A DNA stretch of 64,000 nucleotides from Aestuariivirga litoralis (GTDB lineage Bacteria; Pseudomonadota; Alphaproteobacteria; Rhizobiales; Aestuariivirgaceae), in the NCBI RefSeq assembly GCF_015714715.1, contig NZ_WAHS01000002.1, positions 558,001 through 622,000 on the forward strand, written 5' to 3'. Below are positions 1-64,000 of this stretch, piece after piece. A program made the position numbers and the translations under genes. The notes below the pieces were generated by a model. That model saw nothing but the letters and a program-made list of their open reading frames with translations, had not been told where the DNA came from and ran no database searches. Position 1 is the stretch's first letter, and each line of letters begins with the position of its first letter.

Positions 1-488
1 ATTTTCGGATGGATGGCACCATTGATCACCAGCATCGGCCCGGATTGTGTGGCATAATCGGGCTTGATGCCGCTCTTGATGAAAGCGTCGCTCTCCATCA
101 CGCCAGCCTTTTGGCCGGCCACATAAAACACCCCATTGGGCTTCATGTGGAAATTGCCCGCGCCATTGCGGCGGTTGATCTTGTGCAGCACCTTTCCGCC
201 TTCAACGTAAAGGCCAACGGGCTTCAGGTCGTTGCCGAACATGCCGCCATTCATGGCAAACCACAACTTTTGTCCCTGCGCTTCCAGCCCGCGCTCAAGG
301 CTGAGGAAACTGCCGTAAGGCTGGCCATTGCCGTCGAGATTAAAGATCGAGATTTTTTCCTTGCGCGTATCGAACGTGCAGACCGTGTAATTCTGCCCGT
401 CACGCGACATGCCTTTGCATTCCGCCGAGGCCGAAGCCGCGAAAGCCAGAGTAAGCAGCGCCGCAACGGCCAGCCGGATCAGTGTCAT
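1..488 (-). CDS. Phosphodiester glycosidase (DUF2233/NAGPA-like) family protein, 3' part cut by window edge
   Basis: The reading frame is open from the ATG at 488 down to the left edge, so the C-terminus is missing; about 162 residues are visible. Residues 1-22 form a signal peptide ending in ASASA, followed by the mature protein starting at EC, so the product is exported. The conserved segments FAMNGGMF, PVGLYVEGGK, FHMKPNGVFY and ATQSGPMLVING are those of the DUF2233/phosphodiester-glycosidase family (YigE- and NAGPA-like), whose substrates in bacteria are mostly unknown. The start codon overlaps the stop of the IalB-family gene upstream (ATGA), so the two are translationally coupled. The family call is firm; the substrate cannot be read from the sequence. 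Confidence 0.85.
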   Translation of the reverse strand, partial: MTLIRLAVAALLTLAFAASASAECKGMSRDGQNYTVCTFDTRKEKISIFNLDGNGQPYGSFLSLERGLEAQGQKLWFAMNGGMFGNDLKPVGLYVEGGKVLHKINRRNGAGNFHMKPNGVFYVAGQKAGVMESDAFIKSGIKPDYATQSGPMLVINGAIHPK

Positions 489-1009
489 TTGCAAGTGGTA
501 TCGATCTTCGCCAGCGCTTGGTCAATGCCAGCGAGGGAATAAGTGTCCACCGTCTGCGTGCCGCGGAAGCTGGTGCCGGCCACGGTAAAGGTGCTGGACT
601 TGGACGTCTTCATCGCCTTCACCACCTTGACTTCGGTGTTGGCATCGGCGGCCCAGGCGGAATCGCCATTGGTATAAAGCTCGAAATTCTGGGCATCGAC
701 CTTGAGGTTCACGATCGAGCTTTCCTTGAAGGCATAGCCTATGTTGGTGGAAATCTGCCCCTTCACTTTCTTGCCCGCAAAATGCGTGATCATGAAATAG
801 GCCGGGTCGCGCTTGGCATTCTTCTTGTCAGATTCGGATTTCTTCGGTGCTGACATCACATAGCACACGGGTGCGCCATCCTGATGATAGGTGAAAGCCT
901 CCCAATCATCGGATTTGCCCAGCGAAACCGGGTCTTCAGCCCGCGCTGCGGTGGAGAAAACGAAACTGGCACAAAGTGCCGTGAAGAGAATTTTTGTCTT
1001 GAACGTCAT
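485..1009 (-). CDS. Invasion-associated locus B (IalB) family periplasmic protein
   Basis: A protein of 174 residues with a signal peptide (MTFKTKILFTALCASFVF, cleavage after AARA) and the body of an IalB-family protein: a WEAFTY..GAPVCYVMS start, a YFMITHF strand, and a C-terminal cysteine (TTCK) that can pair with the Cys of PVCYV. IalB was named in Bartonella, but the family is widespread in free-living Hyphomicrobiales and its biochemical role is unknown. An upstream in-frame start would add seven residues; the ATG at 1009 was chosen because the signal peptide begins there. It is first of a two-gene unit with the phosphodiester glycosidase gene. Confidence 0.85.
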   Translation of the reverse strand: MTFKTKILFTALCASFVFSTAARAEDPVSLGKSDDWEAFTYHQDGAPVCYVMSAPKKSESDKKNAKRDPAYFMITHFAGKKVKGQISTNIGYAFKESSIVNLKVDAQNFELYTNGDSAWAADANTEVKVVKAMKTSKSSTFTVAGTSFRGTQTVDTYSLAGIDQALAKIDTTCK

Positions 1010-1100
1010 GCCCGGTAAATCACACGTCAATTGTTAACAACTTGCCAAATGGATGATCCGCTGTACACACGGAAATCTGGGCTGATTTGGGGCGGCATGC

Positions 1101-1934
1101 ATGAGCGAGAAAACCATACTCATCACCGGTTGTTCGTCCGGCATTGGCTATGCCTGCGCGCATGGGTTAAAAAGCCGGGGCTGGCGCGTCTTCGCCACGG
1201 TACGCAATTTGGGCGACAAGAAGCGCCTGGAGGCCGAAGGCCTTGAAGTTCTGGTGATTGACTATGCTGACAGCGCTTCGCTCAAAGCCGCCGTGAAGGA
1301 CATTTCCAACCGTACAGGCGGCACGCTCTACGCCCTGTTCAACAATGGCGCTTATGGCCAGGTGGGCGCGGTGGAGGATTTGCCCCGCGCCGTGCTGGAG
1401 AAACAATTCGCGTCCAATTTCTTCGGCTGGCATGAATTGGCCACGCTCTGCTTGCCCTTGATGCGCGCGCATGGCACAGGCCGGATCGTGCAATGTTCTT
1501 CGGTGTTGGGCATCGTCGCGATGAAATGGCGCGGCGCCTATAACGCCTCGAAATTCGCTATCGAAGGCCTGAGCGACACAATGCGCCTTGAGCTGCAAGG
1601 CTCCGGCATTTTCGTCTCGACGATTGAGCCCGGCCCCATCCAGTCGCGCTTTGTGGAAAGTGCGATGAAGGCTTTCGAGAGCAACATCGACGAAACCAAA
1701 TCGCATTATACCGAAGCCTATGCCCGCCAGCGCGCGCGTCTGGGGCGCGGCGGTTCAGGCCGCTTCAAGCTTGGCCCGGAAGCCGTTCTGGAAAAGCTGA
1801 TCCATGCGCTGGAAGCCAAACGCCCGCGCGCGCATTATTATGTAACCATCCCCACCCATATCATGGGTGTGGCGCGGCGCATTATGCCGCAGCGGATGCT
1901 GGACTGGTTTGTTGCTAAGATGTCGGACCAATGA
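1101..1934 (+). CDS. Short-chain dehydrogenase/reductase (classical SDR)
   Basis: 277 residues. The N-terminal nucleotide-binding motif TGCSSGIG (residues 8-15), the NNGAYG segment (NNAG-type) and the catalytic YNASK with an upstream serine (SSVLG) define a functional classical SDR of the Rossmann fold. The C-terminal part (PGPIQSRF) resembles the 11-beta-HSD/retinol-dehydrogenase-like SDR subgroup. The substrate is not predictable. The start ATG follows the IalB-family gene on the opposite strand by about 90 bases, so the promoter probably lies in that divergent gap. The last codons overlap the start of the next small membrane-protein gene (ATGA), an operon sign. Confidence 0.88.
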   Translation: MSEKTILITGCSSGIGYACAHGLKSRGWRVFATVRNLGDKKRLEAEGLEVLVIDYADSASLKAAVKDISNRTGGTLYALFNNGAYGQVGAVEDLPRAVLEKQFASNFFGWHELATLCLPLMRAHGTGRIVQCSSVLGIVAMKWRGAYNASKFAIEGLSDTMRLELQGSGIFVSTIEPGPIQSRFVESAMKAFESNIDETKSHYTEAYARQRARLGRGGSGRFKLGPEAVLEKLIHALEAKRPRAHYYVTIPTHIMGVARRIMPQRMLDWFVAKMSDQ

Positions 1935-2119
1935 CCAGCAATCTCATCATCGCCGTAGCCCTCGGTGCCGTCTTCATCGTGCTCGTACTGGGCCTGTTCA
2001 ACATGATGCGCGGCGGCTCAGCCAGCCGCAGCCAGAACCTGATGCGCTGGCGCGTGGGGCTTCAGTTCGCAGCCATCCTGATCGTGCTCGCCATCGTCTG
2101 GCTGCGTAGTAAGTCTTGA
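1931..2119 (+). CDS. Twin-transmembrane HIG1-like small membrane protein
   Basis: Only 62 residues with two hydrophobic helices (about residues 5-25 and 43-58) joined by a basic loop carrying SQNLMRWRVGLQ. This arrangement matches the twin-transmembrane, HIG1-domain-like proteins common in Alphaproteobacteria; eukaryotic HIG1 proteins act in respiratory supercomplex assembly, and bacterial homologues are thought to sit with terminal oxidases, but that is inference here. It overlaps the SDR gene by four bases and is therefore co-translated with it. Confidence 0.75.
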   Translation: MTSNLIIAVALGAVFIVLVLGLFNMMRGGSASRSQNLMRWRVGLQFAAILIVLAIVWLRSKS

Positions 2120-2139
2120 ACTCAGTTTCATTTTAATTT

Positions 2140-2230
2140 CCGTCACCCCTGCGAAGGCAGGGGCCCAGCTTGTTTGACAACGAGCTTGTGAGAAGAAGCT
2201 GGGTTTCCGCCTTCGCGGGAATGACGAACG
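2140..2230. repeat. REP-like palindromic element
   Basis: A long imperfect inverted repeat lies between convergent genes. The left arm CGTCACCCCTGCGAAGGCAG and following GGGCCCAGCTT pair with the right arm AAGCTGGG, then CCGCCTTCGCGGGAATGACG. The core (CGTCA..CC.GCGAAGGC.GGG.CCAGC) is the widespread proteobacterial REP-type sequence often found in intergenic space. Only one copy was seen in this window, so dispersal in the genome is presumed. It may also act as a bidirectional terminator for the converging genes. Confidence 0.7.
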
Positions 2231-2248
2231 GGTGGGGAGGTGCGAGAA

Positions 2249-3133
2249 CTAAGCCCGGTTCACAATCAGCACCGCACCCGCGCACACGGCCATGCCGATC
2301 AGCTGAACCAGCGTCAGCGTTTCGCCGAACAACACAAACGTCATCAGTGATGACACCGCAGGCACCAGGAAGATCAGCCCCGACACGCGGCTCACTTCGC
2401 CCTGGTTGATCAGCATCATCAGCAGCAGGATTGAAATCACCGAAAGCACCAGCACGGCCCAGGCCAGTGCCGTCCATGCTTCCACGCTGTGATCGAACAT
2501 GAAATCGCCCAGCAGCAGCGAGATCACCAAAGTGACAAGACTGGCCCCCACATATTGCCACACACCACCGGTGGCCAAAGGAATGTGGCTGGCGAATTTC
2601 TTCTGATAGACCGAGCCCAGCGAAATCGCACAAGCGCCAAACACCGAAAGCCCAGCTGTCAGCGGCGTGATCCCGCCCAGATGTGCGAATTGCAGCTTCG
2701 GCGCGATCACCAGCACGATGCCGATCAATCCCACCAACAGGCCCAGCCAATGCTTAGGTGCCAGCTTTTCGCCCAGCATCCAGCTGGCGAGAAAACTAGT
2801 CAGCAGCGGTTGCAACCCCACAATCAAGGCCGACACACCGGCCGGCAAGCCATTGGCCACCGCCCAGTAAATTGGCGCTAGATAAAGCCCATGCAGCAAG
2901 GCCCCCGCCACAAAGGCATGAAATACCCCTCGCGCATTGGGCCAAGCAGCGCGCTGCACCAGTGCGAGCCCCAGCATGAACAATCCGGCCAGCGGAAACC
3001 GCAGTGCCAGAAACCACACGGGCGCCACATGCCCGGCTGAAAGCCTGGCCACCACAAAGCCCGTCGCCCACAGCACGACGAACACAGCCGGCGCGGAGCT
3101 GACAACAAGAGACTTGGCAGATGCGGAAGTCAT
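2249..3133 (-). CDS. EamA/DMT-family transporter
   Basis: About 294 residues with ten hydrophobic segments arranged as two five-helix EamA repeats, the second containing the typical SVYQKKFA.H and a LFGETLT..QLIGM end. Drug/metabolite-superfamily exporters of this type move amino acids or metabolites across the inner membrane; the substrate is unknown. The ATG at 3133 was preferred to an upstream in-frame TTG. The gene diverges from the YihY-family gene with only about 15 bases between the starts, so the promoters of both must overlap the partner's 5' end. Confidence 0.85.
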   Translation of the reverse strand: MTSASAKSLVVSSAPAVFVVLWATGFVVARLSAGHVAPVWFLALRFPLAGLFMLGLALVQRAAWPNARGVFHAFVAGALLHGLYLAPIYWAVANGLPAGVSALIVGLQPLLTSFLASWMLGEKLAPKHWLGLLVGLIGIVLVIAPKLQFAHLGGITPLTAGLSVFGACAISLGSVYQKKFASHIPLATGGVWQYVGASLVTLVISLLLGDFMFDHSVEAWTALAWAVLVLSVISILLLMMLINQGEVSRVSGLIFLVPAVSSLMTFVLFGETLTLVQLIGMAVCAGAVLIVNRA

Positions 3134-3148
3134 GGGCAAATAGAGCCT

Positions 3149-4018
3149 ATGGATCAGGTGAAGCCGTCGCTCTTGACACTCTTTGGCGAGGCGCTCAAGC
3201 GGCTGTTTGCGGATGAGGCCATTCCTCTGGCGGGCAACTTCACCTTCCGCATGATCTTCTCGCTGTTTCCTTTTTTGATCTTCGCCACCAGTCTTGCGGG
3301 CTTTTTCGGCAGCGAGGATCTTGTCAGCACCATCGTGAATTTTCTTCTGGGCGTGGCGCCGGAGGATTTGGTCAAACCCTTCGCGGGCGAAATCCGCTCG
3401 ATCCTCACCGTGCCCCGCACCGGGCTTCTAAGTCTCGCGGCCTTGCTCACCATCTGGAGCGCCATGGGCGGCGTGGATTCGGTGCGCATCGGCCTCAACC
3501 GCGCTTACGGCGTCACCGAAACCCGCCCCGTTTGGCTGATCCTGCTGATCGATGTGATTTTCGTGATCGGCGGTGCAGTCTGGATGCTGGCTTTCTCCGG
3601 CCTTCTGGTGGTGATCCCGGCGCTGGACCAATTCATCAACACCTACGCCCCGCAATGGCAGATCCATTTCAACACCCTGGAACCCATCCGCGTGCCTCTG
3701 GCTGTGCTCATCCTGCTGTTCGGCCTATTGGTCGCGCATCGCTTCCTGCCCAACCGCATCCTGGTGCGCCGCGATGTGCTCCCCGGCATCCTGACCACTG
3801 TCGTGGTCTGGGTCGCAATCACCGCGGGCTTCGGCTGGTACTTGCAGCACTTCAACAGTTTCGCCTCAACCTATGCCTCGCTGTCCGGCCTGTTTGCCAC
3901 GATGTTCCTGATCTACCAGGCCGGCCTGGCGTTGATCTTCGGCGGCGAGGTGAACCGCGTGCTGATGATCTACCGCGAACAGCGCAAGGCGGAAGAAACC
4001 GCGCACGAAACGGACTAG
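3149..4018 (+). CDS. YihY/virulence factor BrkB family inner-membrane protein
   Basis: 289 residues, with about six membrane helices and the conserved YihY features FRMIFSLFPFLIF near the N-terminus, TIWSAMGGVDSVRIGLNRAYG in the middle, and YASLSGLFATMFLIY near the end. Once annotated as RNase BN or BrkB, the family is now regarded as transporters of unknown cargo. Length is normal. The following 195 bases to rplU contain no gene and presumably hold the ribosomal-protein promoter. Confidence 0.88.
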   Translation: MDQVKPSLLTLFGEALKRLFADEAIPLAGNFTFRMIFSLFPFLIFATSLAGFFGSEDLVSTIVNFLLGVAPEDLVKPFAGEIRSILTVPRTGLLSLAALLTIWSAMGGVDSVRIGLNRAYGVTETRPVWLILLIDVIFVIGGAVWMLAFSGLLVVIPALDQFINTYAPQWQIHFNTLEPIRVPLAVLILLFGLLVAHRFLPNRILVRRDVLPGILTTVVVWVAITAGFGWYLQHFNSFASTYASLSGLFATMFLIYQAGLALIFGGEVNRVLMIYREQRKAEETAHETD

Positions 4019-4213
4019 TTTTCGGGCCTGAAACGCTTGACTTTTTGCCCTTAATCGCTCAGAGGAACCCAGCCTTCTGACGGGAAACCCTGTCTGGAGG
4101 GTCAATGCGCTGCCCGAGGGCAACCCAAACAGCTTTGGCTGATTTGAAAAAGACCTCTTCTTTCATGGGCTTGGAAGAGGCTCCACAGGGCGCGGGAAAC
4201 AGGACGTAAGATT

Positions 4214-4876
4214 ATGTACGCAGTTATCAAGACTGGCGGCAAGCAGTATAAAGTTGCCGCAAACGACAAGATTTTGATCGAGAAGCTCGAAGGCGCAGCT
4301 GGCGATCAGGTTGAATTCACCGAAGTGCTGATGGTCGGCAACGGTGCGGATGTTGCCATTGGCGCGCCGCTGGTTGCTGGTGCCACTGTTGTGGCCGAGA
4401 TCGAAAAGCAGGGCCATGGCCCGCATTTGATCATCTTCAAGAAGCGCCGCCGCAAGCATTATCGCCGCCGCAACGGCCACCGCCAGGACCTGACTTCGGT
4501 GACGATCACTGAAATCCTCACCGGTGGTGCCAAACCCGCTGCGAAAGCCAAGTCTGCCAAGCCAGTTGCTGCTGAAGGCGCTGCCCCCAAGGCCGCCGCC
4601 AAGCCGAAAAAGGCTGAAGCTGCTGAAGGTGGCGACGACATTTCGCTGATCGGCGGCATTGGCCCGAAGATCCGCAAGGAACTGGCGGCCATGGGCATCA
4701 CGACTTATGCTCAGATCGCTGCCTGGACGCCGGAAGACGTCACGCGCATCGAAACCGAAATCAAGCAGGCTGGCCGTGTTGGCCGCGAAGAATGGATTGA
4801 ACAGGCCAAGGAATTGATGGCCGGCAAGCCACCGCGCGCCAAAACCGACAAAGCCCGCGCCAAGGACAAGGAGTAA
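4214..4876 (+). CDS. rplU: 50S ribosomal protein L21 with C-terminal helix-hairpin-helix extension
   Basis: Residues 1-103 are a complete L21 ([31 protein letters not shown]), which binds 23S rRNA in the large subunit. After an Ala/Lys/Pro-rich linker (104-138), residues 141-205 form an additional domain: [20 protein letters not shown] then [16 protein letters not shown]. This is a helix-hairpin-helix of the type also found at the C-terminus of some NuoE-like proteins. Typical L21 is about 100-140 residues; this one is 220. rpmA follows five bases later, the usual rplU-rpmA operon. Confidence 0.97.
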
Positions 4877-4881
4877 GACCC

Positions 4882-5148
4882 ATGGCACATAAAAAAGCTG
4901 GTGGCTCGTCCCGTAACGGCCGCGACTCTGCAGGCCGCCGCTTGGGCGTCAAAACTTTTGGCGGCGAATCTGTGATCGCCGGCAACATTATTATCCGCCA
5001 GCGCGGCACGAAAGTGCACGCGGGCGCTGGCGTTGGCATGGGCAAGGATCACACTTTGTTCGCCAAAGTTGCAGGCACCGTTGAGTTCCGTGGCACGAAA
5101 AATGGCCGCCAACTCGTATCGGTTGTACCGGCAAAGGCCGCTGAATAA
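4882..5148 (+). CDS. rpmA: 50S ribosomal protein L27
   Basis: 88 residues with the diagnostic N-terminus [20 protein letters not shown], followed by LGVKTFGGE and [21 protein letters not shown]27 reaches into the peptidyl-transferase centre with its N-terminal tail. No cleavable Firmicutes-type leader is present, as expected for a proteobacterium. It is the last gene of the rplU-rpmA unit, and a strong hairpin follows about 50 bases downstream. Confidence 0.98.
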
Positions 5149-5197
5149 ATATGGCAGTGACATAGCTGCCGCCCATCGGGTCCGGCAGTTCAGATTG

Positions 5198-5232
5198 AAC
5201 GGAGAGATGGGAAACCACCTCTCCGTTTTTTC
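5198..5232 (+). terminator. Rho-independent terminator after rpmA
   Basis: AACGGAGAG and CTCTCCGTT form a nine-pair stem around a 12-base loop, followed directly by a T-run. It ends the rplU-rpmA transcript just before the acetyltransferase gene. Confidence 0.88.
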
Positions 5233-5247
5233 ATTTGGAATGCCATC

Positions 5248-5796
5248 ATGGAACTCGAAACAAGACGATTGCTGCTTCGCCCCCTGAGAGATGACGATGC
5301 ACTGGCGATGGTGCAGGCGCTGAACAACATCAACGTCTCGCGCAACCTGGCCAAGGTGCCGTTTCCCTATACTTTGGCCGATGCCGAAGGCTTCATCAAA
5401 GCCCAGCGCAGCTTTGATCCGCGCTCAGAAGTCTGCGCTATCGCCTTCAAGGCGGCTCCTGATGAGCTGATTGGCGTGGTCTCGTACGTGTATGGGGCAG
5501 ATGCCCGCGTGGAATTCGGCTACTGGCTGCGCGAATGCTGCTGGCATATGGGCCTGATGAGCGAGGCGGCCTTTGCCCTGGTGCATCACGCCTTCACCGC
5601 TGGTGGCGTTGAGGCGCTGCATGCCGGCTATCACGCCGACAACCTGCGCTCAGGCCGCGTGCTGCGCGGCCTGGGCTTTGAGGAAATCGGCAGCTACGCC
5701 GCCTTCGGCCTGGCCCAGAACAAGCATGTGCCGGCGATGCGGTTGAGGCTCACCGCCGCCAGCTGGTTCACCCAAAAAGAAGGCCGCGCAGCATGA
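5248..5796 (+). CDS. GNAT-family N-acetyltransferase (RimJ/RimL type)
   Basis: 182 residues beginning ETRRLLLRPLRDDDA, the standard opening of RimJ/RimL-like acetyltransferases. The strand VEFGYWLRECCWHMGLMSEA and the C-terminal HADNLRSGRVLRGLGFEEIG supply the acetyl-CoA-binding region and the N-x-S-x-x-x-L-x-x-x-GF motif. The substrate could be a ribosomal protein N-terminus or a small molecule. A GNAT gene between rpmA and obgE is a familiar arrangement in Hyphomicrobiales. The last codons lie inside a terminator hairpin that serves the convergent gene. Confidence 0.9.
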   Translation: MELETRRLLLRPLRDDDALAMVQALNNINVSRNLAKVPFPYTLADAEGFIKAQRSFDPRSEVCAIAFKAAPDELIGVVSYVYGADARVEFGYWLRECCWHMGLMSEAAFALVHHAFTAGGVEALHAGYHADNLRSGRVLRGLGFEEIGSYAAFGLAQNKHVPAMRLRLTAASWFTQKEGRAA

Positions 5797-5806
5797 CTGC
5801 GCGGCC
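5782..5806 (-). terminator. Terminator hairpin of the lytic transglycosylase gene, inside the 3' end of the GNAT gene
   Basis: GGCCGCGCA and TGCGCGGCC form a perfect nine-pair stem with a seven-base loop. Read on the minus strand it is followed by TTCTTTTTG, so it should stop the transcript coming from the convergent gene. The GNAT stop codon lies in the loop. Confidence 0.72.
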
Positions 5807-5830
5807 GGAGACGTGGAAATGGCTGTAAGC

Positions 5831-6325
5831 TTAGAATACCATGGCCACGTAACGCGGAACGATACTCTTGCGGCCGAGGCCACCATTATGCTTCGAAGCG
5901 GCCATGCGCAGATTGCCATGCGACGACTTCACTGCCATCGACAGGTAACGCAAGCCGTACTGAACGTTGGTGGCCGGGTTGTAGAGGCCCGAACACGAGC
6001 CCGAATAGCCGATGCCGCGCGCCGTCTGGCACTTCAGCTGGAACACACCGATTTCGCCGGCACCGCCGGTCACACGGGGGTTGTAGTTCGATTCAACCTT
6101 GGCAATGCGCAGCGCAAACCAGGTCGGAACGCCATAACGCGGGGCCTGCGACTTGATCATGCTGACCACCGAATTGCGCGTAGCCTGGCTCACCTGCGGC
6201 ATGCGGGCGGCGTGGGCGTGATGCTTCTTGTGTTGCGAATGTTTGGCGGCGGCTTGAGCGCCGGTGGCCAACATGCCGAAAGACAGAGCCGCAACGGCCA
6301 GCGAAATCGTGAGAGTAGTTTTCAT
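5831..6325 (-). CDS. Small secreted lytic transglycosylase (SLT domain)
   Basis: 164 residues. A signal peptide (residues 1-26, ending GAQA) is followed by a His/Lys-rich stretch (HSQHKKHHAHAA) and then an SLT-type fold: the catalytic glutamate E78 in ALRIAKVESNYNP, the GEIGVFQLK segment in place of the usual GLMQ, two cysteines (CQTARG.., CSGLY), and ASKHNGG in place of AYNGG. It should cleave glycan strands of peptidoglycan in the periplasm. It is much shorter than MltC/Slt proteins and consists of little more than the catalytic domain. An imperfect CtrA-type box lies about 150 bases upstream. Confidence 0.88.
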   Translation of the reverse strand: MKTTLTISLAVAALSFGMLATGAQAAAKHSQHKKHHAHAARMPQVSQATRNSVVSMIKSQAPRYGVPTWFALRIAKVESNYNPRVTGGAGEIGVFQLKCQTARGIGYSGSCSGLYNPATNVQYGLRYLSMAVKSSHGNLRMAASKHNGGLGRKSIVPRYVAMVF

Positions 6326-6473
6326 GTATAAATTCCTTTCGTGGTTTCAGACAGTTCTAGCGGCACAGCTGGACCTCGTGCCCAGTTGCGTTCCCACAAG
6401 ACCGCCGATGTCCGGGAGGAAGGCCCGTAAACGGGGCAAATGTGTCCATAATAAGTTGGTTCCAAAATGGCCT

Positions 6474-6488
6474 TTAACCATTTCTTTA
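6474..6488. promoter_or_regulatory. Possible CtrA-binding site (7 of 8 positions)
   Basis: TTAACCATTTCTTTA matches TTAA-N7-TTAA at seven of eight positions, and its left half continues as TTAACCAT, the form typical of CtrA sites. It sits in the 324-base gap between the divergent lytic transglycosylase gene and obgE, about 150 bases from each. The rest of the gap shows no reading frame of note. Confidence 0.4.
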
Positions 6489-6595
6489 CCATTCTGCGGC
6501 AGCCGCATCCGCAAATCGACTATCCTAGACAAAGGAATAAAAAGCTATCTCTATTGCTTAAAAGCATTGCAATGGAATCTCATCCCTGCTGCTAA

Positions 6596-8798
<2,203 letters not shown>

Positions 8799-8802
<4 letters not shown>

Positions 8803-10055
8803 CAGTTCAAGATATCTCTAATCTTGGAACAAAAGCACGGAGAGCCGCCAAGGATTTGTCGCTGGCCTCAACCGAGCAGAAGAATACAGCCCTGCGCGCC
8901 ATGGCGCAGCACATTCGCGCAGACGCAAAAACCATTCTGGCTGCCAATGCCAAAGACCTGAATGCCGCCAAATCCAAGGATTTGAAATCGTCCTTCGTCG
9001 ATCGCCTCACTTTGACTGACGCCCGCATCGAAGCCATGGCCACCGGCCTAGAGGAAATCGCGGCACTCAAAGACCCTGTCGGCCGCGTACAGGACAAATG
9101 GACCCGCCCCAATGGCATGGAGATCAGTCGCGTCGCTGTGCCCATCGGCGTGATCGGCATCATCTATGAAAGCCGCCCCAATGTGACCGCTGATGCCGGA
9201 GGCCTGTGCCTCAAATCCGGCAACGCCGCCATCCTGCGCGGCGGCTCCGATGGATTTGAATCATCCAAGGCCATCATCACCGCCTTGCGCGCTGGGCTGA
9301 AGGAAGTAGGCTTGAACGAAGACGCGATCCAGATGGTCGAAACCACCGACCGCGCCGCCGTGGGTGAAATGTTGACCGGCCTCGGCGGCACAATCGATCT
9401 GATCGTGCCGCGCGGCGGCAAAAGCCTCGTCGCCCGCGTGCAGGCCGAAGCCCGCGTCCCCGTGTTCAGCCACCTCGAAGGCATCTGCCATGTCTATGTC
9501 GACAAGGCGGCCGATCTCGAAATGGCCAAAGCCATCGTGCTCAATGCCAAGATGCGCCGCACCGGCGTGTGTGGTTCGGCCGAAACCATCCTGATTGACC
9601 GCGCCGCTGCGGCCCAGGATTTGAAGCTGATCCTGCGCACCTTGATTGATGCCGGCTGCGAAGTGCGCGGCGACGCCGAAACGCAAGCCGCCGACAAGGC
9701 TGTGAAACCCGCCTCGGAAGAAGACTGGTCTACCGAATATCTCGATGCCATCGTCTCGGTGAAAGTGGTGGACGGCGTGGACTCAGCCATCGCACACATT
9801 GCCAAATACGGCTCACGACACACGGACTCGATCATCACCGCCGACAGCGCCACTGCCGAGAAGTTCCTGCGCGAAGTGGATAGCGCCATCGTGCTGCACA
9901 ATGCCTCGACGCAATTTGCCGATGGCGGCGAGTTCGGCTTCGGGGCGGAAATCGGCATTGCCACCGGCAAAATGCATGCGCGCGGTCCCGTAGGCGTCGA
10001 TCAGCTCACCACCTTCAAATATCAGATCCGCGGCACCGGGCAGACGAGGCCCTGA
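8799..10055 (+). CDS. proA: Gamma-glutamyl phosphate reductase
   Basis: 418 residues, normal length. The aldehyde-dehydrogenase-fold signature regions are present: [20 protein letters not shown], the LPRGGK-type segment [10 protein letters not shown], the catalytic cysteine in [16 protein letters not shown], and [13 protein letters not shown] near the end. It reduces gamma-glutamyl phosphate to glutamate semialdehyde with NADPH. Its start overlaps the end of proB (ATGA), giving stoichiometric expression of the two proline enzymes. Confidence 0.98.
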
Positions 10056-10672
10056 TGCTGAAGCTGCCGCCCCACGGCCCCCAACAGCGCATCGGCCTTT
10101 TTGGCGGCTCCTTCAATCCGGCCCATGAGGGACATAGACAGGTTGCCCTCTATGCCATGAAGCGGCTGCAGCTGGATTGGGTCTGGTGGCTAGTCTCGCC
10201 GCAAAACCCGCTGAAGAGCAGCGCTGAAACCAGCGACTATGCCGAACGCATGGCACTCACCAAATTCATGGCCAACCATCCGCGCTTCGTGGTCACCGAT
10301 ATCGAAAAGCAGATCGGCAGCCGCTACACGGCGGAAACCCTGCGCGTGTTGAAACAGCATTCAGACGCCGAGTTCATTTGGATCATGGGCGCTGACAGCC
10401 TGGGCAGCCTGAGCCGCTGGTATCAATGGACCGAGATCATGGGCGATATGCAGATCGCCGTTCTGGCGAGGCCTGGCTATTCCATCCGGGCCTTGAGCTC
10501 CAAAGCCGCTATCCGCTATCAGCACAAGCGCATCCCCGGAGACCGTCCCCAGGCGCTGGGTTCTAAGGCCCCGCCGCGTTGGGTTTTCATCTCCATGCCG
10601 CTGCGCAAGGAAAGCTCCACGGCGCTGCGGGCCGTCGCAAAACCGTTTCATGCTGCTTCCAAATTTTGGTAG
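10055..10672 (+). CDS. nadD: Nicotinate-nucleotide adenylyltransferase
   Basis: 205 residues. The nucleotidyltransferase motif GGSFNPAHEGHR near residue 18 and the C-terminal ESSTALR (the SSTxxR motif) are intact. The enzyme makes nicotinate adenine dinucleotide from nicotinate mononucleotide and ATP. The start overlaps the proA stop by one base (TGATG). Its position between proA and rsfS is the canonical order in Hyphomicrobiales. Confidence 0.95.
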   Translation: MLKLPPHGPQQRIGLFGGSFNPAHEGHRQVALYAMKRLQLDWVWWLVSPQNPLKSSAETSDYAERMALTKFMANHPRFVVTDIEKQIGSRYTAETLRVLKQHSDAEFIWIMGADSLGSLSRWYQWTEIMGDMQIAVLARPGYSIRALSSKAAIRYQHKRIPGDRPQALGSKAPPRWVFISMPLRKESSTALRAVAKPFHAASKFW

Positions 10673-10719
10673 TATGAGTCGATATCAGAAAAGGAATTGA
10701 CCCCCTGAGCAAGAAACCC

Positions 10720-11439
10720 GTGAAGGCCAAGAAGGCCGCCGCCAAGAAAACCAAGCCAGTAGCCAAGAAGAAGGCTGCTCCGAAAAAGGCGGCCAAAAAG
10801 GCTGTGAAGAAGGTGGCCAAGGCCGCCGTGAAGAAGCTCGTCAAAAAGTCTCCAGCGAAAAAAGCCCCAGCTAAAAAAGCAGCTGCGAAGAAACTTGCTC
10901 CTAAAAAGGCCGCGCCCAAGAAAGCTGCCGCCAAGAAGCTGGCACCGAAGAAAGCCGCGCCAAAAAAGATCGCGGCCAAAAAGCCCGCACCTAAAAAAGC
11001 TGCGGCCAAGAAAGTCGCACCGAAGAAAGTTGCTGCGCCCAAAAAGGTGGCAGCACCCAAGCTCGTTGTCACCCCGATCAACGTCCAGGCGCCGATCGTA
11101 TTCGAAGGTCCGGCCGCTCCGCTCATGCAATTGATCCTGTCGGCGCTCGATGATGCAAAGGCCGAGAACACCGTGGCCATCAACCTTGAAGGCCGCTCGG
11201 CCATGGCCGATGGCATGGTGGTCACCACCGGCCGCGTCGACCGTCACGTTAACGCCATTGCCGAGCAATTGCTGGGCAAGCTGCGCAATGCCGGCAAGCA
11301 CAATATCCGTGTTGAAGGCAAGGATGCCGGCGATTGGGTTCTGGTTGATACCGGCGACATCATCGTCCACATCTTCCGCCCGGAAGTGCGCGCCTTCTAC
11401 AATCTGGAAAAACTCTGGTCGGCTGACGCGCCCCAGTAA
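10720..11439 (+). CDS. rsfS: Ribosomal silencing factor RsfS with long Lys/Ala-rich N-terminal tail
   Basis: Residues 1 to about 114 are almost entirely Lys, Ala and Pro in repeats such as AAKKLAPKKAAPKK, like the C-terminus of histone H1 or AlgP. Residues about 125-235 are a normal RsfS domain (AINLEGRSAMADGMVVTTGR, GDWVLVDTGDIIVHIF, FYNLEKLW), which binds L14 and blocks subunit joining in starvation. Standard RsfS has 105-150 residues. The GTG at 10720 is listed, but AAGGA at 10691-10695 is nine bases ahead of an in-frame CTG at 10705, which may be the true start. The tail could bind rRNA or DNA; that is inference. Confidence 0.93.
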   Translation: MKAKKAAAKKTKPVAKKKAAPKKAAKKAVKKVAKAAVKKLVKKSPAKKAPAKKAAAKKLAPKKAAPKKAAAKKLAPKKAAPKKIAAKKPAPKKAAAKKVAPKKVAAPKKVAAPKLVVTPINVQAPIVFEGPAAPLMQLILSALDDAKAENTVAINLEGRSAMADGMVVTTGRVDRHVNAIAEQLLGKLRNAGKHNIRVEGKDAGDWVLVDTGDIIVHIFRPEVRAFYNLEKLWSADAPQ

Positions 11440-11444
11440 ATAAA

Positions 11445-11924
11445 ATGAAGCTGCATCTTCTCGCCATCGGCAAGCTCAAATCCGGGCCCGAAAAGCTGAT
11501 GGCGGAAGACTATGCCACCCGCATCACTGCGATGGGCAAGAAGGCCGGCGTCACGGCGCTCAAGATCAGCGACTGGGCCGAAAGCCAGAAACCCGATGCA
11601 CCCAGCCGCATGGGTGAGGAAGAAACACAGCTCTGGTCATCTATACCCACCGGCGCCTATGTGATCGCCCTTGATGAACGCGGCAAATCCCACACCTCGG
11701 AAGCGTTCGCCGCCCATCTCAGAAAAGTGATCGAGCGCGGCAATGACGTGGTGTTTTTGATCGGTGGACCAGACGGCCACAGCCCCGGCACCCGAGAAAA
11801 AGCCAATGAATTGCTGGCATTAGGCCAGATGACCTGGCCGCACCGGCTGGCCCGCATCATGCTGCTGGAGCAGATTTACCGCTCGGTAACCATTATGCTC
11901 AATCATCCCTATCACCGGGCCTGA
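11445..11924 (+). CDS. rlmH: 23S rRNA pseudouridine(1915)-N3 methyltransferase
   Basis: 159 residues of the SPOUT methyltransferase family. Conserved segments are KLHLLAIGKLK at the start, YVIALDERGKSHTSEAFA, FLIGGPDGHSP (the SAM-binding knot) and the C-terminal RIMLLEQIYRS. The enzyme methylates pseudouridine 1915 in helix 69 of 23S rRNA on assembled ribosomes. It lies five bases after rsfS, the usual pair, and ends the obgE-to-rlmH ribosome/NAD/proline operon. Confidence 0.97.
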   Translation: MKLHLLAIGKLKSGPEKLMAEDYATRITAMGKKAGVTALKISDWAESQKPDAPSRMGEEETQLWSSIPTGAYVIALDERGKSHTSEAFAAHLRKVIERGNDVVFLIGGPDGHSPGTREKANELLALGQMTWPHRLARIMLLEQIYRSVTIMLNHPYHRA

Positions 11925-11981
11925 ATATTAAGTCATTCGGCGGCCCCATTTTTGACATTGGGACCAGCCAAAGCCTCTGCG

Positions 11982-13238
11982 ATGCCTTCGGCGAGAATAA
12001 AATTTCCTTTGATCCTGGCTGCCTTCACTGTGATTGCCGCACCGCTTTGGGCTGCCACACCGGAGGAGACGCAGGCGCAATTGCAGGCCGTGCAGGACAC
12101 GCTGTCGCAATCCACCGCTAAGGTTTCCGAAATCAGCGCCGCCATCGCCGCTGCCAACAAGGCGCAGGGCGAAATTTCAAAACGGCTCGTAGATCTCGAG
12201 GCTTCTATGGAAGACCAACAGGTCGCCCTGACAGAGCAGGACCAGCACCTGAAAGATCTCGAAGCTCAGTCCGTCACCCTGGCCAGCGATCTGGCCGCCA
12301 GACAGGATGAAATGTCCGGACTCCTCGCCGGCCTCATGCGTCTGCAGCAAAATCCTCCGCCTGCCCTCGTCGTGGCGCCCGAAAACGCACTCGATGCCTT
12401 GCGCGGTGCCATGATGTTCGGCGCCGTGGTGCCGGGCCTGCGCGACAAGGCCAAGGCCCTGCGTGACAATCTCGATGAGCTGCACGCCGTGCGCGACGAA
12501 ACCGATGCCGCGCGCCAGAAGCAGAAGGCGGCGCTCGACGCTCTGGCTTCATCCGAGACTGAATTGAAAACCCTGCAGGACCAGAAACGCGCCTTCGCCA
12601 TCGCCGCGCGCAAAGATCTGGCGGACGAGAAAACCCGCGCCGCCGCCTTGGCCGATCAGGCCAAGAATCTGCAGCAGCTCTTGGTTGACCTGCAACAGGC
12701 GCGCGAAGAAGCCGAGCGCAAGAAATCCGAGGAAGCCAAGGCCGCCGCCAAGGCGGAAGCCGAGCGGCTGGCCGCCCTGCAAGGACCGTTGAAACTGCTC
12801 TCCACCCTGAAGGGCAAGCTGCCCTATCCTGTCGCCGGCGCCATTATCAAAAGATTCGGTGAAGACACTGAATTGGGAACCAAGCTCGATGGCCTGGCGA
12901 TCGCCGCAGAATCTAACAGCCGTGTAATTTCTCCAGCTGATGGAACCGTTGAATTCGCAGGAACTTTCCGTTCCTATGGACAACTCTTGATCTTGAATGC
13001 CGGAGAAGGCTATCTGGTGCTGCTTGCTGGCATGAAGCAGATATCAGCGGAGATGGGCCAAACGGTAAGAGTGGGCGAACCGGTAGGTCTCATGGGCGAT
13101 GGTCCATCAACTCTGGCCCTTCTGGGCGAGACGGCCGACCACACCCACCCCGTGTTTTATGTTGAGTTCCGCAAAGACAATGCGCCTGTTGATTCCACCA
13201 CCTGGTGGGATGCTGGCCGAAGAGAGGCTATGAAATGA
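11982..13238 (+). CDS. EnvC-type murein hydrolase activator (coiled coil + degenerate LytM/M23)
   Basis: About 418 residues from the ATG at 11982, which begins the signal peptide (PSARIKFPLILAAFTVIAA, cleavage near PLWA). Residues about 20-270 are a heptad-rich coiled coil; residues 290-410 are an M23 domain. The zinc ligands are not conserved (GTKLDGLAI where an H-x-x-x-D is expected, FYVEFR where HLHFE is usual), so it should activate amidases rather than cut peptidoglycan itself, as EnvC does. An upstream TTG at 11952 would add ten non-signal residues. It overlaps ctpA by four bases. Confidence 0.9.
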   Translation: MPSARIKFPLILAAFTVIAAPLWAATPEETQAQLQAVQDTLSQSTAKVSEISAAIAAANKAQGEISKRLVDLEASMEDQQVALTEQDQHLKDLEAQSVTLASDLAARQDEMSGLLAGLMRLQQNPPPALVVAPENALDALRGAMMFGAVVPGLRDKAKALRDNLDELHAVRDETDAARQKQKAALDALASSETELKTLQDQKRAFAIAARKDLADEKTRAAALADQAKNLQQLLVDLQQAREEAERKKSEEAKAAAKAEAERLAALQGPLKLLSTLKGKLPYPVAGAIIKRFGEDTELGTKLDGLAIAAESNSRVISPADGTVEFAGTFRSYGQLLILNAGEGYLVLLAGMKQISAEMGQTVRVGEPVGLMGDGPSTLALLGETADHTHPVFYVEFRKDNAPVDSTTWWDAGRREAMK

Positions 13239-14578
13239 AATTGAATAACCGTTTGAAGAATGCCGGACTTGTTGCATTGGGGGCTGCTGCAGCCCTGGCT
13301 GGCGTTCAGGCCATCAATATCGCCACGGCCTCCACCAATGCCGACACCTACAAATTGCTCAATCTCTTCGGCGAGGTCTATGACCGCGTGCGCTCTGACT
13401 ATGTCGAGAAGCCCGACGAACAGAAGATGATGGAAGCCGCCATCAACGGCATGCTGATGTCGCTCGATCCGCATTCAAGCTACATGAACGCCAAAGAATC
13501 CGCTGACATGAACGTCAAGACCCGCGGCGAATTCGGCGGCCTTGGCATCGAAGTCACCATGGAAAACGGCGTCATCAAGGTGGTGGCTCCCTATGACGAT
13601 ACGCCCGCCAAGAAGGCCGGCATCATGGCCAATGACCTCATCGTGAAGATCGACGGCAAGGAAGTGCAGGGCAACACGCTGAATGATTCAGTGGACAAGA
13701 TGCGCGGCCCCGTGGGCTCGCCTGTCACCCTCACCATCGTGCGCGACAAGAAGGAACCCTTCGACGTCAAGATGAACCGCGACACGATCAAGATTGAATC
13801 GGTCAAATACAACAAGGAAGGCGATGACATCGGTTACATCCGCATCTCGACCTTTAATGAGCAGGCCGAAAGCGGCTTGCAGAAAGCCATTGCCGATCTC
13901 GACAAGCAGATGGATGGCAAGGTGAAGGGTTATATCCTCGACCTGCGCAACGATCCGGGTGGCTTGCTCAACCAGGCCATTGGCGTGTCGGACGTGTTCA
14001 TGGACAAGGGCGAAGTGGTCTCCACCCGTGGCCGCCTGCCCGACCAGGTGGAACGCTACACCGCCACCAAGGGCGACCTGATCAATGGCAAGCCACTTGT
14101 CGTGCTGATCAATGGCGGCTCGGCCTCGGCTTCGGAAATCGTGGCCGGCGCTCTGCAGGACCAGAAGCGCTCCACCACCATCGGCACAAGGTCCTTCGGC
14201 AAGGGCTCGGTGCAGACCATCATTCCGCTGGGCAATGAAGGAGCGATCCGTTTGACCACGCAGCGCTACTACACCCCGTCAGGCCGCTCCATCCAGGCCA
14301 AGGGCATTGATCCGGATATCCTGATCGAAGAACCGCTGCCGCCCGAACTTCAGGGCAAGAATGTTTCGACCGAAGGTGAAGCCGGCCTCAATGGCCATCT
14401 GGCCAATCCAAATGGCGGTGAAGAAGGCGGCGGCTCATCTGCCTATGTTCCAGAGGACAAGGGCAAGGACGAACAGCTGAAGGCGGCTATCGCTTTCATT
14501 CACGGCGAAAAGGTTGTCACAAATGTGAAGCCAGCTGACCCGGCGAAAGTGGACGACAAGGCCAAGCAGTCGAACTGA
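13235..14578 (+). CDS. ctpA: C-terminal processing peptidase, S41 family
   Basis: About 447 residues: an N-terminal membrane/signal segment (LVALGAAAALAGVQA), a PDZ domain at about 80-170 (FGGLGIEV, NDLIVKIDGKEV), and the S41 protease core with the catalytic serine in NGGSASASEIVAGAL and the lysine in GTRSFGKGSVQT. It degrades or trims periplasmic proteins, often cell-wall hydrolases, which suits coupling with the EnvC-like gene upstream. The ATG at 13235 overlaps the upstream stop (ATGA) and has AGAGAGG before it; a longer in-frame start lies inside the upstream gene and was rejected. Confidence 0.95.
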   Translation: MKLNNRLKNAGLVALGAAAALAGVQAINIATASTNADTYKLLNLFGEVYDRVRSDYVEKPDEQKMMEAAINGMLMSLDPHSSYMNAKESADMNVKTRGEFGGLGIEVTMENGVIKVVAPYDDTPAKKAGIMANDLIVKIDGKEVQGNTLNDSVDKMRGPVGSPVTLTIVRDKKEPFDVKMNRDTIKIESVKYNKEGDDIGYIRISTFNEQAESGLQKAIADLDKQMDGKVKGYILDLRNDPGGLLNQAIGVSDVFMDKGEVVSTRGRLPDQVERYTATKGDLINGKPLVVLINGGSASASEIVAGALQDQKRSTTIGTRSFGKGSVQTIIPLGNEGAIRLTTQRYYTPSGRSIQAKGIDPDILIEEPLPPELQGKNVSTEGEAGLNGHLANPNGGEEGGGSSAYVPEDKGKDEQLKAAIAFIHGEKVVTNVKPADPAKVDDKAKQSN

Positions 14579-14598
14579 GCTTTCGGTAGCACAATTCA

Positions 14599-14628
14599 AA
14601 CCCTCCCCTCACCGGGGAGGGTTTTTGT
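14599..14628 (+). terminator. Rho-independent terminator after ctpA
   Basis: AACCCTCCCC and GGGGAGGGTT form a ten-pair stem with a five-base loop, followed by a T-run. It separates ctpA from the convergent RodZ-like gene. Confidence 0.88.
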
Positions 14629-14714
14629 TTGGAGCGTACTGAAAGAGCTGCGACAAAAAATACCGGCGAGCCCCTTGGCCCGCCGGTTCCCGTTGCAGGG
14701 GTGTTTGTTGAAAC

Positions 14715-15842
14715 TCAGTGCTTGGTGGAAAGTGCCTGCACGTCCAGCTTCTCGTTGACGAGAATTTTGCCGGGCGGCCCGAGTGTGCCTTTTTCCTGGC
14801 CGTCGATCATGTAAGCGAGGCGGCCACCATCGCGCGTCAGGGCCACCAGGCCATCGCGGTTCGGCACATTGTAGGTATCACCGGTATTCAGCATCTGGGT
14901 CATCACGGCGATGCCCTGCTGGTCTTCGATGCGCAGCCAAACGGGAGCCGTGGCCTTCAGCACCACATGGGCATCCTTGTTTTCAGAGCCATAGACGCGG
15001 CCATCCGATGGCTGCGGGATTGGGTTGGTCGAGGCGACTGTGATCTGATCGGCCACCTTGATCCGGTCTTGAATCTTCTTGGACTTTACCGGAGCGGCGG
15101 CGGCAACCTGCTGTACCGGCTTCGCTGCCAGCTTGGCATCAGCCACATCGCCATTGATCAAGGCATTGAGTGCATCACCATCCACATCAGGAGTTGAAGC
15201 GTCCGCAACCTGCTGCACAGGAGCTGTAGGCGCCTTCACCTGCGGAGCAGCGGGCTTCTTGATAACGGGTTCTGAAATGGCAACCTGATCCGCTGGAGCA
15301 GTTTCACCCACCGAACCGGAAGACATCCAATGAATGCCGGCAAACATCAGGAAGGCTGCGGCAACTGAAGCAATCACGCCACCTGAACCACCCGGATAAT
15401 TGGCCAGGCGAATATTGAGCGAAGGGATTTTCGGAAGCCTGCCGAAGGCCAGCACCTTGGCGCTGGACAGAACCGGCGGACGCGCCGGATGATAGGACTG
15501 ACGCACCACCGGCGGCGGCGGCAGGAATGACAGCAGATGCTGGATCAGTGGCTCGGTCTCAAAGCCAAGATAATGCGCATAGGCTGCAATCATCTCCATC
15601 GCTTCCATGCGCGGCGGCATGCGGGTGAGATCGCCCAGTTCGATGGCATCGATATGATAGGGATGAATGCCGGTGGCTTCGGCCACCGCTTCCAAACTCA
15701 TCGCGCGGCGTTCACGCTCACGGGCGAGAAAAAATCCAACTTCAGCGGCAGGGGCTGCATCGCCATCGGGCTTGCGGCGCGGCTCAGAAAACATCTGGGG
15801 CTGGCGGCGCGTGGCAGTAAACTCGGGCACTTCGATGGTCAT
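14715..15842 (-). CDS. RodZ-like membrane protein (HTH_25, single TM helix, DUF4115)
   Basis: About 375 residues. Residues 35-105 contain a cytoplasmic helix-turn-helix (LARERERRAMSLEAVAEATG, HPYHIDAIELGD), residues about 155-175 a transmembrane helix (GGVIASVAAAFLMFAGIHW), then a Pro/Ala/Val-rich periplasmic linker and a C-terminal DUF4115 domain (VWLRIEDQQG, MLNTGDTYNVPN, ALTRDGGRLAYMIDGQ). This is the RodZ layout; RodZ links MreB to the elongation machinery. The ATG at 15842 was preferred to a TTG nine bases upstream. It lies downstream of ptsP with about 100 bases between. Confidence 0.87.
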   Translation of the reverse strand: MTIEVPEFTATRRQPQMFSEPRRKPDGDAAPAAEVGFFLARERERRAMSLEAVAEATGIHPYHIDAIELGDLTRMPPRMEAMEMIAAYAHYLGFETEPLIQHLLSFLPPPPVVRQSYHPARPPVLSSAKVLAFGRLPKIPSLNIRLANYPGGSGGVIASVAAAFLMFAGIHWMSSGSVGETAPADQVAISEPVIKKPAAPQVKAPTAPVQQVADASTPDVDGDALNALINGDVADAKLAAKPVQQVAAAAPVKSKKIQDRIKVADQITVASTNPIPQPSDGRVYGSENKDAHVVLKATAPVWLRIEDQQGIAVMTQMLNTGDTYNVPNRDGLVALTRDGGRLAYMIDGQEKGTLGPPGKILVNEKLDVQALSTKH

Positions 15843-15946
15843 TTTGCTCAACTCTACAAACGTTAACGCGAAGCCAACGGGCCGCGCATCAGCTGAGAAT
15901 GAACAAAAATGGTGAATGCCAGATTAAACTTGAATCAAATCAACGC

Positions 15947-18211
15947 TTAAATTTCAACGCCATTATCTTTGGCAAAGTTCGCGAGATCGGCACGGATGGA
16001 ATGCTTGCCGCTTTCGAGCAGCGGCTGCATGAAGTCCCACAGCTTGGCCTGATCCACGGAGCGGATCATCGCCTTCACCGGGCCAATGCCGGAAGGCACC
16101 ATGCTCATCGACGTGAGGCCCACACCGATCAGACCCATGGCTTCGAGTGGGCGGCCACCCAGCTCGCCGCAGAGCGTCACCGTCTTGCCGTGCTTCTTGC
16201 CTTTCTCGACAATCATCCGCATCGCACCCAGCGCTGCAGGCGAAAGCGGATCGTAGCGGCCCGCGAGTTTCGGATTACCGCGGTCTGCCGCAAACAGGAA
16301 CTGCACAAGATCATTGGAACCAACAGAAGCAAAATCAACCATCGGCAACAGATTATCGAGCTGCCACAGCAGCGAAGGGATTTCGATCATCGCCCCCAGC
16401 TTCAGGCTTTTGGGAAGCGGGTGCCCACGCGCCTTCAGCCAGTTACGCTCCTTGAACACCAGGTCGCGCGCAACTTCATATTCTTGCACATCGGCAATCA
16501 TCGGGAACATGATCTTCAGATCATCGCCCGCCGCCGCCAGCATCATGGCGCGCACCTGCAGATTGAACAGAGCCGGCCGTTCCAGTGCCATGCGGATCGA
16601 ACGCCAGCCCAGAGCCGGGTTCTCCTCGCGCGGTTGGCGCAGGTAATGCAGCGTCTTGTCAGCCCCGATATCCAGCGTGCGGAACACCACGGGCTTGCCG
16701 CCTGCCTGATCCAGAATACTTTTGTAATGCTTGATCTGCGATGACAGGCGCGGGAAGCGGTTGGCCATCATGAAATGCAGTTCAGTGCGGTAAAGCCCCA
16801 CGCCTGCTGCACCCGACTCGTGCAGATGCGGCATATCCACCACCAGGCCCGCATTGATATTGAGCGTGACCTGCTGGCCGTCTTTGGTTATGGACGGCAT
16901 TTCGCGCAGCGCCTTGAAACGCGCCTGCTTGCTGGCCTGAAAGCGTACTTTCTCAGCGTAGGATTTTTCCAGCTCCGACGACGGCCGGATGAAGATTTCG
17001 CCCGTGCCGCCATCGACGATGATGGCATTGCCTTCATCGACAAGATTGACCACACCTTCGGCCTGGCCCACGGCGGGAATGCCTAGCGCGCGCGCCACGA
17101 TAGCCACATGGCTGGTCTTGCCGCCCTCCTCGAGGATCACACCGCGGATCTTGCTGCGGTCATAATCCAGCAATTCCGCTGGGCCCATATTGCGCGCCAC
17201 GATAATGGTATTGGCCGGCAAATCGGTGCGCGAAGCCGTGGCCACCGTGCCGGTCAAGCCCCGCAGCAGGCGGTTCGACAGGTCATCCAGATCATGCATC
17301 CGCTCGCGCAGATAGGGATCCGGCGTGCGCGACATGCGCGCCCGGTTATCATTCTGCACGCGCTCGACAGCGGCTTCGGCGGTCAACCCCGTACGCACCG
17401 TTTCCTTCAGTCGCCCCAGCCAGCCCTTGTCATGCGCGAACATCCGCACGGTTTCGAGAATATCATTGGAATCGCCGGCATCCAGCGCCTCATGGCCGGC
17501 CAGCAGTTTGTCCACTTCCGAACGCAGCGAGGCGATGGCCTCGTCGATGCGCGCCAGTTCCAGCGGGATGCTCTCGGCAATCATGTTCTGGATGCGCACA
17601 CGTGGTTCGTGCAGCACCGCATGGCCCAGTGCCACGCCTTCGGCCAAGCTGTCGGACTTCAGAACCGCCGTGCCCTTTTCCGGGCCTTCACTGACCAGAT
17701 CAGGGGCAGCGCCGAGAATGCCGATGCCAGCCAGAACTTCGGCCAGCACCATGGCCGTGGTTTGCAGCGCCTCTTCTTCCTCTTCGGTGTAATGCCGTCT
17801 GGTCTTGTTCTGCACAACAAGCACGCCAATCACCGAGCCGCCGCGCATGATCGGCACGCCCAGGAATGAGTGGAACAGTTCTTCGCCGGTTTCCGGCAGG
17901 TATTTAAACGACGGGTGGTCGACCGCTTCGGTAAGGTTGAGGCCGATGGCCTGCTCGCCGATCAAACCGACAAGGCCTTCGCCCACTTTCAGTTGCGATT
18001 TATGGACGGCCTCGGATTTCAGACCTTCGGTGGCGTAGAGTTCCAGCACCTTGTCGGGCCGCAGCACATAGACCGAGCAGACTTCCGCCACCATGTTACT
18101 GGCGATCATCTTGACGATACGGTCGAGGCGTACTTGTGCCGTTCCCGGCTCCGCCATCACCTCGCGAAGCCTTCTGAGAAGGACACGCGGGCCAAGTGCG
18201 GTTTTCAGCAT
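15947..18211 (-). CDS. ptsP: Phosphoenolpyruvate-protein phosphotransferase, nitrogen PTS enzyme I (GAF-containing)
   Basis: About 754 residues. An N-terminal GAF domain (about 20-165) precedes the enzyme-I core: the phospho-histidine motif GGKTSHVAIVARALGIPAVG near residue 370 and the PEP-binding TIM barrel with GLYRTELHFM, IMFPMIADV, GSNDLVQFLFAADRGN and the catalytic cysteine in VTLCGELGG. It starts the PTS-Ntr phosphorelay that reports nitrogen and carbon state. The gene follows lysC on the same strand, the usual alphaproteobacterial pairing. The ATG at 18211 directly follows an in-frame TTG. Confidence 0.97.
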   Translation of the reverse strand: MLKTALGPRVLLRRLREVMAEPGTAQVRLDRIVKMIASNMVAEVCSVYVLRPDKVLELYATEGLKSEAVHKSQLKVGEGLVGLIGEQAIGLNLTEAVDHPSFKYLPETGEELFHSFLGVPIMRGGSVIGVLVVQNKTRRHYTEEEEEALQTTAMVLAEVLAGIGILGAAPDLVSEGPEKGTAVLKSDSLAEGVALGHAVLHEPRVRIQNMIAESIPLELARIDEAIASLRSEVDKLLAGHEALDAGDSNDILETVRMFAHDKGWLGRLKETVRTGLTAEAAVERVQNDNRARMSRTPDPYLRERMHDLDDLSNRLLRGLTGTVATASRTDLPANTIIVARNMGPAELLDYDRSKIRGVILEEGGKTSHVAIVARALGIPAVGQAEGVVNLVDEGNAIIVDGGTGEIFIRPSSELEKSYAEKVRFQASKQARFKALREMPSITKDGQQVTLNINAGLVVDMPHLHESGAAGVGLYRTELHFMMANRFPRLSSQIKHYKSILDQAGGKPVVFRTLDIGADKTLHYLRQPREENPALGWRSIRMALERPALFNLQVRAMMLAAAGDDLKIMFPMIADVQEYEVARDLVFKERNWLKARGHPLPKSLKLGAMIEIPSLLWQLDNLLPMVDFASVGSNDLVQFLFAADRGNPKLAGRYDPLSPAALGAMRMIVEKGKKHGKTVTLCGELGGRPLEAMGLIGVGLTSMSMVPSGIGPVKAMIRSVDQAKLWDFMQPLLESGKHSIRADLANFAKDNGVEI

Positions 18212-18280
18212 CAACCTGTGTCCTTAGGGCCGGAGGCCCTCATGCCAGAAACGTTTCATCTTTCGAAGATGCCCCATGCC

Positions 18281-19534
18281 TCAGGCCTTGTCCAATCCAT
18301 AAGCCGTGTGCAGCGCGCGCACCGCAAGCTCGGTATAGGCCTCATCAATCAGCACGCTGATCTTGATTTCAGACGTGGTGATGGCCTGGATATTGATGCC
18401 CTTTTCAGCCAGCGTCTTGAACATCAGGGCCGCAACGCCCGAATGGCTGCGCATGCCGATGCCGACGATCGACACCTTGGCCACATCAGCCGAATGGGTG
18501 CTGTCATTGAAGCCGATTTGCTCCTTCACCTTGCCCAGCACTTCAATCGCCTTGCGCAAATCCTTGCGCGGCAGGGTGAAGGTGAGATCGGTTGAAGCAC
18601 CATCAGCGGACACATTCTGCACGATCATGTCGACGCTGATATCGGCTTCGGCCAGCGGCCCGAAAATGGCGGCTGAAACGCCGGGCTTGTCCTTCACTTT
18701 ACGAAGCGAAATCTTGGCCTCGTCGCGCGAATAGGCGACACCGCTGACAACATGCTGTTCCATGCTCGAATCCTCTTGGCAAACGATGGTGCCGGGGCCG
18801 GTGCCGTCCGGCTTGTTCTGGTTGGGGCTGTCTGGCGGCTCAAAGGAAGAGCGCACCTGCAAGGGCACTTTATAGACCATGGCGAGCTCGACCGAGCGCG
18901 TCTGCAAAACTTTTGCACCCAGCGAAGCCTGTTCCAGCATCTCTTCGTAAGAGATACGGTCCAGCTTGTGGGCGGCGGTGACGATGCGCGGGTCTGATGT
19001 ATAAACACCGTCCACGTCCGTATAGATATCGCAGGCCGCCGAAAGTGCGGCAGCCACAGCCACCGCCGATGTATCCGAACCACCGCGACCCAAAGTGGTG
19101 ATGCGCTTGTCGGGGCCTAGGCCTTGGAAGCCGGTGATCACCGCCACCTGGCCCTGCTCCATGCGCTTTACGATTTCGCCGCCATTGATATTGGTCATGC
19201 GGGCCGAGCCATGCACGCCATCGGTTTCAATCGGGATCTGCCAGCCGGCCCAGGACCGCGCTGGAATGCCAATTTCCTGCAGCGCGATGGCCAGCAAGCC
19301 TGCTGTGATCTGCTCACCGGTGGCCACCACAGCATCATATTCGCGGGCATCATGCACTGGCGCCACCTGGCGGCACCATTCCACCAATTGATTGGTAGTG
19401 CCCGACATGGCCGAGACCACCACGGCCACATGATTGCCGGCCTTGACTTCACGTTCTACATGGCGCGCCACGTTGCGGATGCGTTCAACATCCCCAACCG
19501 AGGTACCCCCGAATTTCATGACCAAACGGCCCAT
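18281..19534 (-). CDS. lysC: Aspartate kinase
   Basis: 417 residues. The kinase domain opens with RLVMKFGGTSVGDVERI and has GRGGSDTSAVAVAAAL; the C-terminal third carries two ACT domains (about 270-340 and 345-415) for allosteric control by lysine and/or threonine. It phosphorylates aspartate at the entry to lysine, threonine, methionine and diaminopimelate synthesis. It is divergent from ubiG and co-directional with ptsP, a conserved arrangement in Hyphomicrobiales. No lysine riboswitch was recognised in the 128-base divergent gap. Confidence 0.98.
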   Translation of the reverse strand: MGRLVMKFGGTSVGDVERIRNVARHVEREVKAGNHVAVVVSAMSGTTNQLVEWCRQVAPVHDAREYDAVVATGEQITAGLLAIALQEIGIPARSWAGWQIPIETDGVHGSARMTNINGGEIVKRMEQGQVAVITGFQGLGPDKRITTLGRGGSDTSAVAVAAALSAACDIYTDVDGVYTSDPRIVTAAHKLDRISYEEMLEQASLGAKVLQTRSVELAMVYKVPLQVRSSFEPPDSPNQNKPDGTGPGTIVCQEDSSMEQHVVSGVAYSRDEAKISLRKVKDKPGVSAAIFGPLAEADISVDMIVQNVSADGASTDLTFTLPRKDLRKAIEVLGKVKEQIGFNDSTHSADVAKVSIVGIGMRSHSGVAALMFKTLAEKGINIQAITTSEIKISVLIDEAYTELAVRALHTAYGLDKA

Positions 19535-19668
19535 AGGCCAAATTCCTTATATTTCAGAGCCTTGAGGGCTAATCCAAAATCGCTGCTGCAGTGCGATTGT
19601 CTCTTAGGCGAGAGGGGCAAGTTATGCAATAAGGAGGCGGAAATATTGGCTTAAATAGAATTGTGACA

Positions 19669-20415
19669 ATGAATACATCTGCCCCTCTATCCACGCTTGA
19701 CCCCGCCGAAGTGGAGAAATTCTCCAAACTCGCTGCTGAATGGTGGAACCCGAGGGGCAAAATGGGCGTGCTGCACAAGTTCAATCCAGTGCGCCTGGCC
19801 TGGATCAAGGAACAGGTTTGTGCGCGGCTGGGGCTGGACCCGCTGGTGCGCGAACCCTTCGAGGGCCTGCGCTTTCTCGATATCGGCTGCGGCGGCGGGC
19901 TTCTCTGCGAGCCGATGGCGCGCTTGGGTGCTTCGGTGGTGGGTGTCGATCCGTCCGAGAAGAACATCAAAACGGCACAGGTTCACGCCGCCGAAACCGA
20001 ACTCGACATCGACTACCGCGTCGGCAAGGCCGAAGACCTGGCCGAGGCTGGCGAGAAGTTTGATGTGATCCTGAACATGGAAGTGATCGAGCATGTCGGC
20101 ATGCCGCAGTTCTTTTTGCAGAATTGCTGCCAGATGCTGAAACCCGGCGGCCTGATGTTCGTGGCCACGCTGAACCGCACCATGAAAAGCTTCGGCCTCG
20201 CCATCATCGGCGCCGAATATGTCCTTGGCTGGCTGCCCAAGGGCACCCACGAATGGGAGAAATTCATCACCCCCGATGAGCTGCGCACCTGGCTCGAAGG
20301 TAACCAGACTCAGGTCAAAGCCGAAAGCGGCGTCACCTTCCACCCGTTAGCCAACGAATGGCGTCGCTCCAAGGACATGGGCGTGAATTACATGGTGGTG
20401 GGACAGAAGGATTAA
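19669..20415 (+). CDS. ubiG: Ubiquinone biosynthesis O-methyltransferase
   Basis: About 248 residues with the UbiG signature EVEKFSKLAAEWWNPRGKMG at the start, the SAM-binding motif FLDIGCGGGLLCEPMARLGA, and MEVIEHV. It performs both O-methylations of the ubiquinone ring. The start is uncertain: ATG at 19669 and GTG at 19663 lack a nearby Shine-Dalgarno sequence, while a perfect AAGGAGG at 19631-19637 is seven bases before an in-frame ATT at 19645. Confidence 0.96.
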   Translation: MNTSAPLSTLDPAEVEKFSKLAAEWWNPRGKMGVLHKFNPVRLAWIKEQVCARLGLDPLVREPFEGLRFLDIGCGGGLLCEPMARLGASVVGVDPSEKNIKTAQVHAAETELDIDYRVGKAEDLAEAGEKFDVILNMEVIEHVGMPQFFLQNCCQMLKPGGLMFVATLNRTMKSFGLAIIGAEYVLGWLPKGTHEWEKFITPDELRTWLEGNQTQVKAESGVTFHPLANEWRRSKDMGVNYMVVGQKD

Positions 20416-20447
20416 CTCGTTCTCTCGCACGCGGTAGAGACGTAAGG

Positions 20448-20888
20448 TTAGTTCCCATCCTCCGGCAGCATCGGCAGCGGATGCACCGCGATGCCCTCTT
20501 CCATCAGCTCGATGGCTTCATCCCGTGTGGCCTGGCCGCGAATGCCGCGTTCCTCGGATTCCTTGTAGTGAATCTTGCGGGCTTCCTCGGCAAACTTCGT
20601 GCCCACATCTTCTGAATGCGCGTCCACATGCTTGCGGTATTCACGCATCAGACGCATCATTTCAGCCGCACGCGGATCAGCGCCGCCGGCCATGCGCACC
20701 GGCAGATCAGGCTTGGTATTGGATTTGGCCGGAATGCCCGGCGCCATCAGCTGCTTTTCAACCTCGGTGGAGCCGCAATGGCTGCACGTCACCAGCCCGC
20801 GCTTCAATTGCTTGTCGAAAGCAGCGATCGAGGCAAACCAGCCATCAAATTCGTGGCCCTTGGCGCATTGAAGGTCGTAATGGATCAT
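20448..20888 (-). CDS. DUF1178 family protein
   Basis: 146 residues. The N-terminus MIHYDLQCAKGHEFDGWF and a CSHCG pair form a zinc-ribbon-like head typical of DUF1178. The middle is Pro-rich and variable (PGIPAKSNTKPD), and the C-terminus has KFAEEARKIHYKESEERGIRG and EAIELMEEGI. The function of the family is unknown. It begins five bases after the nitrilase-family gene on the same strand, a pairing that recurs in Alphaproteobacteria. Confidence 0.92.
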   Translation of the reverse strand: MIHYDLQCAKGHEFDGWFASIAAFDKQLKRGLVTCSHCGSTEVEKQLMAPGIPAKSNTKPDLPVRMAGGADPRAAEMMRLMREYRKHVDAHSEDVGTKFAEEARKIHYKESEERGIRGQATRDEAIELMEEGIAVHPLPMLPEDGN

Positions 20889-20893
20889 GAGCG

Positions 20894-21736
20894 TCAGTTA
20901 GTAACAGCGGTTTCGTGTTTCAAGCTGAACTTGCGGGCATTGGCCAACGTCGGAATGCGCGCGCGGGCATCAATCGATTGCGCCACGTCAATCTCGGCCA
21001 GCAGCACGCCGGGCTCGTCACCCTTGATTTCAGCGATGATCTCGCCCCAAGGATTGACCACCAGCGAATGGCCATAGGTCTCGCGCCCGCCCTCATGCTT
21101 GCCGCCCTGGGCGGCGGTGATCACGAAGCTGCCCGTCTCAATGGCGCGGGCTCGCTGCAGCACATGCCAATGCGCCTGCCCTGTGGGCACCGTGAAGGCG
21201 GCTGGGGTAACCAGCACATTGGCACCTGCTTGCGCCAGCGCATGATAAAGCAGCGGGAAGCGCACATCATAACAGATCGTCACGCCCAGCTTGCAGAAGG
21301 GCAGATCGACCACCACCGCATCCTTGCCGCCCTGATAGACCGCACTCTCGCGGTAAGTGTCGCCATTCGGCAAGTCCACATCATAGAGATGCACCTTGTC
21401 GTAAGTGGCAGCGATCTTCCCATCAGGTGCGAACAGCAGCGCGCGGTTCACCGCCATGCCATTCTCATGCTTCAGCGCCAGCGAGCCGATATGCAGCCAG
21501 CGCTTTAGTTCCTTGGCTAGGTCCGAAAAGCCCTTGACCGAAATGTTCTCGGCCTGAGGCGTGATCTTCTCTTTCATCTTCGGCCGGTCCGGCTCGAACA
21601 GATTGGTGATCTCTGGTGTGATAATGAAATCAGCGCCTTTGTCGGCAGCCTCGCGGATCAGTGCAGACGCATCCGCCAGATTGCGCGCCTCGTCGACGCC
21701 CGTGCGCATCTGAACCAGGCCGGCCTTGAATGTCAT
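20894..21736 (-). CDS. Carbon-nitrogen hydrolase (Nit1/Nit2-type nitrilase superfamily)
   Basis: 280 residues with the complete catalytic triad of the superfamily: E42 (IITPEITN), K114 (TYDKVHLYDV) and C155 (VTICYDVRFP). The sequence resembles Nit1/Nit2-type omega-amidases and deaminated-glutathione amidases, which clear damaged glutathione or alpha-ketoglutaramate. The start overlaps the end of grxC by four bases; a deaminated-glutathione amidase next to a glutaredoxin would make functional sense, but that is inference. Confidence 0.92.
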   Translation of the reverse strand: MTFKAGLVQMRTGVDEARNLADASALIREAADKGADFIITPEITNLFEPDRPKMKEKITPQAENISVKGFSDLAKELKRWLHIGSLALKHENGMAVNRALLFAPDGKIAATYDKVHLYDVDLPNGDTYRESAVYQGGKDAVVVDLPFCKLGVTICYDVRFPLLYHALAQAGANVLVTPAAFTVPTGQAHWHVLQRARAIETGSFVITAAQGGKHEGGRETYGHSLVVNPWGEIIAEIKGDEPGVLLAEIDVAQSIDARARIPTLANARKFSLKHETAVTN

Positions 21737-21993
21737 GCGGCAGCCAGCAGCGGATCAAGCCCGCCTTTTTCGTCGAGCGCATAGAGATCATCGCAGCCGC
21801 CAATATGCTGATCGCCGATGAAAATCTGCGGCACGGTGCGCCGCCCGCCGGAGCGCGCCATCATGCGCTGCCGCTCAGCCGGATCATAGGACACATCGAT
21901 CTCGTTATACTCAGCGCCCTTTTCATGCAGCAGCACCTTGGCGCGCATGCAATAGGGGCAGAACTCGGTCGTATAAATGGTGATATCAGGCAT
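21733..21993 (-). CDS. grxC: Glutaredoxin 3
   Basis: 86 residues, a single thioredoxin-fold domain with the dithiol active site C12-P-Y-C15, the cis-proline segment RRTVPQIFIG and the GGCDDLYAL glutathione-binding end. It reduces protein disulfides and glutathione mixed disulfides with electrons from glutathione. Adjacent genes are comF upstream (12-base gap) and the nitrilase-family gene downstream (overlap), all one transcript. Confidence 0.96.
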   Translation of the reverse strand: MPDITIYTTEFCPYCMRAKVLLHEKGAEYNEIDVSYDPAERQRMMARSGGRRTVPQIFIGDQHIGGCDDLYALDEKGGLDPLLAAA

Positions 21994-22005
21994 CAGGATC
22001 GTCAG

Positions 22006-22806
22006 CTATTCAGTGTGCTCTTCAATATGCGGCTTGAAAGGCTGCTTCACAAGGGCAAAGGTCAACACATCCACGCGGGTTGCTCCTGCAGATTTAAGCG
22101 CCACCGTGCAGGCCGAAAGCGTGGCCCCGGTGGTACGCACATCATCAATCAGCAGGATGGATTTTCCGGTGACGGACTTGGCCGCCTTGAAGGCCCGGCG
22201 CATGTTCCTGCCGCGAGCCTCCGCATCCAAACCCACTTGCGAAGATGTGTGCTTCACACGGCTGAGAAGTTGCGGCGCATAAGGCTTGCCCGCGGCCTTA
22301 GCCAGATATTGCGCCAGAAAGCCCGCCTGGTTGAAGCGCCGCTGCCACAGCCTAGCCCAATGCAAAGGCACGGGGGCGATGAAGTCACACTCCGTAATCA
22401 AGCTCGCCCCGGCCCGCGCCATCTGCCGCGCCATGAACAGCCCGGCCTCGCTGCGGTCGCCATATTTGAAAGCATGGACGATTTCCTTAGCCACATCATC
22501 AAACAGCACGGCGGCCCGTGCCCGGTTCCATTCCGGCGGGTTGGTCAGCGCCTCGACGCTCACAATGCCAGCACCCGGATCATAGGGGAACGGAATGCCC
22601 AGCCGGTCACACACCGGATCGTCCAGCAGCCGCAAATTCTGCCAGCAGGCGCTGCACAGGCTGGCCGCATGCGAGACCCTCTCGCCGCAACCAAGGCAAT
22701 GCGGCGGCAGCAATGCATCGAGGAAGCCCCGACCTGCCGCTTTGAGCACGGCCTTGACGGCGCCGAACTGGAACTGCCCCGGCTTTTCAGCTAGGTCCTC
22801 GCTCAT
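22006..22806 (-). CDS. ComF family phosphoribosyltransferase-like protein
   Basis: About 266 residues. Two CxxC pairs near the N-terminus (PPHCLGCG, SLCSACW) form the double zinc-ribbon of ComF proteins; the C-terminal phosphoribosyltransferase domain ends with the PRPP loop SILLIDDVRTTGATLSACT. ComF is needed for DNA uptake in competent bacteria; in Alphaproteobacteria its role is unproven. The ATG at 22806 was chosen; further starts at 22818 and 22824 are possible. Its start codon overlaps that of the divergent methyltransferase gene. Confidence 0.92.
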   Translation of the reverse strand: MSEDLAEKPGQFQFGAVKAVLKAAGRGFLDALLPPHCLGCGERVSHAASLCSACWQNLRLLDDPVCDRLGIPFPYDPGAGIVSVEALTNPPEWNRARAAVLFDDVAKEIVHAFKYGDRSEAGLFMARQMARAGASLITECDFIAPVPLHWARLWQRRFNQAGFLAQYLAKAAGKPYAPQLLSRVKHTSSQVGLDAEARGRNMRRAFKAAKSVTGKSILLIDDVRTTGATLSACTVALKSAGATRVDVLTFALVKQPFKPHIEEHTE

Positions 22807-23644
22807 GGATCCTGCCATTCCCAATATCTTTGACCGGGCACTGTATCTGGCGCGTCAAAAGAAGGCCAGCGCGGCCCAAAGCCCGCTTCTGGCTCATGTG
22901 GCAGATGATCTGGCCGAGCGGCTTTCAGTGATCAACCACCAGTTTGAGAATGTGCTGGTTATCGCTTCGCAGCCCGGCCCGTTTGTGCAGACGCTGCAGA
23001 TGACCGGCAAATGCGGAAGCATTGAAGCGCGTGTTCCAGCGGCTGACGATGATCTGGGCCTGCCGCCGCTCACCTACAATGCCGTGTTCACTTTGCTGGA
23101 TATGCATTGCGTGAATGACGTGCCGGGCTATCTCGCCCAATGTGCCCGCAGCCTGAAACCAGATGGTCTGTTTTTCTCCAGCTGCTTTGCCGATGAAACT
23201 CTGGCGGAGCTGCGTCAATCCTGGCTGGTGGCGGAAAGTGAAACGCGCGAAGGCGTGTCGCCGCGCGTAGCACCGATGATCGGCGTGCGCGAAATGGGTG
23301 GCCTGCTTCAACGCGCCGGTCTTGCTCTGCCCGTCACCGACAGCGACCGCCTCACGCTGCGCTATAAGGATGCGCTGGCTTTGCTGCGCGAGGTGAAAGC
23401 CTTTGGCTTTGCCAACCCGCTGCATGACCGGCGCAAAACTTTTACCTCGCAAGCAGTGCTAGCTGCTGCGCTGGCAGATTATCAATCCAGCAACGCCGAT
23501 CCCGATGGCCGCGTGCGTGCTTCGCTGGATCTGCTCTGGGCCATGGCTTGGAAGCCGCATGAAAGCCAGCCGCAACCGAAAAAGCCAGGCAGCGCCACGG
23601 CGCGGATGGTCGATTTTCTCAAACCGGGTGATTATGAAAACTGA
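22805..23644 (+). CDS. BioC/NDUFAF5-like SAM-dependent methyltransferase
   Basis: About 279 residues beginning DPAIPNIFDRALYLARQKKA. Class-I methyltransferase features are weak but present: a first strand (NVLVIASQPG) where the glycine-rich loop would be, LPPLTYNAVFTLLDMH, and LKPDGLFFSSCF. The opening (two arginines after FDR) matches the alphaproteobacterial family related to the complex-I assembly factor NDUFAF5 and to BioC. Longer in-frame starts lie inside comF on the other strand and were rejected. The gene overlaps the following phosphotransferase by 11 bases. Confidence 0.87.
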   Translation: MDPAIPNIFDRALYLARQKKASAAQSPLLAHVADDLAERLSVINHQFENVLVIASQPGPFVQTLQMTGKCGSIEARVPAADDDLGLPPLTYNAVFTLLDMHCVNDVPGYLAQCARSLKPDGLFFSSCFADETLAELRQSWLVAESETREGVSPRVAPMIGVREMGGLLQRAGLALPVTDSDRLTLRYKDALALLREVKAFGFANPLHDRRKTFTSQAVLAAALADYQSSNADPDGRVRASLDLLWAMAWKPHESQPQPKKPGSATARMVDFLKPGDYEN

Positions 23645-24569
23645 ACTTGCCCGCGCCTTCGATCTGGGCCGCGACTTCACCTTCAATCTGGTGAATGTAT
23701 CCGAGAACGAAACCTACAAGGTGGAGACCGATGACGGCCGCGCCTTCGCGCTGCGCCTCAACCGGCCCGGCTATCACACCCATGCCGAGCTCGCTTCCGA
23801 AATGGCATGGCTTGAGGCATTGCATGCTGAAAAAGTCATCGCCGCCGCCAATCCAGTGAAGGGCCGCAATGGCACCTATTTGCAAAGCCTGGGCGCGCGC
23901 GAGGCCATTCTGTTCGATTGGGAAGAGGGCCGTGAGCCACTGATCACTGACAACCTAATGGGCTTCGCGCATGAACTGGGCCGCATCGCCGCCACTCTGC
24001 ACGGCCATGTGGAACGCTGGCAGCGACCTGCATTTTTCACCCGCCCCCGCTGGGATTTCTCGGCGGCGCTGGGCGAAGAAAGCCGCTGGGGCGATTGGCG
24101 CAAAGGCCTCGGCGTCACGGCAGAGTTGAAGCCGCTTTTCCAGCGCACCAGCGATCTAATCGAACGCCGCCTCAAGGCTTACGGCGAAGCGCCTGCGCGG
24201 TTCAATCTCATCCACGGCGATCTGCGCCTCGCCAATCTGCTCGACGACAAGGGTGCGATCAAAGTTATCGATTTCGACGATTCAGGCTTCGGCTGGCTGA
24301 TGTATGATGCGGCCACCATGGTGTCCTTCCATGAACATGAAGCGCATGCGCCGGAACTGATCGCCGCCTGGGTGGAAGGCTACCGCACCCGGCGTCCGCT
24401 GGCGAAGGATGATGAGAATGAAATTTCCACGTTCATCATGTTCCGGCGCTTGCTGCTCGTGGCCTGGCTGGGCACGCATAGCGAAATTGATCTCGCCCAT
24501 GAGTTGAAGCCCACTTATGCGGAACAGACGACGGCCCTCTGCGAAGCCTATCTCGCCCGCTTCGGCTGA
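23634..24569 (+). CDS. Phosphotransferase of the APH / homoserine-kinase type II family
   Basis: About 311 residues in the aminoglycoside-phosphotransferase/choline-kinase fold: an N-lobe with ENETYKVETDDGRAFALRLN, the catalytic loop LIHGDLRLANLL, and the Mg-binding KVIDFDDSGFGW. The sequence resembles stress-response kinases (SrkA/YihE) and homoserine kinase type II more than resistance enzymes. The start ATG at 23634 lies inside the end of the methyltransferase gene. The 3' end overlaps the convergent ParB-like gene by 22 bases. Confidence 0.88.
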   Translation: MKTELARAFDLGRDFTFNLVNVSENETYKVETDDGRAFALRLNRPGYHTHAELASEMAWLEALHAEKVIAAANPVKGRNGTYLQSLGAREAILFDWEEGREPLITDNLMGFAHELGRIAATLHGHVERWQRPAFFTRPRWDFSAALGEESRWGDWRKGLGVTAELKPLFQRTSDLIERRLKAYGEAPARFNLIHGDLRLANLLDDKGAIKVIDFDDSGFGWLMYDAATMVSFHEHEAHAPELIAAWVEGYRTRRPLAKDDENEISTFIMFRRLLLVAWLGTHSEIDLAHELKPTYAEQTTALCEAYLARFG

Positions 24570-25165
24570 TCGGCGATGAAGCCTGGCAGATGCGCGGCTT
24601 CCGGCTTGCCCGCAAGTTTCCGCGCCATTCGCACCGCCTTGTCAAAATCGCGCTTCAGAAGTTTTCGCGCGATCAGCGGCCGGTAATAATCAGCCCAGGC
24701 AAATTCGGCATAGGGTGCTGGTGATTTGAGGAAGCCGCCTTCCTGCCGCACAAAACCTGCGAGGCTGCGGTAAGGGTCATCCTGCATATCTTCAATATCG
24801 CGCGGAATGGCTGCTGCTGTTTGCTTCCGCCCATCCCCATCGAAGGGATAAAGCCAACCCTTGGCCTCCATCTGTGCCCAGAAATCCGCCACTGGCAGCG
24901 TGGAAAGATCTGCCACCAGCACCACAGGTGCGGTTTTAAAACCTTCCTCCAGCAGCGCAAAGGCCAGGTGATGATGATCAATCACATAAAGCTTGGTCTT
25001 TGGCCCCGCCACCACGCGCATGGGGTTATCGAGAATGAAATCGACAAGCTCTTGCGGTTCACGCAACCGCGCATGCAGGCCCCGGCGCTTGGCTTTCACC
25101 AGTTTCATTCCCACCGCAATTTGCGTGGGGCGCAGGGCTTTGACGGAAACGCTTTGGTGGCTCAT
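24548..25165 (-). CDS. ParB-like protein (ParBc_2-type domain)
   Basis: About 205 residues. VKALRPTQIAVGMKLVKAKR and YVIDHHHLAFALLEEG form a ParB/sulfiredoxin-like core, in which the DHHH segment stands where chromosome-partition ParB has its CTP-binding GERR box. The C-terminal half (FAWADYYRPLIARKLL, LPGFIADQP) matches the small family called putative ParB-like nuclease. There is no ParA and no helix-turn-helix, so a role in partition is unlikely. It is convergent with the phosphotransferase gene and overlaps it. Confidence 0.82.
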   Translation of the reverse strand: MSHQSVSVKALRPTQIAVGMKLVKAKRRGLHARLREPQELVDFILDNPMRVVAGPKTKLYVIDHHHLAFALLEEGFKTAPVVLVADLSTLPVADFWAQMEAKGWLYPFDGDGRKQTAAAIPRDIEDMQDDPYRSLAGFVRQEGGFLKSPAPYAEFAWADYYRPLIARKLLKRDFDKAVRMARKLAGKPEAAHLPGFIADQPKRAR

Positions 25166-25204
25166 CGCCAAAGCCTAGTGCGGATCACACCAAAAGCAAA
25201 ATGA

Positions 25205-25228
25205 CCGGCGAGGCATAAACCCCGCCGG
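25205..25228 (-). terminator. Probable terminator after the His/Gly-rich secreted protein gene
   Basis: CCGGCGAGG and CCCCGCCGG form a nine-position stem with one mismatch and a six-base loop. On the minus strand it is followed by TCATTTTG, a weak T-run. Confidence 0.5.
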
Positions 25229-25247
25229 CCTGCAGGTGCCGTGTTTG

Positions 25248-25691
25248 TTAAAGCTTGGTGCCGGCCTGTGACGAGGCGACAGCCTTGGCCGCGTCAATCA
25301 AAGGCTGGGCCGCAGCCACGCAATCCTTGATGCTGGTGTCCTTGCCGCACATCACGCCAATGGAAACACCCTTGCCGAGCTGCAGGCGGAAGCCCTGCCC
25401 CTTGCCCATCATCATCATGCCAGGCCCACCACCCGGGCCGCCCATGCCAGGCCCGCCACCCTGGTCACCCATGCGGTGGTCGCCGTGATGGCCACGATGG
25501 CCCCATCCCCACCAGCCGCCACGGTCATCATCACCACGCGGCGGTGGCGGCGGTTGACCATCGTCATTGTTGTCAGCGGTTTGGGTGTTCTGCTGGTCAG
25601 GCGCCGGCGGATTGGCGGCGGAATTCTCGGCATAGGCCACGCTGCCCAGAACCGAAAGCACGGCAACGCCCAAAAGCAATTTCTTCAACAT
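25248..25691 (-). CDS. Secreted Gly/His/Met-rich protein of unknown function
   Basis: 147 residues. A clear signal peptide (LKKLLLGVAVLSVLGSVAYA) is followed by an acidic Asn/Gln/Pro stretch, then low-complexity sequence with RGGWWGWGHRGHHGDHR and PGMMMMGKG, and a conserved-looking C-terminus (GVSIGVMCGKDTSIKDCVAA, then QPLIDAAK) with two cysteines. The His, Met and Asp content would suit metal binding in the periplasm, but no known family was recognised. It stands alone between a ParB-like gene and an SDR gene. Confidence 0.75.
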   Translation of the reverse strand: MLKKLLLGVAVLSVLGSVAYAENSAANPPAPDQQNTQTADNNDDGQPPPPPRGDDDRGGWWGWGHRGHHGDHRMGDQGGGPGMGGPGGGPGMMMMGKGQGFRLQLGKGVSIGVMCGKDTSIKDCVAAAQPLIDAAKAVASSQAGTKL

Positions 25692-25805
25692 CTTGATACT
25701 CCATTGTTACAACCGGTCCACGTTCGGGAGAACCAGTTCGTTGCATAAGGGACGAAGGCTTGCGGCCATTCCGTCGCCTCATGCGCAATGGAAATATTTC
25801 GGATT

Positions 25806-26618
<813 letters not shown>

Positions 26619-26624
26619 CTATGG

Positions 26625-26639
26625 TTAACGCCGCATTAA
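26625..26639. promoter_or_regulatory. Perfect CtrA-type box upstream of the polysaccharide deacetylase gene
   Basis: TTAACGCCGCATTAA is an exact TTAA-N7-TTAA match, the recognition sequence of the alphaproteobacterial cell-cycle regulator CtrA. It lies 42 bases before the deacetylase start and 75 bases before the divergent SDR start, where a regulator could affect either promoter. Confidence 0.6.
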
Positions 26640-26681
26640 CGATTGCCCACGCAAATTGCCTCAGGAATCGAATAAAGCACC

Positions 26682-27866
26682 ATGCGCCGCGATGAACTGA
26701 AACAGCCGCTGCATAAGCGAAATACGGCCGCAAGGCTCTGGCAACAGAGGCCGTCGGCGCTTGTCTCGGCCTATGCGATCATGCTCTGCGTCTATGCTGG
26801 CAGTGGCGTCTGGCTCACACGCCAACATGCGCCCTTCGCCGGCGAACCCGTAGTCACCGTCGCCATGGCGCCAATTGAAGTCACCGAGAATCTCGACATG
26901 GCGCAATCGGTGGTCAAGCAAGACAAGCTGGCTACGGAAGAGGAAGACGCTGTCGATGTGACGACCGCGTCCACTGACATTGCACCGTCATCGACGCGCC
27001 AGAAGATCACCAAGATGGACAGTCACGTCACCATCATCACCAACAGTAGGCCAAGCCTGGTGAAGGCTCCGGTCGAAGCCGTCACTGAAACAAGCGATCA
27101 AGGCCCTCTGCCCAAGATCGCCAGCAATGGTGCACGGCCTGCGGATGTTTACGCCAAGAAGGCTTCGCTGAACGATCTTCATTCCGATGCGCCCAAGATC
27201 GTACTGATCCTCGGCGGCATGGGCCTCAACGAAAAACTCACCCGCACCGCCATCACTCAATTGCCTTCGGAAGTGACTTTTGCTTTCGCACCTTATGGCA
27301 ACAATGTGCAGGCCCAGGTGGACAAGGCCCGCGACGAAGGCCATGAAATTTTCCTGCAATTGCCGCTGGAGCCGGTGGGCTACCCCGCCAACAATCCGGG
27401 CCCGCGCACCTTGCTTGCCGATGGTGACGCCGCCACCACGCGTGAGAATCTCAATTGGCTGCTCAGCCGCTTTGCCGGCTATGCCGGTGTGATCAATTAT
27501 ATGGGCGGGCGTTTCCTCTCGACACCTAACGCCACCAAATCGCTGCTCAGCGAGATCAAGTCACGCGGCCTGAATTTCGTGGAAGATGGCTCCGGGCCGA
27601 TGACCTCAACCGATCAGGTCGCTGGCCCGCTCAACATGCCCATCCGCCACGGCACCAGCGTGATCGACCAGAACCCTGATCCAAGCGCTATCACTGCCGC
27701 ACTCGACGCACTTGAGCAACAGGCGCAGGGCGGGGAGATCGCCATCGGCACCGGCTCTGGCCTTGATGTGACGATCAGCACTGTCAAGGAATGGATTGGC
27801 GAAGCGCAAACCCGCGGCGTTGTGATCATCCCCGCCAGTGCCGCCTTTGTGGGCTCACGCGGATAA
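26682..27866 (+). CDS. Divergent polysaccharide deacetylase family protein (YibQ-like)
   Basis: 394 residues. A cytoplasmic N-terminus rich in Arg/Lys, a membrane anchor (about 27-47, ALVSAYAIMLCVYAGSG), an acidic Thr/Ser linker, and from about residue 168 the DUF610/divergent-deacetylase domain: KIVLILGGMGLNE, VTFAFAPYG, GHEIFLQLPLEP, INYMGGRFLSTP, GLNFVEDGSG. The usual Asp-His metal set of NodB deacetylases is only partly recognisable. It should act on cell-envelope glycans. rppH follows with a one-base overlap (TAATG), as in other Hyphomicrobiales. Confidence 0.92.
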   Translation: MRRDELKQPLHKRNTAARLWQQRPSALVSAYAIMLCVYAGSGVWLTRQHAPFAGEPVVTVAMAPIEVTENLDMAQSVVKQDKLATEEEDAVDVTTASTDIAPSSTRQKITKMDSHVTIITNSRPSLVKAPVEAVTETSDQGPLPKIASNGARPADVYAKKASLNDLHSDAPKIVLILGGMGLNEKLTRTAITQLPSEVTFAFAPYGNNVQAQVDKARDEGHEIFLQLPLEPVGYPANNPGPRTLLADGDAATTRENLNWLLSRFAGYAGVINYMGGRFLSTPNATKSLLSEIKSRGLNFVEDGSGPMTSTDQVAGPLNMPIRHGTSVIDQNPDPSAITAALDALEQQAQGGEIAIGTGSGLDVTISTVKEWIGEAQTRGVVIIPASAAFVGSRG

Positions 27867-28360
27867 TGATCCGGCCTGATATTACCGCTTACCGCCCTTG
27901 CGTGGGCATCATGCTGTTCAACAAGGCGGGCCTCGTCTGGATTGGCCGCCGCTTTGAAAAGCAGAATGACGATGGTATCGGCAAATGGTGGCAGATGCCG
28001 CAAGGCGGCATTGACGAAGGCGAAGACATCGAAGCCGCCGCGCGCCGCGAGCTTTACGAGGAAACAAGTGTCACTGCCGTTTCGCTGATGAAAGAATCCG
28101 AGCGCTGGTACACTTATGATCTGCCGGACCATCTGATCGGCCAGTCTTGGAAGGGCAAATATCGCGGCCAAAAGCAGAAATGGTTCGCCTTCCGCTTTGA
28201 AGGCAAGGATGAAGACATCAATCTCGTCGTGCCCGGCCACAAGCAGGAATTCGACGAATGGCGCTGGGCCAAGATCGATGAGCTGATCGAGCTGATCATC
28301 CCCTTCAAGCGCAAGCTCTATGAAGAGTTGGTGCAGGACTTCCGCGCACTCGGCGCCTAG
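27866..28360 (+). CDS. rppH: RNA pyrophosphohydrolase
   Basis: 164 residues. The Nudix box spans residues 48-70 (GGIDEGEDIEAAARRELYEE plus TSV), and the start YRPCVGIMLFN and WWQMPQGGID are typical of RppH. The enzyme removes pyrophosphate from the 5' end of mRNAs and so starts RNase-E-dependent decay. The ATG overlaps the stop of the deacetylase gene; a longer upstream start would sit inside that gene. The 3' end overlaps the convergent YciI-like gene by four bases. Confidence 0.96.
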   Translation: MIRPDITAYRPCVGIMLFNKAGLVWIGRRFEKQNDDGIGKWWQMPQGGIDEGEDIEAAARRELYEETSVTAVSLMKESERWYTYDLPDHLIGQSWKGKYRGQKQKWFAFRFEGKDEDINLVVPGHKQEFDEWRWAKIDELIELIIPFKRKLYEELVQDFRALGA

Positions 28361-28659
28361 TCACACACTTCATAGGCGAAGATCGCCTTGTTCCACCGGA
28401 CAACATTTACGTCCTGACGCAGACCGGCACGCGTGGCGGGATCAGCTTCATACAGAACCATAGCCTCTTCGCGTGTGCTGACATCGAGAACCAGAAGACT
28501 CCCAATCGGCGTCTTGCCATCATCGGTCCGCAGGCTTCCGGCGCACAGGATCTTGTCCTTGATCGACTGTTCGTAAGCCCAGTGTGCATCCATCAGAACG
28601 CGGTCCTGACGCAGCCTCACGCCATCAGCCGAATCCCGCGCCGTGATCATCCATGCCAT
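28357..28659 (-). CDS. YciI-like protein
   Basis: 100 residues with the ferredoxin-like YciI fold: WMITARDSADGVRLRQDRVL, the conserved AHWAYEQSIKDKILCAGSL, IGSLLVLDVSTREEAMVLYE and a C-terminal DVNVVRWNKAIF. Family members have a conserved His-Asp pair and unknown, possibly hydrolytic or lyase, activity. It lies 24 bases after the glyoxalase-like gene on the same strand and so is probably co-transcribed with it. Confidence 0.88.
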   Translation of the reverse strand: MAWMITARDSADGVRLRQDRVLMDAHWAYEQSIKDKILCAGSLRTDDGKTPIGSLLVLDVSTREEAMVLYEADPATRAGLRQDVNVVRWNKAIFAYEVCD

Positions 28660-28683
28660 GGAGCTGTCTCCTCATCTTGTGGC

Positions 28684-29421
28684 CTAGGCCTCGAACGAAA
28701 TCCTGGTGCCGAACGCATCAACCGCTGCGGCTTTGACGCCTGAAATGGTAAAGCCCGAAAAGCCCGCAGCACCACGATCCACTTTCAGCTCACCATTCTT
28801 TTCGAATTGGTACACATCACCTTCTGGTGCCACGTCCGTGAAGGCCGTTAGAAAGTGCGAATGTTCGCCATTGTCTTGCAGCGTGACGCGTCTGATGCCT
28901 GTCGCGCCATTCGGGTGTTGCTGGAATTTTGGATTCCAGAAATTCTCTGGAAAATGCTGTTGGCAGCGAAAGAATGCGGCATTCGGAAAATCCGGCTGCG
29001 TAGTGAAGGCCAAGGTGAAAGCCACTTGTGTCTCGCTGCCATCTGGCCGCTTGGCCTTGCGCTCGAAGAAGAACGGCTCATAGGGGCCAATGCCTGCACT
29101 CCGGAAAGCAGCCGCATCACCTTTTGCGTCGACACTATCGAGTACGAACATGGCCAAGCCTTCGCGCTGCGCCAGATAGTCCCGCACGAAAGCGCCGAAA
29201 CTGAAATGCTCTGGCCGATGCTCCGGAATGGATGCAGCATCGCCCACCGTGATCAATTCAAGAAACGAACTGCCAAACTGCACGATGCGGTTATGTGTGC
29301 CCCAGGGATGCATGTTGCGCGCACCCACCTGAAAGCCGAGGCTCTGATAAAACGCACCCGCCGCATCCAGATCGTTGACGGCAAGCACAAGATGATCAAT
29401 GCGGCGCGCCGAGACTGGCAT
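28684..29421 (-). CDS. VOC-family glyoxalase-like protein
   Basis: 245 residues. The opening RRIDHLVLAVNDLDAAGAFY is the first beta-alpha-beta unit of a vicinal-oxygen-chelate domain, with the metal-binding histidine and then HRIVQFGSSFLELI. The middle and C-terminal parts (FTTQPDFPNAAFFRCQQHFP) match the Glyoxalase_3-like group, of which few members have been characterised. The ATG is one base from the stop of the upstream metallo-beta-lactamase gene, so they share a transcript. Confidence 0.88.
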   Translation of the reverse strand: MPVSARRIDHLVLAVNDLDAAGAFYQSLGFQVGARNMHPWGTHNRIVQFGSSFLELITVGDAASIPEHRPEHFSFGAFVRDYLAQREGLAMFVLDSVDAKGDAAAFRSAGIGPYEPFFFERKAKRPDGSETQVAFTLAFTTQPDFPNAAFFRCQQHFPENFWNPKFQQHPNGATGIRRVTLQDNGEHSHFLTAFTDVAPEGDVYQFEKNGELKVDRGAAGFSGFTISGVKAAAVDAFGTRISFEA

Positions 29422-31085
29422 CAGCCCTCGTCAAATCCGCGCCGGCCCGGCCTGCGCCGCTGGATATTGGGCGGCGGCAACGGAGGCGTGCCATCTTCAC
29501 TCAATGCGCGGCGCAAGCGCCTGAGGATCACGCCACGCTGCTTGTCACCAGCGGCCTGATCCAGCGTCTCCTGCACTTCGCGCAGCAGGCCCTGATAATC
29601 ATTGTCCCAATCCGGCTTCGCCACGAGAGCATGTTCAAGCCGCGGCATGTCTTGCGAGGCCTGTTCCACCAGCCGTGCTATGGGGCCAGAAATTTCATAC
29701 GCCTCGTCCAACGCGGGCCGGATGATGCGGTCTTCAGCAATGATTTTGTCCTTGGCATCCCGTGCCAAATTGATCTGCCGCTCTTCTTCGCCGTGCGTGA
29801 TGAACACATTGCGCGCGATGGGCTTGCGCTCCTGCAGCCATTGCACCAGTTCCGGCCCATCAGCATGGCCGGAATAATCCTCGACGGAACGGATGGTGGC
29901 GGCCACTTTCACATCCTCACCCATGATGCGAACGGATGACACGCCTGACTTCAATTCCGCCCCCAATGTGCCCACCGCCTGATAGCCCACAAACAGCACG
30001 GTGGTAGACGTCTTCCACAAATTGTTGCGCAAATGGTGCCGGATGCGCCCCGCCTCCGCCATGCCCGAAGCCGAGACCACGATGAAGAATCCGGTAAAGC
30101 GATTCAGCGCCTTTGAATCCTCCACCGACTCCGTGGTCTTCACCAAAGGCGAATTGAACGCCCGCGCCAGGTCCGAGCCGTTTTCCAGCTCTGTCGAATG
30201 CTTGCGGAAAATCTGCGTGGCTTTGCCAGCGAGAGGCGAGTCAATAAACAGCGGCGCTTGCGGCACCCGGCCCTGCTCCATCAGCATCACAATGTCTGTG
30301 ACCACTTCCTGCGTGCGCTCCACCGCGAAGGAGGGAATAAGCAGTACACCATTGCGCTTGGCCGCTTCAGTGAGTTCGGCTGCCAGCAACTCGCGGCGCT
30401 TGTCCTGACTGCGCTCAAACCGGTCATAGCCCCCATAGGTCGACTCGCAGACCACATAGTCCCAATCGGTCGGGCCTTCCGGGTCGGGCTCCAGCATCAT
30501 GTTGTCCGGACCGATATCACCGGAGAACAGCAGGCGGATCGGCTTGCCACCCTCTTGTTCAATCTCGGTTTCAATCGACGATGAACCCAGCAGATGGCCG
30601 GCATTCCAGAACCGCATGCGGATGCCGGCGGCGGGCGAGAACCATTCCTTGTAAGGGTGTGGCTCAAACTGCTCCAGCGCCGCCATGGCATCGAGCAGCG
30701 TATACATCGGCTCCACCTCCGGCTTGCCCTTGCGCGCCGAACGAACATTCAGCTGTTTCACTTCCATTTCCTGGATATGGCCCGAATCCGGCAACATGAT
30801 CGCGCAGAGATCTGCCGTACCATTGGTGCAGTGAATCTTGTTCTTGAACCCGTGCCGCGTGAGCTTGGGCACCACGCCGGTGTGATCAATATGCGCATGG
30901 GTCAGTACCAGCGCATGCACCGTGCCCACATCGAAAGGAAACGGCCGGTAGTTGAGCTGGTTCATGCTGCGCGAGCCCTGGAACATGCCGCAATCGACCA
31001 GCACCTTGGCCTGCTCGGTTTCGATCAGGTAGCAGGACCCGGTGACGGTGCGCGCGGCACCGTGGAAATGCAGTTTGACGCTCAT
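29421..31085 (-). CDS. MBL-fold, beta-CASP RNA-processing-type metallohydrolase
   Basis: 554 residues. The zinc motif THAHIDHTG (H63, H65, D67, H68) and FSGDIG form the metallo-beta-lactamase centre; SFAVERTQEV, SASGMAEAGRIRHHL and the late SGHADGPELVQW and THGEEER are the beta-CASP motifs. Family members such as CPSF-73-like proteins and archaeal/bacterial relatives cut RNA. The C-terminal 80 residues are charged and end in a basic Pro/Arg-rich tail (PPLPPPNIQRRRPGRRG), likely for RNA contact. It starts ten bases after the LOG-family gene. Confidence 0.92.
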   Translation of the reverse strand: MSVKLHFHGAARTVTGSCYLIETEQAKVLVDCGMFQGSRSMNQLNYRPFPFDVGTVHALVLTHAHIDHTGVVPKLTRHGFKNKIHCTNGTADLCAIMLPDSGHIQEMEVKQLNVRSARKGKPEVEPMYTLLDAMAALEQFEPHPYKEWFSPAAGIRMRFWNAGHLLGSSSIETEIEQEGGKPIRLLFSGDIGPDNMMLEPDPEGPTDWDYVVCESTYGGYDRFERSQDKRRELLAAELTEAAKRNGVLLIPSFAVERTQEVVTDIVMLMEQGRVPQAPLFIDSPLAGKATQIFRKHSTELENGSDLARAFNSPLVKTTESVEDSKALNRFTGFFIVVSASGMAEAGRIRHHLRNNLWKTSTTVLFVGYQAVGTLGAELKSGVSSVRIMGEDVKVAATIRSVEDYSGHADGPELVQWLQERKPIARNVFITHGEEERQINLARDAKDKIIAEDRIIRPALDEAYEISGPIARLVEQASQDMPRLEHALVAKPDWDNDYQGLLREVQETLDQAAGDKQRGVILRRLRRALSEDGTPPLPPPNIQRRRPGRRGFDEG

Positions 31086-31095
31086 GATGTTTCAC

Positions 31096-31845
31096 TCATG
31101 GAATTTTGAGGCCAAGCGCCAGCAGCGCATCCCAGGCCCCTTCGGGTGTATCGGCAAAGGTGAACAGCTCAAGGTCTTTGCGGTTGATCAGACCGGCTGT
31201 CGCAAAATGCTCAAAATTAATGGCCGTGTTCCAGAACTTTGAATCATACAGTACCACCGGCAAAGGTTTGGTCATCTTGCCGGTTTGCCGCAGCGTCAAT
31301 AATTCGAACAGCTCATCCATCGTGCCAAAGCCGCCAGGGAAAACCACCAGCCCCGCAGCGCGCATGGCAAAATGCATTTTGCGCATGGCGAAATAGTGAA
31401 AGCGAAAAGTGAGATCGGGCGTCGAATAGGGATTGGGTTCCTGCTCGCGCGGCAATGTGATGTTGTAGCCGATCGAAGGGGCTCCGGCGTCATAGGCGCC
31501 GCGATTGGCCGCTTCCATGATGCCCGGCCCGCCACCGGTAGCGATCACATTTTGCTTTGCCGCACCGCTGGTGTCTTTCGCACCGCCCTTTTCAGAACAG
31601 ATGCGGGCAAATTCCTGTGCCGCCTCATACCAGCCTGATGAATCTTGCTCGCGCACCCGGGCCGAGCCGAAGACGACGACGGTTGATTCCACATTGCGAG
31701 CGCGAAGATTTTCTTCGGCCTTTAGGTATTCGAGCTGGAAGCGGATGCCACGGGTGGAATCGCCCAGTACAAAATCCCGGTCCACCGCAGGCAGGCGGTA
31801 AGCCGGATTTTCCATCTGCAATTTGTTTGAAGGCCGGTCGCTCAT
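31096..31845 (-). CDS. LOG-family protein (TIGR00730-type)
   Basis: 249 residues. The signatures VIATGGGPGIMEAANRGA and the LOG motif VFPGGFGTMDELFE are intact. LOG proteins are phosphoribohydrolases that release free cytokinin bases from their nucleotides in plants, or hydrolyse AMP-type nucleotides in bacteria; related proteins are often annotated as Rossmann-fold nucleotide-binding. This is the longer bacterial form with an N-terminal extension (residues 1-50). A divergent promoter is not evident; the formyltransferase gene upstream is 53 bases away on the same strand. Confidence 0.9.
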   Translation of the reverse strand: MSDRPSNKLQMENPAYRLPAVDRDFVLGDSTRGIRFQLEYLKAEENLRARNVESTVVVFGSARVREQDSSGWYEAAQEFARICSEKGGAKDTSGAAKQNVIATGGGPGIMEAANRGAYDAGAPSIGYNITLPREQEPNPYSTPDLTFRFHYFAMRKMHFAMRAAGLVVFPGGFGTMDELFELLTLRQTGKMTKPLPVVLYDSKFWNTAINFEHFATAGLINRKDLELFTFADTPEGAWDALLALGLKIP

Positions 31846-31897
31846 ATGTCCTAGAGCTATACCAGATCACGCCCGTTTTGAATGAATTATTCGAAAC

Positions 31898-32665
31898 TCA
31901 CCAAACGCCGCGTAATGCACCTCGGATATATTGGAAGAAGCCGGGATGATACCAAACGAGGCCATCATCTGTGATAGGGTGCGACTTAACCTGCTTTTTC
32001 CATACCGCCTTCACGGCATTGGCAACGTGCTCAAGCGCTGCTGCGGTCTGCAAGAGGGGATAGGTAATGAAATTATCTTCCGGCCCCGGTTCAATCGGTA
32101 CCTGGGTGATGATATTGCCGGTATCAATGCCTGCATCCACCAGATGCACTGTCACACCACATTCAGTGCGGCGGTTTTCGGCCAACGCCCAATATGCACC
32201 ATGCGCACCACGATAGCGCGGCGTGATACCCTGATGGGTATTGATGAATGTAGTTTTCACACTGCCCAACGTCTTTTTGCCGATGATACGTGTGCCGTTC
32301 ACCACCACCACTTCAGGCCTGTATTTCTGCAGCAGCACACGACATTCATCACCATTCACACTGCTGACACGGTGGATGAAGTCACTGACCGGAGGCGTCG
32401 ACTCCAGACCGTGAAGGCGGCTGAGATAGTTTAAACGCTTTGCACTCATAAGCCGCAACACAGGCCTGATCAAAGCAACAAAAGCCAGTTGGCTGACCAC
32501 AGGCATAACACCAATTCTCTTCATACGGAGTTTAATCAGATTGCGCTTTGAAACTCCATCCTCAATGAGGATGGGAAAGGGACCAAAGCGGGAAACAAGA
32601 TCATTATACACGATCCATGTCGTGCTTTTGTCGGTGCCAAGCATAAGGAGTGAGTTGTTCATCAT
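31898..32665 (-). CDS. Formyltransferase-fold protein (sugar-N-formyltransferase-like)
   Basis: 255 residues. The catalytic region of the formyl_trans_N fold is clear: VVVNGTRIIGKK (the N), FINTHQGITPRYRGAHGAYW (the H) and VHLVDAGIDTGNII (the D). It lacks the C-terminal domain of methionyl-tRNA formyltransferase and the normal N-terminal start, instead carrying about 95 residues with hydrophobic stretches (SQLAFVALIRPVLRLM). It therefore resembles stand-alone formyltransferases of glycan synthesis. Its base composition is visibly lower in GC than its neighbours and an AT-richer 228-base gap precedes it, suggesting acquisition from elsewhere. Confidence 0.8.
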   Translation of the reverse strand: MMNNSLLMLGTDKSTTWIVYNDLVSRFGPFPILIEDGVSKRNLIKLRMKRIGVMPVVSQLAFVALIRPVLRLMSAKRLNYLSRLHGLESTPPVSDFIHRVSSVNGDECRVLLQKYRPEVVVVNGTRIIGKKTLGSVKTTFINTHQGITPRYRGAHGAYWALAENRRTECGVTVHLVDAGIDTGNIITQVPIEPGPEDNFITYPLLQTAAALEHVANAVKAVWKKQVKSHPITDDGLVWYHPGFFQYIRGALRGVW

Positions 32666-32893
32666 CGTCTCAGAACGTAGCGCAACTCAAAATAGATCAG
32701 GAAATCTCAAGGTTCAGTGTATTTCCGCAGCTCTTCTTCACGCATATGGTGAAGATTAGCGCGAAGCATTCGCCCCAACGGAAATCTGGCGTCACATTTT
32801 CTAAAAATGTGCTCTATTCCACGTCAGCGACGAAGTTCTCTATGGCGCAATAGATTTTGTGAGGGCCTATTCTGAGTCGACGAAATATCAGGC

Positions 32894-34054
32894 CTAGAGT
32901 TCACCCTCAACGCATTTCTTGGCGAGAGCCTTGTACTGCTTTTCGGTGAACTGGATCGGGTTGCCGCCGGCGGACGGATCCTTGATCGCCATCGCTGCCA
33001 CCTCGCCGAGACGTTTGGTATCGATGCCAATGTCTGCCAGCGTATGTGGAATGCCGAGGTCCTTGCGCAAAGCCAGAACCCATTTCAGGAAACCATCAAA
33101 GCCGCCCTTGATCTCAAGATAGGCAGCCGCACGCGCAAAATCCTTCTCGATCTTCTTGCGGTTGGCGACGAGCACATAAGGCAGCACAATGCCGTTGAGC
33201 AACCCGTGATGCGCATCATAAAGCCCGCCAATCGGATGAGATAGTGCGTGGACGGCGCCAAGGCCGCGCTGGAACGCCGTGGCGCCCATGGTGGAGGCCA
33301 TGAGCATGTTGCCGCGTGCATCCAGATCCTTGGGCTTCTTCACAGCGGTGGCCAGGTTGTCCTTGATCAAAAGCATGCCTTCCAGCGCGATGCCTTTGGA
33401 CAGCGGATGATAAAACGGTGCAGAGTAAGCTTCGATGCAATGCGCCAGCGCGTCAAAGCCCGTGGCCGCCGTGAGCTTGGCTGGCAAACCGACAGTGAGT
33501 TCCGGATCAAGCAGTGCCACTTTCGGCATGATCGCCGGATGGAAGATGACCTTCTTCTCATGCGTGTCGGGATGCGTCACCACACCTGCGCGGCCTACTT
33601 CGGAACCCGTACCTGCCGTGGTGGGGACAGCAATGATCGGCGAGATCCGGGATGCATCAGCGCGCGTCCACCAATCCCCAATGTCCTCCAGATCGAACAC
33701 CGAGATCGACTGGCCATGCATGAGGGCAATCATCTTGCCGATGTCGAGGCCCGAACCGCCACCAAAGGCAATCACGCCATCATGCATGCCCATCTTGTAG
33801 GCCTTCACGCCCGCAATGATATTGGCCTCCACCGGATTGGGCCGCACATCGGAGAACAGCTGAACGGGTAGGCCGGCAGCCTTCAGATCGGCCAGGATAT
33901 CTGCCACCATCGGCGAGGCCGCAAGGCCAGGATCAGTCACGAACAGCGGGCGCTTGATGCCATTGGCCTTGCACAGATCAGCCAGTTCCTTGACGCGGCC
34001 TGCGCCGAATTTGATGGCGGTCGGATAGTTAAAATTGCGGTTCGGAATGGTCAT
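32894..34054 (-). CDS. Iron-containing alcohol dehydrogenase
   Basis: 386 residues, normal for the family. The NAD-binding GGGSGLDIGK (residues 98-107), PTTAGTGSEVGRAGV, and the metal-binding histidines in GFDALAHCIEAY, AVHALSHPIGGLYDAHHGLLN are all present. It oxidises an alcohol to an aldehyde or the reverse. It is last in a four-gene minus-strand run (amidohydrolase, ligase, aldehyde dehydrogenase, this gene), with ten bases to the aldehyde dehydrogenase gene. It plausibly supplies or removes the aldehyde intermediate of that pathway. Confidence 0.93.
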   Translation of the reverse strand: MTIPNRNFNYPTAIKFGAGRVKELADLCKANGIKRPLFVTDPGLAASPMVADILADLKAAGLPVQLFSDVRPNPVEANIIAGVKAYKMGMHDGVIAFGGGSGLDIGKMIALMHGQSISVFDLEDIGDWWTRADASRISPIIAVPTTAGTGSEVGRAGVVTHPDTHEKKVIFHPAIMPKVALLDPELTVGLPAKLTAATGFDALAHCIEAYSAPFYHPLSKGIALEGMLLIKDNLATAVKKPKDLDARGNMLMASTMGATAFQRGLGAVHALSHPIGGLYDAHHGLLNGIVLPYVLVANRKKIEKDFARAAAYLEIKGGFDGFLKWVLALRKDLGIPHTLADIGIDTKRLGEVAAMAIKDPSAGGNPIQFTEKQYKALAKKCVEGEL

Positions 34055-34064
34055 CGCATCATCC

Positions 34065-35456
34065 TCAGATTTTTGTTCTCAAGTGGAAACTCTTCGGCCG
34101 GGTCAACGCCTCATAGCCGAGCGCGGACAAAGTGGCTCCCCGGCCCGTATTCTTGACCCCCGTCCAGGTCAACGCCGGATCTAGATAGTCGCAGCGGTTC
34201 ATGAACACCGTACCGGTTTCGACCTTCTCGCCGATAGCCTGTGCGGCACCGGCATCAGACGTCCAGATCGCGGCGGTGAGGCCGAATTCGGAATCATTCA
34301 TCAGCTGCACGGCCTCTTCATCGGAAGAAACCTTCATGATGCCGACAACCGGCCCAAAGCTCTCATCGCGCATCACACTCATCTGATGGTTCACATCGGT
34401 GAGGATTTGCGGCGCGAGGTAGGGCGTACCCTTTTTGCTGGCGGCAAAAGCCTTCTCATCAATGTGAGCCTTTGCGCCAGCGCGCACGGCAGAGGCAATC
34501 TGCTTGCGCACAAAGGAAGCGGCATCGGCCTTGATCATCGGGCCCAAGGTCGTGGCTTCTTCCAGTGGCGACCCCAGCACATAACCCTTGGTCAGCGCCA
34601 CAGCGCCATCGACGAAATCCTTGTACAATGACTTGTGCACATAGATGCGTTCAATGCCGCAGCAGCTCTGCCCCGAATTGAAGAAGGCGCCATCGACCAG
34701 ATTCTCAACCGCATGGGACAGATTGGCATCGGAGCGCACATAGGCCGGGTCCTTGCCGCCGAGCTCAAGGCCCACCGACAGGAAATGGCCTGCAGCAGCA
34801 CGCTCAATCGCCTTGCCGCCCGGCACAGAGCCGGTGAAACACACCATATTGGCCAGCTTCGACGAGATCACTTCGGAAGCCTGCTCATGGCTCATCACCA
34901 GATTGTGGAACAGGCCCTTGGGCAAGCCCGCCTTGGCAAAGGCCTTGGCGAAACGCTCGCCCACCAGCAGCGTATGCGACGCATGTTTCAGCACCACCGC
35001 ATTGCCCGCCATGAGAGCAGGAATAATCGAATTGACGGCGGTGAGATAGGGATAGTTCCACGGCGCAATGGTGAACACCACGCCCAGAGGCTCGCGCTTG
35101 ATGAACCGCGTAAACCCGGCCTTGGGATCAGGCACCACATTTTCCAGCGAAGACGCAGCAATGGAAATCATGTGCCTGGCGCGTTCTTCAAAGCCGCGCA
35201 ATTCACCCGCGCCATAGCGCACCGGGCGGCCCATTTGCCAGGCGAGTTCGGGAATGATCTCATCCTTCATCGCCAGCATGGCATCCACCGCCGCCGTGCA
35301 ATATTTTGCACGTTCAGCAATGGAAAGATTGCGCCAATCCTTCTGCGCATCGCGCGCTGCAAGGAATGCTGCATTCACTTCCTTTTTGGAAGCAAACTTC
35401 CGCTTGGCGACGACCGAGCCGTCAACTGGCGATAACGCCGTAATGCCTGCCGCCAT
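34065..35456 (-). CDS. NAD(P)-dependent aldehyde dehydrogenase
   Basis: 463 residues of the ALDH superfamily. The catalytic glutamate lies in LELGGKDPAYVR and the nucleophilic cysteine in FFNSGQSCCGIERIYVH; the APWNYPYL cofactor segment and FGLTAAIWT are also seen. It is closest in style to succinate-semialdehyde and gamma-glutamyl-gamma-aminobutyraldehyde-type enzymes. Two bases separate it from the upstream glutamine-synthetase-like gene, so it is tightly coupled to it and likely acts on an aldehyde made from that ligase's product. Confidence 0.93.
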   Translation of the reverse strand: MAAGITALSPVDGSVVAKRKFASKKEVNAAFLAARDAQKDWRNLSIAERAKYCTAAVDAMLAMKDEIIPELAWQMGRPVRYGAGELRGFEERARHMISIAASSLENVVPDPKAGFTRFIKREPLGVVFTIAPWNYPYLTAVNSIIPALMAGNAVVLKHASHTLLVGERFAKAFAKAGLPKGLFHNLVMSHEQASEVISSKLANMVCFTGSVPGGKAIERAAAGHFLSVGLELGGKDPAYVRSDANLSHAVENLVDGAFFNSGQSCCGIERIYVHKSLYKDFVDGAVALTKGYVLGSPLEEATTLGPMIKADAASFVRKQIASAVRAGAKAHIDEKAFAASKKGTPYLAPQILTDVNHQMSVMRDESFGPVVGIMKVSSDEEAVQLMNDSEFGLTAAIWTSDAGAAQAIGEKVETGTVFMNRCDYLDPALTWTGVKNTGRGATLSALGYEALTRPKSFHLRTKI

Positions 35457-35458
35457 GA

Positions 35459-36835
35459 TCAGTACCGCTCGAAGCCGCGCTTGAGTTCAAGATCGGTGAT
35501 GCGGCGGTCAAACTCAAACTGCTCCCACTTCGCCGTGTGAACATAATGATCGACCACATCATCGCCCATCACCGAGCGCAGGAATTTGGATTCGTCCAGC
35601 AGCGTCGTCGCTTCACGCAGCGTCTTGGGGATTTCACGCAGCTTGCGCGACGTGTCATAGACATCGCCTGAGGCCACCGGCTCCAGCTCCATCTTCTTCT
35701 CGATGCCATCAAGGCCGGCAGCGATGAGAGCTGCAAAGGCCAGATAGGGATTGAGATCGGCACCGCCCACGCGGCACTCGACACGGATCGCCTTGGTGTC
35801 GGCGCCGCAGATGCGGAAACCTGCGGTACGGTTATCAAAGCTCCACACCGCGCGGGTCGGCGCGAATGTACCGGCCATGAAACGCTTGTAGGAGTTCATG
35901 TAGGGCGCGAGGAAATAGGTGATCTCGGCGGAATGCGCGAGCTGTCCAGCCAGATATTGCTTCATCATCGGCGACATGCCGTGTTCGCCGGCCTTGTCCT
36001 GGAAATGCGAGGTCTTGCCATCGATCGACCACAGCGACTGATGGATGTGCGAGGAATTGCCGGCCATGCCGTAATCCCACTTGGCCATGAAGGACACAGC
36101 CTTGCCTACGCCGTAAGCAATTTCCTTGGCGCTGTTCTTGATGATCGCATGGGTATCGGCCATGCGCAGCGCTTCATCATACTTGACGTTGATTTCTTCC
36201 TGGCCTGGGCCCCATTCGCCCTTCGAATTTTCCACAATGATGCCCGCACCGGCCAAGCCGTTGCGCAGCGCACGCATGTAAACCTCTTCCTTCGAGGTCT
36301 GCAGGATGTTGTAATCCTCGATGTAATAGCCAGCAGTCTTGAGGTTGCGGTAGCCTTTGTGGAAGGCCTGTTCATAGGTGTCGTCGAACAGGAAGAATTC
36401 CAGTTCCGAGGCCATGTAGGCCTTCATCTTCATCGCCTCGAGGCGCTTCAGCTGCTTCTTCAGCATTGCGCGGGGCGAATGCGGCGTATCTTCGTGGGTG
36501 TGATGGTCCAGCACATCGCAGATTACCAGCGCAGTGCCCGGCAGCCACGGCGTCTTGCGCATGGTTGAGAGATCTGGCTTCAGGATGAAATCGCCATAAC
36601 CCTTTTCCCAGGACGTGGCCTTGTAACCCGGCACCGGCTCCATTTCGATATCAACACCGAGCAGATAGTTGCAGCCATGGGTCTCTTCATAACCACCGTC
36701 CGCAAAGTATGCGGCATGGAAGCGCTTGCCGATCAGGCGGCCCTGCATATCCACCAAAGCGCACACAACCGTGTCGATGGTTCCGGCCTTCACCTCGGCC
36801 TTCAGCTGTTCCAAAGTCAGCATTCCGTTGCTCAT
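35459..36835 (-). CDS. Glutamine-synthetase-like gamma-glutamyl ligase (PuuA/GlnT type)
   Basis: About 458 residues from the ATG at 36835, which has GGAGGGG upstream and overlaps the upstream gene's stop. The GS-II fold is complete: ASELEFFLFDDTYEQAF, the metal-binding AGNSSHIHQSLW, APTRAVWSFDNRTAGFR, and VECRVGGADLNPYLAFAAL. It lacks the standard GlnA sequence around the adenylylated tyrosine and belongs to the large group that joins glutamate to amines (gamma-glutamylputrescine, isopropylamide, ethanolamine). The neighbours support an amine or amino-alcohol substrate rather than ammonia. Confidence 0.9.
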   Translation of the reverse strand: MSNGMLTLEQLKAEVKAGTIDTVVCALVDMQGRLIGKRFHAAYFADGGYEETHGCNYLLGVDIEMEPVPGYKATSWEKGYGDFILKPDLSTMRKTPWLPGTALVICDVLDHHTHEDTPHSPRAMLKKQLKRLEAMKMKAYMASELEFFLFDDTYEQAFHKGYRNLKTAGYYIEDYNILQTSKEEVYMRALRNGLAGAGIIVENSKGEWGPGQEEINVKYDEALRMADTHAIIKNSAKEIAYGVGKAVSFMAKWDYGMAGNSSHIHQSLWSIDGKTSHFQDKAGEHGMSPMMKQYLAGQLAHSAEITYFLAPYMNSYKRFMAGTFAPTRAVWSFDNRTAGFRICGADTKAIRVECRVGGADLNPYLAFAALIAAGLDGIEKKMELEPVASGDVYDTSRKLREIPKTLREATTLLDESKFLRSVMGDDVVDHYVHTAKWEQFEFDRRITDLELKRGFERY

Positions 36836-37593
36836 ATTTTTTCCCCTCCCAATTTTATGGCTGCCTGGATCAAAGGCACGGACAGCCGTTGCGCCCATTG
36901 TTGTTGATTACGTTCAGTCTCAAGGAGATCATTGCAGATTTCAATCATCAAGTGATGCAGCCCGCGCGGAGCTGCATGTAAATTCAACAGATGCATCACG
37001 CCGTCTTTCGGGCCGTAAGGCTCATTCAGCTTGGTCGCCACATCAGGGTAGGATTTCACCAGCTGCTGGGCCAGCCAGGCATCCCGGTCAAACAACAGGC
37101 CCAGATCAACCTCACGGCGCTTGTCCTTGTAGATGCGGGTGAAGGAATGGATCGAGATCACTGCAGTGGGTTGGGCCCGCGCCGCACGGTCATCAAGATG
37201 CACTTCCAAAGCATGGTTGAAGGGCCGGTAAACCTGCTGCGTGCGGGCCAGTCTGGCTTCTGCGCTGAGATTCTTGTTGCCAGGAATGTCGAAGACCTCG
37301 CTCACCTCCGGCATGGCACCGGGCGCTTCCGGCGGGCGGTTGCAATCATAGATCAGCCGTGAGAACCGCTGCAGAATAAGTGGCGCATCCAGCAGCCGCG
37401 ACAACAACCGAGCGGTTCCGGCCGCACCAATGTCATAGGCGATGTGTCGGTTGAGATCGGCCTCACTTAGGCCCAGCCGGTTCAATCCCGCGGGCACAAG
37501 GTTTGAAGCGTGTTCACAGACCAGCACGAACGGCGAGCTGCCCTCTTCATTCACCCATTCAAAGACAGTCTCGCCCGCCGGTATAATTTCCAT
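36832..37593 (-). CDS. N-formylglutamate amidohydrolase family protein
   Basis: About 253 residues from the ATG at 37593; a longer in-frame start was rejected as it would run into the divergent promoter region. The family hallmarks [50 protein letters not shown] and the late [14 protein letters not shown] are clear. The known member HutG-like deformylase releases glutamate from N-formylglutamate. Here it overlaps the gamma-glutamyl ligase gene by four bases, so it may instead cut a gamma-glutamyl amide at the end of the pathway; that is inference. Confidence 0.92.
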
Positions 37594-37739
37594 GCAAATC
37601 CCTCTGCGCAAACAATGTCGCAAAACCACCCTATGCCGCAAGCATCCCGGTGTGCGCTGCCGCAAGTGCGTCATCAAATGTCGCAAGCAACGCTCTCCAT
37701 CGCCACGCCCTGCGCGAGAACGGCTTGAGGGATTGGTCC

Positions 37740-39410
37740 ATGGCGCGGCAAGACGGCAATACAACAGATTTCATCATCATCGGTTCGGGCTCCGCAGGCT
37801 CGGTGCTGGCGTCGCGGCTGTCGGCTGACGCGAAGCATACGGTGCTGGTGCTGGAATATGGCGGCAGCGATATCGGCCCACTCATCCAGATGCCATCAGC
37901 CCTATCTTACCCAATGAATATGGGCCTCTATAATTGGGGCTTCGAAACGGAAGTGGAACCCAATCTCAACAACCGCAAGCTGGTCACCCCGCGCGGCAAG
38001 GTGTTCGGCGGCTCATCCTCGATCAATGGCATGGTCTATGTGCGCGGCCATGCGCGCGATTTTGACACTTGGTCCGATATGGGCGCCACCGGATGGGCCT
38101 ATGCCGATGTGCTGCCCTATTTCAAACGGCAGGAAAATGTTGCGGAGGGCGACCCCGCCTGGCGCGGCAAGGATGGCCCGCTTTATGTGAAACGCGGCAA
38201 CCGCCGCAATCCGCTCTACAAAGCTTTTATCGAGGCAGGCCGGCAAGCCGGTTATCCGGTCACGCCCGACTATAATGGCCAGCAGCAGGAAGGCTTCGCC
38301 GACATGGAAATGACGGTGCACAAGGGTGTGCGCTGGTCAGCTGCCAATGCCTATCTCTGGCCCGCCTTCAAAAAAGGCCGGATCGGTCTGGAAGGCCGCG
38401 CCTTCGCCCGGCGCATTCTGCTGGAAGGCAAAAAGGCCGTCGGCGTTGAATATGAACAAGGCGGCGAGATCAAGCGTGCCTTTGCGCGCCGCGATGTCAT
38501 TGTCTCGGCCTCCACAATCAATTCACCCGCTCTGCTGGAACGCTCCGGCATCGGCGCACCTGCGGTGTTGAAAAAAGCCGGCGTCGATGTCGTCCACGCG
38601 CTTCCCGGTGTGGGCGCCAATCTGCAGGACCATCTGGAAGTCTATTTTCAGCTGCGCAGCCTGCAGCCCGTCACCCTCAACAGCAAGCTCGGCCTGATTT
38701 CCAAGGGCATGATCGGTCTGGAATGGCTGTTGTTCGGTACCGGCCTCGGCGCCACCAACCATTTCGAAAGCTGCGGCTTCATCCGCTCAGCCGCAGGAAT
38801 TGAATATCCCAATATCCAATATCATTTCCTGCCCGCCGCCATGCGCTATGACGGCACCGCCGCCGTGGATGGCCACGGCTTCCAGGTCCATGTGGGGCCG
38901 ATGCGTTCAAAATCGCGCGGCCATATCCACATCAAATCGCCGGACCCCAGGCAGAACCCGGAAATCTTCTTCAACTATATGTCGCATCCTGATGACTGGA
39001 AAGAATTCCGCGCCTGCATGCGCCTGACCCGCGAACTGTTTCAACAGGAGGCGATGAAGCCTTTTGCCGGCGACGAAATTCAGCCCGGCTCTGGAGTTGT
39101 GAGCGATGCCCAACTTGACGCCTTCATCAAGGAACATGCCGAAAGCGCCTACCATCCGTGTGGCACCTGCCGGATGGGATCGGTGAAGGACAAGATGGCG
39201 GTGGTTGATCCGCAATGCCGTGTCATCGGTATGGAAAACCTGCGCGTGGTGGATTCCTCCATCATGCCGCAAGTGACCAATGGCAATCTCAACGCACCCA
39301 CGCTGATGATTGGCGAAAAGGCCGCCGATCACATTCTGGGCAAGCAGCCGCTCGCGCCGTCCAATCTGGAGCCCTGGATCAATCCGAAATGGAAGAAGAG
39401 CCAGCGTTAG
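37740..39410 (+). CDS. GMC-family flavin alcohol dehydrogenase (choline-dehydrogenase-like)
   Basis: About 556 residues from the ATG at 37740, which has GAGGG upstream. The FAD site [16 protein letters not shown], the GMC signatures [20 protein letters not shown] and [16 protein letters not shown], and the C-terminal [11 protein letters not shown] and [20 protein letters not shown] are as in BetA. It oxidises a primary alcohol, in BetA choline to betaine aldehyde. It is divergent from the ligase/amidohydrolase operon, with about 150 bases between starts, and probably belongs to the same regulon. No betaine aldehyde dehydrogenase or betI is nearby, so choline itself is not assured. Confidence 0.92.
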
Positions 39411-39413
39411 GAA

Positions 39414-40601
39414 TTACGCCGGCTTCCTGATCTTGTAGATGCCAACGTCGATCACGCCTTCGGCGAAACCGGCCTCGCAATAACAGAGATACAGCGTCCA
39501 CAATTTCCGGAAACGCTCATCAAAGCCCAGCGGCTTGATCTGCGGCCAGGCGGCATCGAAGCGCTGGCGCCACTGCAACAGGGTTTCAGCATAGCTCTGG
39601 CCAAAGGTCTCAATCTTTTCCAGCAACAGCCCAGCCTTCTGCGTCTGTTCGCGCATGATGTCCTTGGTCAGCAGCATGCCGCCCGGAAATACATAACGCT
39701 GGATGAAATCGACGCCCGATTTGTAGGCCGGGAAATTCTCTTCCAGAATGGTGATGCCCTGGATGGCCGCCGCACCGCCAGGCTTCAGCCGGTTGAACAG
39801 CGTCTTGAAATAGGCGGGCCAATGTGGCTCACCTACTGCTTCAATCATTTCAATCGAGGCAATGGCGTCATAGACGCCGGTCGTGTCGCGGTAGTCTTCA
39901 AACACCAGCTCGGTGTTCTTCGACAGACCTTGCTTGTCCATGCGTTCTTTGGCGAATGCCAACTGTTCCTTGGACAGCGTGATGCCACGCAAAGACGCGC
40001 CAGCCTTGGCTGCCATTTCGGCAAACCCGCCCCAGCCACAACCGATTTCCAGGACCTTGGAGCCTTTTTTGACTTCCGCCGCTTCCAGCACCCTTTGGTA
40101 TTTCAGCTTTTGCGCGGCCTCAAGACTGTTGGCCTTGCTGTCAAAAATGGCGGAGGAATAGCTCATCGTGTCGTCCAGCCAGAGCTTGTAGAATTCATTG
40201 CCGAGGTCGTAATGCGCCGAGATGTTTTCCTTCGAGCCCGCAGCAGTATTGTCGCGCAGCCGGTGCCAGATCTTGTCAAAAACGCTGGCGCGGAACATGC
40301 CCGACGCATTGTCCAGCCCGGCCCGGTTCTGCAGGTAGAAGCGGAAAAAGGCGGTCGGGTCCTTGCTCTCGATGTCGCCCGCCAGGTAACGCTCGAAAAA
40401 CCCGAGCTGGGCGCGGCGGACCGAGGCCCAGATCACCTTGAAGTTGCGTAGGGTGAGATCGGCCTTCTCGCCCGGCTCAACCCCGCCGAGCGTGAAGACG
40501 CGACCGGACGGTAGCGTCACGTCCAGGCTGCCCTTGAAGCCTTTCGGCAAAAGCCGCGCCGCTACTGAAACAATCGCCTTTTCAACCAGAGTTTGCCGCA
40601 T
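39414..40601 (-). CDS. cfa: Cyclopropane-fatty-acyl-phospholipid synthase family methyltransferase
   Basis: About 395 residues from the ATG at 40601, preceded by GGAGG. The N-terminal lipid-binding part (about 1-105) leads into the SAM fold with VLEIGCGWGGFAEMAAKAGA, ISAHYDLGNEFYKLWLDDTM, MIEAVGEPHW and RYVFPGGMLLT. These enzymes add a methylene bridge to unsaturated acyl chains of membrane lipids, mainly in stationary phase. It is convergent with the GMC gene, with three bases between the stops and no visible terminator. Confidence 0.93.
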   Translation of the reverse strand: MRQTLVEKAIVSVAARLLPKGFKGSLDVTLPSGRVFTLGGVEPGEKADLTLRNFKVIWASVRRAQLGFFERYLAGDIESKDPTAFFRFYLQNRAGLDNASGMFRASVFDKIWHRLRDNTAAGSKENISAHYDLGNEFYKLWLDDTMSYSSAIFDSKANSLEAAQKLKYQRVLEAAEVKKGSKVLEIGCGWGGFAEMAAKAGASLRGITLSKEQLAFAKERMDKQGLSKNTELVFEDYRDTTGVYDAIASIEMIEAVGEPHWPAYFKTLFNRLKPGGAAAIQGITILEENFPAYKSGVDFIQRYVFPGGMLLTKDIMREQTQKAGLLLEKIETFGQSYAETLLQWRQRFDAAWPQIKPLGFDERFRKLWTLYLCYCEAGFAEGVIDVGIYKIRKPA

Positions 40602-40865
40602 GACGGCCTCCAAATTGCTCACCGTTTGAGGACAATAGGGGCGAAAGTGAAAATCTTGCAAGCCCGTAAGACAGTCACAAATTCATCACCTGATTTTGCA
40701 TTGACCATGGCCCAAACCCATGCAAGCATAGCTGCCAGAAATCGGGCGCATAGCCGGATTTTATCAAGGGGAGAGTCAAGTTCTTTGGCTTGGGGCAGCA
40801 CAGGGTTCGCTGCCTTTGGATGAGCTACGAGACCTCAGTTGCTTCACTAATGAGGAGAACATTTA

Positions 40866-42461
40866 ATGACTGAATTCGATCATAAACTTGCTGCCATGAG
40901 CCGCGCCGTCGGCCAGGGCAAGCTTTCCAGGCGTGATTTCATGCAGGTTGCCATGGCGGCAGGCCTCACGGTATCCGCTTCGCAGGCTCTGTTCAGCACC
41001 GCTGCACGCGCCGCACCGAAGAAGGGCGGCGACTTCAAGTTTGGTTGCGGCCACGGCCAGACCACTGACTCGCTCGATCCGGCCACCTGGTCGAACGGCT
41101 TCACCTTCCATTTCGGCAAGTCGCTCTTTGCTGCTCCGCTGACCCAGGTGGATAACAAGAACAACGCCGTTCCGCACGTTGCTGAAAGCTTCGAGCCTTC
41201 TGATGGCGCCCAGAAGTGGGTGTTCAAGATCCGCAAGGGCATCACCTATCATGACGGCCGCACGCTGACCGCCGAAGACGTGGTGAACACCATCAACTAC
41301 CACATTAGCGCCGACTCGAAGTCGCCCGCCAAGTCGGTTCTCTCGTCTGTCACCAGCGTCAAGACCGATGGTCCCGACACGGTGATCTTTCAACTGAAGG
41401 GCGGCAATGCCGACTTCCCTTTCCTGCTCACTGATTATCACCTGGGCATCTATCCATCGAAGGACGGCAAGATCGATTGGGAAAAGGGCATCGGCGCTGG
41501 CCCCTATTCGATCAAGAACTTTGAACCCGGCGTTCGCATCTTGGGCGAGCGTAACAAGAACTACTTCAAGGACACCTATTTCGACACTGTCGAAATGTTG
41601 TCGATCGTGGACGTCGCGGCCCGCACCAACGCCTATCTCTCGGGCGAAGTGCACTACATCAACCGCGCCGACCTCAAGACCATTGATCAGCTGAAGAGCG
41701 CTCCGGATACCGAGCTCTATAACCAGGCTGGTTTCGCCCACTACACGGCACCGATGCATGTGGATTCTGCACCCTTCGACAAGCTCGAAGTGCGCCAGGC
41801 GATCAAATATGCCATCGACCGCCAGGAACTGGTGGACAAGGTCCTCTATGGTTACGGCACCCCGGGCAATGACAACCCGATCTCGACTTCGATGAAATAC
41901 GCGATTAACCCAGAGCCGGTCTATACCTATGATCCGGACAAGGCCAAGTCGCTGCTCAAGAAGGCCGGTTTGGAAAACCTGAAGGTTGACCTTTCTGCTT
42001 CGGATGCTGCCTTCGCTGGCGGTGTTGATAGCGCCCTTCTGATGGCTGAACAGGCCAAGAAGGCTGGCATCGAGATCAACGTGGTCCGTGAGCCGAACGA
42101 CAGCTATTGGGACAACGTTTGGCTCAAGAAGCCGTGGTGCCTCTGCTATTGGGGCGGCCGCCCCGTGGCCGACATGTTCCTCTCGGTTTCCCTGGCTGCT
42201 GACGCTGCCTGGAACGACACGAACTGGAAGAACCCGCGCTTCAACGAGCTGCTCATTGCCGCTCGCGCTGAAACGGATGAGAAGAAGCGTGCTGCTCAAT
42301 ATGCCGAAGCCCAACAGCTGGTGCATGATGACGGCGGCCAGGTTGTTCTCATGTACAACAACTTCGTTGGCGCCATGTCTACCAAGATTGGCCACAACGA
42401 ATTCAACTCGGACTTCGACGATGACGGCGGTTATTGCTGGGAACGTTGGTGGATGGCGTAA
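40866..42461 (+). CDS. Peptide/nickel-type ABC transporter substrate-binding protein (SBP family 5), Tat-exported
   Basis: 531 residues. A twin-arginine signal (KLSRRDFMQVAMAAGL, then ASQALFSTAARAA) precedes a family-5 solute-binding fold: TWSNGFTFHFGKSLF, HDGRTLTAEDVVNTINYH, GAGPYSIKNFEPG, APFDKLEVRQAIKYAIDRQE. It would bind a peptide or similar solute in the periplasm. No permease or ATPase of this transporter class is nearby, and the gene has its own GAGGAG ribosome-binding site, a 264-base upstream gap and its own terminator. It is therefore an orphan binding protein whose partners lie outside the window. Confidence 0.93.
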   Translation: MTEFDHKLAAMSRAVGQGKLSRRDFMQVAMAAGLTVSASQALFSTAARAAPKKGGDFKFGCGHGQTTDSLDPATWSNGFTFHFGKSLFAAPLTQVDNKNNAVPHVAESFEPSDGAQKWVFKIRKGITYHDGRTLTAEDVVNTINYHISADSKSPAKSVLSSVTSVKTDGPDTVIFQLKGGNADFPFLLTDYHLGIYPSKDGKIDWEKGIGAGPYSIKNFEPGVRILGERNKNYFKDTYFDTVEMLSIVDVAARTNAYLSGEVHYINRADLKTIDQLKSAPDTELYNQAGFAHYTAPMHVDSAPFDKLEVRQAIKYAIDRQELVDKVLYGYGTPGNDNPISTSMKYAINPEPVYTYDPDKAKSLLKKAGLENLKVDLSASDAAFAGGVDSALLMAEQAKKAGIEINVVREPNDSYWDNVWLKKPWCLCYWGGRPVADMFLSVSLAADAAWNDTNWKNPRFNELLIAARAETDEKKRAAQYAEAQQLVHDDGGQVVLMYNNFVGAMSTKIGHNEFNSDFDDDGGYCWERWWMA

Positions 42462-42488
42462 GCCTTCCATACCGATAAGAGTTAAGGA

Positions 42489-42517
42489 AACCCCGGCGGC
42501 AATGCCGGGGTTTTTCT
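42489..42517 (+). terminator. Rho-independent terminator after the orphan binding-protein gene
   Basis: AACCCCGGC and GCCGGGGTT pair perfectly around a six-base loop and are followed by a T-run. Confidence 0.9.
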
Positions 42518-42552
42518 TTGAGTGTGGGCCCTCGACCAGCTAAAATGGCTTC

Positions 42553-42945
42553 ATGTACCGCGCCGTCACCCGCAATATCGAAATCACCGCCAAGCCACAG
42601 TTCCTCGAGGATCAATCACGCCCGGAGAATGACAGATTCGTTTGGGCCTATACGATCACCATTGCCAATCTGGGCGATGAGCCGGTGCAATTGCTGACCC
42701 GCCACTGGATCATCACCGACGGTAATGGCAGCAGGCAGGAAGTGAAAGGCCCCGGCGTCATCGGCGAACAACCGCGCATCAGCCCCAATGACAGCTACAC
42801 CTATTCATCGGGCTGCCCACTGGCCACGCCATCCGGCGTGATGGTCGGAACCTATGGCATGGTGGATGAAGCGGGCCAGCATTTCGACGCTGCCATTCCC
42901 GCCTTCTCGCTGGACAGCCGCTTTGACCGGCACAGCGTGAATTGA
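42553..42945 (+). CDS. apaG: ApaG protein
   Basis: 130 residues, one fibronectin-like domain. Characteristic are [45 protein letters not shown] and the glycine-rich [20 protein letters not shown]. ApaG is widely annotated as a Co/Mg-efflux-associated protein and is related to the F-box-associated SKIP16 domain; its precise role is not known. The stop overlaps the start of the deacylase gene (TGATG). Confidence 0.95.
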
Positions 42946-44096
42946 TGAAAGTCTTTTCGGCGCGTGACATGCTGGCAGAACTGGTGCGCTTTGACACAAC
43001 CTCGCGCTTGTCCAACCTGCCGCTCATCGATTTTGTCGAAAACTATCTCGATCAATTCGGCGTGCCTTACATCCGCGTAGATTACGAAGATGGCCGCAAG
43101 ACCAATCTCTATGCCACGATTGGCCCCGATGTGGCGGGCGGCATCGTGCTCTCCGGCCATACCGATGTGGTGCCTGTCGATGGGCAGGATTGGCAGAGCG
43201 ATCCTTTCACGCTCACTGAACGGGGCGGCAAACTCTATGGCCGCGGCACGGCCGACATGAAAGGCTTCATCGCCGTTGCCCTGGCCTTGGTGCCGCGCTT
43301 CATCAAAATGAAATTAAAAACACCCATTCACCTCGCTTTGTCTTGCGACGAGGAAGTGGGTTGCCGCGGTGTCCGCCCCCTGCTCGCCCATCTGCGCGAT
43401 CATCTGAAACAGCCGCGCGCCGCCTTTATCGGTGAACCCACGTTGATGAAAGTGGTCAATGGCCACAAGAGTGCCGTCACTTTCAACACAGAAATCAAAG
43501 GCCACGAGGCCCATTCCAGCCTGACCGACCAAGGCGTCAACGCCATCATGGTGGCAGGCGAGGTGCTGACCGAGATCAACAGCCTGCGCCAGGAATTGAT
43601 CGCCATCGGTGATCCATCGGGCCGCTATGATCCGCCCTATTCCACCATCCATGTGGGCCTCATCAAGGGCGGCACAGCCAAGAACATCATTCCGCGCCAT
43701 TGCGAATTCCAGTGGGAGACGCGCCTGCTTCCCAATGCCGATCGCAATCTGGTTCCGGCACGGTTGGAAGCGCTGCGCCTCAAGCTTGAACCCGGCATGA
43801 AAGCCGTGGCGCAGGATGTGGGCATTTCAACGAAATCCATCAACGAAGTGCCGGGCCTGATGCCGGAACCGGATTCAGAGGCTGAACATCTCGCACTTCA
43901 CGCTGCCGGCGCCAATGCCACCCATGCCGTGTCTTACTGCACCGAAGCCGGCCTGTTCCAATCCATCGGCATTCCATCGGTGATCTGCGGCCCCGGCAAT
44001 ATTGAGCAAGCCCACAAGCCGGATGAATATGTCGAGGAAAGCCAGCTCGCTTTGTGCGAGACCTATCTGCTGAAACTGGCGGAAAGCTGCCTTTAG
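42945..44096 (+). CDS. argE: Acetylornithine deacetylase-type M20 peptidase
   Basis: About 383 residues. The M20 metal-site motifs LSGHTDVVPVDGQDWQSDPF, GRGTADMKGF, CDEEVGCRGVRPLL and the late CGPGNIEQAHKPDEYV are present, with the dimerisation domain between. This is the ArgE form typical of Hyphomicrobiales, which removes the acetyl group from N-acetylornithine; related enzymes act on other N-acyl amino acids. The ATG at 42945 overlaps the apaG stop, and an adjacent TTG at 42942 is the alternative. It is convergent with the enolase-superfamily gene, with no gap. Confidence 0.88.
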   Translation: MKVFSARDMLAELVRFDTTSRLSNLPLIDFVENYLDQFGVPYIRVDYEDGRKTNLYATIGPDVAGGIVLSGHTDVVPVDGQDWQSDPFTLTERGGKLYGRGTADMKGFIAVALALVPRFIKMKLKTPIHLALSCDEEVGCRGVRPLLAHLRDHLKQPRAAFIGEPTLMKVVNGHKSAVTFNTEIKGHEAHSSLTDQGVNAIMVAGEVLTEINSLRQELIAIGDPSGRYDPPYSTIHVGLIKGGTAKNIIPRHCEFQWETRLLPNADRNLVPARLEALRLKLEPGMKAVAQDVGISTKSINEVPGLMPEPDSEAEHLALHAAGANATHAVSYCTEAGLFQSIGIPSVICGPGNIEQAHKPDEYVEESQLALCETYLLKLAESCL

Positions 44097-45200
44097 TTAG
44101 GCCACTTCGCTGATCTTGTATTCAGCTTTGTCCAGCCAGGCCGGATTGATCTCAACACCCCAGCCCGGTGCATCGGTAATCACCGCATGGCCATTTTCGA
44201 TCCTGTAGGGATCACCGAGGAACAAGCCGTCCTGCCACGGATAATAATCCAGACCCTCAATCGAGAATTCGAGATACTTCCCGGCATTGCGAATGGCCTT
44301 CAGCAGATGCATGGTGCACATCGTGACGAGGCCCATATTGGCCGCATGTGGCGTGACTTTCATTCCCGCAGCTTCCGCCATCTTGCACACATGCAGCGTG
44401 CGCGAGATGCCACCCAGATACATGATGTCTGGCTGTACAATGTCCACCGCGCGCATGCCGATCATGGTTTTCCAGGCGCTGAATTCGCAATCCTGCTCGC
44501 CACCCGTCACATCAATATCGAGCGCATCAGCGACTTGCTTGGTCTGCTCGAATTCCCAATAGGGGCACGGCTCTTCATAATGCCCGATGCCATTGGCCTC
44601 CAGCATGCGGCCCACTTCAATCGCCTTGTTCGGCGAATAACAGGAATTGGCATCGACCAGCTTGTCGATCCCGTCGCCCAAGGCCTTGGCCACATAGGGC
44701 ACCACTTTCTCGGTGCGCCCTTCCCATTCATCCTTGTCGCGGCCCGTCTCCGCACCCACGCGCCATTTGAAGGCATCAAAACCCTTTTCATCGCGCAGCT
44801 TGAGAAAACGCTTGGCCTCATCTTCCGGCGTGATGTCGCGCTTCATCGAAGAGGCATAGGCGCGCAACTTGCCGGGTGTGCCGCCGAGCAGTGAAACCAC
44901 CGGCTTTCCCGCCTGCTTGCCGCGCCAGTCCCACACTGCGGTATCAAGCCCCGTCATCGCACGGCGCAGATACGAGCCCGGAAATTTGTGTTCCTTCTCG
45001 CCGCTGGTGGCCAGAATATCATCGAGGTCATCCGTATTGCGGCCTAGCGCGTAAGGTGCGACTTGTCGGTGCAGAATTTCGCAGGTCAGATCGGAATTGT
45101 AAGTCGAAACCTGGCCCCAGCCCTGCGACCCATCTTCAGCCGTCAGCCGTGTGAAACCAACAAAGCGGTTGGTGAAGGTCTCGAGACTCTTGATCTTCAT
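44097..45200 (-). CDS. Mandelate racemase / muconate lactonizing enzyme family protein
   Basis: 367 residues of the enolase superfamily. The barrel carries a catalytic lysine in FDAFKWRVG (K145) and metal ligands D183 (VDANS), E209/E210 (YEEP) and E235 (GGEQ), followed by a TPHAAN segment whose histidine is the likely second acid/base. The residue pattern is that of acid-sugar dehydratases more than of racemases, but the substrate is not determined. The ATG overlaps the stop of the upstream permease gene by four bases, so the enzyme probably acts on the cargo of that transporter. Confidence 0.92.
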   Translation of the reverse strand: MKIKSLETFTNRFVGFTRLTAEDGSQGWGQVSTYNSDLTCEILHRQVAPYALGRNTDDLDDILATSGEKEHKFPGSYLRRAMTGLDTAVWDWRGKQAGKPVVSLLGGTPGKLRAYASSMKRDITPEDEAKRFLKLRDEKGFDAFKWRVGAETGRDKDEWEGRTEKVVPYVAKALGDGIDKLVDANSCYSPNKAIEVGRMLEANGIGHYEEPCPYWEFEQTKQVADALDIDVTGGEQDCEFSAWKTMIGMRAVDIVQPDIMYLGGISRTLHVCKMAEAAGMKVTPHAANMGLVTMCTMHLLKAIRNAGKYLEFSIEGLDYYPWQDGLFLGDPYRIENGHAVITDAPGWGVEINPAWLDKAEYKISEVA

Positions 45201-46009
45201 TGCGCGGCTTGAAGCGCTTGGGCCTTGGCAAGATTAGTACGGCGGATGATTTCATAAATGATTGCACCCACAATGGTGATGCCAATCATGATGGCTGCCA
45301 AAGCGCAGATCGATGGCGTGATGCCGGTCCGTACTTTTGACCCGACATAAACGGTCAACGTCGTCGAGGCACCACGAGTGAACTGTGTGGCATTGAAATT
45401 TTCCACTGACTGGAAAAATGCCAGCACAGCGCCGGCCGCAATCGCCGGATAGAGATGGGGCAGCAAAATGCGGCGCAACATCTGCGCATGCGATGCACCC
45501 AGATCGAGAGCTGCTTCTTCCAGCGCCCCATCAAAACTCTGCAACCGTGCCAGAACCATCAGCATTACATACGCGGCAATGAAGCTCGTCTGTGCCAGCA
45601 CCGAGATTTGCAGGCCGGCCGGCGCGTTGAACTTGTACCAAAAGAGCAATGTTGAAATGCCGATGACGGCACCCGGCGTCAGGATAGGCGCAATCATAGT
45701 TGCATAGAGCAATGTCCGGCTTCTGCCCTTCAGGCTGTTGACCAGAATGGCACCCGCCGTGCCGATGGGAACCGAGAGGGCAACCACCGCAAGGGCAACC
45801 ATGCCGGTATTGGCGGTGGCCTGCCAGATGGTGGCGTCATTATATAATTCGGCAAACCACCGCCAGGTAAAACCATTCCACGGCAAGACAGTAGGGAAGC
45901 GTGAATCGTTGAAGGCCGCCCCGCACATCACAATGAGCGGCAGCAGAAGATAGATCAGGAAGACGTAGGAATAGGCCTGCAAGACCGCATGTGTTGGTTT
46001 CGTTGCCAT
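45197..46009 (-). CDS. ABC transporter permease, PotC-type
   Basis: About 270 residues from the ATG at 46009, with six membrane helices and the EAA loop ALEEAALDLGASHAQMLRRILLP, which contacts the ATPase. The first helix (YSYVFLIYLLLPLIVMCG) and GFTWRWFAELYND are typical of the polyamine/thiamine/iron-type permeases. An upstream start inside the preceding gap was rejected. It is third of the transporter genes; 13 bases separate it from the other permease gene. Confidence 0.92.
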   Translation of the reverse strand: MATKPTHAVLQAYSYVFLIYLLLPLIVMCGAAFNDSRFPTVLPWNGFTWRWFAELYNDATIWQATANTGMVALAVVALSVPIGTAGAILVNSLKGRSRTLLYATMIAPILTPGAVIGISTLLFWYKFNAPAGLQISVLAQTSFIAAYVMLMVLARLQSFDGALEEAALDLGASHAQMLRRILLPHLYPAIAAGAVLAFFQSVENFNATQFTRGASTTLTVYVGSKVRTGITPSICALAAIMIGITIVGAIIYEIIRRTNLAKAQALQAAQ

Positions 46010-46022
46010 CAGCGCCCTACTC

Positions 46023-46967
46023 TCACTTCGCGATGTCGGCAAAGCCGACCTTGAACACACGCATCATAATCGTCACAAACGCCGTGCAGGTGAACAGCAG
46101 GATGAAGGCATAGGCCGCACCGGCATTCCAGTCATGGGTTTCAAACATCCATTGCTGGATTACCTCGGTGAACCACCGCGACTTGGGCGATGCCAGAAGC
46201 GAAGGCACGAGAAGCGAGCTGGCCGACAGCATGAACACTGTCACGCAACCAGACGCGATACCGGGCTTGCAATGCGGCATGATCACCCGCCAATGCTTGC
46301 GGAAAATCCCGGCCCCCAAATCCTCGGCGGCTTCAATCTGGTTCGAATCCAGCGAAGTCATCGCGTTGTACATCGGGAAAAGCATGAACAGGATATAGGT
46401 ATAAACGAGACCTATCATGATACCGGAATAACCATTCATCCCCCACGTCCAGTGAATGGGATCCGTGATGATACCAAGGCTCTGCAACACGATGGTAAGC
46501 GGACCTTTCAGCGACAGTATGATGTACCACGAGAAAGACCGCATCAACTCGGACACCCACAGCGGAATGACCAGCAAAAGCAAATAGGTGGGCAGGAGCG
46601 ATTGGGGCATCACCTTCGCCAGACAATAGGCGATGGGGTAGCAGATCAGCAGCACGAGCAATGTGGCAAGGCAGCTGTAGACAATGGTGATGAAGAACAC
46701 CCACAAGTGAATGGGCAGCGGAATTGTGACTTCAGCGCCGCCAATGCCAAATGTCATGTCCTGCGCATTGCTGAACAGCACCAGATAATTGTTCAGGAAA
46801 TAATGGTCGTTGGGTCCGTTAATCTCGGTCACCGGCAGATAGGGCCGGAACGATTGTTCAAACAGGCCTGCATAGGGAAGGATCACCAGAACGAGCAACC
46901 AGAAGGCCGTGAGGCCAATGGCGGTATAAGTAATGCCGCTGCCGTAACGCCGGAAAAGCTCGCTCAT
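46023..46967 (-). CDS. ABC transporter permease, PotB-type
   Basis: 314 residues and six membrane helices, with the EAA loop IEAAEDLGAGIFRKHWRVIMPHCKPG. A longer periplasmic loop between helices 1 and 2 (residues about 38-85) is typical of PotB-like subunits. It forms a heterodimeric channel with the PotC-type protein. Only three bases separate its start from the stop of the ATPase gene. Confidence 0.93.
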   Translation of the reverse strand: MSELFRRYGSGITYTAIGLTAFWLLVLVILPYAGLFEQSFRPYLPVTEINGPNDHYFLNNYLVLFSNAQDMTFGIGGAEVTIPLPIHLWVFFITIVYSCLATLLVLLICYPIAYCLAKVMPQSLLPTYLLLLVIPLWVSELMRSFSWYIILSLKGPLTIVLQSLGIITDPIHWTWGMNGYSGIMIGLVYTYILFMLFPMYNAMTSLDSNQIEAAEDLGAGIFRKHWRVIMPHCKPGIASGCVTVFMLSASSLLVPSLLASPKSRWFTEVIQQWMFETHDWNAGAAYAFILLFTCTAFVTIMMRVFKVGFADIAK

Positions 46968-46970
46968 GCC

Positions 46971-48074
46971 TTACTCCTTTTCCTCATAGGCAACAGCCTC
47001 TGAATCAAGCAAGGCGAGGGCCTTATTCTGCTCAAAGGTGATGTTGGTGGATGTGCCGGCCGGAGGTGGCGGGTTGGAGACGTCGTTGCGCACTTCAGCA
47101 GAAAGCTTGTGGCCCTTCTTGTCGCGCATGAACACGGTGGCAAAATTGCCCTCGAAGGACACGCCTTCCACCGTGACGGGAAGCGAATTGCTGCCAGCCC
47201 TGGGCTTGGCGGCAAAACCCATATGTTCAGGGCGAACATAGAGCCGGCATTTGGAATTCTTGTCCACGCCTTCGCCCAGCGTCACAGCAAATTCACCCAC
47301 TTCGGTCTTGAATTTGCCTTCGCCTTTGGAACTACTGCTAACCTGACCGGTGAACTTGTTGTTCTCGCCGACGAAGGACGCCACAAAGCCATTGGCTGGA
47401 TTGTTGTAGATTTTCTGCGGCACATCTACTTGCTGGATCTTGCCGCGGCTCATGACCGCCACGCGGTCAGACATCGCCAAGGCTTCGCCCTGATCGTGGG
47501 TGATGTAGATGAAAGTCACATTGGTGCGCTTCTGGATGGCGCGCAGCTCAGCGCGCATATGCTGGCGCAGCTTCAAGTCCAGTGCGGAAAGCGGCTCGTC
47601 GAGCAGCATCACTTCCGGTTCCACGGCAAGTGCGCGGGCAATCGCCACGCGCTGGCGCTGGCCGCCGGAAAGCTGCGAGGCAAAACGGTCGCCCACGCCG
47701 GGCAGCTCAACCAGGTTGAGCAGCTCTTCGGCCTTTTCACGGCGCTTGGCCTTGCTCACGCCGCGCACTTCAAGGCCGAATGAAATATTCTCCCATACCG
47801 TCATCAACGGAAACAGTGCGAGATTTTGAAAGATCATGGCCGTCGGGCGCTTGTTAGGCCCGATGCCCTTCATGTCCTTGTCGCCGATCAGCACCTTGCC
47901 CTGCGTCGGCTCGATGAAGCCCGAGACCATGCGCAAGATGGTGGTCTTGCCGCAGCCCGATGGTCCGAGAAAGGAAAAGAATTCGCCGGGATTCACTTTG
48001 ACAGATACGTTGTCGACCGCGCGGTAATTGGCGAAATCCATCGTCACGTCGTTCAGTTCAACACTTGCCGTCAT
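46971..48074 (-). CDS. ABC transporter ATP-binding protein, PotA-type
   Basis: 367 residues. Walker A GPSGCGKTT, Q-loop IFQNLALFPLMTV, signature LSGGQRQRVAIARAL, Walker B VMLLDEPLSALD and the H-loop THDQGEALAMSD are intact. Residues 240-360 form a TOBE-type regulatory domain (SKCRLYVRPEHMG), as in polyamine, iron and maltose importers. It energises the two permeases downstream and follows the binding-protein gene after a strong hairpin. Confidence 0.95.
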   Translation of the reverse strand: MTASVELNDVTMDFANYRAVDNVSVKVNPGEFFSFLGPSGCGKTTILRMVSGFIEPTQGKVLIGDKDMKGIGPNKRPTAMIFQNLALFPLMTVWENISFGLEVRGVSKAKRREKAEELLNLVELPGVGDRFASQLSGGQRQRVAIARALAVEPEVMLLDEPLSALDLKLRQHMRAELRAIQKRTNVTFIYITHDQGEALAMSDRVAVMSRGKIQQVDVPQKIYNNPANGFVASFVGENNKFTGQVSSSSKGEGKFKTEVGEFAVTLGEGVDKNSKCRLYVRPEHMGFAAKPRAGSNSLPVTVEGVSFEGNFATVFMRDKKGHKLSAEVRNDVSNPPPPAGTSTNITFEQNKALALLDSEAVAYEEKE

Positions 48075-48147
48075 ATCCCTCGCCCCAAAATAGAATGCCC
48101 CATGACTATTGCTGTTTTGATCCGGCTCATCAAGCCGTCTTAATAAA

Positions 48148-48174
48148 GACGGGGCGGCAACCTGCCGCCCCGTC
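48148..48174 (-). terminator. Intercistronic hairpin between the binding-protein and ATPase genes
   Basis: GACGGGGCGGCA and TGCCGCCCCGTC form a perfect twelve-pair stem with a three-base loop, followed on the minus strand by TTTATT. It probably ends most transcripts after the binding-protein gene or protects its 3' end, so that binding protein is made in excess over the membrane subunits. Confidence 0.72.
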
Positions 48175-48194
48175 CATGTTCACTTGCGCAAATA

Positions 48195-49355
48195 TTATGC
48201 AGACTTCCACTTGTCGGCATATTCGCCGCGGGTCTTCGTCCACCAGGCTGGCTGAGCCGGCCACCACCAGAGCTTGGTGAGGGCATCGCCCGGATAGGCG
48301 GCTGCGTAGAACTTGGACACAGCAGGGTCCATCAGCTCAATGCCGCCCTTGCCGACCGGATTTGCCTTGAAGTCCGAAGCCCAGGCAGAAGCGCCTTCAG
48401 CGGTGGAGATGAACTTGGCGAATTCATGCGCCTGGTCCACGTTCTTGGCATTGGTCATCAGCACGAAGCCTTGGCTCCAGCCGAATGCGCCTTCCTTCGG
48501 CGCGATGAAGCCGTAGCCCTTGTCGGCCAGGTTTGCACCGGTCGAATCCCAGGTCAGGCCAAGCTCAGCACCATTGGTGAGGAACGCGCCCTGTGCTTCA
48601 TTTTCCGAAGCCCAGAACTGGGCAACGTTCTTCTTGTGCTTGATGGCTTCAGCAAGGGCGATGTCCCACAGCTTGCGCATGGTGGCTTCGTCCTTGTAGC
48701 CATCGGTCCAGGGCTGCGGCAGCTTGCCGGCAGCATCGAGAACGCGGCCCATGGCGGACAGCGAAGAGTGGCCGCGCAGGGTAACCTTGCCGACATACTT
48801 GTCGTCGAACAGGTCAGCGAGGCCGATCTTGCCATAGGTGCCATCAACGGTCTTGGTGTTGAAGGTCAGGGCTTCGGTGCCCCAAACCGACGGAACCCAA
48901 AGACGCTTGCCACCGATTTCGGAAGCATCGCCAGCCTTCGAGCCGGGAACGCCGTCCAGGTAGTTGCCGGGAGCCAGCTTGGAAAGATCCCAGGCCTGAA
49001 CGACGCCTTCAGCATTCCACGACGGCAGCGCATTCACAGTCGGTTCCATCACGTCGACGGCACCGGCCTGAATGGCGGTCTTGGAATCAGCCAGCATCAC
49101 GTCTTGGTCAGCAGCTTCCTTGAAGTTCACCTTGATGCCAGTGGCCTTCTCAAACTTGGCCATGGAGTTGGTCTTCAGGCTGTCATAGCCAGCCCAGCCT
49201 TCAAAGTTCAGTTCGCCTGAGGAAGAGAACGCGTTCTCAACCGTGAGCGGAGCAACAAAGCCAACAGCGCCAATGGCAACTGCAGACTTGAGCAGGCGGC
49301 GGCGCGACACGGTAGCGGCGCGAACCAGTTCCTGCGTAGGGGTCAGTTTTGTCAT
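48195..49355 (-). CDS. Extracellular solute-binding protein, PotD-type, Tat-exported
   Basis: 386 residues. A twin-arginine signal (TVSRRRLLKSAVAIGAVGFV) is followed by a PotD-like fold: LNFEGWAGYDSLKTNSMAKF, TGIKVNFKEAADQD, LWVPSVWGTEALTFNT, FGWSQGFVLMTNAKNVDQA. Classical PotD proteins use the Sec route; Tat export points to folding or cofactor binding before export. Cargo could be a polyamine, but the co-transcribed enolase-superfamily enzyme points to an organic acid or betaine-like compound. Confidence 0.93.
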   Translation of the reverse strand: MTKLTPTQELVRAATVSRRRLLKSAVAIGAVGFVAPLTVENAFSSSGELNFEGWAGYDSLKTNSMAKFEKATGIKVNFKEAADQDVMLADSKTAIQAGAVDVMEPTVNALPSWNAEGVVQAWDLSKLAPGNYLDGVPGSKAGDASEIGGKRLWVPSVWGTEALTFNTKTVDGTYGKIGLADLFDDKYVGKVTLRGHSSLSAMGRVLDAAGKLPQPWTDGYKDEATMRKLWDIALAEAIKHKKNVAQFWASENEAQGAFLTNGAELGLTWDSTGANLADKGYGFIAPKEGAFGWSQGFVLMTNAKNVDQAHEFAKFISTAEGASAWASDFKANPVGKGGIELMDPAVSKFYAAAYPGDALTKLWWWPAQPAWWTKTRGEYADKWKSA

Positions 49356-49716
49356 GTTTGAACTCTCCTCGATAATACCGTCAATCTTGTCCAGCTCATG
49401 CCGGATGGGGCGATATTAGCTTCGAGCATGACTCTTTTGTGACACTGTTGCAATGGGGGTAAGACCCTCACGCATGGCGTGGCACCAACAGCATTGCCAG
49501 GCTGGCCGCATGGATTTCAACCCGAGGGCAAGGAAAACGGCAAGCCGCCTAAAACCGCGCCAGCAATCGCCGTGGAATTGATCAGAGGTGGAATTTTTCC
49601 ACCTGAAATCCACATATGTAGAAACCTGAAACGGTTATCCAAGGCCACCAGAACGCGACTGGGCAGCCACCCAGAGCTGTATTCCGGGGTTTTTCCTGAC
49701 GAGGATTTAACTCTGC
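49356..49716. other. 361-base gap between leuB and the transporter operon
   Basis: No convincing gene: short frames here lack family features and ribosome-binding sites. It must hold the promoter of the transporter operon and the end of the leuB transcript. The only clear structure is the inverted repeat listed at 49586. Confidence 0.6.
49586..49604. repeat. Perfect inverted repeat, possible operator
   Basis: AGGTGGAA and TTCCACCT are separated by three T residues. It lies 231 bases upstream of the binding-protein start and 112 bases after the leuB stop. The dyad could bind a dimeric regulator of the transporter operon; the lack of a GC-rich stem makes a terminator less likely. Confidence 0.4.
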
Positions 49717-50826
49717 TTAAGCCAGAGCTTGGATTTCCTGAAGGATCGCTTCACCCATTTGTGAAGTGGTGGCGTTGGCCGGCTTGTCACCGGCGATATC
49801 CTTGGTGCGCAGGCCCTTGGCCAGCACCGCAGAGATCGCCTGATCCAGCTTGTCGGCCCATTCGCCTAGGCCGAAGGAGTAGCGCAAAGCCATGCCGAAA
49901 GACGCGATCATGGCGATCGGATTGGCCGCACCCGTGCCGGCAATATCAGGCGCTGAACCATGCACCGGCTCATAGAGCGCCTTGCGGCGCTTGGTCTTGG
50001 CATCGGGCGCGCCCAGCGAGGCGGAAGGCAGCATGCCCAGCGAACCGGTCAGCATGGCGGCTACGTCAGACAGCACATCGCCGAACAGGTTATCAGTGAC
50101 GATCACATCATATTGCTTCGGCCAGCGCACCAGCTGCATGGCGCAATTATCAGCCAGCACATGCTCCAGCTGGATCGAGGAATACTCTTCCTTATGCACG
50201 CGGGTGACGATCTCGTTCCACAGCACACCGGTCTTCATCACATTGCGCTTTTCCGCTGAAGACACTTTGCCCTTGCGCGTCTTGGCCAGTTCAAAGGCCA
50301 CGCGCGAGATGCGCTCGATTTCGAATGTGTCATAGACTTGCGTATCGATGCCGCGCTTCTGGCCATTGCCCAAATCGGTAATAGTCTTCGGCTCGCCGAA
50401 ATACACACCGCCTGTGAGTTCGCGCACGATCAAAATATCGAGACCTTCGACCACATCCTTCTTGAGAGAAGACGCATCGGCCAGTGCCGGATAGCAAATG
50501 GCGGGGCGCAGATTGGCAAACAGGCCGAGATCCTTACGCAGACGCAAGAGACCTGCTTCTGGACGCACATCATAAGGCACCTTGTCCCATTTGGGTCCAC
50601 CCACGGCACCGAACAACACGGCATCGGCTGCCATGGCCTTTTCCATATCGGCTTCGGAAATTGCCGCACCATGCGCATCATAGGCGCAACCGCCGACCAG
50701 ACCTCGATCGGTGTTGAATGACGCGATGCCTTTGGCCTTGAACCAGGCCAGGATCTTTTCAACTTCGGCCATCACTTCAGGGCCAATGCCGTCGCCAGGA
50801 AGCAGGAACAGATTATAGGAAGCCAT
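49717..50826 (-). CDS. leuB: 3-isopropylmalate dehydrogenase
   Basis: 369 residues with [54 protein letters not shown] and [20 protein letters not shown]. It oxidatively decarboxylates 3-isopropylmalate in leucine synthesis, using NAD and a divalent metal bound by the [12 protein letters not shown] aspartates. It is a single gene here, as is common for leuB in Alphaproteobacteria. Confidence 0.98.
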
Positions 50827-50884
50827 GGCACTCTCTCATCCAAATTCGGGGATGAACTAGCGGCTGGCCATGGCTTATGCAAGC

Positions 50885-50915
50885 AAAACGCGCCCGGCGG
50901 GAGGCACCGGGCGCG
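50885..50915 (-). terminator. Terminator after the CsbD-like gene
   Basis: CGCGCCCGG and CCGGGCGCG form a nine-pair stem; on the minus strand the right arm is followed by TTTTG. It lies between csbD and leuB. Confidence 0.75.
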
Positions 50916-50935
50916 CGTAAGCGAAGACGAAGACC

Positions 50936-51148
50936 TTAGAGTGAGTCCACGCCCTTCTTAAAATTGTCTGCCGCATTCTTGACGGCATCCTTGGCGTTTC
51001 CGACGGCCTTCTGCGCCTTGCCCTTCAATTCCTGGGCTTCGCCCTCGGCGCGCAGGCGGTCATTGCCGACAGCCTTGCCAATGCCCTGTTTCACATTGCC
51101 CGCAGCTTCATTGGCGTAGCCGGCGGCTTTATCAGTTGCTGAACCCAT
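50936..51148 (-). CDS. CsbD-family stress protein
   Basis: 70 residues from the ATG at 51148, preceded by CAGGAG; a longer frame to 51304 has no support. The sequence is the classical CsbD pattern of alternating Gly, Ala, Lys and Glu ([40 protein letters not shown]), probably a helical bundle or disordered when free. CsbD is a general-stress gene in Bacillus and is widespread in soil bacteria; its function is unknown. A strong terminator follows. Confidence 0.92.
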
Positions 51149-51287
51149 GATGGAAACTCCTGTAATGAATGCGCCGCTCGATTGCGCGGCACTGCATTGG
51201 AAACGTCCCAACACAGGGAGAGTTCCGTCAATTGCATCAGCCTCACGGGGCATGGCACCAAACTGGAATCTCGGATAATACGAGAAC

Positions 51288-51956
51288 ATGTCCCGTATTC
51301 TCATTCCTTCCGGTGGCCCTTCGGCTTGGCAGCAGTTTCTTGCAAAACCAGATCTTCAATGGGTCACCGGCTACAGTGCCCGTACCATCGCTCACGCATG
51401 GGAGGCGCAGAAAGGATGGCCTCCGGAAGTGTCAAAAATCCTCGAAAGTGCTCTCGGCCCAACTGAACTCTTGTTAGCTATCCCTGAACACAAGACACCC
51501 CTTCCGGGCGGCCAGAGAGAAAGCCAATCTGACGTCTTCGTCATCGGCCGTCACCAGCAGGGCATTATTGCCTGCACGATTGAAGGCAAAGTCAACGAGC
51601 CGTTTGGCCCGACGATTGCCGAACAGATGAAAGACGCCTCGCCAGGCAAGGTGGCCCGTCTCGATTATCTATGTAAAGCGCTGGGCCTCGATGAATGCCC
51701 GCAGGATGTGCATTATCAACTTCTTCATCGCACCGTCTCGGCACTGGTCGAAGCGGATAGATTTGCAACCAAATACGCAGCGATGATTGTGCATTCCTTT
51801 TCCCCGGAGAAGCGATGGTTTGAAGCGTTTGAACGCTTCGTCGCCTTGCTGGGAGGAACTGCGGTTTCCGGTGTTCCAACTCTATTGACGACCCCGGCGG
51901 GACTTCAACTTGTCCTGGGCTGGGCTTGCGGTGATCCGCGCCACCTACAGGCATGA
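51288..51956 (+). CDS. DUF6946-like protein with a PD-(D/E)xK-type motif
   Basis: 222 residues. The start [20 protein letters not shown] and [18 protein letters not shown] match the uncharacterised DUF6946-type family. Residues D82 (SDVFVIGR) and E99-G-K101 (CTIEGKVNE) have the spacing and surrounding hydrophobic strands of a PD-(D/E)xK nuclease core, suggesting a nuclease-like fold. It is divergent from the csbD gene and stands alone before tRNA-fMet. Family assignment is from memory of conserved segments; nuclease activity is inference. Confidence 0.65.
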
Positions 51957-51971
51957 TGAACAATATTGCCA

Positions 51972-52011
51972 ACAAAAAAGCCCGCCATCGCGCGAAGCGA
52001 TAACGGGCTTT
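51972..52011 (-). terminator. Terminator of tRNA-fMet
   Basis: AAAGCCCG and CGGGCTTT pair, with an inner ATCGC/GCGAT stem. On the minus strand it ends in a run of six T residues five bases after the CCA end of the tRNA. Confidence 0.88.
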
Positions 52012-52015
52012 GATT

Positions 52016-52092
<77 letters not shown>

Positions 52093-52377
52093 TCAAAGGA
52101 TGTTGGGCGGCTTGTAACAGCAGCTCCTCAGAAAGGAAACCCCCGTCACAAATCTTTTTTATTCGCCGCAAAACCCCGTTACCACCCTATTTGGGCAGCA
52201 TTTTTGCCATTGCAAGACAGCTCAGTAAGCCTCTGTTAATTCAATTCTTTGTTTCCGAAAGGGTTTCGAAACCAGTCCCGCGTAAGGTCATTCTCACGAC
52301 ACGCGTTGGGGCAACACAGCCTAGTGTCAGGGGCCTTCCGGGATTTTGTACTGCGTACTCGGATACCAGTTTGTGAG

Positions 52378-52408
52378 AAGGGGAGCGGCCGGGTTGGGCG
52401 CTCCCCTT
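52378..52408 (-). terminator. Terminator hairpin after the FAD-dependent reductase gene
   Basis: AAGGGGAGCG and CGCTCCCCTT form a perfect ten-pair stem with an eleven-base loop, eight bases beyond the stop. The T-run on the minus strand is weak (TTCTC). The 285 bases from here to tRNA-fMet contain no gene. Confidence 0.65.
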
Positions 52409-52415
52409 TGCATTT

Positions 52416-53630
52416 TCAGGGCCGCAACAGCGACTTGAGCTGGAAGGCCGGATCGGCCAGTTGCTCCGCCGCAGGCTTGGCCTGTTTGGCAATCAGCATT
52501 TCCGCCATCTTAATGTCGCGCCCCACCGAATTGCCGAGGCCAATGCCGCTGGCCCCCATCAAGGTGCCATCTTCGGCCAGATGAAACAGCACCAGCACAT
52601 CGGCCGAGCTTTGCCGCGTGATGGTCTTCGGGCCCATATCGGCCATGCCGGCAATCTGCAGTGACAGATCATATTGATCCGACCAGAACCACGGCACGGA
52701 AACATGGGCTTTGGCGCCGCCCAGCATATTGGTGATGGCGGTGGCCGCCTGTTCCTGCGCCGAGCGCCAGGCTTCCAGCCTGATACGCCGCCCGCCGAAC
52801 AGGCCATGTGGGAAAGAGGCGCAATCGCCTGCCGCATAAATATCGGGATCAGACGTCCGCATACCGGCATCGCAGGCAATGCCATTCTCAATGGCGAGAC
52901 CGGCATCCTGCCCCAGCTTGATTTCGGGCGATGCGCCGATGCCGGCAATGATCGTGTCTGCCGCAATCTCGCGGCCATCATTCAGCGTCACACTTGTGGC
53001 CGACATGCCGGCAATGCCGACGCCCGTAACCATATCCACACCCGCCTTCACATGCGCATCATGCACGATCTTGGCGATGGGTTCCGGCACGCCGCGCATC
53101 AGGATGCGGGGCTGGGCTTCAATGAGCGTCACGATGCAGCCGCGCTTGATCGCCGATGAGGCCAGCTCCAGTCCGATGAAGCCACCACCGATGACGACGA
53201 TGCGCTTGCCCGCGGTGAAGCGGCTGCGCAGTTCCAGCGTGTCGCGGTGATCTCTTAAAGTGAGCGCATGTTCACCACCCGCCATCGGCAGGCGGCGCGG
53301 CTTGGCACCGGTGGCGAGCAGCAGCTTTTCATAGGGCAGCTTGCTGCCATCGCCCAAGATCACTTGCTTGGCCGCTGCATCGATCTTCTGCGCATGGGTG
53401 CCGAGCTTTGTATCTACCTTCAACGAGGCCACGATATCGGGCTCCAACAGCCAGACAGGTGAAGGCTCCGCTTCCTCCATGATCGAGGCTTTGGACAAGG
53501 GCGGCCGGTCATAGGGAAGATGCAGCTCTTCACCGATCAGGGTGATCGCACCCTCATAGTCGCCCGCCCGCAGATTGATGCAGGCCCGCGCGCCGGCCAT
53601 GCCAGCGCCAATAATTACCATTCCAGTCAT
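52416..53630 (-). CDS. FAD-dependent ferredoxin/rubredoxin-type NAD(P)H reductase
   Basis: 404 residues with two Rossmann motifs, VIIGAGMAGARACINLR for FAD and IVVIGGGFIGLELASSAIKR for NAD(P)H, the YDRPPLSK segment, DIYAAGDCASFPH near the FAD C-terminal site, and a reductase C-terminal domain (WFWSDQYDLSLQIAG). This is the family of ferredoxin reductases of cytochrome-P450 and dioxygenase systems. No ferredoxin or oxygenase gene is adjacent, so its electron partner is elsewhere. Confidence 0.92.
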   Translation of the reverse strand: MTGMVIIGAGMAGARACINLRAGDYEGAITLIGEELHLPYDRPPLSKASIMEEAEPSPVWLLEPDIVASLKVDTKLGTHAQKIDAAAKQVILGDGSKLPYEKLLLATGAKPRRLPMAGGEHALTLRDHRDTLELRSRFTAGKRIVVIGGGFIGLELASSAIKRGCIVTLIEAQPRILMRGVPEPIAKIVHDAHVKAGVDMVTGVGIAGMSATSVTLNDGREIAADTIIAGIGASPEIKLGQDAGLAIENGIACDAGMRTSDPDIYAAGDCASFPHGLFGGRRIRLEAWRSAQEQAATAITNMLGGAKAHVSVPWFWSDQYDLSLQIAGMADMGPKTITRQSSADVLVLFHLAEDGTLMGASGIGLGNSVGRDIKMAEMLIAKQAKPAAEQLADPAFQLKSLLRP

Positions 53631-53669
53631 GTGAACTTTCTCGGTCGAAGGGATGAAAACATGGCAAAT

Positions 53670-55067
53670 CTACCGCGCACTGGCAATGCGGGCCAGCGCC
53701 GCCTTGAGCAGTTTTTCCGCCTCATTCTGCGTCTTTGCTTCCACATAGACGCGGAATTCCGGCGCGTTGCCCGACGGGCGCAGATGAATGATAGAACTAT
53801 CATTCAGCATGACGCGCAAACCATCAAGCCGATCAACTTTTGCCATCGTGCCGAACGGGCCGAAGAAATCAGCGAGTGCTGCATTATCCTGCAAGCGCGA
53901 CATTAAGCTTTGCGATGACGTGAGTGGGAAATTCTCCAGCCTGTCAGCCAGCGCAACAGGCAACGCAAAGCCTGCAGCAAATCCCGAAACCGGGCGTTTC
54001 GCTTTTCGCGCTGCAGCCAGAATGGCCAGGATCGGCAGGAAACAATCGCGCGTGGGCAAGGCCGTGAACGTGCCATTGCCAAGTTTGAAATTGGAGAGTG
54101 TGAAGAACCCACCATTAGCCTCAAACCCCACAATGGCTTTCGCCGCGCGCTTCTTGGCTTTGAGCATTTCATCAATTACGAAAGGCGACCCGACTTTGCT
54201 GCGGATCGCAGGCTTCTTCATATGCGCATCCAATCCCGAATTGGATGTGATCGGCGTCACCACTGTCTGCGCCTTCAGGAAGCGCGCTGTAATCAGCCCG
54301 ACCAGATCGCCACGCAGCACCTGACCTTTTTCATCAGCCACCAATGGCCGATCCCCGTCACCATCGGCGGAAACGATGGCATCAAATCTTCCGCCCGCAC
54401 ACCAGCCCTTGATGAGCGCTAGTGTCTCATTTGAGACCGCTTCCGTATCAACCGGAATGAACACATCAGACCGGGCCAGCGCAACAGCTTCAGCGCCCGC
54501 TTTTTCCAGCAGGCTCACCAGCATGTCGCGCGCCACGGTGGAATGTTGATACACACCAACCCGCATGCCTTTCAGCGGCTTGTTCGCGAAGGCCGAAACA
54601 TAACGCGCGACAAACTTTTCCGGCGTGCCCTCCTTCTTCGAAATCTTTCCAGCCTTCGCAGGCTTCAGCTTGGCCACCCCGGCAACAATCGCCTGCTCAT
54701 CCGCCTTGCTGATCTCGCCATCAGGCCGGTAGAATTTGATGCCGTTACGATCAGCCGGAATATGCGATCCGGTGATCATGATCGAAGCGCGTTTCTTGCG
54801 CATCGCTTCAAAGGCCAGCGCCGGCGTCGGCACCGCGCCATAGAAAATTTCTGCCATGCCTTCGGCGGCCAAAGCCTGCGAAACATTCTCATGCAGTGCC
54901 GCACTCGACGCGCGGAAATCATGGGCCACACCCACAGCATCGCCCGCCTTCATCAGCCGCTTCGTCTTCAAATGTCGGACGAAGGCACGCACATGGTCCA
55001 CGCTCGGCGCGCCGATCAAATCTTCCGCCAGGCCGCGCAGACCACTGGTTCCGAATTTGGCTGTCAT
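53670..55067 (-). CDS. Phosphomannomutase/phosphoglucomutase-type phosphohexomutase
   Basis: About 465 residues from the ATG at 55067, which begins the family start TAKFGTSGLRGLAEDLIG; upstream starts at 55094 and 55148 are possible. The phosphoserine loop reads TGSHIPADRNGIKFY, the metal loop SADGDGDRPLVADEKG, the sugar-binding loop GFEANGGFF and the phosphate-binding end RPSGNAPEFRVYVEA. It interconverts hexose 6- and 1-phosphates for glycan precursors. The divergent serine hydrolase gene starts 62 bases away. Confidence 0.9.
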   Translation of the reverse strand: MTAKFGTSGLRGLAEDLIGAPSVDHVRAFVRHLKTKRLMKAGDAVGVAHDFRASSAALHENVSQALAAEGMAEIFYGAVPTPALAFEAMRKKRASIMITGSHIPADRNGIKFYRPDGEISKADEQAIVAGVAKLKPAKAGKISKKEGTPEKFVARYVSAFANKPLKGMRVGVYQHSTVARDMLVSLLEKAGAEAVALARSDVFIPVDTEAVSNETLALIKGWCAGGRFDAIVSADGDGDRPLVADEKGQVLRGDLVGLITARFLKAQTVVTPITSNSGLDAHMKKPAIRSKVGSPFVIDEMLKAKKRAAKAIVGFEANGGFFTLSNFKLGNGTFTALPTRDCFLPILAILAAARKAKRPVSGFAAGFALPVALADRLENFPLTSSQSLMSRLQDNAALADFFGPFGTMAKVDRLDGLRVMLNDSSIIHLRPSGNAPEFRVYVEAKTQNEAEKLLKAALARIASAR

Positions 55068-55129
55068 GCCGCGAGGGGTTACCGGAAAGCCCATTGCAAT
55101 AGCAAGCCTGCCAAAGCATCTTGGACGGG

Positions 55130-56257
55130 ATGACAAGTCCAAAAGCAACGCTCGCCAATTGGCGCACGGCGCCGTTCAGTCAATGGGCCTTTGGCCATGT
55201 GGATGAACTTATTCCCGTGGCCACCATCGCCGCAGCGCAGCCTGCAGAACTTCCACTTGGCGCAAGCTTGAACACCGCCGCGATTGCGTCTTTCGACGAA
55301 ATACTCGCAGAAACTGAAACCGATGGCTTCATGGTGTTGCAAGGCGGCAAAATCATCCATGAATCCTACCGTCACGGCGATGCGAAGACACGCCACATCC
55401 TGTTTTCAGTCAGCAAGCCAGTCACCGGAATCCTCGCCGGCATCCTCGTCGGGCAAGGCAAGCTCGACCCTGAAGCCCTTGTCACGCGCTATGTGCCCGA
55501 AGTCAAAAACTCAGCCTATGGCACAGCCACAGTGCGCCATGTGTTGGACATGACCGTCGGCGTTTCATTTGGCGAAGACTATTTCGACACCAAGGGCGCC
55601 TTCGCCCACTACCGCGATGCCATGCTGTGGAATCCACCCAATCCGGATTTCGGCGGCCAAGGCCTGCACGCCTTTCTCGCCACGTTGCCACCCAATGGAA
55701 GCCCGCATGGCGAAGCCTTCCACTACGTTTCACCGAACTGCGATCTTCTCGGCTGGATTGTCGAACGCGCCGGCGCAGCACCCATCGCGCAGTTGCTCTC
55801 CGCGCTGCTATGGAAACCCATGGGCGCCGCCCACGATGCCTATATCACCGTTGATGCCCAGGGCGCATCGCGCACCGCTGGCGGCATGTGCATGACCTTG
55901 GCTGACATGGCCCGCTTCGGTGAACTGATCCGTCTGAACGGCAAGGCTCAAGGCCAGCAGATCGTGCCGGAAAGCTGGATTGCCGACATCTGGCACAAGG
56001 GCGATCCCGTCGCCTGGCAGAAAGGCGACATGACGGGCCTGTTCCCCCAAGGCCGCTACCGCTCGCAATGGTATGTCTCGGATGAAAAGCGAACAGCCCT
56101 TTGTGCCATCGGCATCCATGGCCAGTGGATTTATATCGACCCGAACGCCGAACTGGTTATCGCCAAACATTCATCCCAGCAAACCCCCGAAGACACGCGC
56201 CTCGAATTGCTGAATCTCACTTTGTTTGAGGCGATCGCCGCCAGCCTGAAATCCTGA
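55130..56257 (+). CDS. Class-C beta-lactamase-related serine hydrolase
   Basis: About 375 residues without a signal peptide. The SxxK motif is SVSKP (serine at about residue 93), the tyrosine motif lies in FHYVSPNCDLLG, and TAGGMCMTLADMARFGELI is typical of the 6-aminohexanoate-dimer-hydrolase (NylB-like) and esterase group rather than true AmpC. The late IGIHGQWIYIDPNAELVIAK completes the domain. The lack of an export signal argues for a cytoplasmic esterase or amidase. The ATG at 55130 was preferred to a TTG at 55121. Confidence 0.9.
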   Translation: MTSPKATLANWRTAPFSQWAFGHVDELIPVATIAAAQPAELPLGASLNTAAIASFDEILAETETDGFMVLQGGKIIHESYRHGDAKTRHILFSVSKPVTGILAGILVGQGKLDPEALVTRYVPEVKNSAYGTATVRHVLDMTVGVSFGEDYFDTKGAFAHYRDAMLWNPPNPDFGGQGLHAFLATLPPNGSPHGEAFHYVSPNCDLLGWIVERAGAAPIAQLLSALLWKPMGAAHDAYITVDAQGASRTAGGMCMTLADMARFGELIRLNGKAQGQQIVPESWIADIWHKGDPVAWQKGDMTGLFPQGRYRSQWYVSDEKRTALCAIGIHGQWIYIDPNAELVIAKHSSQQTPEDTRLELLNLTLFEAIAASLKS

Positions 56258-56267
56258 GCAACAAAAC

Positions 56268-56342
56268 TGGAGCGGGCGGTGGGAATCGAACCCACGACAT
56301 TCTGCTTGGGAAGCAGATGTTCTACCACTGAACTACGCCCGC
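56268..56342 (-). tRNA. tRNA-Gly (CCC)
   Basis: 75 bases including encoded CCA. The acceptor GCGGGCG pairs with CGCCCGC; the anticodon loop TTCCCAA gives anticodon CCC; GTGGGTTCGATTCCCAC forms the T-arm and TTCAGTGGTAGAA the D-arm, as usual for tRNA-Gly. Confidence 0.97.
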
Positions 56343-56354
56343 TGATTGAGAGAC

Positions 56355-56382
56355 GTTCTAGCGGTTTTCTGCGGCGTGTCAA
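56355..56382 (-). promoter_or_regulatory. Promoter of tRNA-Gly
   Basis: On the minus strand TTGACA is followed after 16 bases by TAGAAC, and the mature tRNA 5' end lies 12 bases further on. The -35 element is a consensus match. Confidence 0.6.
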
Positions 56383-56665
56383 AACCGCTCCCTATTTGGC
56401 CATTTCCCCGCATGAATGAGTAATGGGCGCGTAGCGTAACCGAACATTTACGATATCACTCAATTCAGCGACCGATTTTCAGCTTAGGGCGGTTCCACTC
56501 GAGCGGCGATAACGAAAAAGACAGCCAAATGGTGGTTAGCTGGCGCCAGTAAGAAGTTTCAAAACATTCCATTTGGGTGGGGGGCGGTCTGTCTCGTTGC
56601 AATCGTCGGATCAGGCAGGTCTCTTTGGTCCGGTGGCAAACTGACTATTCAAGAGGGTTCAAGTC
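56383..56665. other. Gene-free region upstream of the DSF-synthase-like gene
   Basis: No reading frame of note. It must hold the promoter of the crotonase/GGDEF-EAL operon. AAGAGGG at 56651-56657 is the ribosome-binding site of the GTG start. A nine-base inverted repeat (AGCGGTTTT/AAAACCGCT, 56360-56389) overlaps the tRNA promoter. No CtrA-type box was found here. Confidence 0.5.
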
Positions 56666-57559
56666 GTGAATACCAAATTGTCGATCCGGCCCAGAGATTC
56701 AGCGGAATTTCCCAATTGGGATTTTCCAACACTCGACATTGAGTTCGATGCTGAATCGAAAAGTTTTTGGATGTATTACAAGGCCGACACGCCGCCGTGC
56801 TACACGCTGCAGACGATCAACGACATCGTCGATGTGCGCGAGTCGCTTCGCGCTCTGTTTCGCGATCTGGGGCCAAAAAGGTTTCCTGTGCGCTATTTTG
56901 TTATGGCGTCCAAGCGCGACGGCATTTTCAACCTGGGTGGGGATCTCGCCACCTTCGCAGAATCGCTCCGCAAGAATGATCGCTCCGCCTTCCGCCGTTA
57001 TGGTCACGCGGCCATCGACGGCCTCTATGGCCTCTTGCAGGGATTTGACCTGCCGATCGTCACATTGGCTTTGATTCAAGGCGACGCCTTGGGCGGCGGC
57101 CTCGAAGCCGCCCTTGCCGAAGACTTTCTGGTCGCTGAACGCCGCGCAAAGATGGGTGTGCCCGAAGTCGCATTCAACACTTTTCCAGGCATGGGTGCCG
57201 CCAGTACGATGACCCGCCGGATGGGCGCAGCCTGGGCAGAAGAAGTCATGACCTCAGGCAAGATTTTTTCTGCGGGCGACCTTCATGCTCAAGGCCTGAT
57301 TGATGTTTTGGCGGAGAATGGCGAAGGCCGCGCCCGCCTGCTGAAATGGATTGAGGGCGGTGAAAAGCGCTTCTCTGACTTGCGGGCGGTGGCCCAAAAC
57401 CGGCGCAACACAATGCCGATCAGCTACGAGGAGCTGATTGCAGTCAATGATGAATGGGGCGAATGCTGCTACATGGTTGAGCCGACGGATGTCCGGCACA
57501 TGGAACGGCTGGTTGCGGCACAAAAACGCAAAACCGGCACGGCCGGCAGGGCGCAATGA
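56666..57559 (+). CDS. RpfF-like crotonase-family protein, candidate DSF-type fatty-acid signal synthase
   Basis: 297 residues of the enoyl-CoA hydratase/isomerase fold. FNLGGDLATFAESLRKND forms the oxyanion-hole segment, QGDALGGGLEAALAEDFLVA carries E147, and RRAKMGVPEVAFNTFPGMG carries E167. The two glutamates are 20 residues apart, exactly as E141 and E161 of RpfF, which turns 3-hydroxyacyl-ACP into cis-2-unsaturated DSF signals. The N-terminal 60 residues (FWMYYKADTPPCYT) also fit RpfF rather than a catabolic hydratase. Start GTG has AAGAGGG eight bases upstream. The stop overlaps the GGDEF-EAL gene (ATGA), so signal synthesis and cyclic-di-GMP turnover are coupled. Absolute proof of product needs chemistry. 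Confidence 0.85.
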   Translation: MNTKLSIRPRDSAEFPNWDFPTLDIEFDAESKSFWMYYKADTPPCYTLQTINDIVDVRESLRALFRDLGPKRFPVRYFVMASKRDGIFNLGGDLATFAESLRKNDRSAFRRYGHAAIDGLYGLLQGFDLPIVTLALIQGDALGGGLEAALAEDFLVAERRAKMGVPEVAFNTFPGMGAASTMTRRMGAAWAEEVMTSGKIFSAGDLHAQGLIDVLAENGEGRARLLKWIEGGEKRFSDLRAVAQNRRNTMPISYEELIAVNDEWGECCYMVEPTDVRHMERLVAAQKRKTGTAGRAQ

Positions 57560-59886
57560 TCAGCAGGATCAAAACCAGATTGCGGCAAAGGCGGTCGGCC
57601 AAGGCCCTTCCGGCCGATACCTATGCCAATCTGGTCGGTTCTTTGTTCGGTACGATGGGGTCGTTCATTTCTGCCATGTTGGCCGGGCTGATCGGGCCAA
57701 CCGTGGCCTACATTCGCACCGGGCATTTCTTCTTCGCATATCTGGCAGCTGCCCTCTGTCTGGCGACGGCTTTTCGCGTTTATATCATGGTCGCATACAA
57801 GGCCCGTGGCGAACGTCATGAGAGAAACATCGCGCAATGGGAGTTGCTCTATGCTCTAGGCGCCATCTCGTTCATGCTGCTGATCGGCATCAATGGCGCA
57901 GCACTCATCTGGATCCATGCAGATCGGATAGCCCAGTTTTTTGGGTTGATCATTCTGCTTGGATGCATCGGTGCGATAGCAGGCCGCAATGCCGCCCGGC
58001 CTTCCATTGTGGTCGGGCAAGTCGTGGCCTTGACCTTGCCGCTATGTGTGGCCTTCTGGCGTGAAGGGGGTGGCTGGAACATTGGATTGTCGGCGTTGAT
58101 GATCCTGATCATGGTGTCCGTGATTTCAACCACCAAATTCCTGAACCGTCATTTGCTCAAGGCCATCCTGAGCAGCCGAGAAGAAAAAATTCAAAAAGAG
58201 CGGTTTGACACCGCACTGAATAACATGGCGCAGGGCCTTTGCATGTCAAATGGCACAGGCTCGCTTTCCGTTGTCAACCGGCGCTTCACTGAACTCTTTG
58301 ATATACAGCAGGATCTTGTTGGTTCTGAAACATCGGAACTGGCACAAAAAATTGTCTCGTCACTGCAAGCCGAGGAATTCGAAGGGCTCACTTTTGTTGC
58401 CGGCTTTGAGCGCTTCATCGCGCATCCCAATCCGGGTGTGTTCACCGTGGCAATGAAAGATCACATTTACGATTTCAAGTGCGAACGCATGACCGACGGG
58501 GGGCTGCTCATTGTTGCCGAGGACGTCACCGAGATGCGCATTGCCGCGCGAAAAATCGAGCATATGGCCATGTTCGATTCTCTCACGGGCCTTCCCAACC
58601 GGTTTCAATTCAGAAATCAAATGCAGGAAGCGTCCGACAGGATCGTTGAAAGCGGCGGCTTTTCCGTACTCTACATCGATCTTGATCGCTTTAAGGAGGT
58701 CAATGACACACTCGGTCATCCCATCGGCGACAAGCTTCTTGTCATGGTTGCACAACGGCTGAGAAACGCCTTGAAGCGTGCCAATGTCGTGGCCCGGTTT
58801 GGCGGCGACGAATTTGTCGTCCTGATCGATGAAGTGCTGTTCATGTCGGGGCTTGAGGTCCTCTGCAAACGAGTGATCGACACATTGAGCGCCCCTTACC
58901 GTGTGGATGAGCACATGATCATTATTGGCGCCAGCATAGGAACAGCAACCGCCCCGCATGACGGCCGCAGCGCCGACGATATCATCAAGAAAGCCGACAT
59001 GGCACTTTACCACGCCAAGGCCAGCGGCCGTGGCTGCTACTCGCATTTCACGATTTCCATGGACGAGAGGGCGCGCGAAAAACGCCAGATCGAAAACGAA
59101 TTGCGCGACGCGATCCGCAACAACGAACTGGAAGTATTTTATCAGCCAATCGTGAACAGCCGCACCGGGAAGATCAAGGCCTGCGAAGCTCTGCTGCGCT
59201 GGCACCGCGCCGATGGCACCTTTACCCAGCCCAGTGTTTTCATTCCGATTGCAGAAGAAACCGGCCAGATTGTTGAAATTGGCAATTGGGTTCTTAATCG
59301 CGCCTGCCAGGACGCGGCAGCATGGCCTGAAGACATTCGAGTCGCCGTTAATTTCTCGGCAGTTCAGTTCCATCACGGCAGGGTGGTTGAAATCGTAAAA
59401 TCCGCTTTACAGAATTCAGGACTTGCCGCGAACAGATTGGAAGTTGAAGTCACCGAAACGACTGTCATTCAGAACGCCGATGCGACGACCATCACATTCG
59501 AAGAGTTGGCGCAACTGGGCGTAAGACTCGCGTTGGATGACTTTGGCTCGGGCTATTCCAGTTTGAGTTATCTCAACCGTTTCCCGTTCCACAAAATCAA
59601 GATTGATCGCTCATTTGTGCGCGAACTCAACGACCCGAAGTCGGCGGCGGTTATTTCCGCTGTCCGTCATCTTTCTGATATTCTGGGCCTTTCGCTCGTG
59701 GTTGAAGGAGTCGAAACGAAGAACCAGCTCACCATCCTGTCAGCCGGCGGCGCTTGCGACATTCAAGGCTTCCTGTTCAGCGAGCCAAGGCCATACGCCG
59801 CGCTCAAGACAGTTTTGGCAAGCGGTTACATCAAGCCTGATGAAGAGGCGAGCGCCCTCGCTCTTCTGAATCAGAGCGTCGCCTGA
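57556..59886 (+). CDS. Membrane-anchored PAS-GGDEF-EAL protein (cyclic-di-GMP turnover)
   Basis: 776 residues. Five to six membrane helices (about 25-195) form an input module of no recognised MASE type; a PAS-like domain (about 215-325, FDTALNNMAQGLCM, VVNRRFTELFD) and then GGDEF (about 340-500) and EAL (about 510-765) follow. The cyclase site GGDEF (416-420) and substrate loop are intact, but the RxxD inhibitory site is replaced by KRAN. The phosphodiesterase motifs EALLRW (E at about 544), DDFGSGYSSLSYL, KIDRSFV and VVEGVET are intact. Both activities are therefore possible. It overlaps the RpfF-like gene and probably senses or responds to its product. Confidence 0.95.
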   Translation: MISRIKTRLRQRRSAKALPADTYANLVGSLFGTMGSFISAMLAGLIGPTVAYIRTGHFFFAYLAAALCLATAFRVYIMVAYKARGERHERNIAQWELLYALGAISFMLLIGINGAALIWIHADRIAQFFGLIILLGCIGAIAGRNAARPSIVVGQVVALTLPLCVAFWREGGGWNIGLSALMILIMVSVISTTKFLNRHLLKAILSSREEKIQKERFDTALNNMAQGLCMSNGTGSLSVVNRRFTELFDIQQDLVGSETSELAQKIVSSLQAEEFEGLTFVAGFERFIAHPNPGVFTVAMKDHIYDFKCERMTDGGLLIVAEDVTEMRIAARKIEHMAMFDSLTGLPNRFQFRNQMQEASDRIVESGGFSVLYIDLDRFKEVNDTLGHPIGDKLLVMVAQRLRNALKRANVVARFGGDEFVVLIDEVLFMSGLEVLCKRVIDTLSAPYRVDEHMIIIGASIGTATAPHDGRSADDIIKKADMALYHAKASGRGCYSHFTISMDERAREKRQIENELRDAIRNNELEVFYQPIVNSRTGKIKACEALLRWHRADGTFTQPSVFIPIAEETGQIVEIGNWVLNRACQDAAAWPEDIRVAVNFSAVQFHHGRVVEIVKSALQNSGLAANRLEVEVTETTVIQNADATTITFEELAQLGVRLALDDFGSGYSSLSYLNRFPFHKIKIDRSFVRELNDPKSAAVISAVRHLSDILGLSLVVEGVETKNQLTILSAGGACDIQGFLFSEPRPYAALKTVLASGYIKPDEEASALALLNQSVA

Positions 59887-59893
59887 TTGGAGC

Positions 59894-60598
59894 CTAGGAG
59901 GCCTGCGCAGCTTTTACCAGTTCGAACGGCACAGGCATAACCAATCTCTGTGCCTTGTACATATGAACAAGCGCGTTATGGCGGCGCATGTTGGACCGGA
60001 TGTAGTTCTCCAGACCAGCATCGCCCTCGTCCCGTGACTCTTCAATATGCCTGATGAGAAGCATGTCTTTCATGGTAGCGGCACTCAGCTCCGCACCTTC
60101 AAGCATCATGCTTTCAGCCCGCGAGAGGCCAATTTTCCGCGCAAGAAATGCATAGGCGGTACCATGCGGCGTGGGAAGGAAAACAGCCGGCGCCTCCGCT
60201 GCAATCATGGAACACGATAAGGCAAATTCGAGGTCGGCACCCGCAATGGGGCCCCTAGCCCAGGCCACGGTAATTGTGGGAGAATTGATAATCAAATTCG
60301 CGCAGGTGTGAATCAGCTCCGAAAAGCCACTGGATCCCTGTCGCGCATTGGACAAATCAGAGTGATGAGCAAAATCGAAAACCAGGAATTTGGAATGCTC
60401 GTCCAACGCCTCTTCAAGTGCATCAGCGAATTCACGAATATTTTCCACCTCAAACCCGCTGGTATACTTCCTCACGATGACCGTCGACAGATGATCGAGC
60501 TTGCGGATATTGGGGTTTTGGTTGAGCGGGCTGAGAACTGCGCCACCATAGCCCTCAATGCCATTGACCTCGTTTAACGCCTCATTGAACGCTTTCAC
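59894..60598 (-). CDS. Crotonase-like protein lacking the second catalytic glutamate
   Basis: 234 residues, related to the RpfF-like protein in the same locus. The helix-cap region WARGPIAGADLEFALSCSMIAAE aligns with QGDALGGGLEAALAEDFLVAE and keeps the first glutamate (E124), but the position 20 residues on is P144 (LPTPHG) where the other protein has E167. The N-terminal part (VIVRKYTSGFEVENIREFA, KFLVFDFAHHSDLSN) retains the fold. It probably cannot do RpfF chemistry and may be a regulator, binding protein or altered enzyme. It converges on the GGDEF-EAL gene with seven bases between the stops; a perfect CtrA box is 36 bases before the start. Confidence 0.8.
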   Translation of the reverse strand: MKAFNEALNEVNGIEGYGGAVLSPLNQNPNIRKLDHLSTVIVRKYTSGFEVENIREFADALEEALDEHSKFLVFDFAHHSDLSNARQGSSGFSELIHTCANLIINSPTITVAWARGPIAGADLEFALSCSMIAAEAPAVFLPTPHGTAYAFLARKIGLSRAESMMLEGAELSAATMKDMLLIRHIEESRDEGDAGLENYIRSNMRRHNALVHMYKAQRLVMPVPFELVKAAQAS

Positions 60599-60633
60599 CT
60601 TGCCGCCTCCTGGATACCCGCCGGAACCTGACG

Positions 60634-60648
60634 TTAATTTTCTATTAA
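60634..60648. promoter_or_regulatory. Perfect CtrA-type box upstream of the second crotonase-like gene
   Basis: TTAATTTTCTATTAA matches TTAA-N7-TTAA exactly. It sits 36 bases upstream of the minus-strand start codon, where a bound CtrA would overlap or adjoin the promoter. Confidence 0.6.
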
Positions 60649-60656
60649 CACAAAAT

Positions 60657-60671
60657 TTAAGCTAATTGTAA
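60657..60671. promoter_or_regulatory. Second, imperfect CtrA-type box
   Basis: TTAAGCTAATTGTAA matches seven of eight positions and lies nine bases from the perfect box. Paired sites are common at CtrA promoters. A further 7-of-8 match lies within the gene at 60574-60588. Confidence 0.35.
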
Positions 60672-60752
60672 CCGATGTGGGCAAAATGGCGTCATCTTCG
60701 ATGTATAGTTAACTTGGAATGGCGATCATGGCGCTGCAATGGGCTGTGTGCA

Positions 60753-61019
60753 GATCAGACGAACCATGATCCCGTAGGTTCAGCACTCTATGTTGCGAAA
60801 GAAAAGGGTTATGTTTCCGACGGAACAAAACATCTCAGCTTCGACGGTTTCCGCTTTGTTGGAAATACGCCTTTCCGTCCGAATTCAGCTCTTGTGTTCG
60901 CCCGCCTTGACGACAGCTTCCATGGTGTTGAACCGTTGACCGAAGCCAGCTTAAAGGGCGATGAGCGTTTCAATATCCAGTTCAATTTGTGGGATTGGGG
61001 CCGCAGGCCTGCAAGCTAG
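60753..61019 (+). pseudogene. C-terminal remnant of a 2OG-Fe(II) oxygenase-like polysaccharide-cluster gene
   Basis: About 88 residues show the end of a 2-oxoglutarate/iron oxygenase-like family: GSALYVAKEKGYVSDG, then FRFVGNTPFRPNSALVFARL and DDSFHGVEPLTEA. The upstream half with the H-x-D metal site is missing, and the codons before about 60753 resemble nothing. The frame continues upstream to an ATG at 60675 but without support. It is best read as a truncated relic of a surface-glycan locus. Confidence 0.5.
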
Positions 61020-61150
61020 GCAAGAATCACGCAAAGGAGCCTCAAGCATGAGGCGTTGGTAAATATAAAATGCAGATGCCCGTCTACCGAAAACACTTTC
61101 AGTGGTTTTCGATGACTTTTCAAATGGGCTTGGCGCATGACGAAAGCTGA

Positions 61151-61573
61151 TCGAGCCATCTGCGAGCGCATCAGAAATTAAGGCGCTGTTCTCAACCTCG
61201 CATCCAAACACTTCGCCAACGCCGTTTCCGGCGCATCCTTGATGATATCGCATCCGCAAGATTTATGCTGACAGCATCACTTCACGGCGCGGTTGTTGCT
61301 GCAGCATACAACGTACCCTTTGCATTCTGGGACAACGGCTTTGTCGATCTGCCTTTCAAATGGCAAGATTTTTCATCGTCGCTCGGAATTGATTGCGATT
61401 TCGTCAGCGACACGCAATCCGGCTTAGTCGTCTACAAGGAAAAGATCTTGCCACGGATGAAAAAACCTCGGCTATTGCCGATCCTGAAAGTGTGCCCTTT
61501 CTCAGTGCATTCCAGGCTGCTGCTGAAAGCATATATGGCGGACCGGCGGGCTGCCAAAAGTAATCGAGGCTAA
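61151..61573 (+). pseudogene. Remnant of a polysaccharide pyruvyl transferase gene
   Basis: The frame, open from a stop at 61148, reads RILDDIASARFMLTASLHGA, then VAAAYNVPFAFWDNGFVDLP and FKWQDFSSSLGIDCDFVSD, which is the C-terminal part of a polysaccharide pyruvyl transferase (the SLHG motif). Just upstream, another frame (ADRAICERIRN at about 61148-61185) appears to be the preceding part, ending in a stop, so a frameshift as well as an N-terminal truncation is likely. The fragment lacks most of the enzyme. Confidence 0.55.
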
Positions 61574-61870
61574 AGGGTTGGTGTGGGCAAAAGTGGCGCT
61601 CAAGAAGGCTATGATTACAATTTCGATAGGCAGACCGATCGTCATTGACTTCATAAAACAAAGTCACAGCGTTATCCGCTTCACTATGGATAGGCCTGCA
61701 GGGACAAACACACTGTGAAATGCAGACGAAACGGAAGGAGTGGGGCAGCCAAGCTTTACATGCTGCATTTCCGGAGCGGCGGTTCGTTGCGGCACCGAAA
61801 TCTAGAGCTTGATCAATCCACTAAACTAAGCGATGAGATGCAATGAGGTGCCCTTTACAGAAGGTGCCTG
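61574..61870. other. Gene-free stretch before the glycosyltransferase
   Basis: About 300 bases with many stops in all frames and lower GC than the core region. No terminator, tRNA or repeat was recognised. It may be further decayed sequence of the polysaccharide locus. Confidence 0.5.
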
Positions 61871-64000
61871 TTGACCGACAGGGGCAGTCCATTGGTATTC
61901 TCAATCGCTAATTTCGGGCGCAGGACAGTTGCGAAGTATTTTCGACGGGAAGGGTCGAGTTCTTCTGCAAACATTTCACCGTCTTCGATTCAGCTGCCTG
62001 TTGCTCCAGCTCTGCCTGATGTTTCAATCATCATACCCGTGCATGGCCAAATTTCCTTCACGCTGAAATGTTTAAAGTCCATCGGCGAATCCAGGCCGAA
62101 CAGCTCATATGAAGTGATTGTAATCGATGACGCGTCCGATGCAGGCGATCTCGCAATTCTGCGCCAGGTAAACGGCATCCGGCTGATCGAAAACACAAGC
62201 AATCTGGGATTTCTCCGATCTTGCAATAAAGCCGCAAGCAAGGCGCGCGGGAAGTATTTCCATTTTCTGAATAACGACACTGAGGTTTTTCCAGGAACGA
62301 TAGATCGGCTGGTTGAACTCGCAGCTGCGCATCCGGATGTTGGTCTTGTCGGTTCAAAATTCATCTTTCCCGATGGGAAGCTGCAAGAAGCAGGTGGCAT
62401 AGTTTGGCGTGACGCTTCCGCCTGGAATTATGGGCGTGGAGAAAATCCCAATTTGCCGCGGTTCAATTATGTCCGCGAAGTCGACTATATTTCGGGCGCT
62501 TCAATCCTTGTGCCTCGTAAAGTCTGGAAAGCGCTAAAGGGCTTCGACGAATATTATTCTCCCGCTTATTATGAAGACACCGACTTTGCCTTTCGGGTGA
62601 GACAACATGGCATGCGCGTCCTGTATCAGCCGCGTTCTGTTGTCATGCATCACGAAGGAGTGTCCAACGGCAAAAAACTTTCGCAAGGCGTTAAGTCCTA
62701 TCAGGTCGACAATCATAAAAAGTTTCTCAGTCGTTGGGCCGAGGATTTGCAAAAGAATCACTTTCCAGTTGCTGAACATCTGCTGCGTGCGTGCGATCAC
62801 GCGATGCACAAGCCGATTGTTTTGATTATCGACCACTATTTACCCGAGCCAGACCGTGATGCGGGGTCTCGCGCAATACTCGCTTTAGTCCAGTCATTGG
62901 TGGACCTTGGTTGCATCGTCAAATTCTGGCCGCAGAACGGGTATTACACGCCCGGCTATCACGACATCCTGGAAAGCATCGGTGTCGAGGTGTTGCAGGT
63001 TGACACGCTGGCCAGCCAGCTCGCAACTCTTGGCAATATAGGATCGGCCGGCGCTCTTGGACTTTGGCTCAAGAAAAGCGGTGCCGATATCAATGCCGTT
63101 TTCTTGTCGCGTCCCCATATTGCCGCCGAACTTTTGCCGGCCCTTCAAAAGCACGCCAGGGCCAAGATTGCTTACTATGGTCACGATTTGCATTTCTTGC
63201 GCTTACAGCGGGAAGCAAAAGCGATGAACGCACCGGAAATTTTGGGTGAAGCCGCAAAGTGGGAAAAAATGGAAAGGCATGCCTGGTCGGCTTCCGATGT
63301 CGTACTTTATCCTTCTGACGAGGAGGTAAACACTGTGAAAGAGCTGTCGCCACGGACCGACGTGCGCCGCCTACAGCTCTATGCCTTCAGTGATTTCATA
63401 CACCGCACCAAGCAGCCTGACGGATCAACCTTGCTTTTTGTGGCGGGCTTTGGCCACCCTCCTAACATCGATGCTGCGATCTGGTTTGTTTCTGAAATCT
63501 TCCCACATGTGAAGAAACTGCGGCCTGGTATTCGCCTGGTGATCGCTGGTTCCAATCCAAGAGACAGCGTGAAAGCGCTTGCCGCCCCTGACATAGAAGT
63601 CACGGGAACCCTGAGTGCTGAGGAACTGGTAAGGCGCTATGCAATTGCAAAACTCGCTGTAGTGCCCCTGCGCATTGGGGCGGGTGTAAAGCTCAAAGTG
63701 GTTGAAGCCATGCAAATGGGAGTGCCACTGGTCACGACGTCGGTTGGCGCTCAAGGCCTGCCCGGTTTTATGGATTTTGCTGCGGTCAAGGATCAGCCGC
63801 AGCAATTCGCCAAAGAGATATTGCGGCTGTTAGACAACCCCCGCGCGGCGCTGGCTCTATCCAAAAAGCAGAGCGCCTATGTGGAAAAAATGTTCTCTTA
63901 TGCAAGCCTGCGTGCTGATTTGCGGGTGTTGCTGAAGGATCTTGGCTGCCCGGCATTGCCTGGCGATCAAATGGATGGCGCTGAAGCGGCTTCTCGCAAG
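61871..64000 (+). CDS. Two-module glycosyltransferase (GT2 + GT4-type), cut by window edge
   Basis: The frame is open from 61847 to the right edge, about 710 residues visible. The first module is a GT2 fold: VSIIIPVHGQISFTLKCL, EVIVIDDASDAGDL, NNDTEV (the metal-binding DxD-type site), DYISGASILVPRKVW and YYEDTDFAFRVRQHG. From about residue 315 a second module begins (IVLIIDHYLPEPDRDAGSRA) and ends with a GT4-like donor site, RIGAGVKLKVVEAMQMGVPL. No ATG precedes the GT2 core; a TTG at 61871 with AAGGTG upstream is the best start, but 5' truncation is possible since the gene follows decayed sequence. It should build surface polysaccharide. Confidence 0.85.
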   Translation, partial: MTDRGSPLVFSIANFGRRTVAKYFRREGSSSSANISPSSIQLPVAPALPDVSIIIPVHGQISFTLKCLKSIGESRPNSSYEVIVIDDASDAGDLAILRQVNGIRLIENTSNLGFLRSCNKAASKARGKYFHFLNNDTEVFPGTIDRLVELAAAHPDVGLVGSKFIFPDGKLQEAGGIVWRDASAWNYGRGENPNLPRFNYVREVDYISGASILVPRKVWKALKGFDEYYSPAYYEDTDFAFRVRQHGMRVLYQPRSVVMHHEGVSNGKKLSQGVKSYQVDNHKKFLSRWAEDLQKNHFPVAEHLLRACDHAMHKPIVLIIDHYLPEPDRDAGSRAILALVQSLVDLGCIVKFWPQNGYYTPGYHDILESIGVEVLQVDTLASQLATLGNIGSAGALGLWLKKSGADINAVFLSRPHIAAELLPALQKHARAKIAYYGHDLHFLRLQREAKAMNAPEILGEAAKWEKMERHAWSASDVVLYPSDEEVNTVKELSPRTDVRRLQLYAFSDFIHRTKQPDGSTLLFVAGFGHPPNIDAAIWFVSEIFPHVKKLRPGIRLVIAGSNPRDSVKALAAPDIEVTGTLSAEELVRRYAIAKLAVVPLRIGAGVKLKVVEAMQMGVPLVTTSVGAQGLPGFMDFAAVKDQPQQFAKEILRLLDNPRAALALSKKQSAYVEKMFSYASLRADLRVLLKDLGCPALPGDQMDGAEAASRK

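What the first reader, a model, noticed from the sequence alone, without database searches (positions are those of the whole stretch)
56666..59886. DSF-synthase-like crotonase translationally coupled to a membrane GGDEF-EAL protein
The first protein has both RpfF catalytic glutamates (E147 and E167) with the exact 20-residue spacing of E141/E161. Its stop overlaps the start of a membrane PAS-GGDEF-EAL protein with both active sites intact. In Xanthomonas the DSF link to cyclic-di-GMP runs through RpfC/RpfG, and in Burkholderia through the PAS-GGDEF-EAL receptor RpfR next to rpfF. Here no RpfC/RpfG is seen and the GGDEF-EAL protein has a multi-helix membrane input domain instead of RpfR's N-terminal FI domain. 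This may be a different, membrane-based DSF/cyclic-di-GMP circuit in Alphaproteobacteria.
Basis: partly seen in the sequence, partly recalled or inferred. Interest (0 to 1): 0.8.

Follow-up and report, generated by a model that had tools for sequence, protein, structure and literature searches.

The report
RpfF-like synthase with membrane GGDEF-EAL partner
A bacterial gene that looks like the maker of a fatty-acid cell-to-cell signal is read together with a membrane protein built to make or destroy the messenger cyclic-di-GMP, and this pairing recurs in related bacteria in several gene arrangements, which points to a signalling circuit that still has to be tested at the bench.

The parts
56666..57559 (+). 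RpfF-family crotonase, putative DSF-type synthase, 297 aa, GTG start
57556..57559 (+). ATGA stop/start overlap (translational coupling)
   Evidence: read from the sequence; same overlap in L065
57556..59886 (+). membrane-PAS-GGDEF-EAL protein, 776 aa, putative receptor and c-di-GMP enzyme
57556..58215 (+). N-terminal multi-helix membrane domain (called GE_N here; no Pfam match at E 0.01 or better; contains GRNAARP)
58216..58545 (+). PAS_7 domain (residues 221-330)
   Evidence: not RpfR-like by profile comparison
58567..59034 (+). GGDEF domain (residues 338-493)
59095..59787 (+). EAL domain (residues 514-744)
59894..60598 (-). convergent degenerate crotonase (called ECH3 here), 234 aa, probably without catalysis; possible third component
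   Evidence: same layout in L237, L350, L351

Best explanation
The locus is a compact DSF-type signalling module. Shown by sequence: an RpfF-family synthase translationally coupled to a membrane-PAS-GGDEF-EAL protein, in a pairing conserved across families and gene orientations. Inferred: the synthase dehydrates a 3-hydroxyacyl-ACP and releases a cis-2-unsaturated fatty acid. Inferred: this lipophilic acid enters the membrane and is sensed by the N-terminal membrane domain (or the PAS) of the coupled protein, shifting its balance between c-di-GMP synthesis and hydrolysis, most likely towards hydrolysis as in RpfR. Inferred: the two proteins also touch, so that the receptor restrains the synthase, as RpfC REC and the RpfR FI domain do. 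Inferred, weakest: the convergent degenerate crotonase tunes the synthase or binds its product. It works like RpfF/RpfR but with an unrelated membrane input domain.
Against: No product, ligand or activity is measured. The membrane domain does not resemble the RpfC input domain and the PAS is not RpfR-like, so there is no sequence evidence that this receptor binds a DSF. 5 of 50 genomes have the crotonase with neither partner nearby. The NCBIfam RpfF model scores 173 against a cut-off of 550. Two divergent paired synthases (G785, G1090) have E141 changed to D and M170 to I. The membrane domain is common without the crotonase (110 of 377 genomes have the domain; 16 have the adjacent pair).
Confidence: 0.58

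Rival explanations
1. The crotonase is a fatty-acid-modifying or thioesterase enzyme of the RpfF fold whose product is not a signal; the membrane GGDEF-EAL protein senses membrane lipid state and is coupled to the enzyme for that reason.
For: RpfF also releases ordinary free fatty acids from acyl-ACP (PMC4504480 passage). The partner has a membrane domain rather than a known DSF-binding domain.
Against: RpfF-type pocket and placement among synthases that neighbour RpfC/RpfG-type and RpfR-type partners; recurrent linkage of the whole family with c-di-GMP proteins.
Confidence: 0.2
2. The partner is not a receptor but a c-di-GMP-responsive gate on the synthase: it binds the crotonase and sets signal output, while the signal is read elsewhere.
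For: The RpfR FI domain binds RpfF and inhibits its thioesterase activity (PMC6361424 passage); translational coupling favours a complex.
Confidence: 0.15
3. The crotonase is an ordinary catabolic enoyl-CoA hydratase and the neighbouring GGDEF-EAL gene is incidental.
For: Both catalytic glutamates and their spacing are shared with 12 of 12 catabolic enzymes. The best NCBIfam model above its cut-off is the general PRK08788 crotonase model.
Against: separate it from catabolic enzymes. The adjacency recurs in 16 of 50 genomes; with an assumed 5% chance rate P(at least 16 of 50) is 1.5e-9 (related genomes are not independent, so this only gives the scale).
Confidence: 0.05

Closest known systems
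RpfF/RpfR of Burkholderia and Cronobacter
   Same: RpfF-type crotonase next to a PAS-GGDEF-EAL protein; the closest structures are 5fus and 6dgn.
   Different: Partner has a multi-helix membrane domain and PAS_7 in place of the soluble RpfR N-terminus; PAS profiles do not match (hhalign probability 7). Tandem and overlapping in the window, convergent in the control.
RpfF with RpfC/RpfG of Xanthomonas
   Same: RpfF-type synthase linked to c-di-GMP turnover.
   Different: No RpfC-type input domain found in the window's genome; the window's partner has no REC or kinase and its membrane domain is unlike the RpfC input.
RpfF-like, RpfC-like and REC-PAS-GGDEF-EAL cluster in other Alphaproteobacteria (seen here; not found described in my searches)
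   Same: Same crotonase family, GGDEF-EAL output.
   Different: Signal presumably passes through a phosphorelay; the window's pair has no kinase.
Pseudomonas DspI
   Same: Crotonase linked genetically to a cis-2 fatty acid (PMC4504480 passage).

Membership tests
RpfF (DSF synthase) | Two catalytic glutamates (E141, E161) | tested here: met
   E147, E167; not diagnostic, since 12 of 12 catabolic rows have both
RpfF (DSF synthase) | RpfF-type pocket residues (G85, L136, G137, G138, M170, W258, L276; list from passages of PMC9864630) | tested here: met
   all present; W258 and M170 absent from 12 of 12 catabolic rows
RpfF (DSF synthase) | Closer to RpfF than to other crotonases in sequence and fold | tested here: met
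   tree
RpfF (DSF synthase) | NCBIfam NF053515 cut-off of 550 bits | tested here: not met
   173 bits; five synthases beside an RpfR-type GGDEF-EAL protein score 180-188, so the model is narrow and I do not treat it as defining the family
RpfF (DSF synthase) | Makes a cis-2-unsaturated fatty acid | not testable with these tools
   needs chemistry
RpfR | PAS-GGDEF-EAL adjacent to rpfF | tested here: met
RpfR | RpfR-type PAS and full-length similarity (PRK10060) | tested here: not met
   PRK10060 367 bits against cut-off 782, covering only residues 319-753; PAS profile probability 7
RpfC/RpfG | RpfC-type input domain, kinase and REC-HD-GYP partner | tested here: not met
   partner has none of these; own-genome search with the input-domain profile A9 found nothing, while the same profile matches 7 of 7 RpfF-linked kinases tried. 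HD-GYP genes elsewhere in the genome were not searched
Catabolic enoyl-CoA hydratase | Falls among catabolic crotonases in a tree | tested here: not met
   separated by a 100* branch from 12 catabolic rows (long branch, small catabolic sample, quick method)
Named membrane sensor domains of Pfam (such as MASE) | Pfam match of the N-terminal domain | tested here: not met
   best hit E 0.049, below cut-off

The most novel reading that the evidence does not exclude
A further architecture that couples DSF signals to c-di-GMP: an RpfF-family synthase plus a membrane-embedded PAS-GGDEF-EAL receptor that reads the fatty acid directly in the lipid bilayer, without a phosphorelay, with a degenerate crotonase paralogue as regulatory subunit. 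It is spread among Alphaproteobacteria, partly on plasmids.
Probability: 0.45. Interest if true: 0.85.

Novelty: new variant of a known kind. Interest (0 to 1): 0.7.

Why it matters
The passages I read in reviews of 2015 and 2026 give two core routes from DSF signals to c-di-GMP, RpfC/RpfG and RpfR, and a 2022 review places RpfR in Beta- and Gammaproteobacteria. This locus and its relatives suggest two further layouts in Alphaproteobacteria: a membrane GGDEF-EAL partner without a kinase, and an RpfC-like kinase with a REC-PAS-GGDEF-EAL regulator. Both occur in named organisms, so whether Alphaproteobacteria use DSF-type signals becomes directly testable.

Tried and rejected
Rejected: that the partner's membrane domain was borrowed from RpfC. 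Profile comparison gave no similarity (hhalign probability 1.2; HMM score -1.4). Rejected at sequence level: DSF binding through an RpfR-type PAS (hhalign probability 7).

Weakened: that a score of the membrane domain alone marks the paired proteins. In the first 40 loci fetched for it, 11 of the 12 scoring 137 bits or more had an adjacent RpfF-like crotonase (the twelfth, L228, ends at a contig end) and 0 of the other 28 did. Two lower-scoring ones fetched later did (G785, G1090). On the receptor tree the label needs 4 changes, not 1 (shuffled mean 15).

One origin of the paired synthases is possible, not shown: holding them as one clade was rejected at p 0.029; with two f39 rows added, from loci with no adjacent partner, it was not (p 0.295). 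That tree used 70 of 91 rows: 10 long or divergent rows were dropped, two paired ones (G785, G1090) among them, and 11 near-copies were thinned.

An insertion story was looked at only lightly: the hydrolase gene and a tRNA-Gly have counterparts near each other in G028, where no genus relative has the module; no integrase was sought. Promoter scans were at chance, and terminator-like sites lay inside genes for the most part.

Ten literature searches of an open-access library showed no description of either alphaproteobacterial layout in the listings. Subscription papers and preprints are not held, so this is weak evidence of absence. Six papers were seen as passages from 'find' only (PMC6361424, PMC4504480, PMC8357829, PMC9864630, PMC8846402, PMC13220807); the others only in search listings.

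The Fisher test printed used a table that I set up loosely; I do not rely on it.

Full report
WHAT IS THERE. A third gene on the other strand, 59894-60598, lies 7 bp beyond the GGDEF-EAL stop. It is a divergent crotonase (PRK08788 58 bits, cut-off 177), closest among solved chains to RpfF at 34 bits. Of five members aligned, the E161 equivalent is missing in four; in the fifth (G606) the column holds G but a glutamate lies one residue to either side, so that case is unclear. E141 is kept in four and is D in G606. It is probably not catalytic.

IS THE PAIRING CONSERVED? In 377 genomes of the order, 50 have the crotonase at E 1e-40 or better. I examined the neighbourhood of all 50 (regions and the window; classified). 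16 have an adjacent GGDEF-EAL protein with the window's membrane domain. In 1 (G936) the two genes sit at the ends of two contigs. 25 have a kinase matching the RpfC-like kinase of L078 and a REC-GGDEF-EAL regulator within about 7 kb; in one of them (G1098) the regulator is split over two frames. 2 have that kinase and a second, REC-bearing kinase. 1 (G971) has a GGDEF-EAL protein cut by the contig end. 5 have neither. The 16 come in three orientations: synthase then receptor in tandem (G000, G606, G785, G1090), convergent (G049, G687, G864, G888, G853, G859, G1093), and receptor then synthase in tandem (G803, G871, G898, G923, G942). The membrane domain itself is common (110 of 377 genomes). 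In G205 crotonase and receptor are about 209 kb apart, yet each falls among the paired proteins on its tree. The closest pair, in MAG contig JAJYCZ010000041.1 (L065), has 79% identity for the crotonase, 57% for the membrane domain and the same ATGA.

NAMED ORGANISMS. A plasmid search gave 14 records with the crotonase; I opened 10 of 14. Bosea sp. RAC05 and Bosea sp. ANAM02 have crotonase, receptor and convergent degenerate crotonase in the layout of the window. Methylobacterium sp. NMS14P, M. radiotolerans (two records) and M. oryzae have crotonase convergent with the receptor. Sphingomonas parapaucimobilis does too, with a weaker membrane-domain score (138 bits). M. extorquens AM1 has the crotonase convergent with a GGDEF-EAL protein without this domain. 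Methylibium petroleiphilum has no such partner annotated. The B. cenocepacia control shows crotonase convergent with a 746-residue GGDEF-EAL frame, as expected of RpfF/RpfR. The other 4 records, all Burkholderia, were not opened.

THE OTHER ALPHAPROTEOBACTERIAL LAYOUT. Among the 80 loci kept by a capped scan (mostly but not only Alphaproteobacteria), 49 have crotonase next to a hybrid kinase and a REC-GGDEF-EAL regulator. 13 have only the kinase next to it, 3 (Microvirga) have the operon on the other side, 1 is L065 and 14 have none by a 600-bp limit, of which 5 have under 2 kb of right flank; one of the 14 (L129) has a kinase 0.8 kb away. Three kinases scanned have HisKA-HATPase-REC-Hpt, and two regulators scanned REC-PAS-GGDEF-EAL. 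The kinase input domain matches 7 of 7 other RpfF-linked kinases tried (115-271 bits), one of which lies beside a REC-HD-GYP-type protein. No such input domain was found in the window's genome (the tool warns that an empty answer alone shows little).

HOW IT LIKELY WORKS. Shown: gene order, coupling, family placement, intact active sites, conserved pairing. Inferred: product, sensing, output. By analogy with RpfF (dehydration of 3-hydroxyacyl-ACP, then thioester hydrolysis; passages of PMC6361424 and PMC4504480), the enzyme makes a cis-2 fatty acid. The membrane domain is common to the paired partners and resembles neither RpfC input nor RpfR PAS; I take it as the likelier sensor, or as the surface that holds the synthase. 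All 18 partners in the paired set, the contig-end one included, keep the EAL catalytic set and 17 of 18 GGDEF, so both outputs are possible; hydrolysis is likelier by analogy with RpfR. The degenerate crotonase could join synthase oligomers or bind the acid; that is a guess.

EVOLUTION. Of 36 other genomes of the genus none has a hit better than E 9.8e-19, the level of general hydratases. The nearest relatives are L065 and G606, and related pairs lie on large plasmids. Spread by transfer is likely but not tested. The order is Hyphomicrobiales by equal contig lengths: G678 and Stappia sediminis (1,068,990), G1095 and Kaistia adipata (1,593,317), G927 and Methylopila sp. Yamaguchi (235,544).

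VERDICT. The suggestion of a different, membrane-based DSF/c-di-GMP circuit stands as the best reading, for better reasons than those first given, and is broader than proposed. It remains a prediction until a product and a response are measured.

Noticed in passing
L066-L144 and L184-L326 (named and unnamed loci): A widespread alphaproteobacterial cluster of RpfF-like crotonase, RpfC-like hybrid kinase and REC-PAS-GGDEF-EAL regulator: 49 of 80 named loci and 25 of 50 crotonase-bearing genomes of the order.
   Followed up: partly
L353 (Methylorubrum extorquens AM1 megaplasmid) 5860-8702: This model strain has an RpfF-like crotonase convergent with a 630-residue GGDEF-EAL frame without the membrane domain; neither is in the PLSDB gene table.
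   Followed up: partly
L302, L305 (G872, G924): The regulator beside the RpfC-like kinase is itself a kinase: in L302 Pfam gives REC, HisKA and HATPase instead of GGDEF-EAL.
   Followed up: no
L181 4100-6832: The kinase beside a synthase over the NCBIfam RpfF cut-off matches the input-domain profile twice in a row (residues 6-178 and 189-372).
   Followed up: no
L065 13769-17629: Next to the closest homologous pair lie HlyD, glycosyltransferase 2 and TackOD1 genes, which look like an exopolysaccharide cluster and a possible c-di-GMP output.
   Followed up: no
window 61871-64000 and on to L344 11060: Right of the module: a protein with two glycosyltransferase domains, a methyltransferase, another glycosyltransferase and an ABC-HlyD exporter, in DNA of lower GC, 0.49-0.54.
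   Followed up: partly
window 55121-56342: A serine hydrolase (beta-lactamase fold family) and a tRNA-Gly(ccc) stand just left of the module; both have counterparts near each other in same-genus genome G028.
   Followed up: partly
L350 2226-4505: In Bosea sp. RAC05 a second protein with the same membrane domain and a GGDEF domain, but no EAL match, lies 1.5 kb upstream of the crotonase.
   Followed up: no
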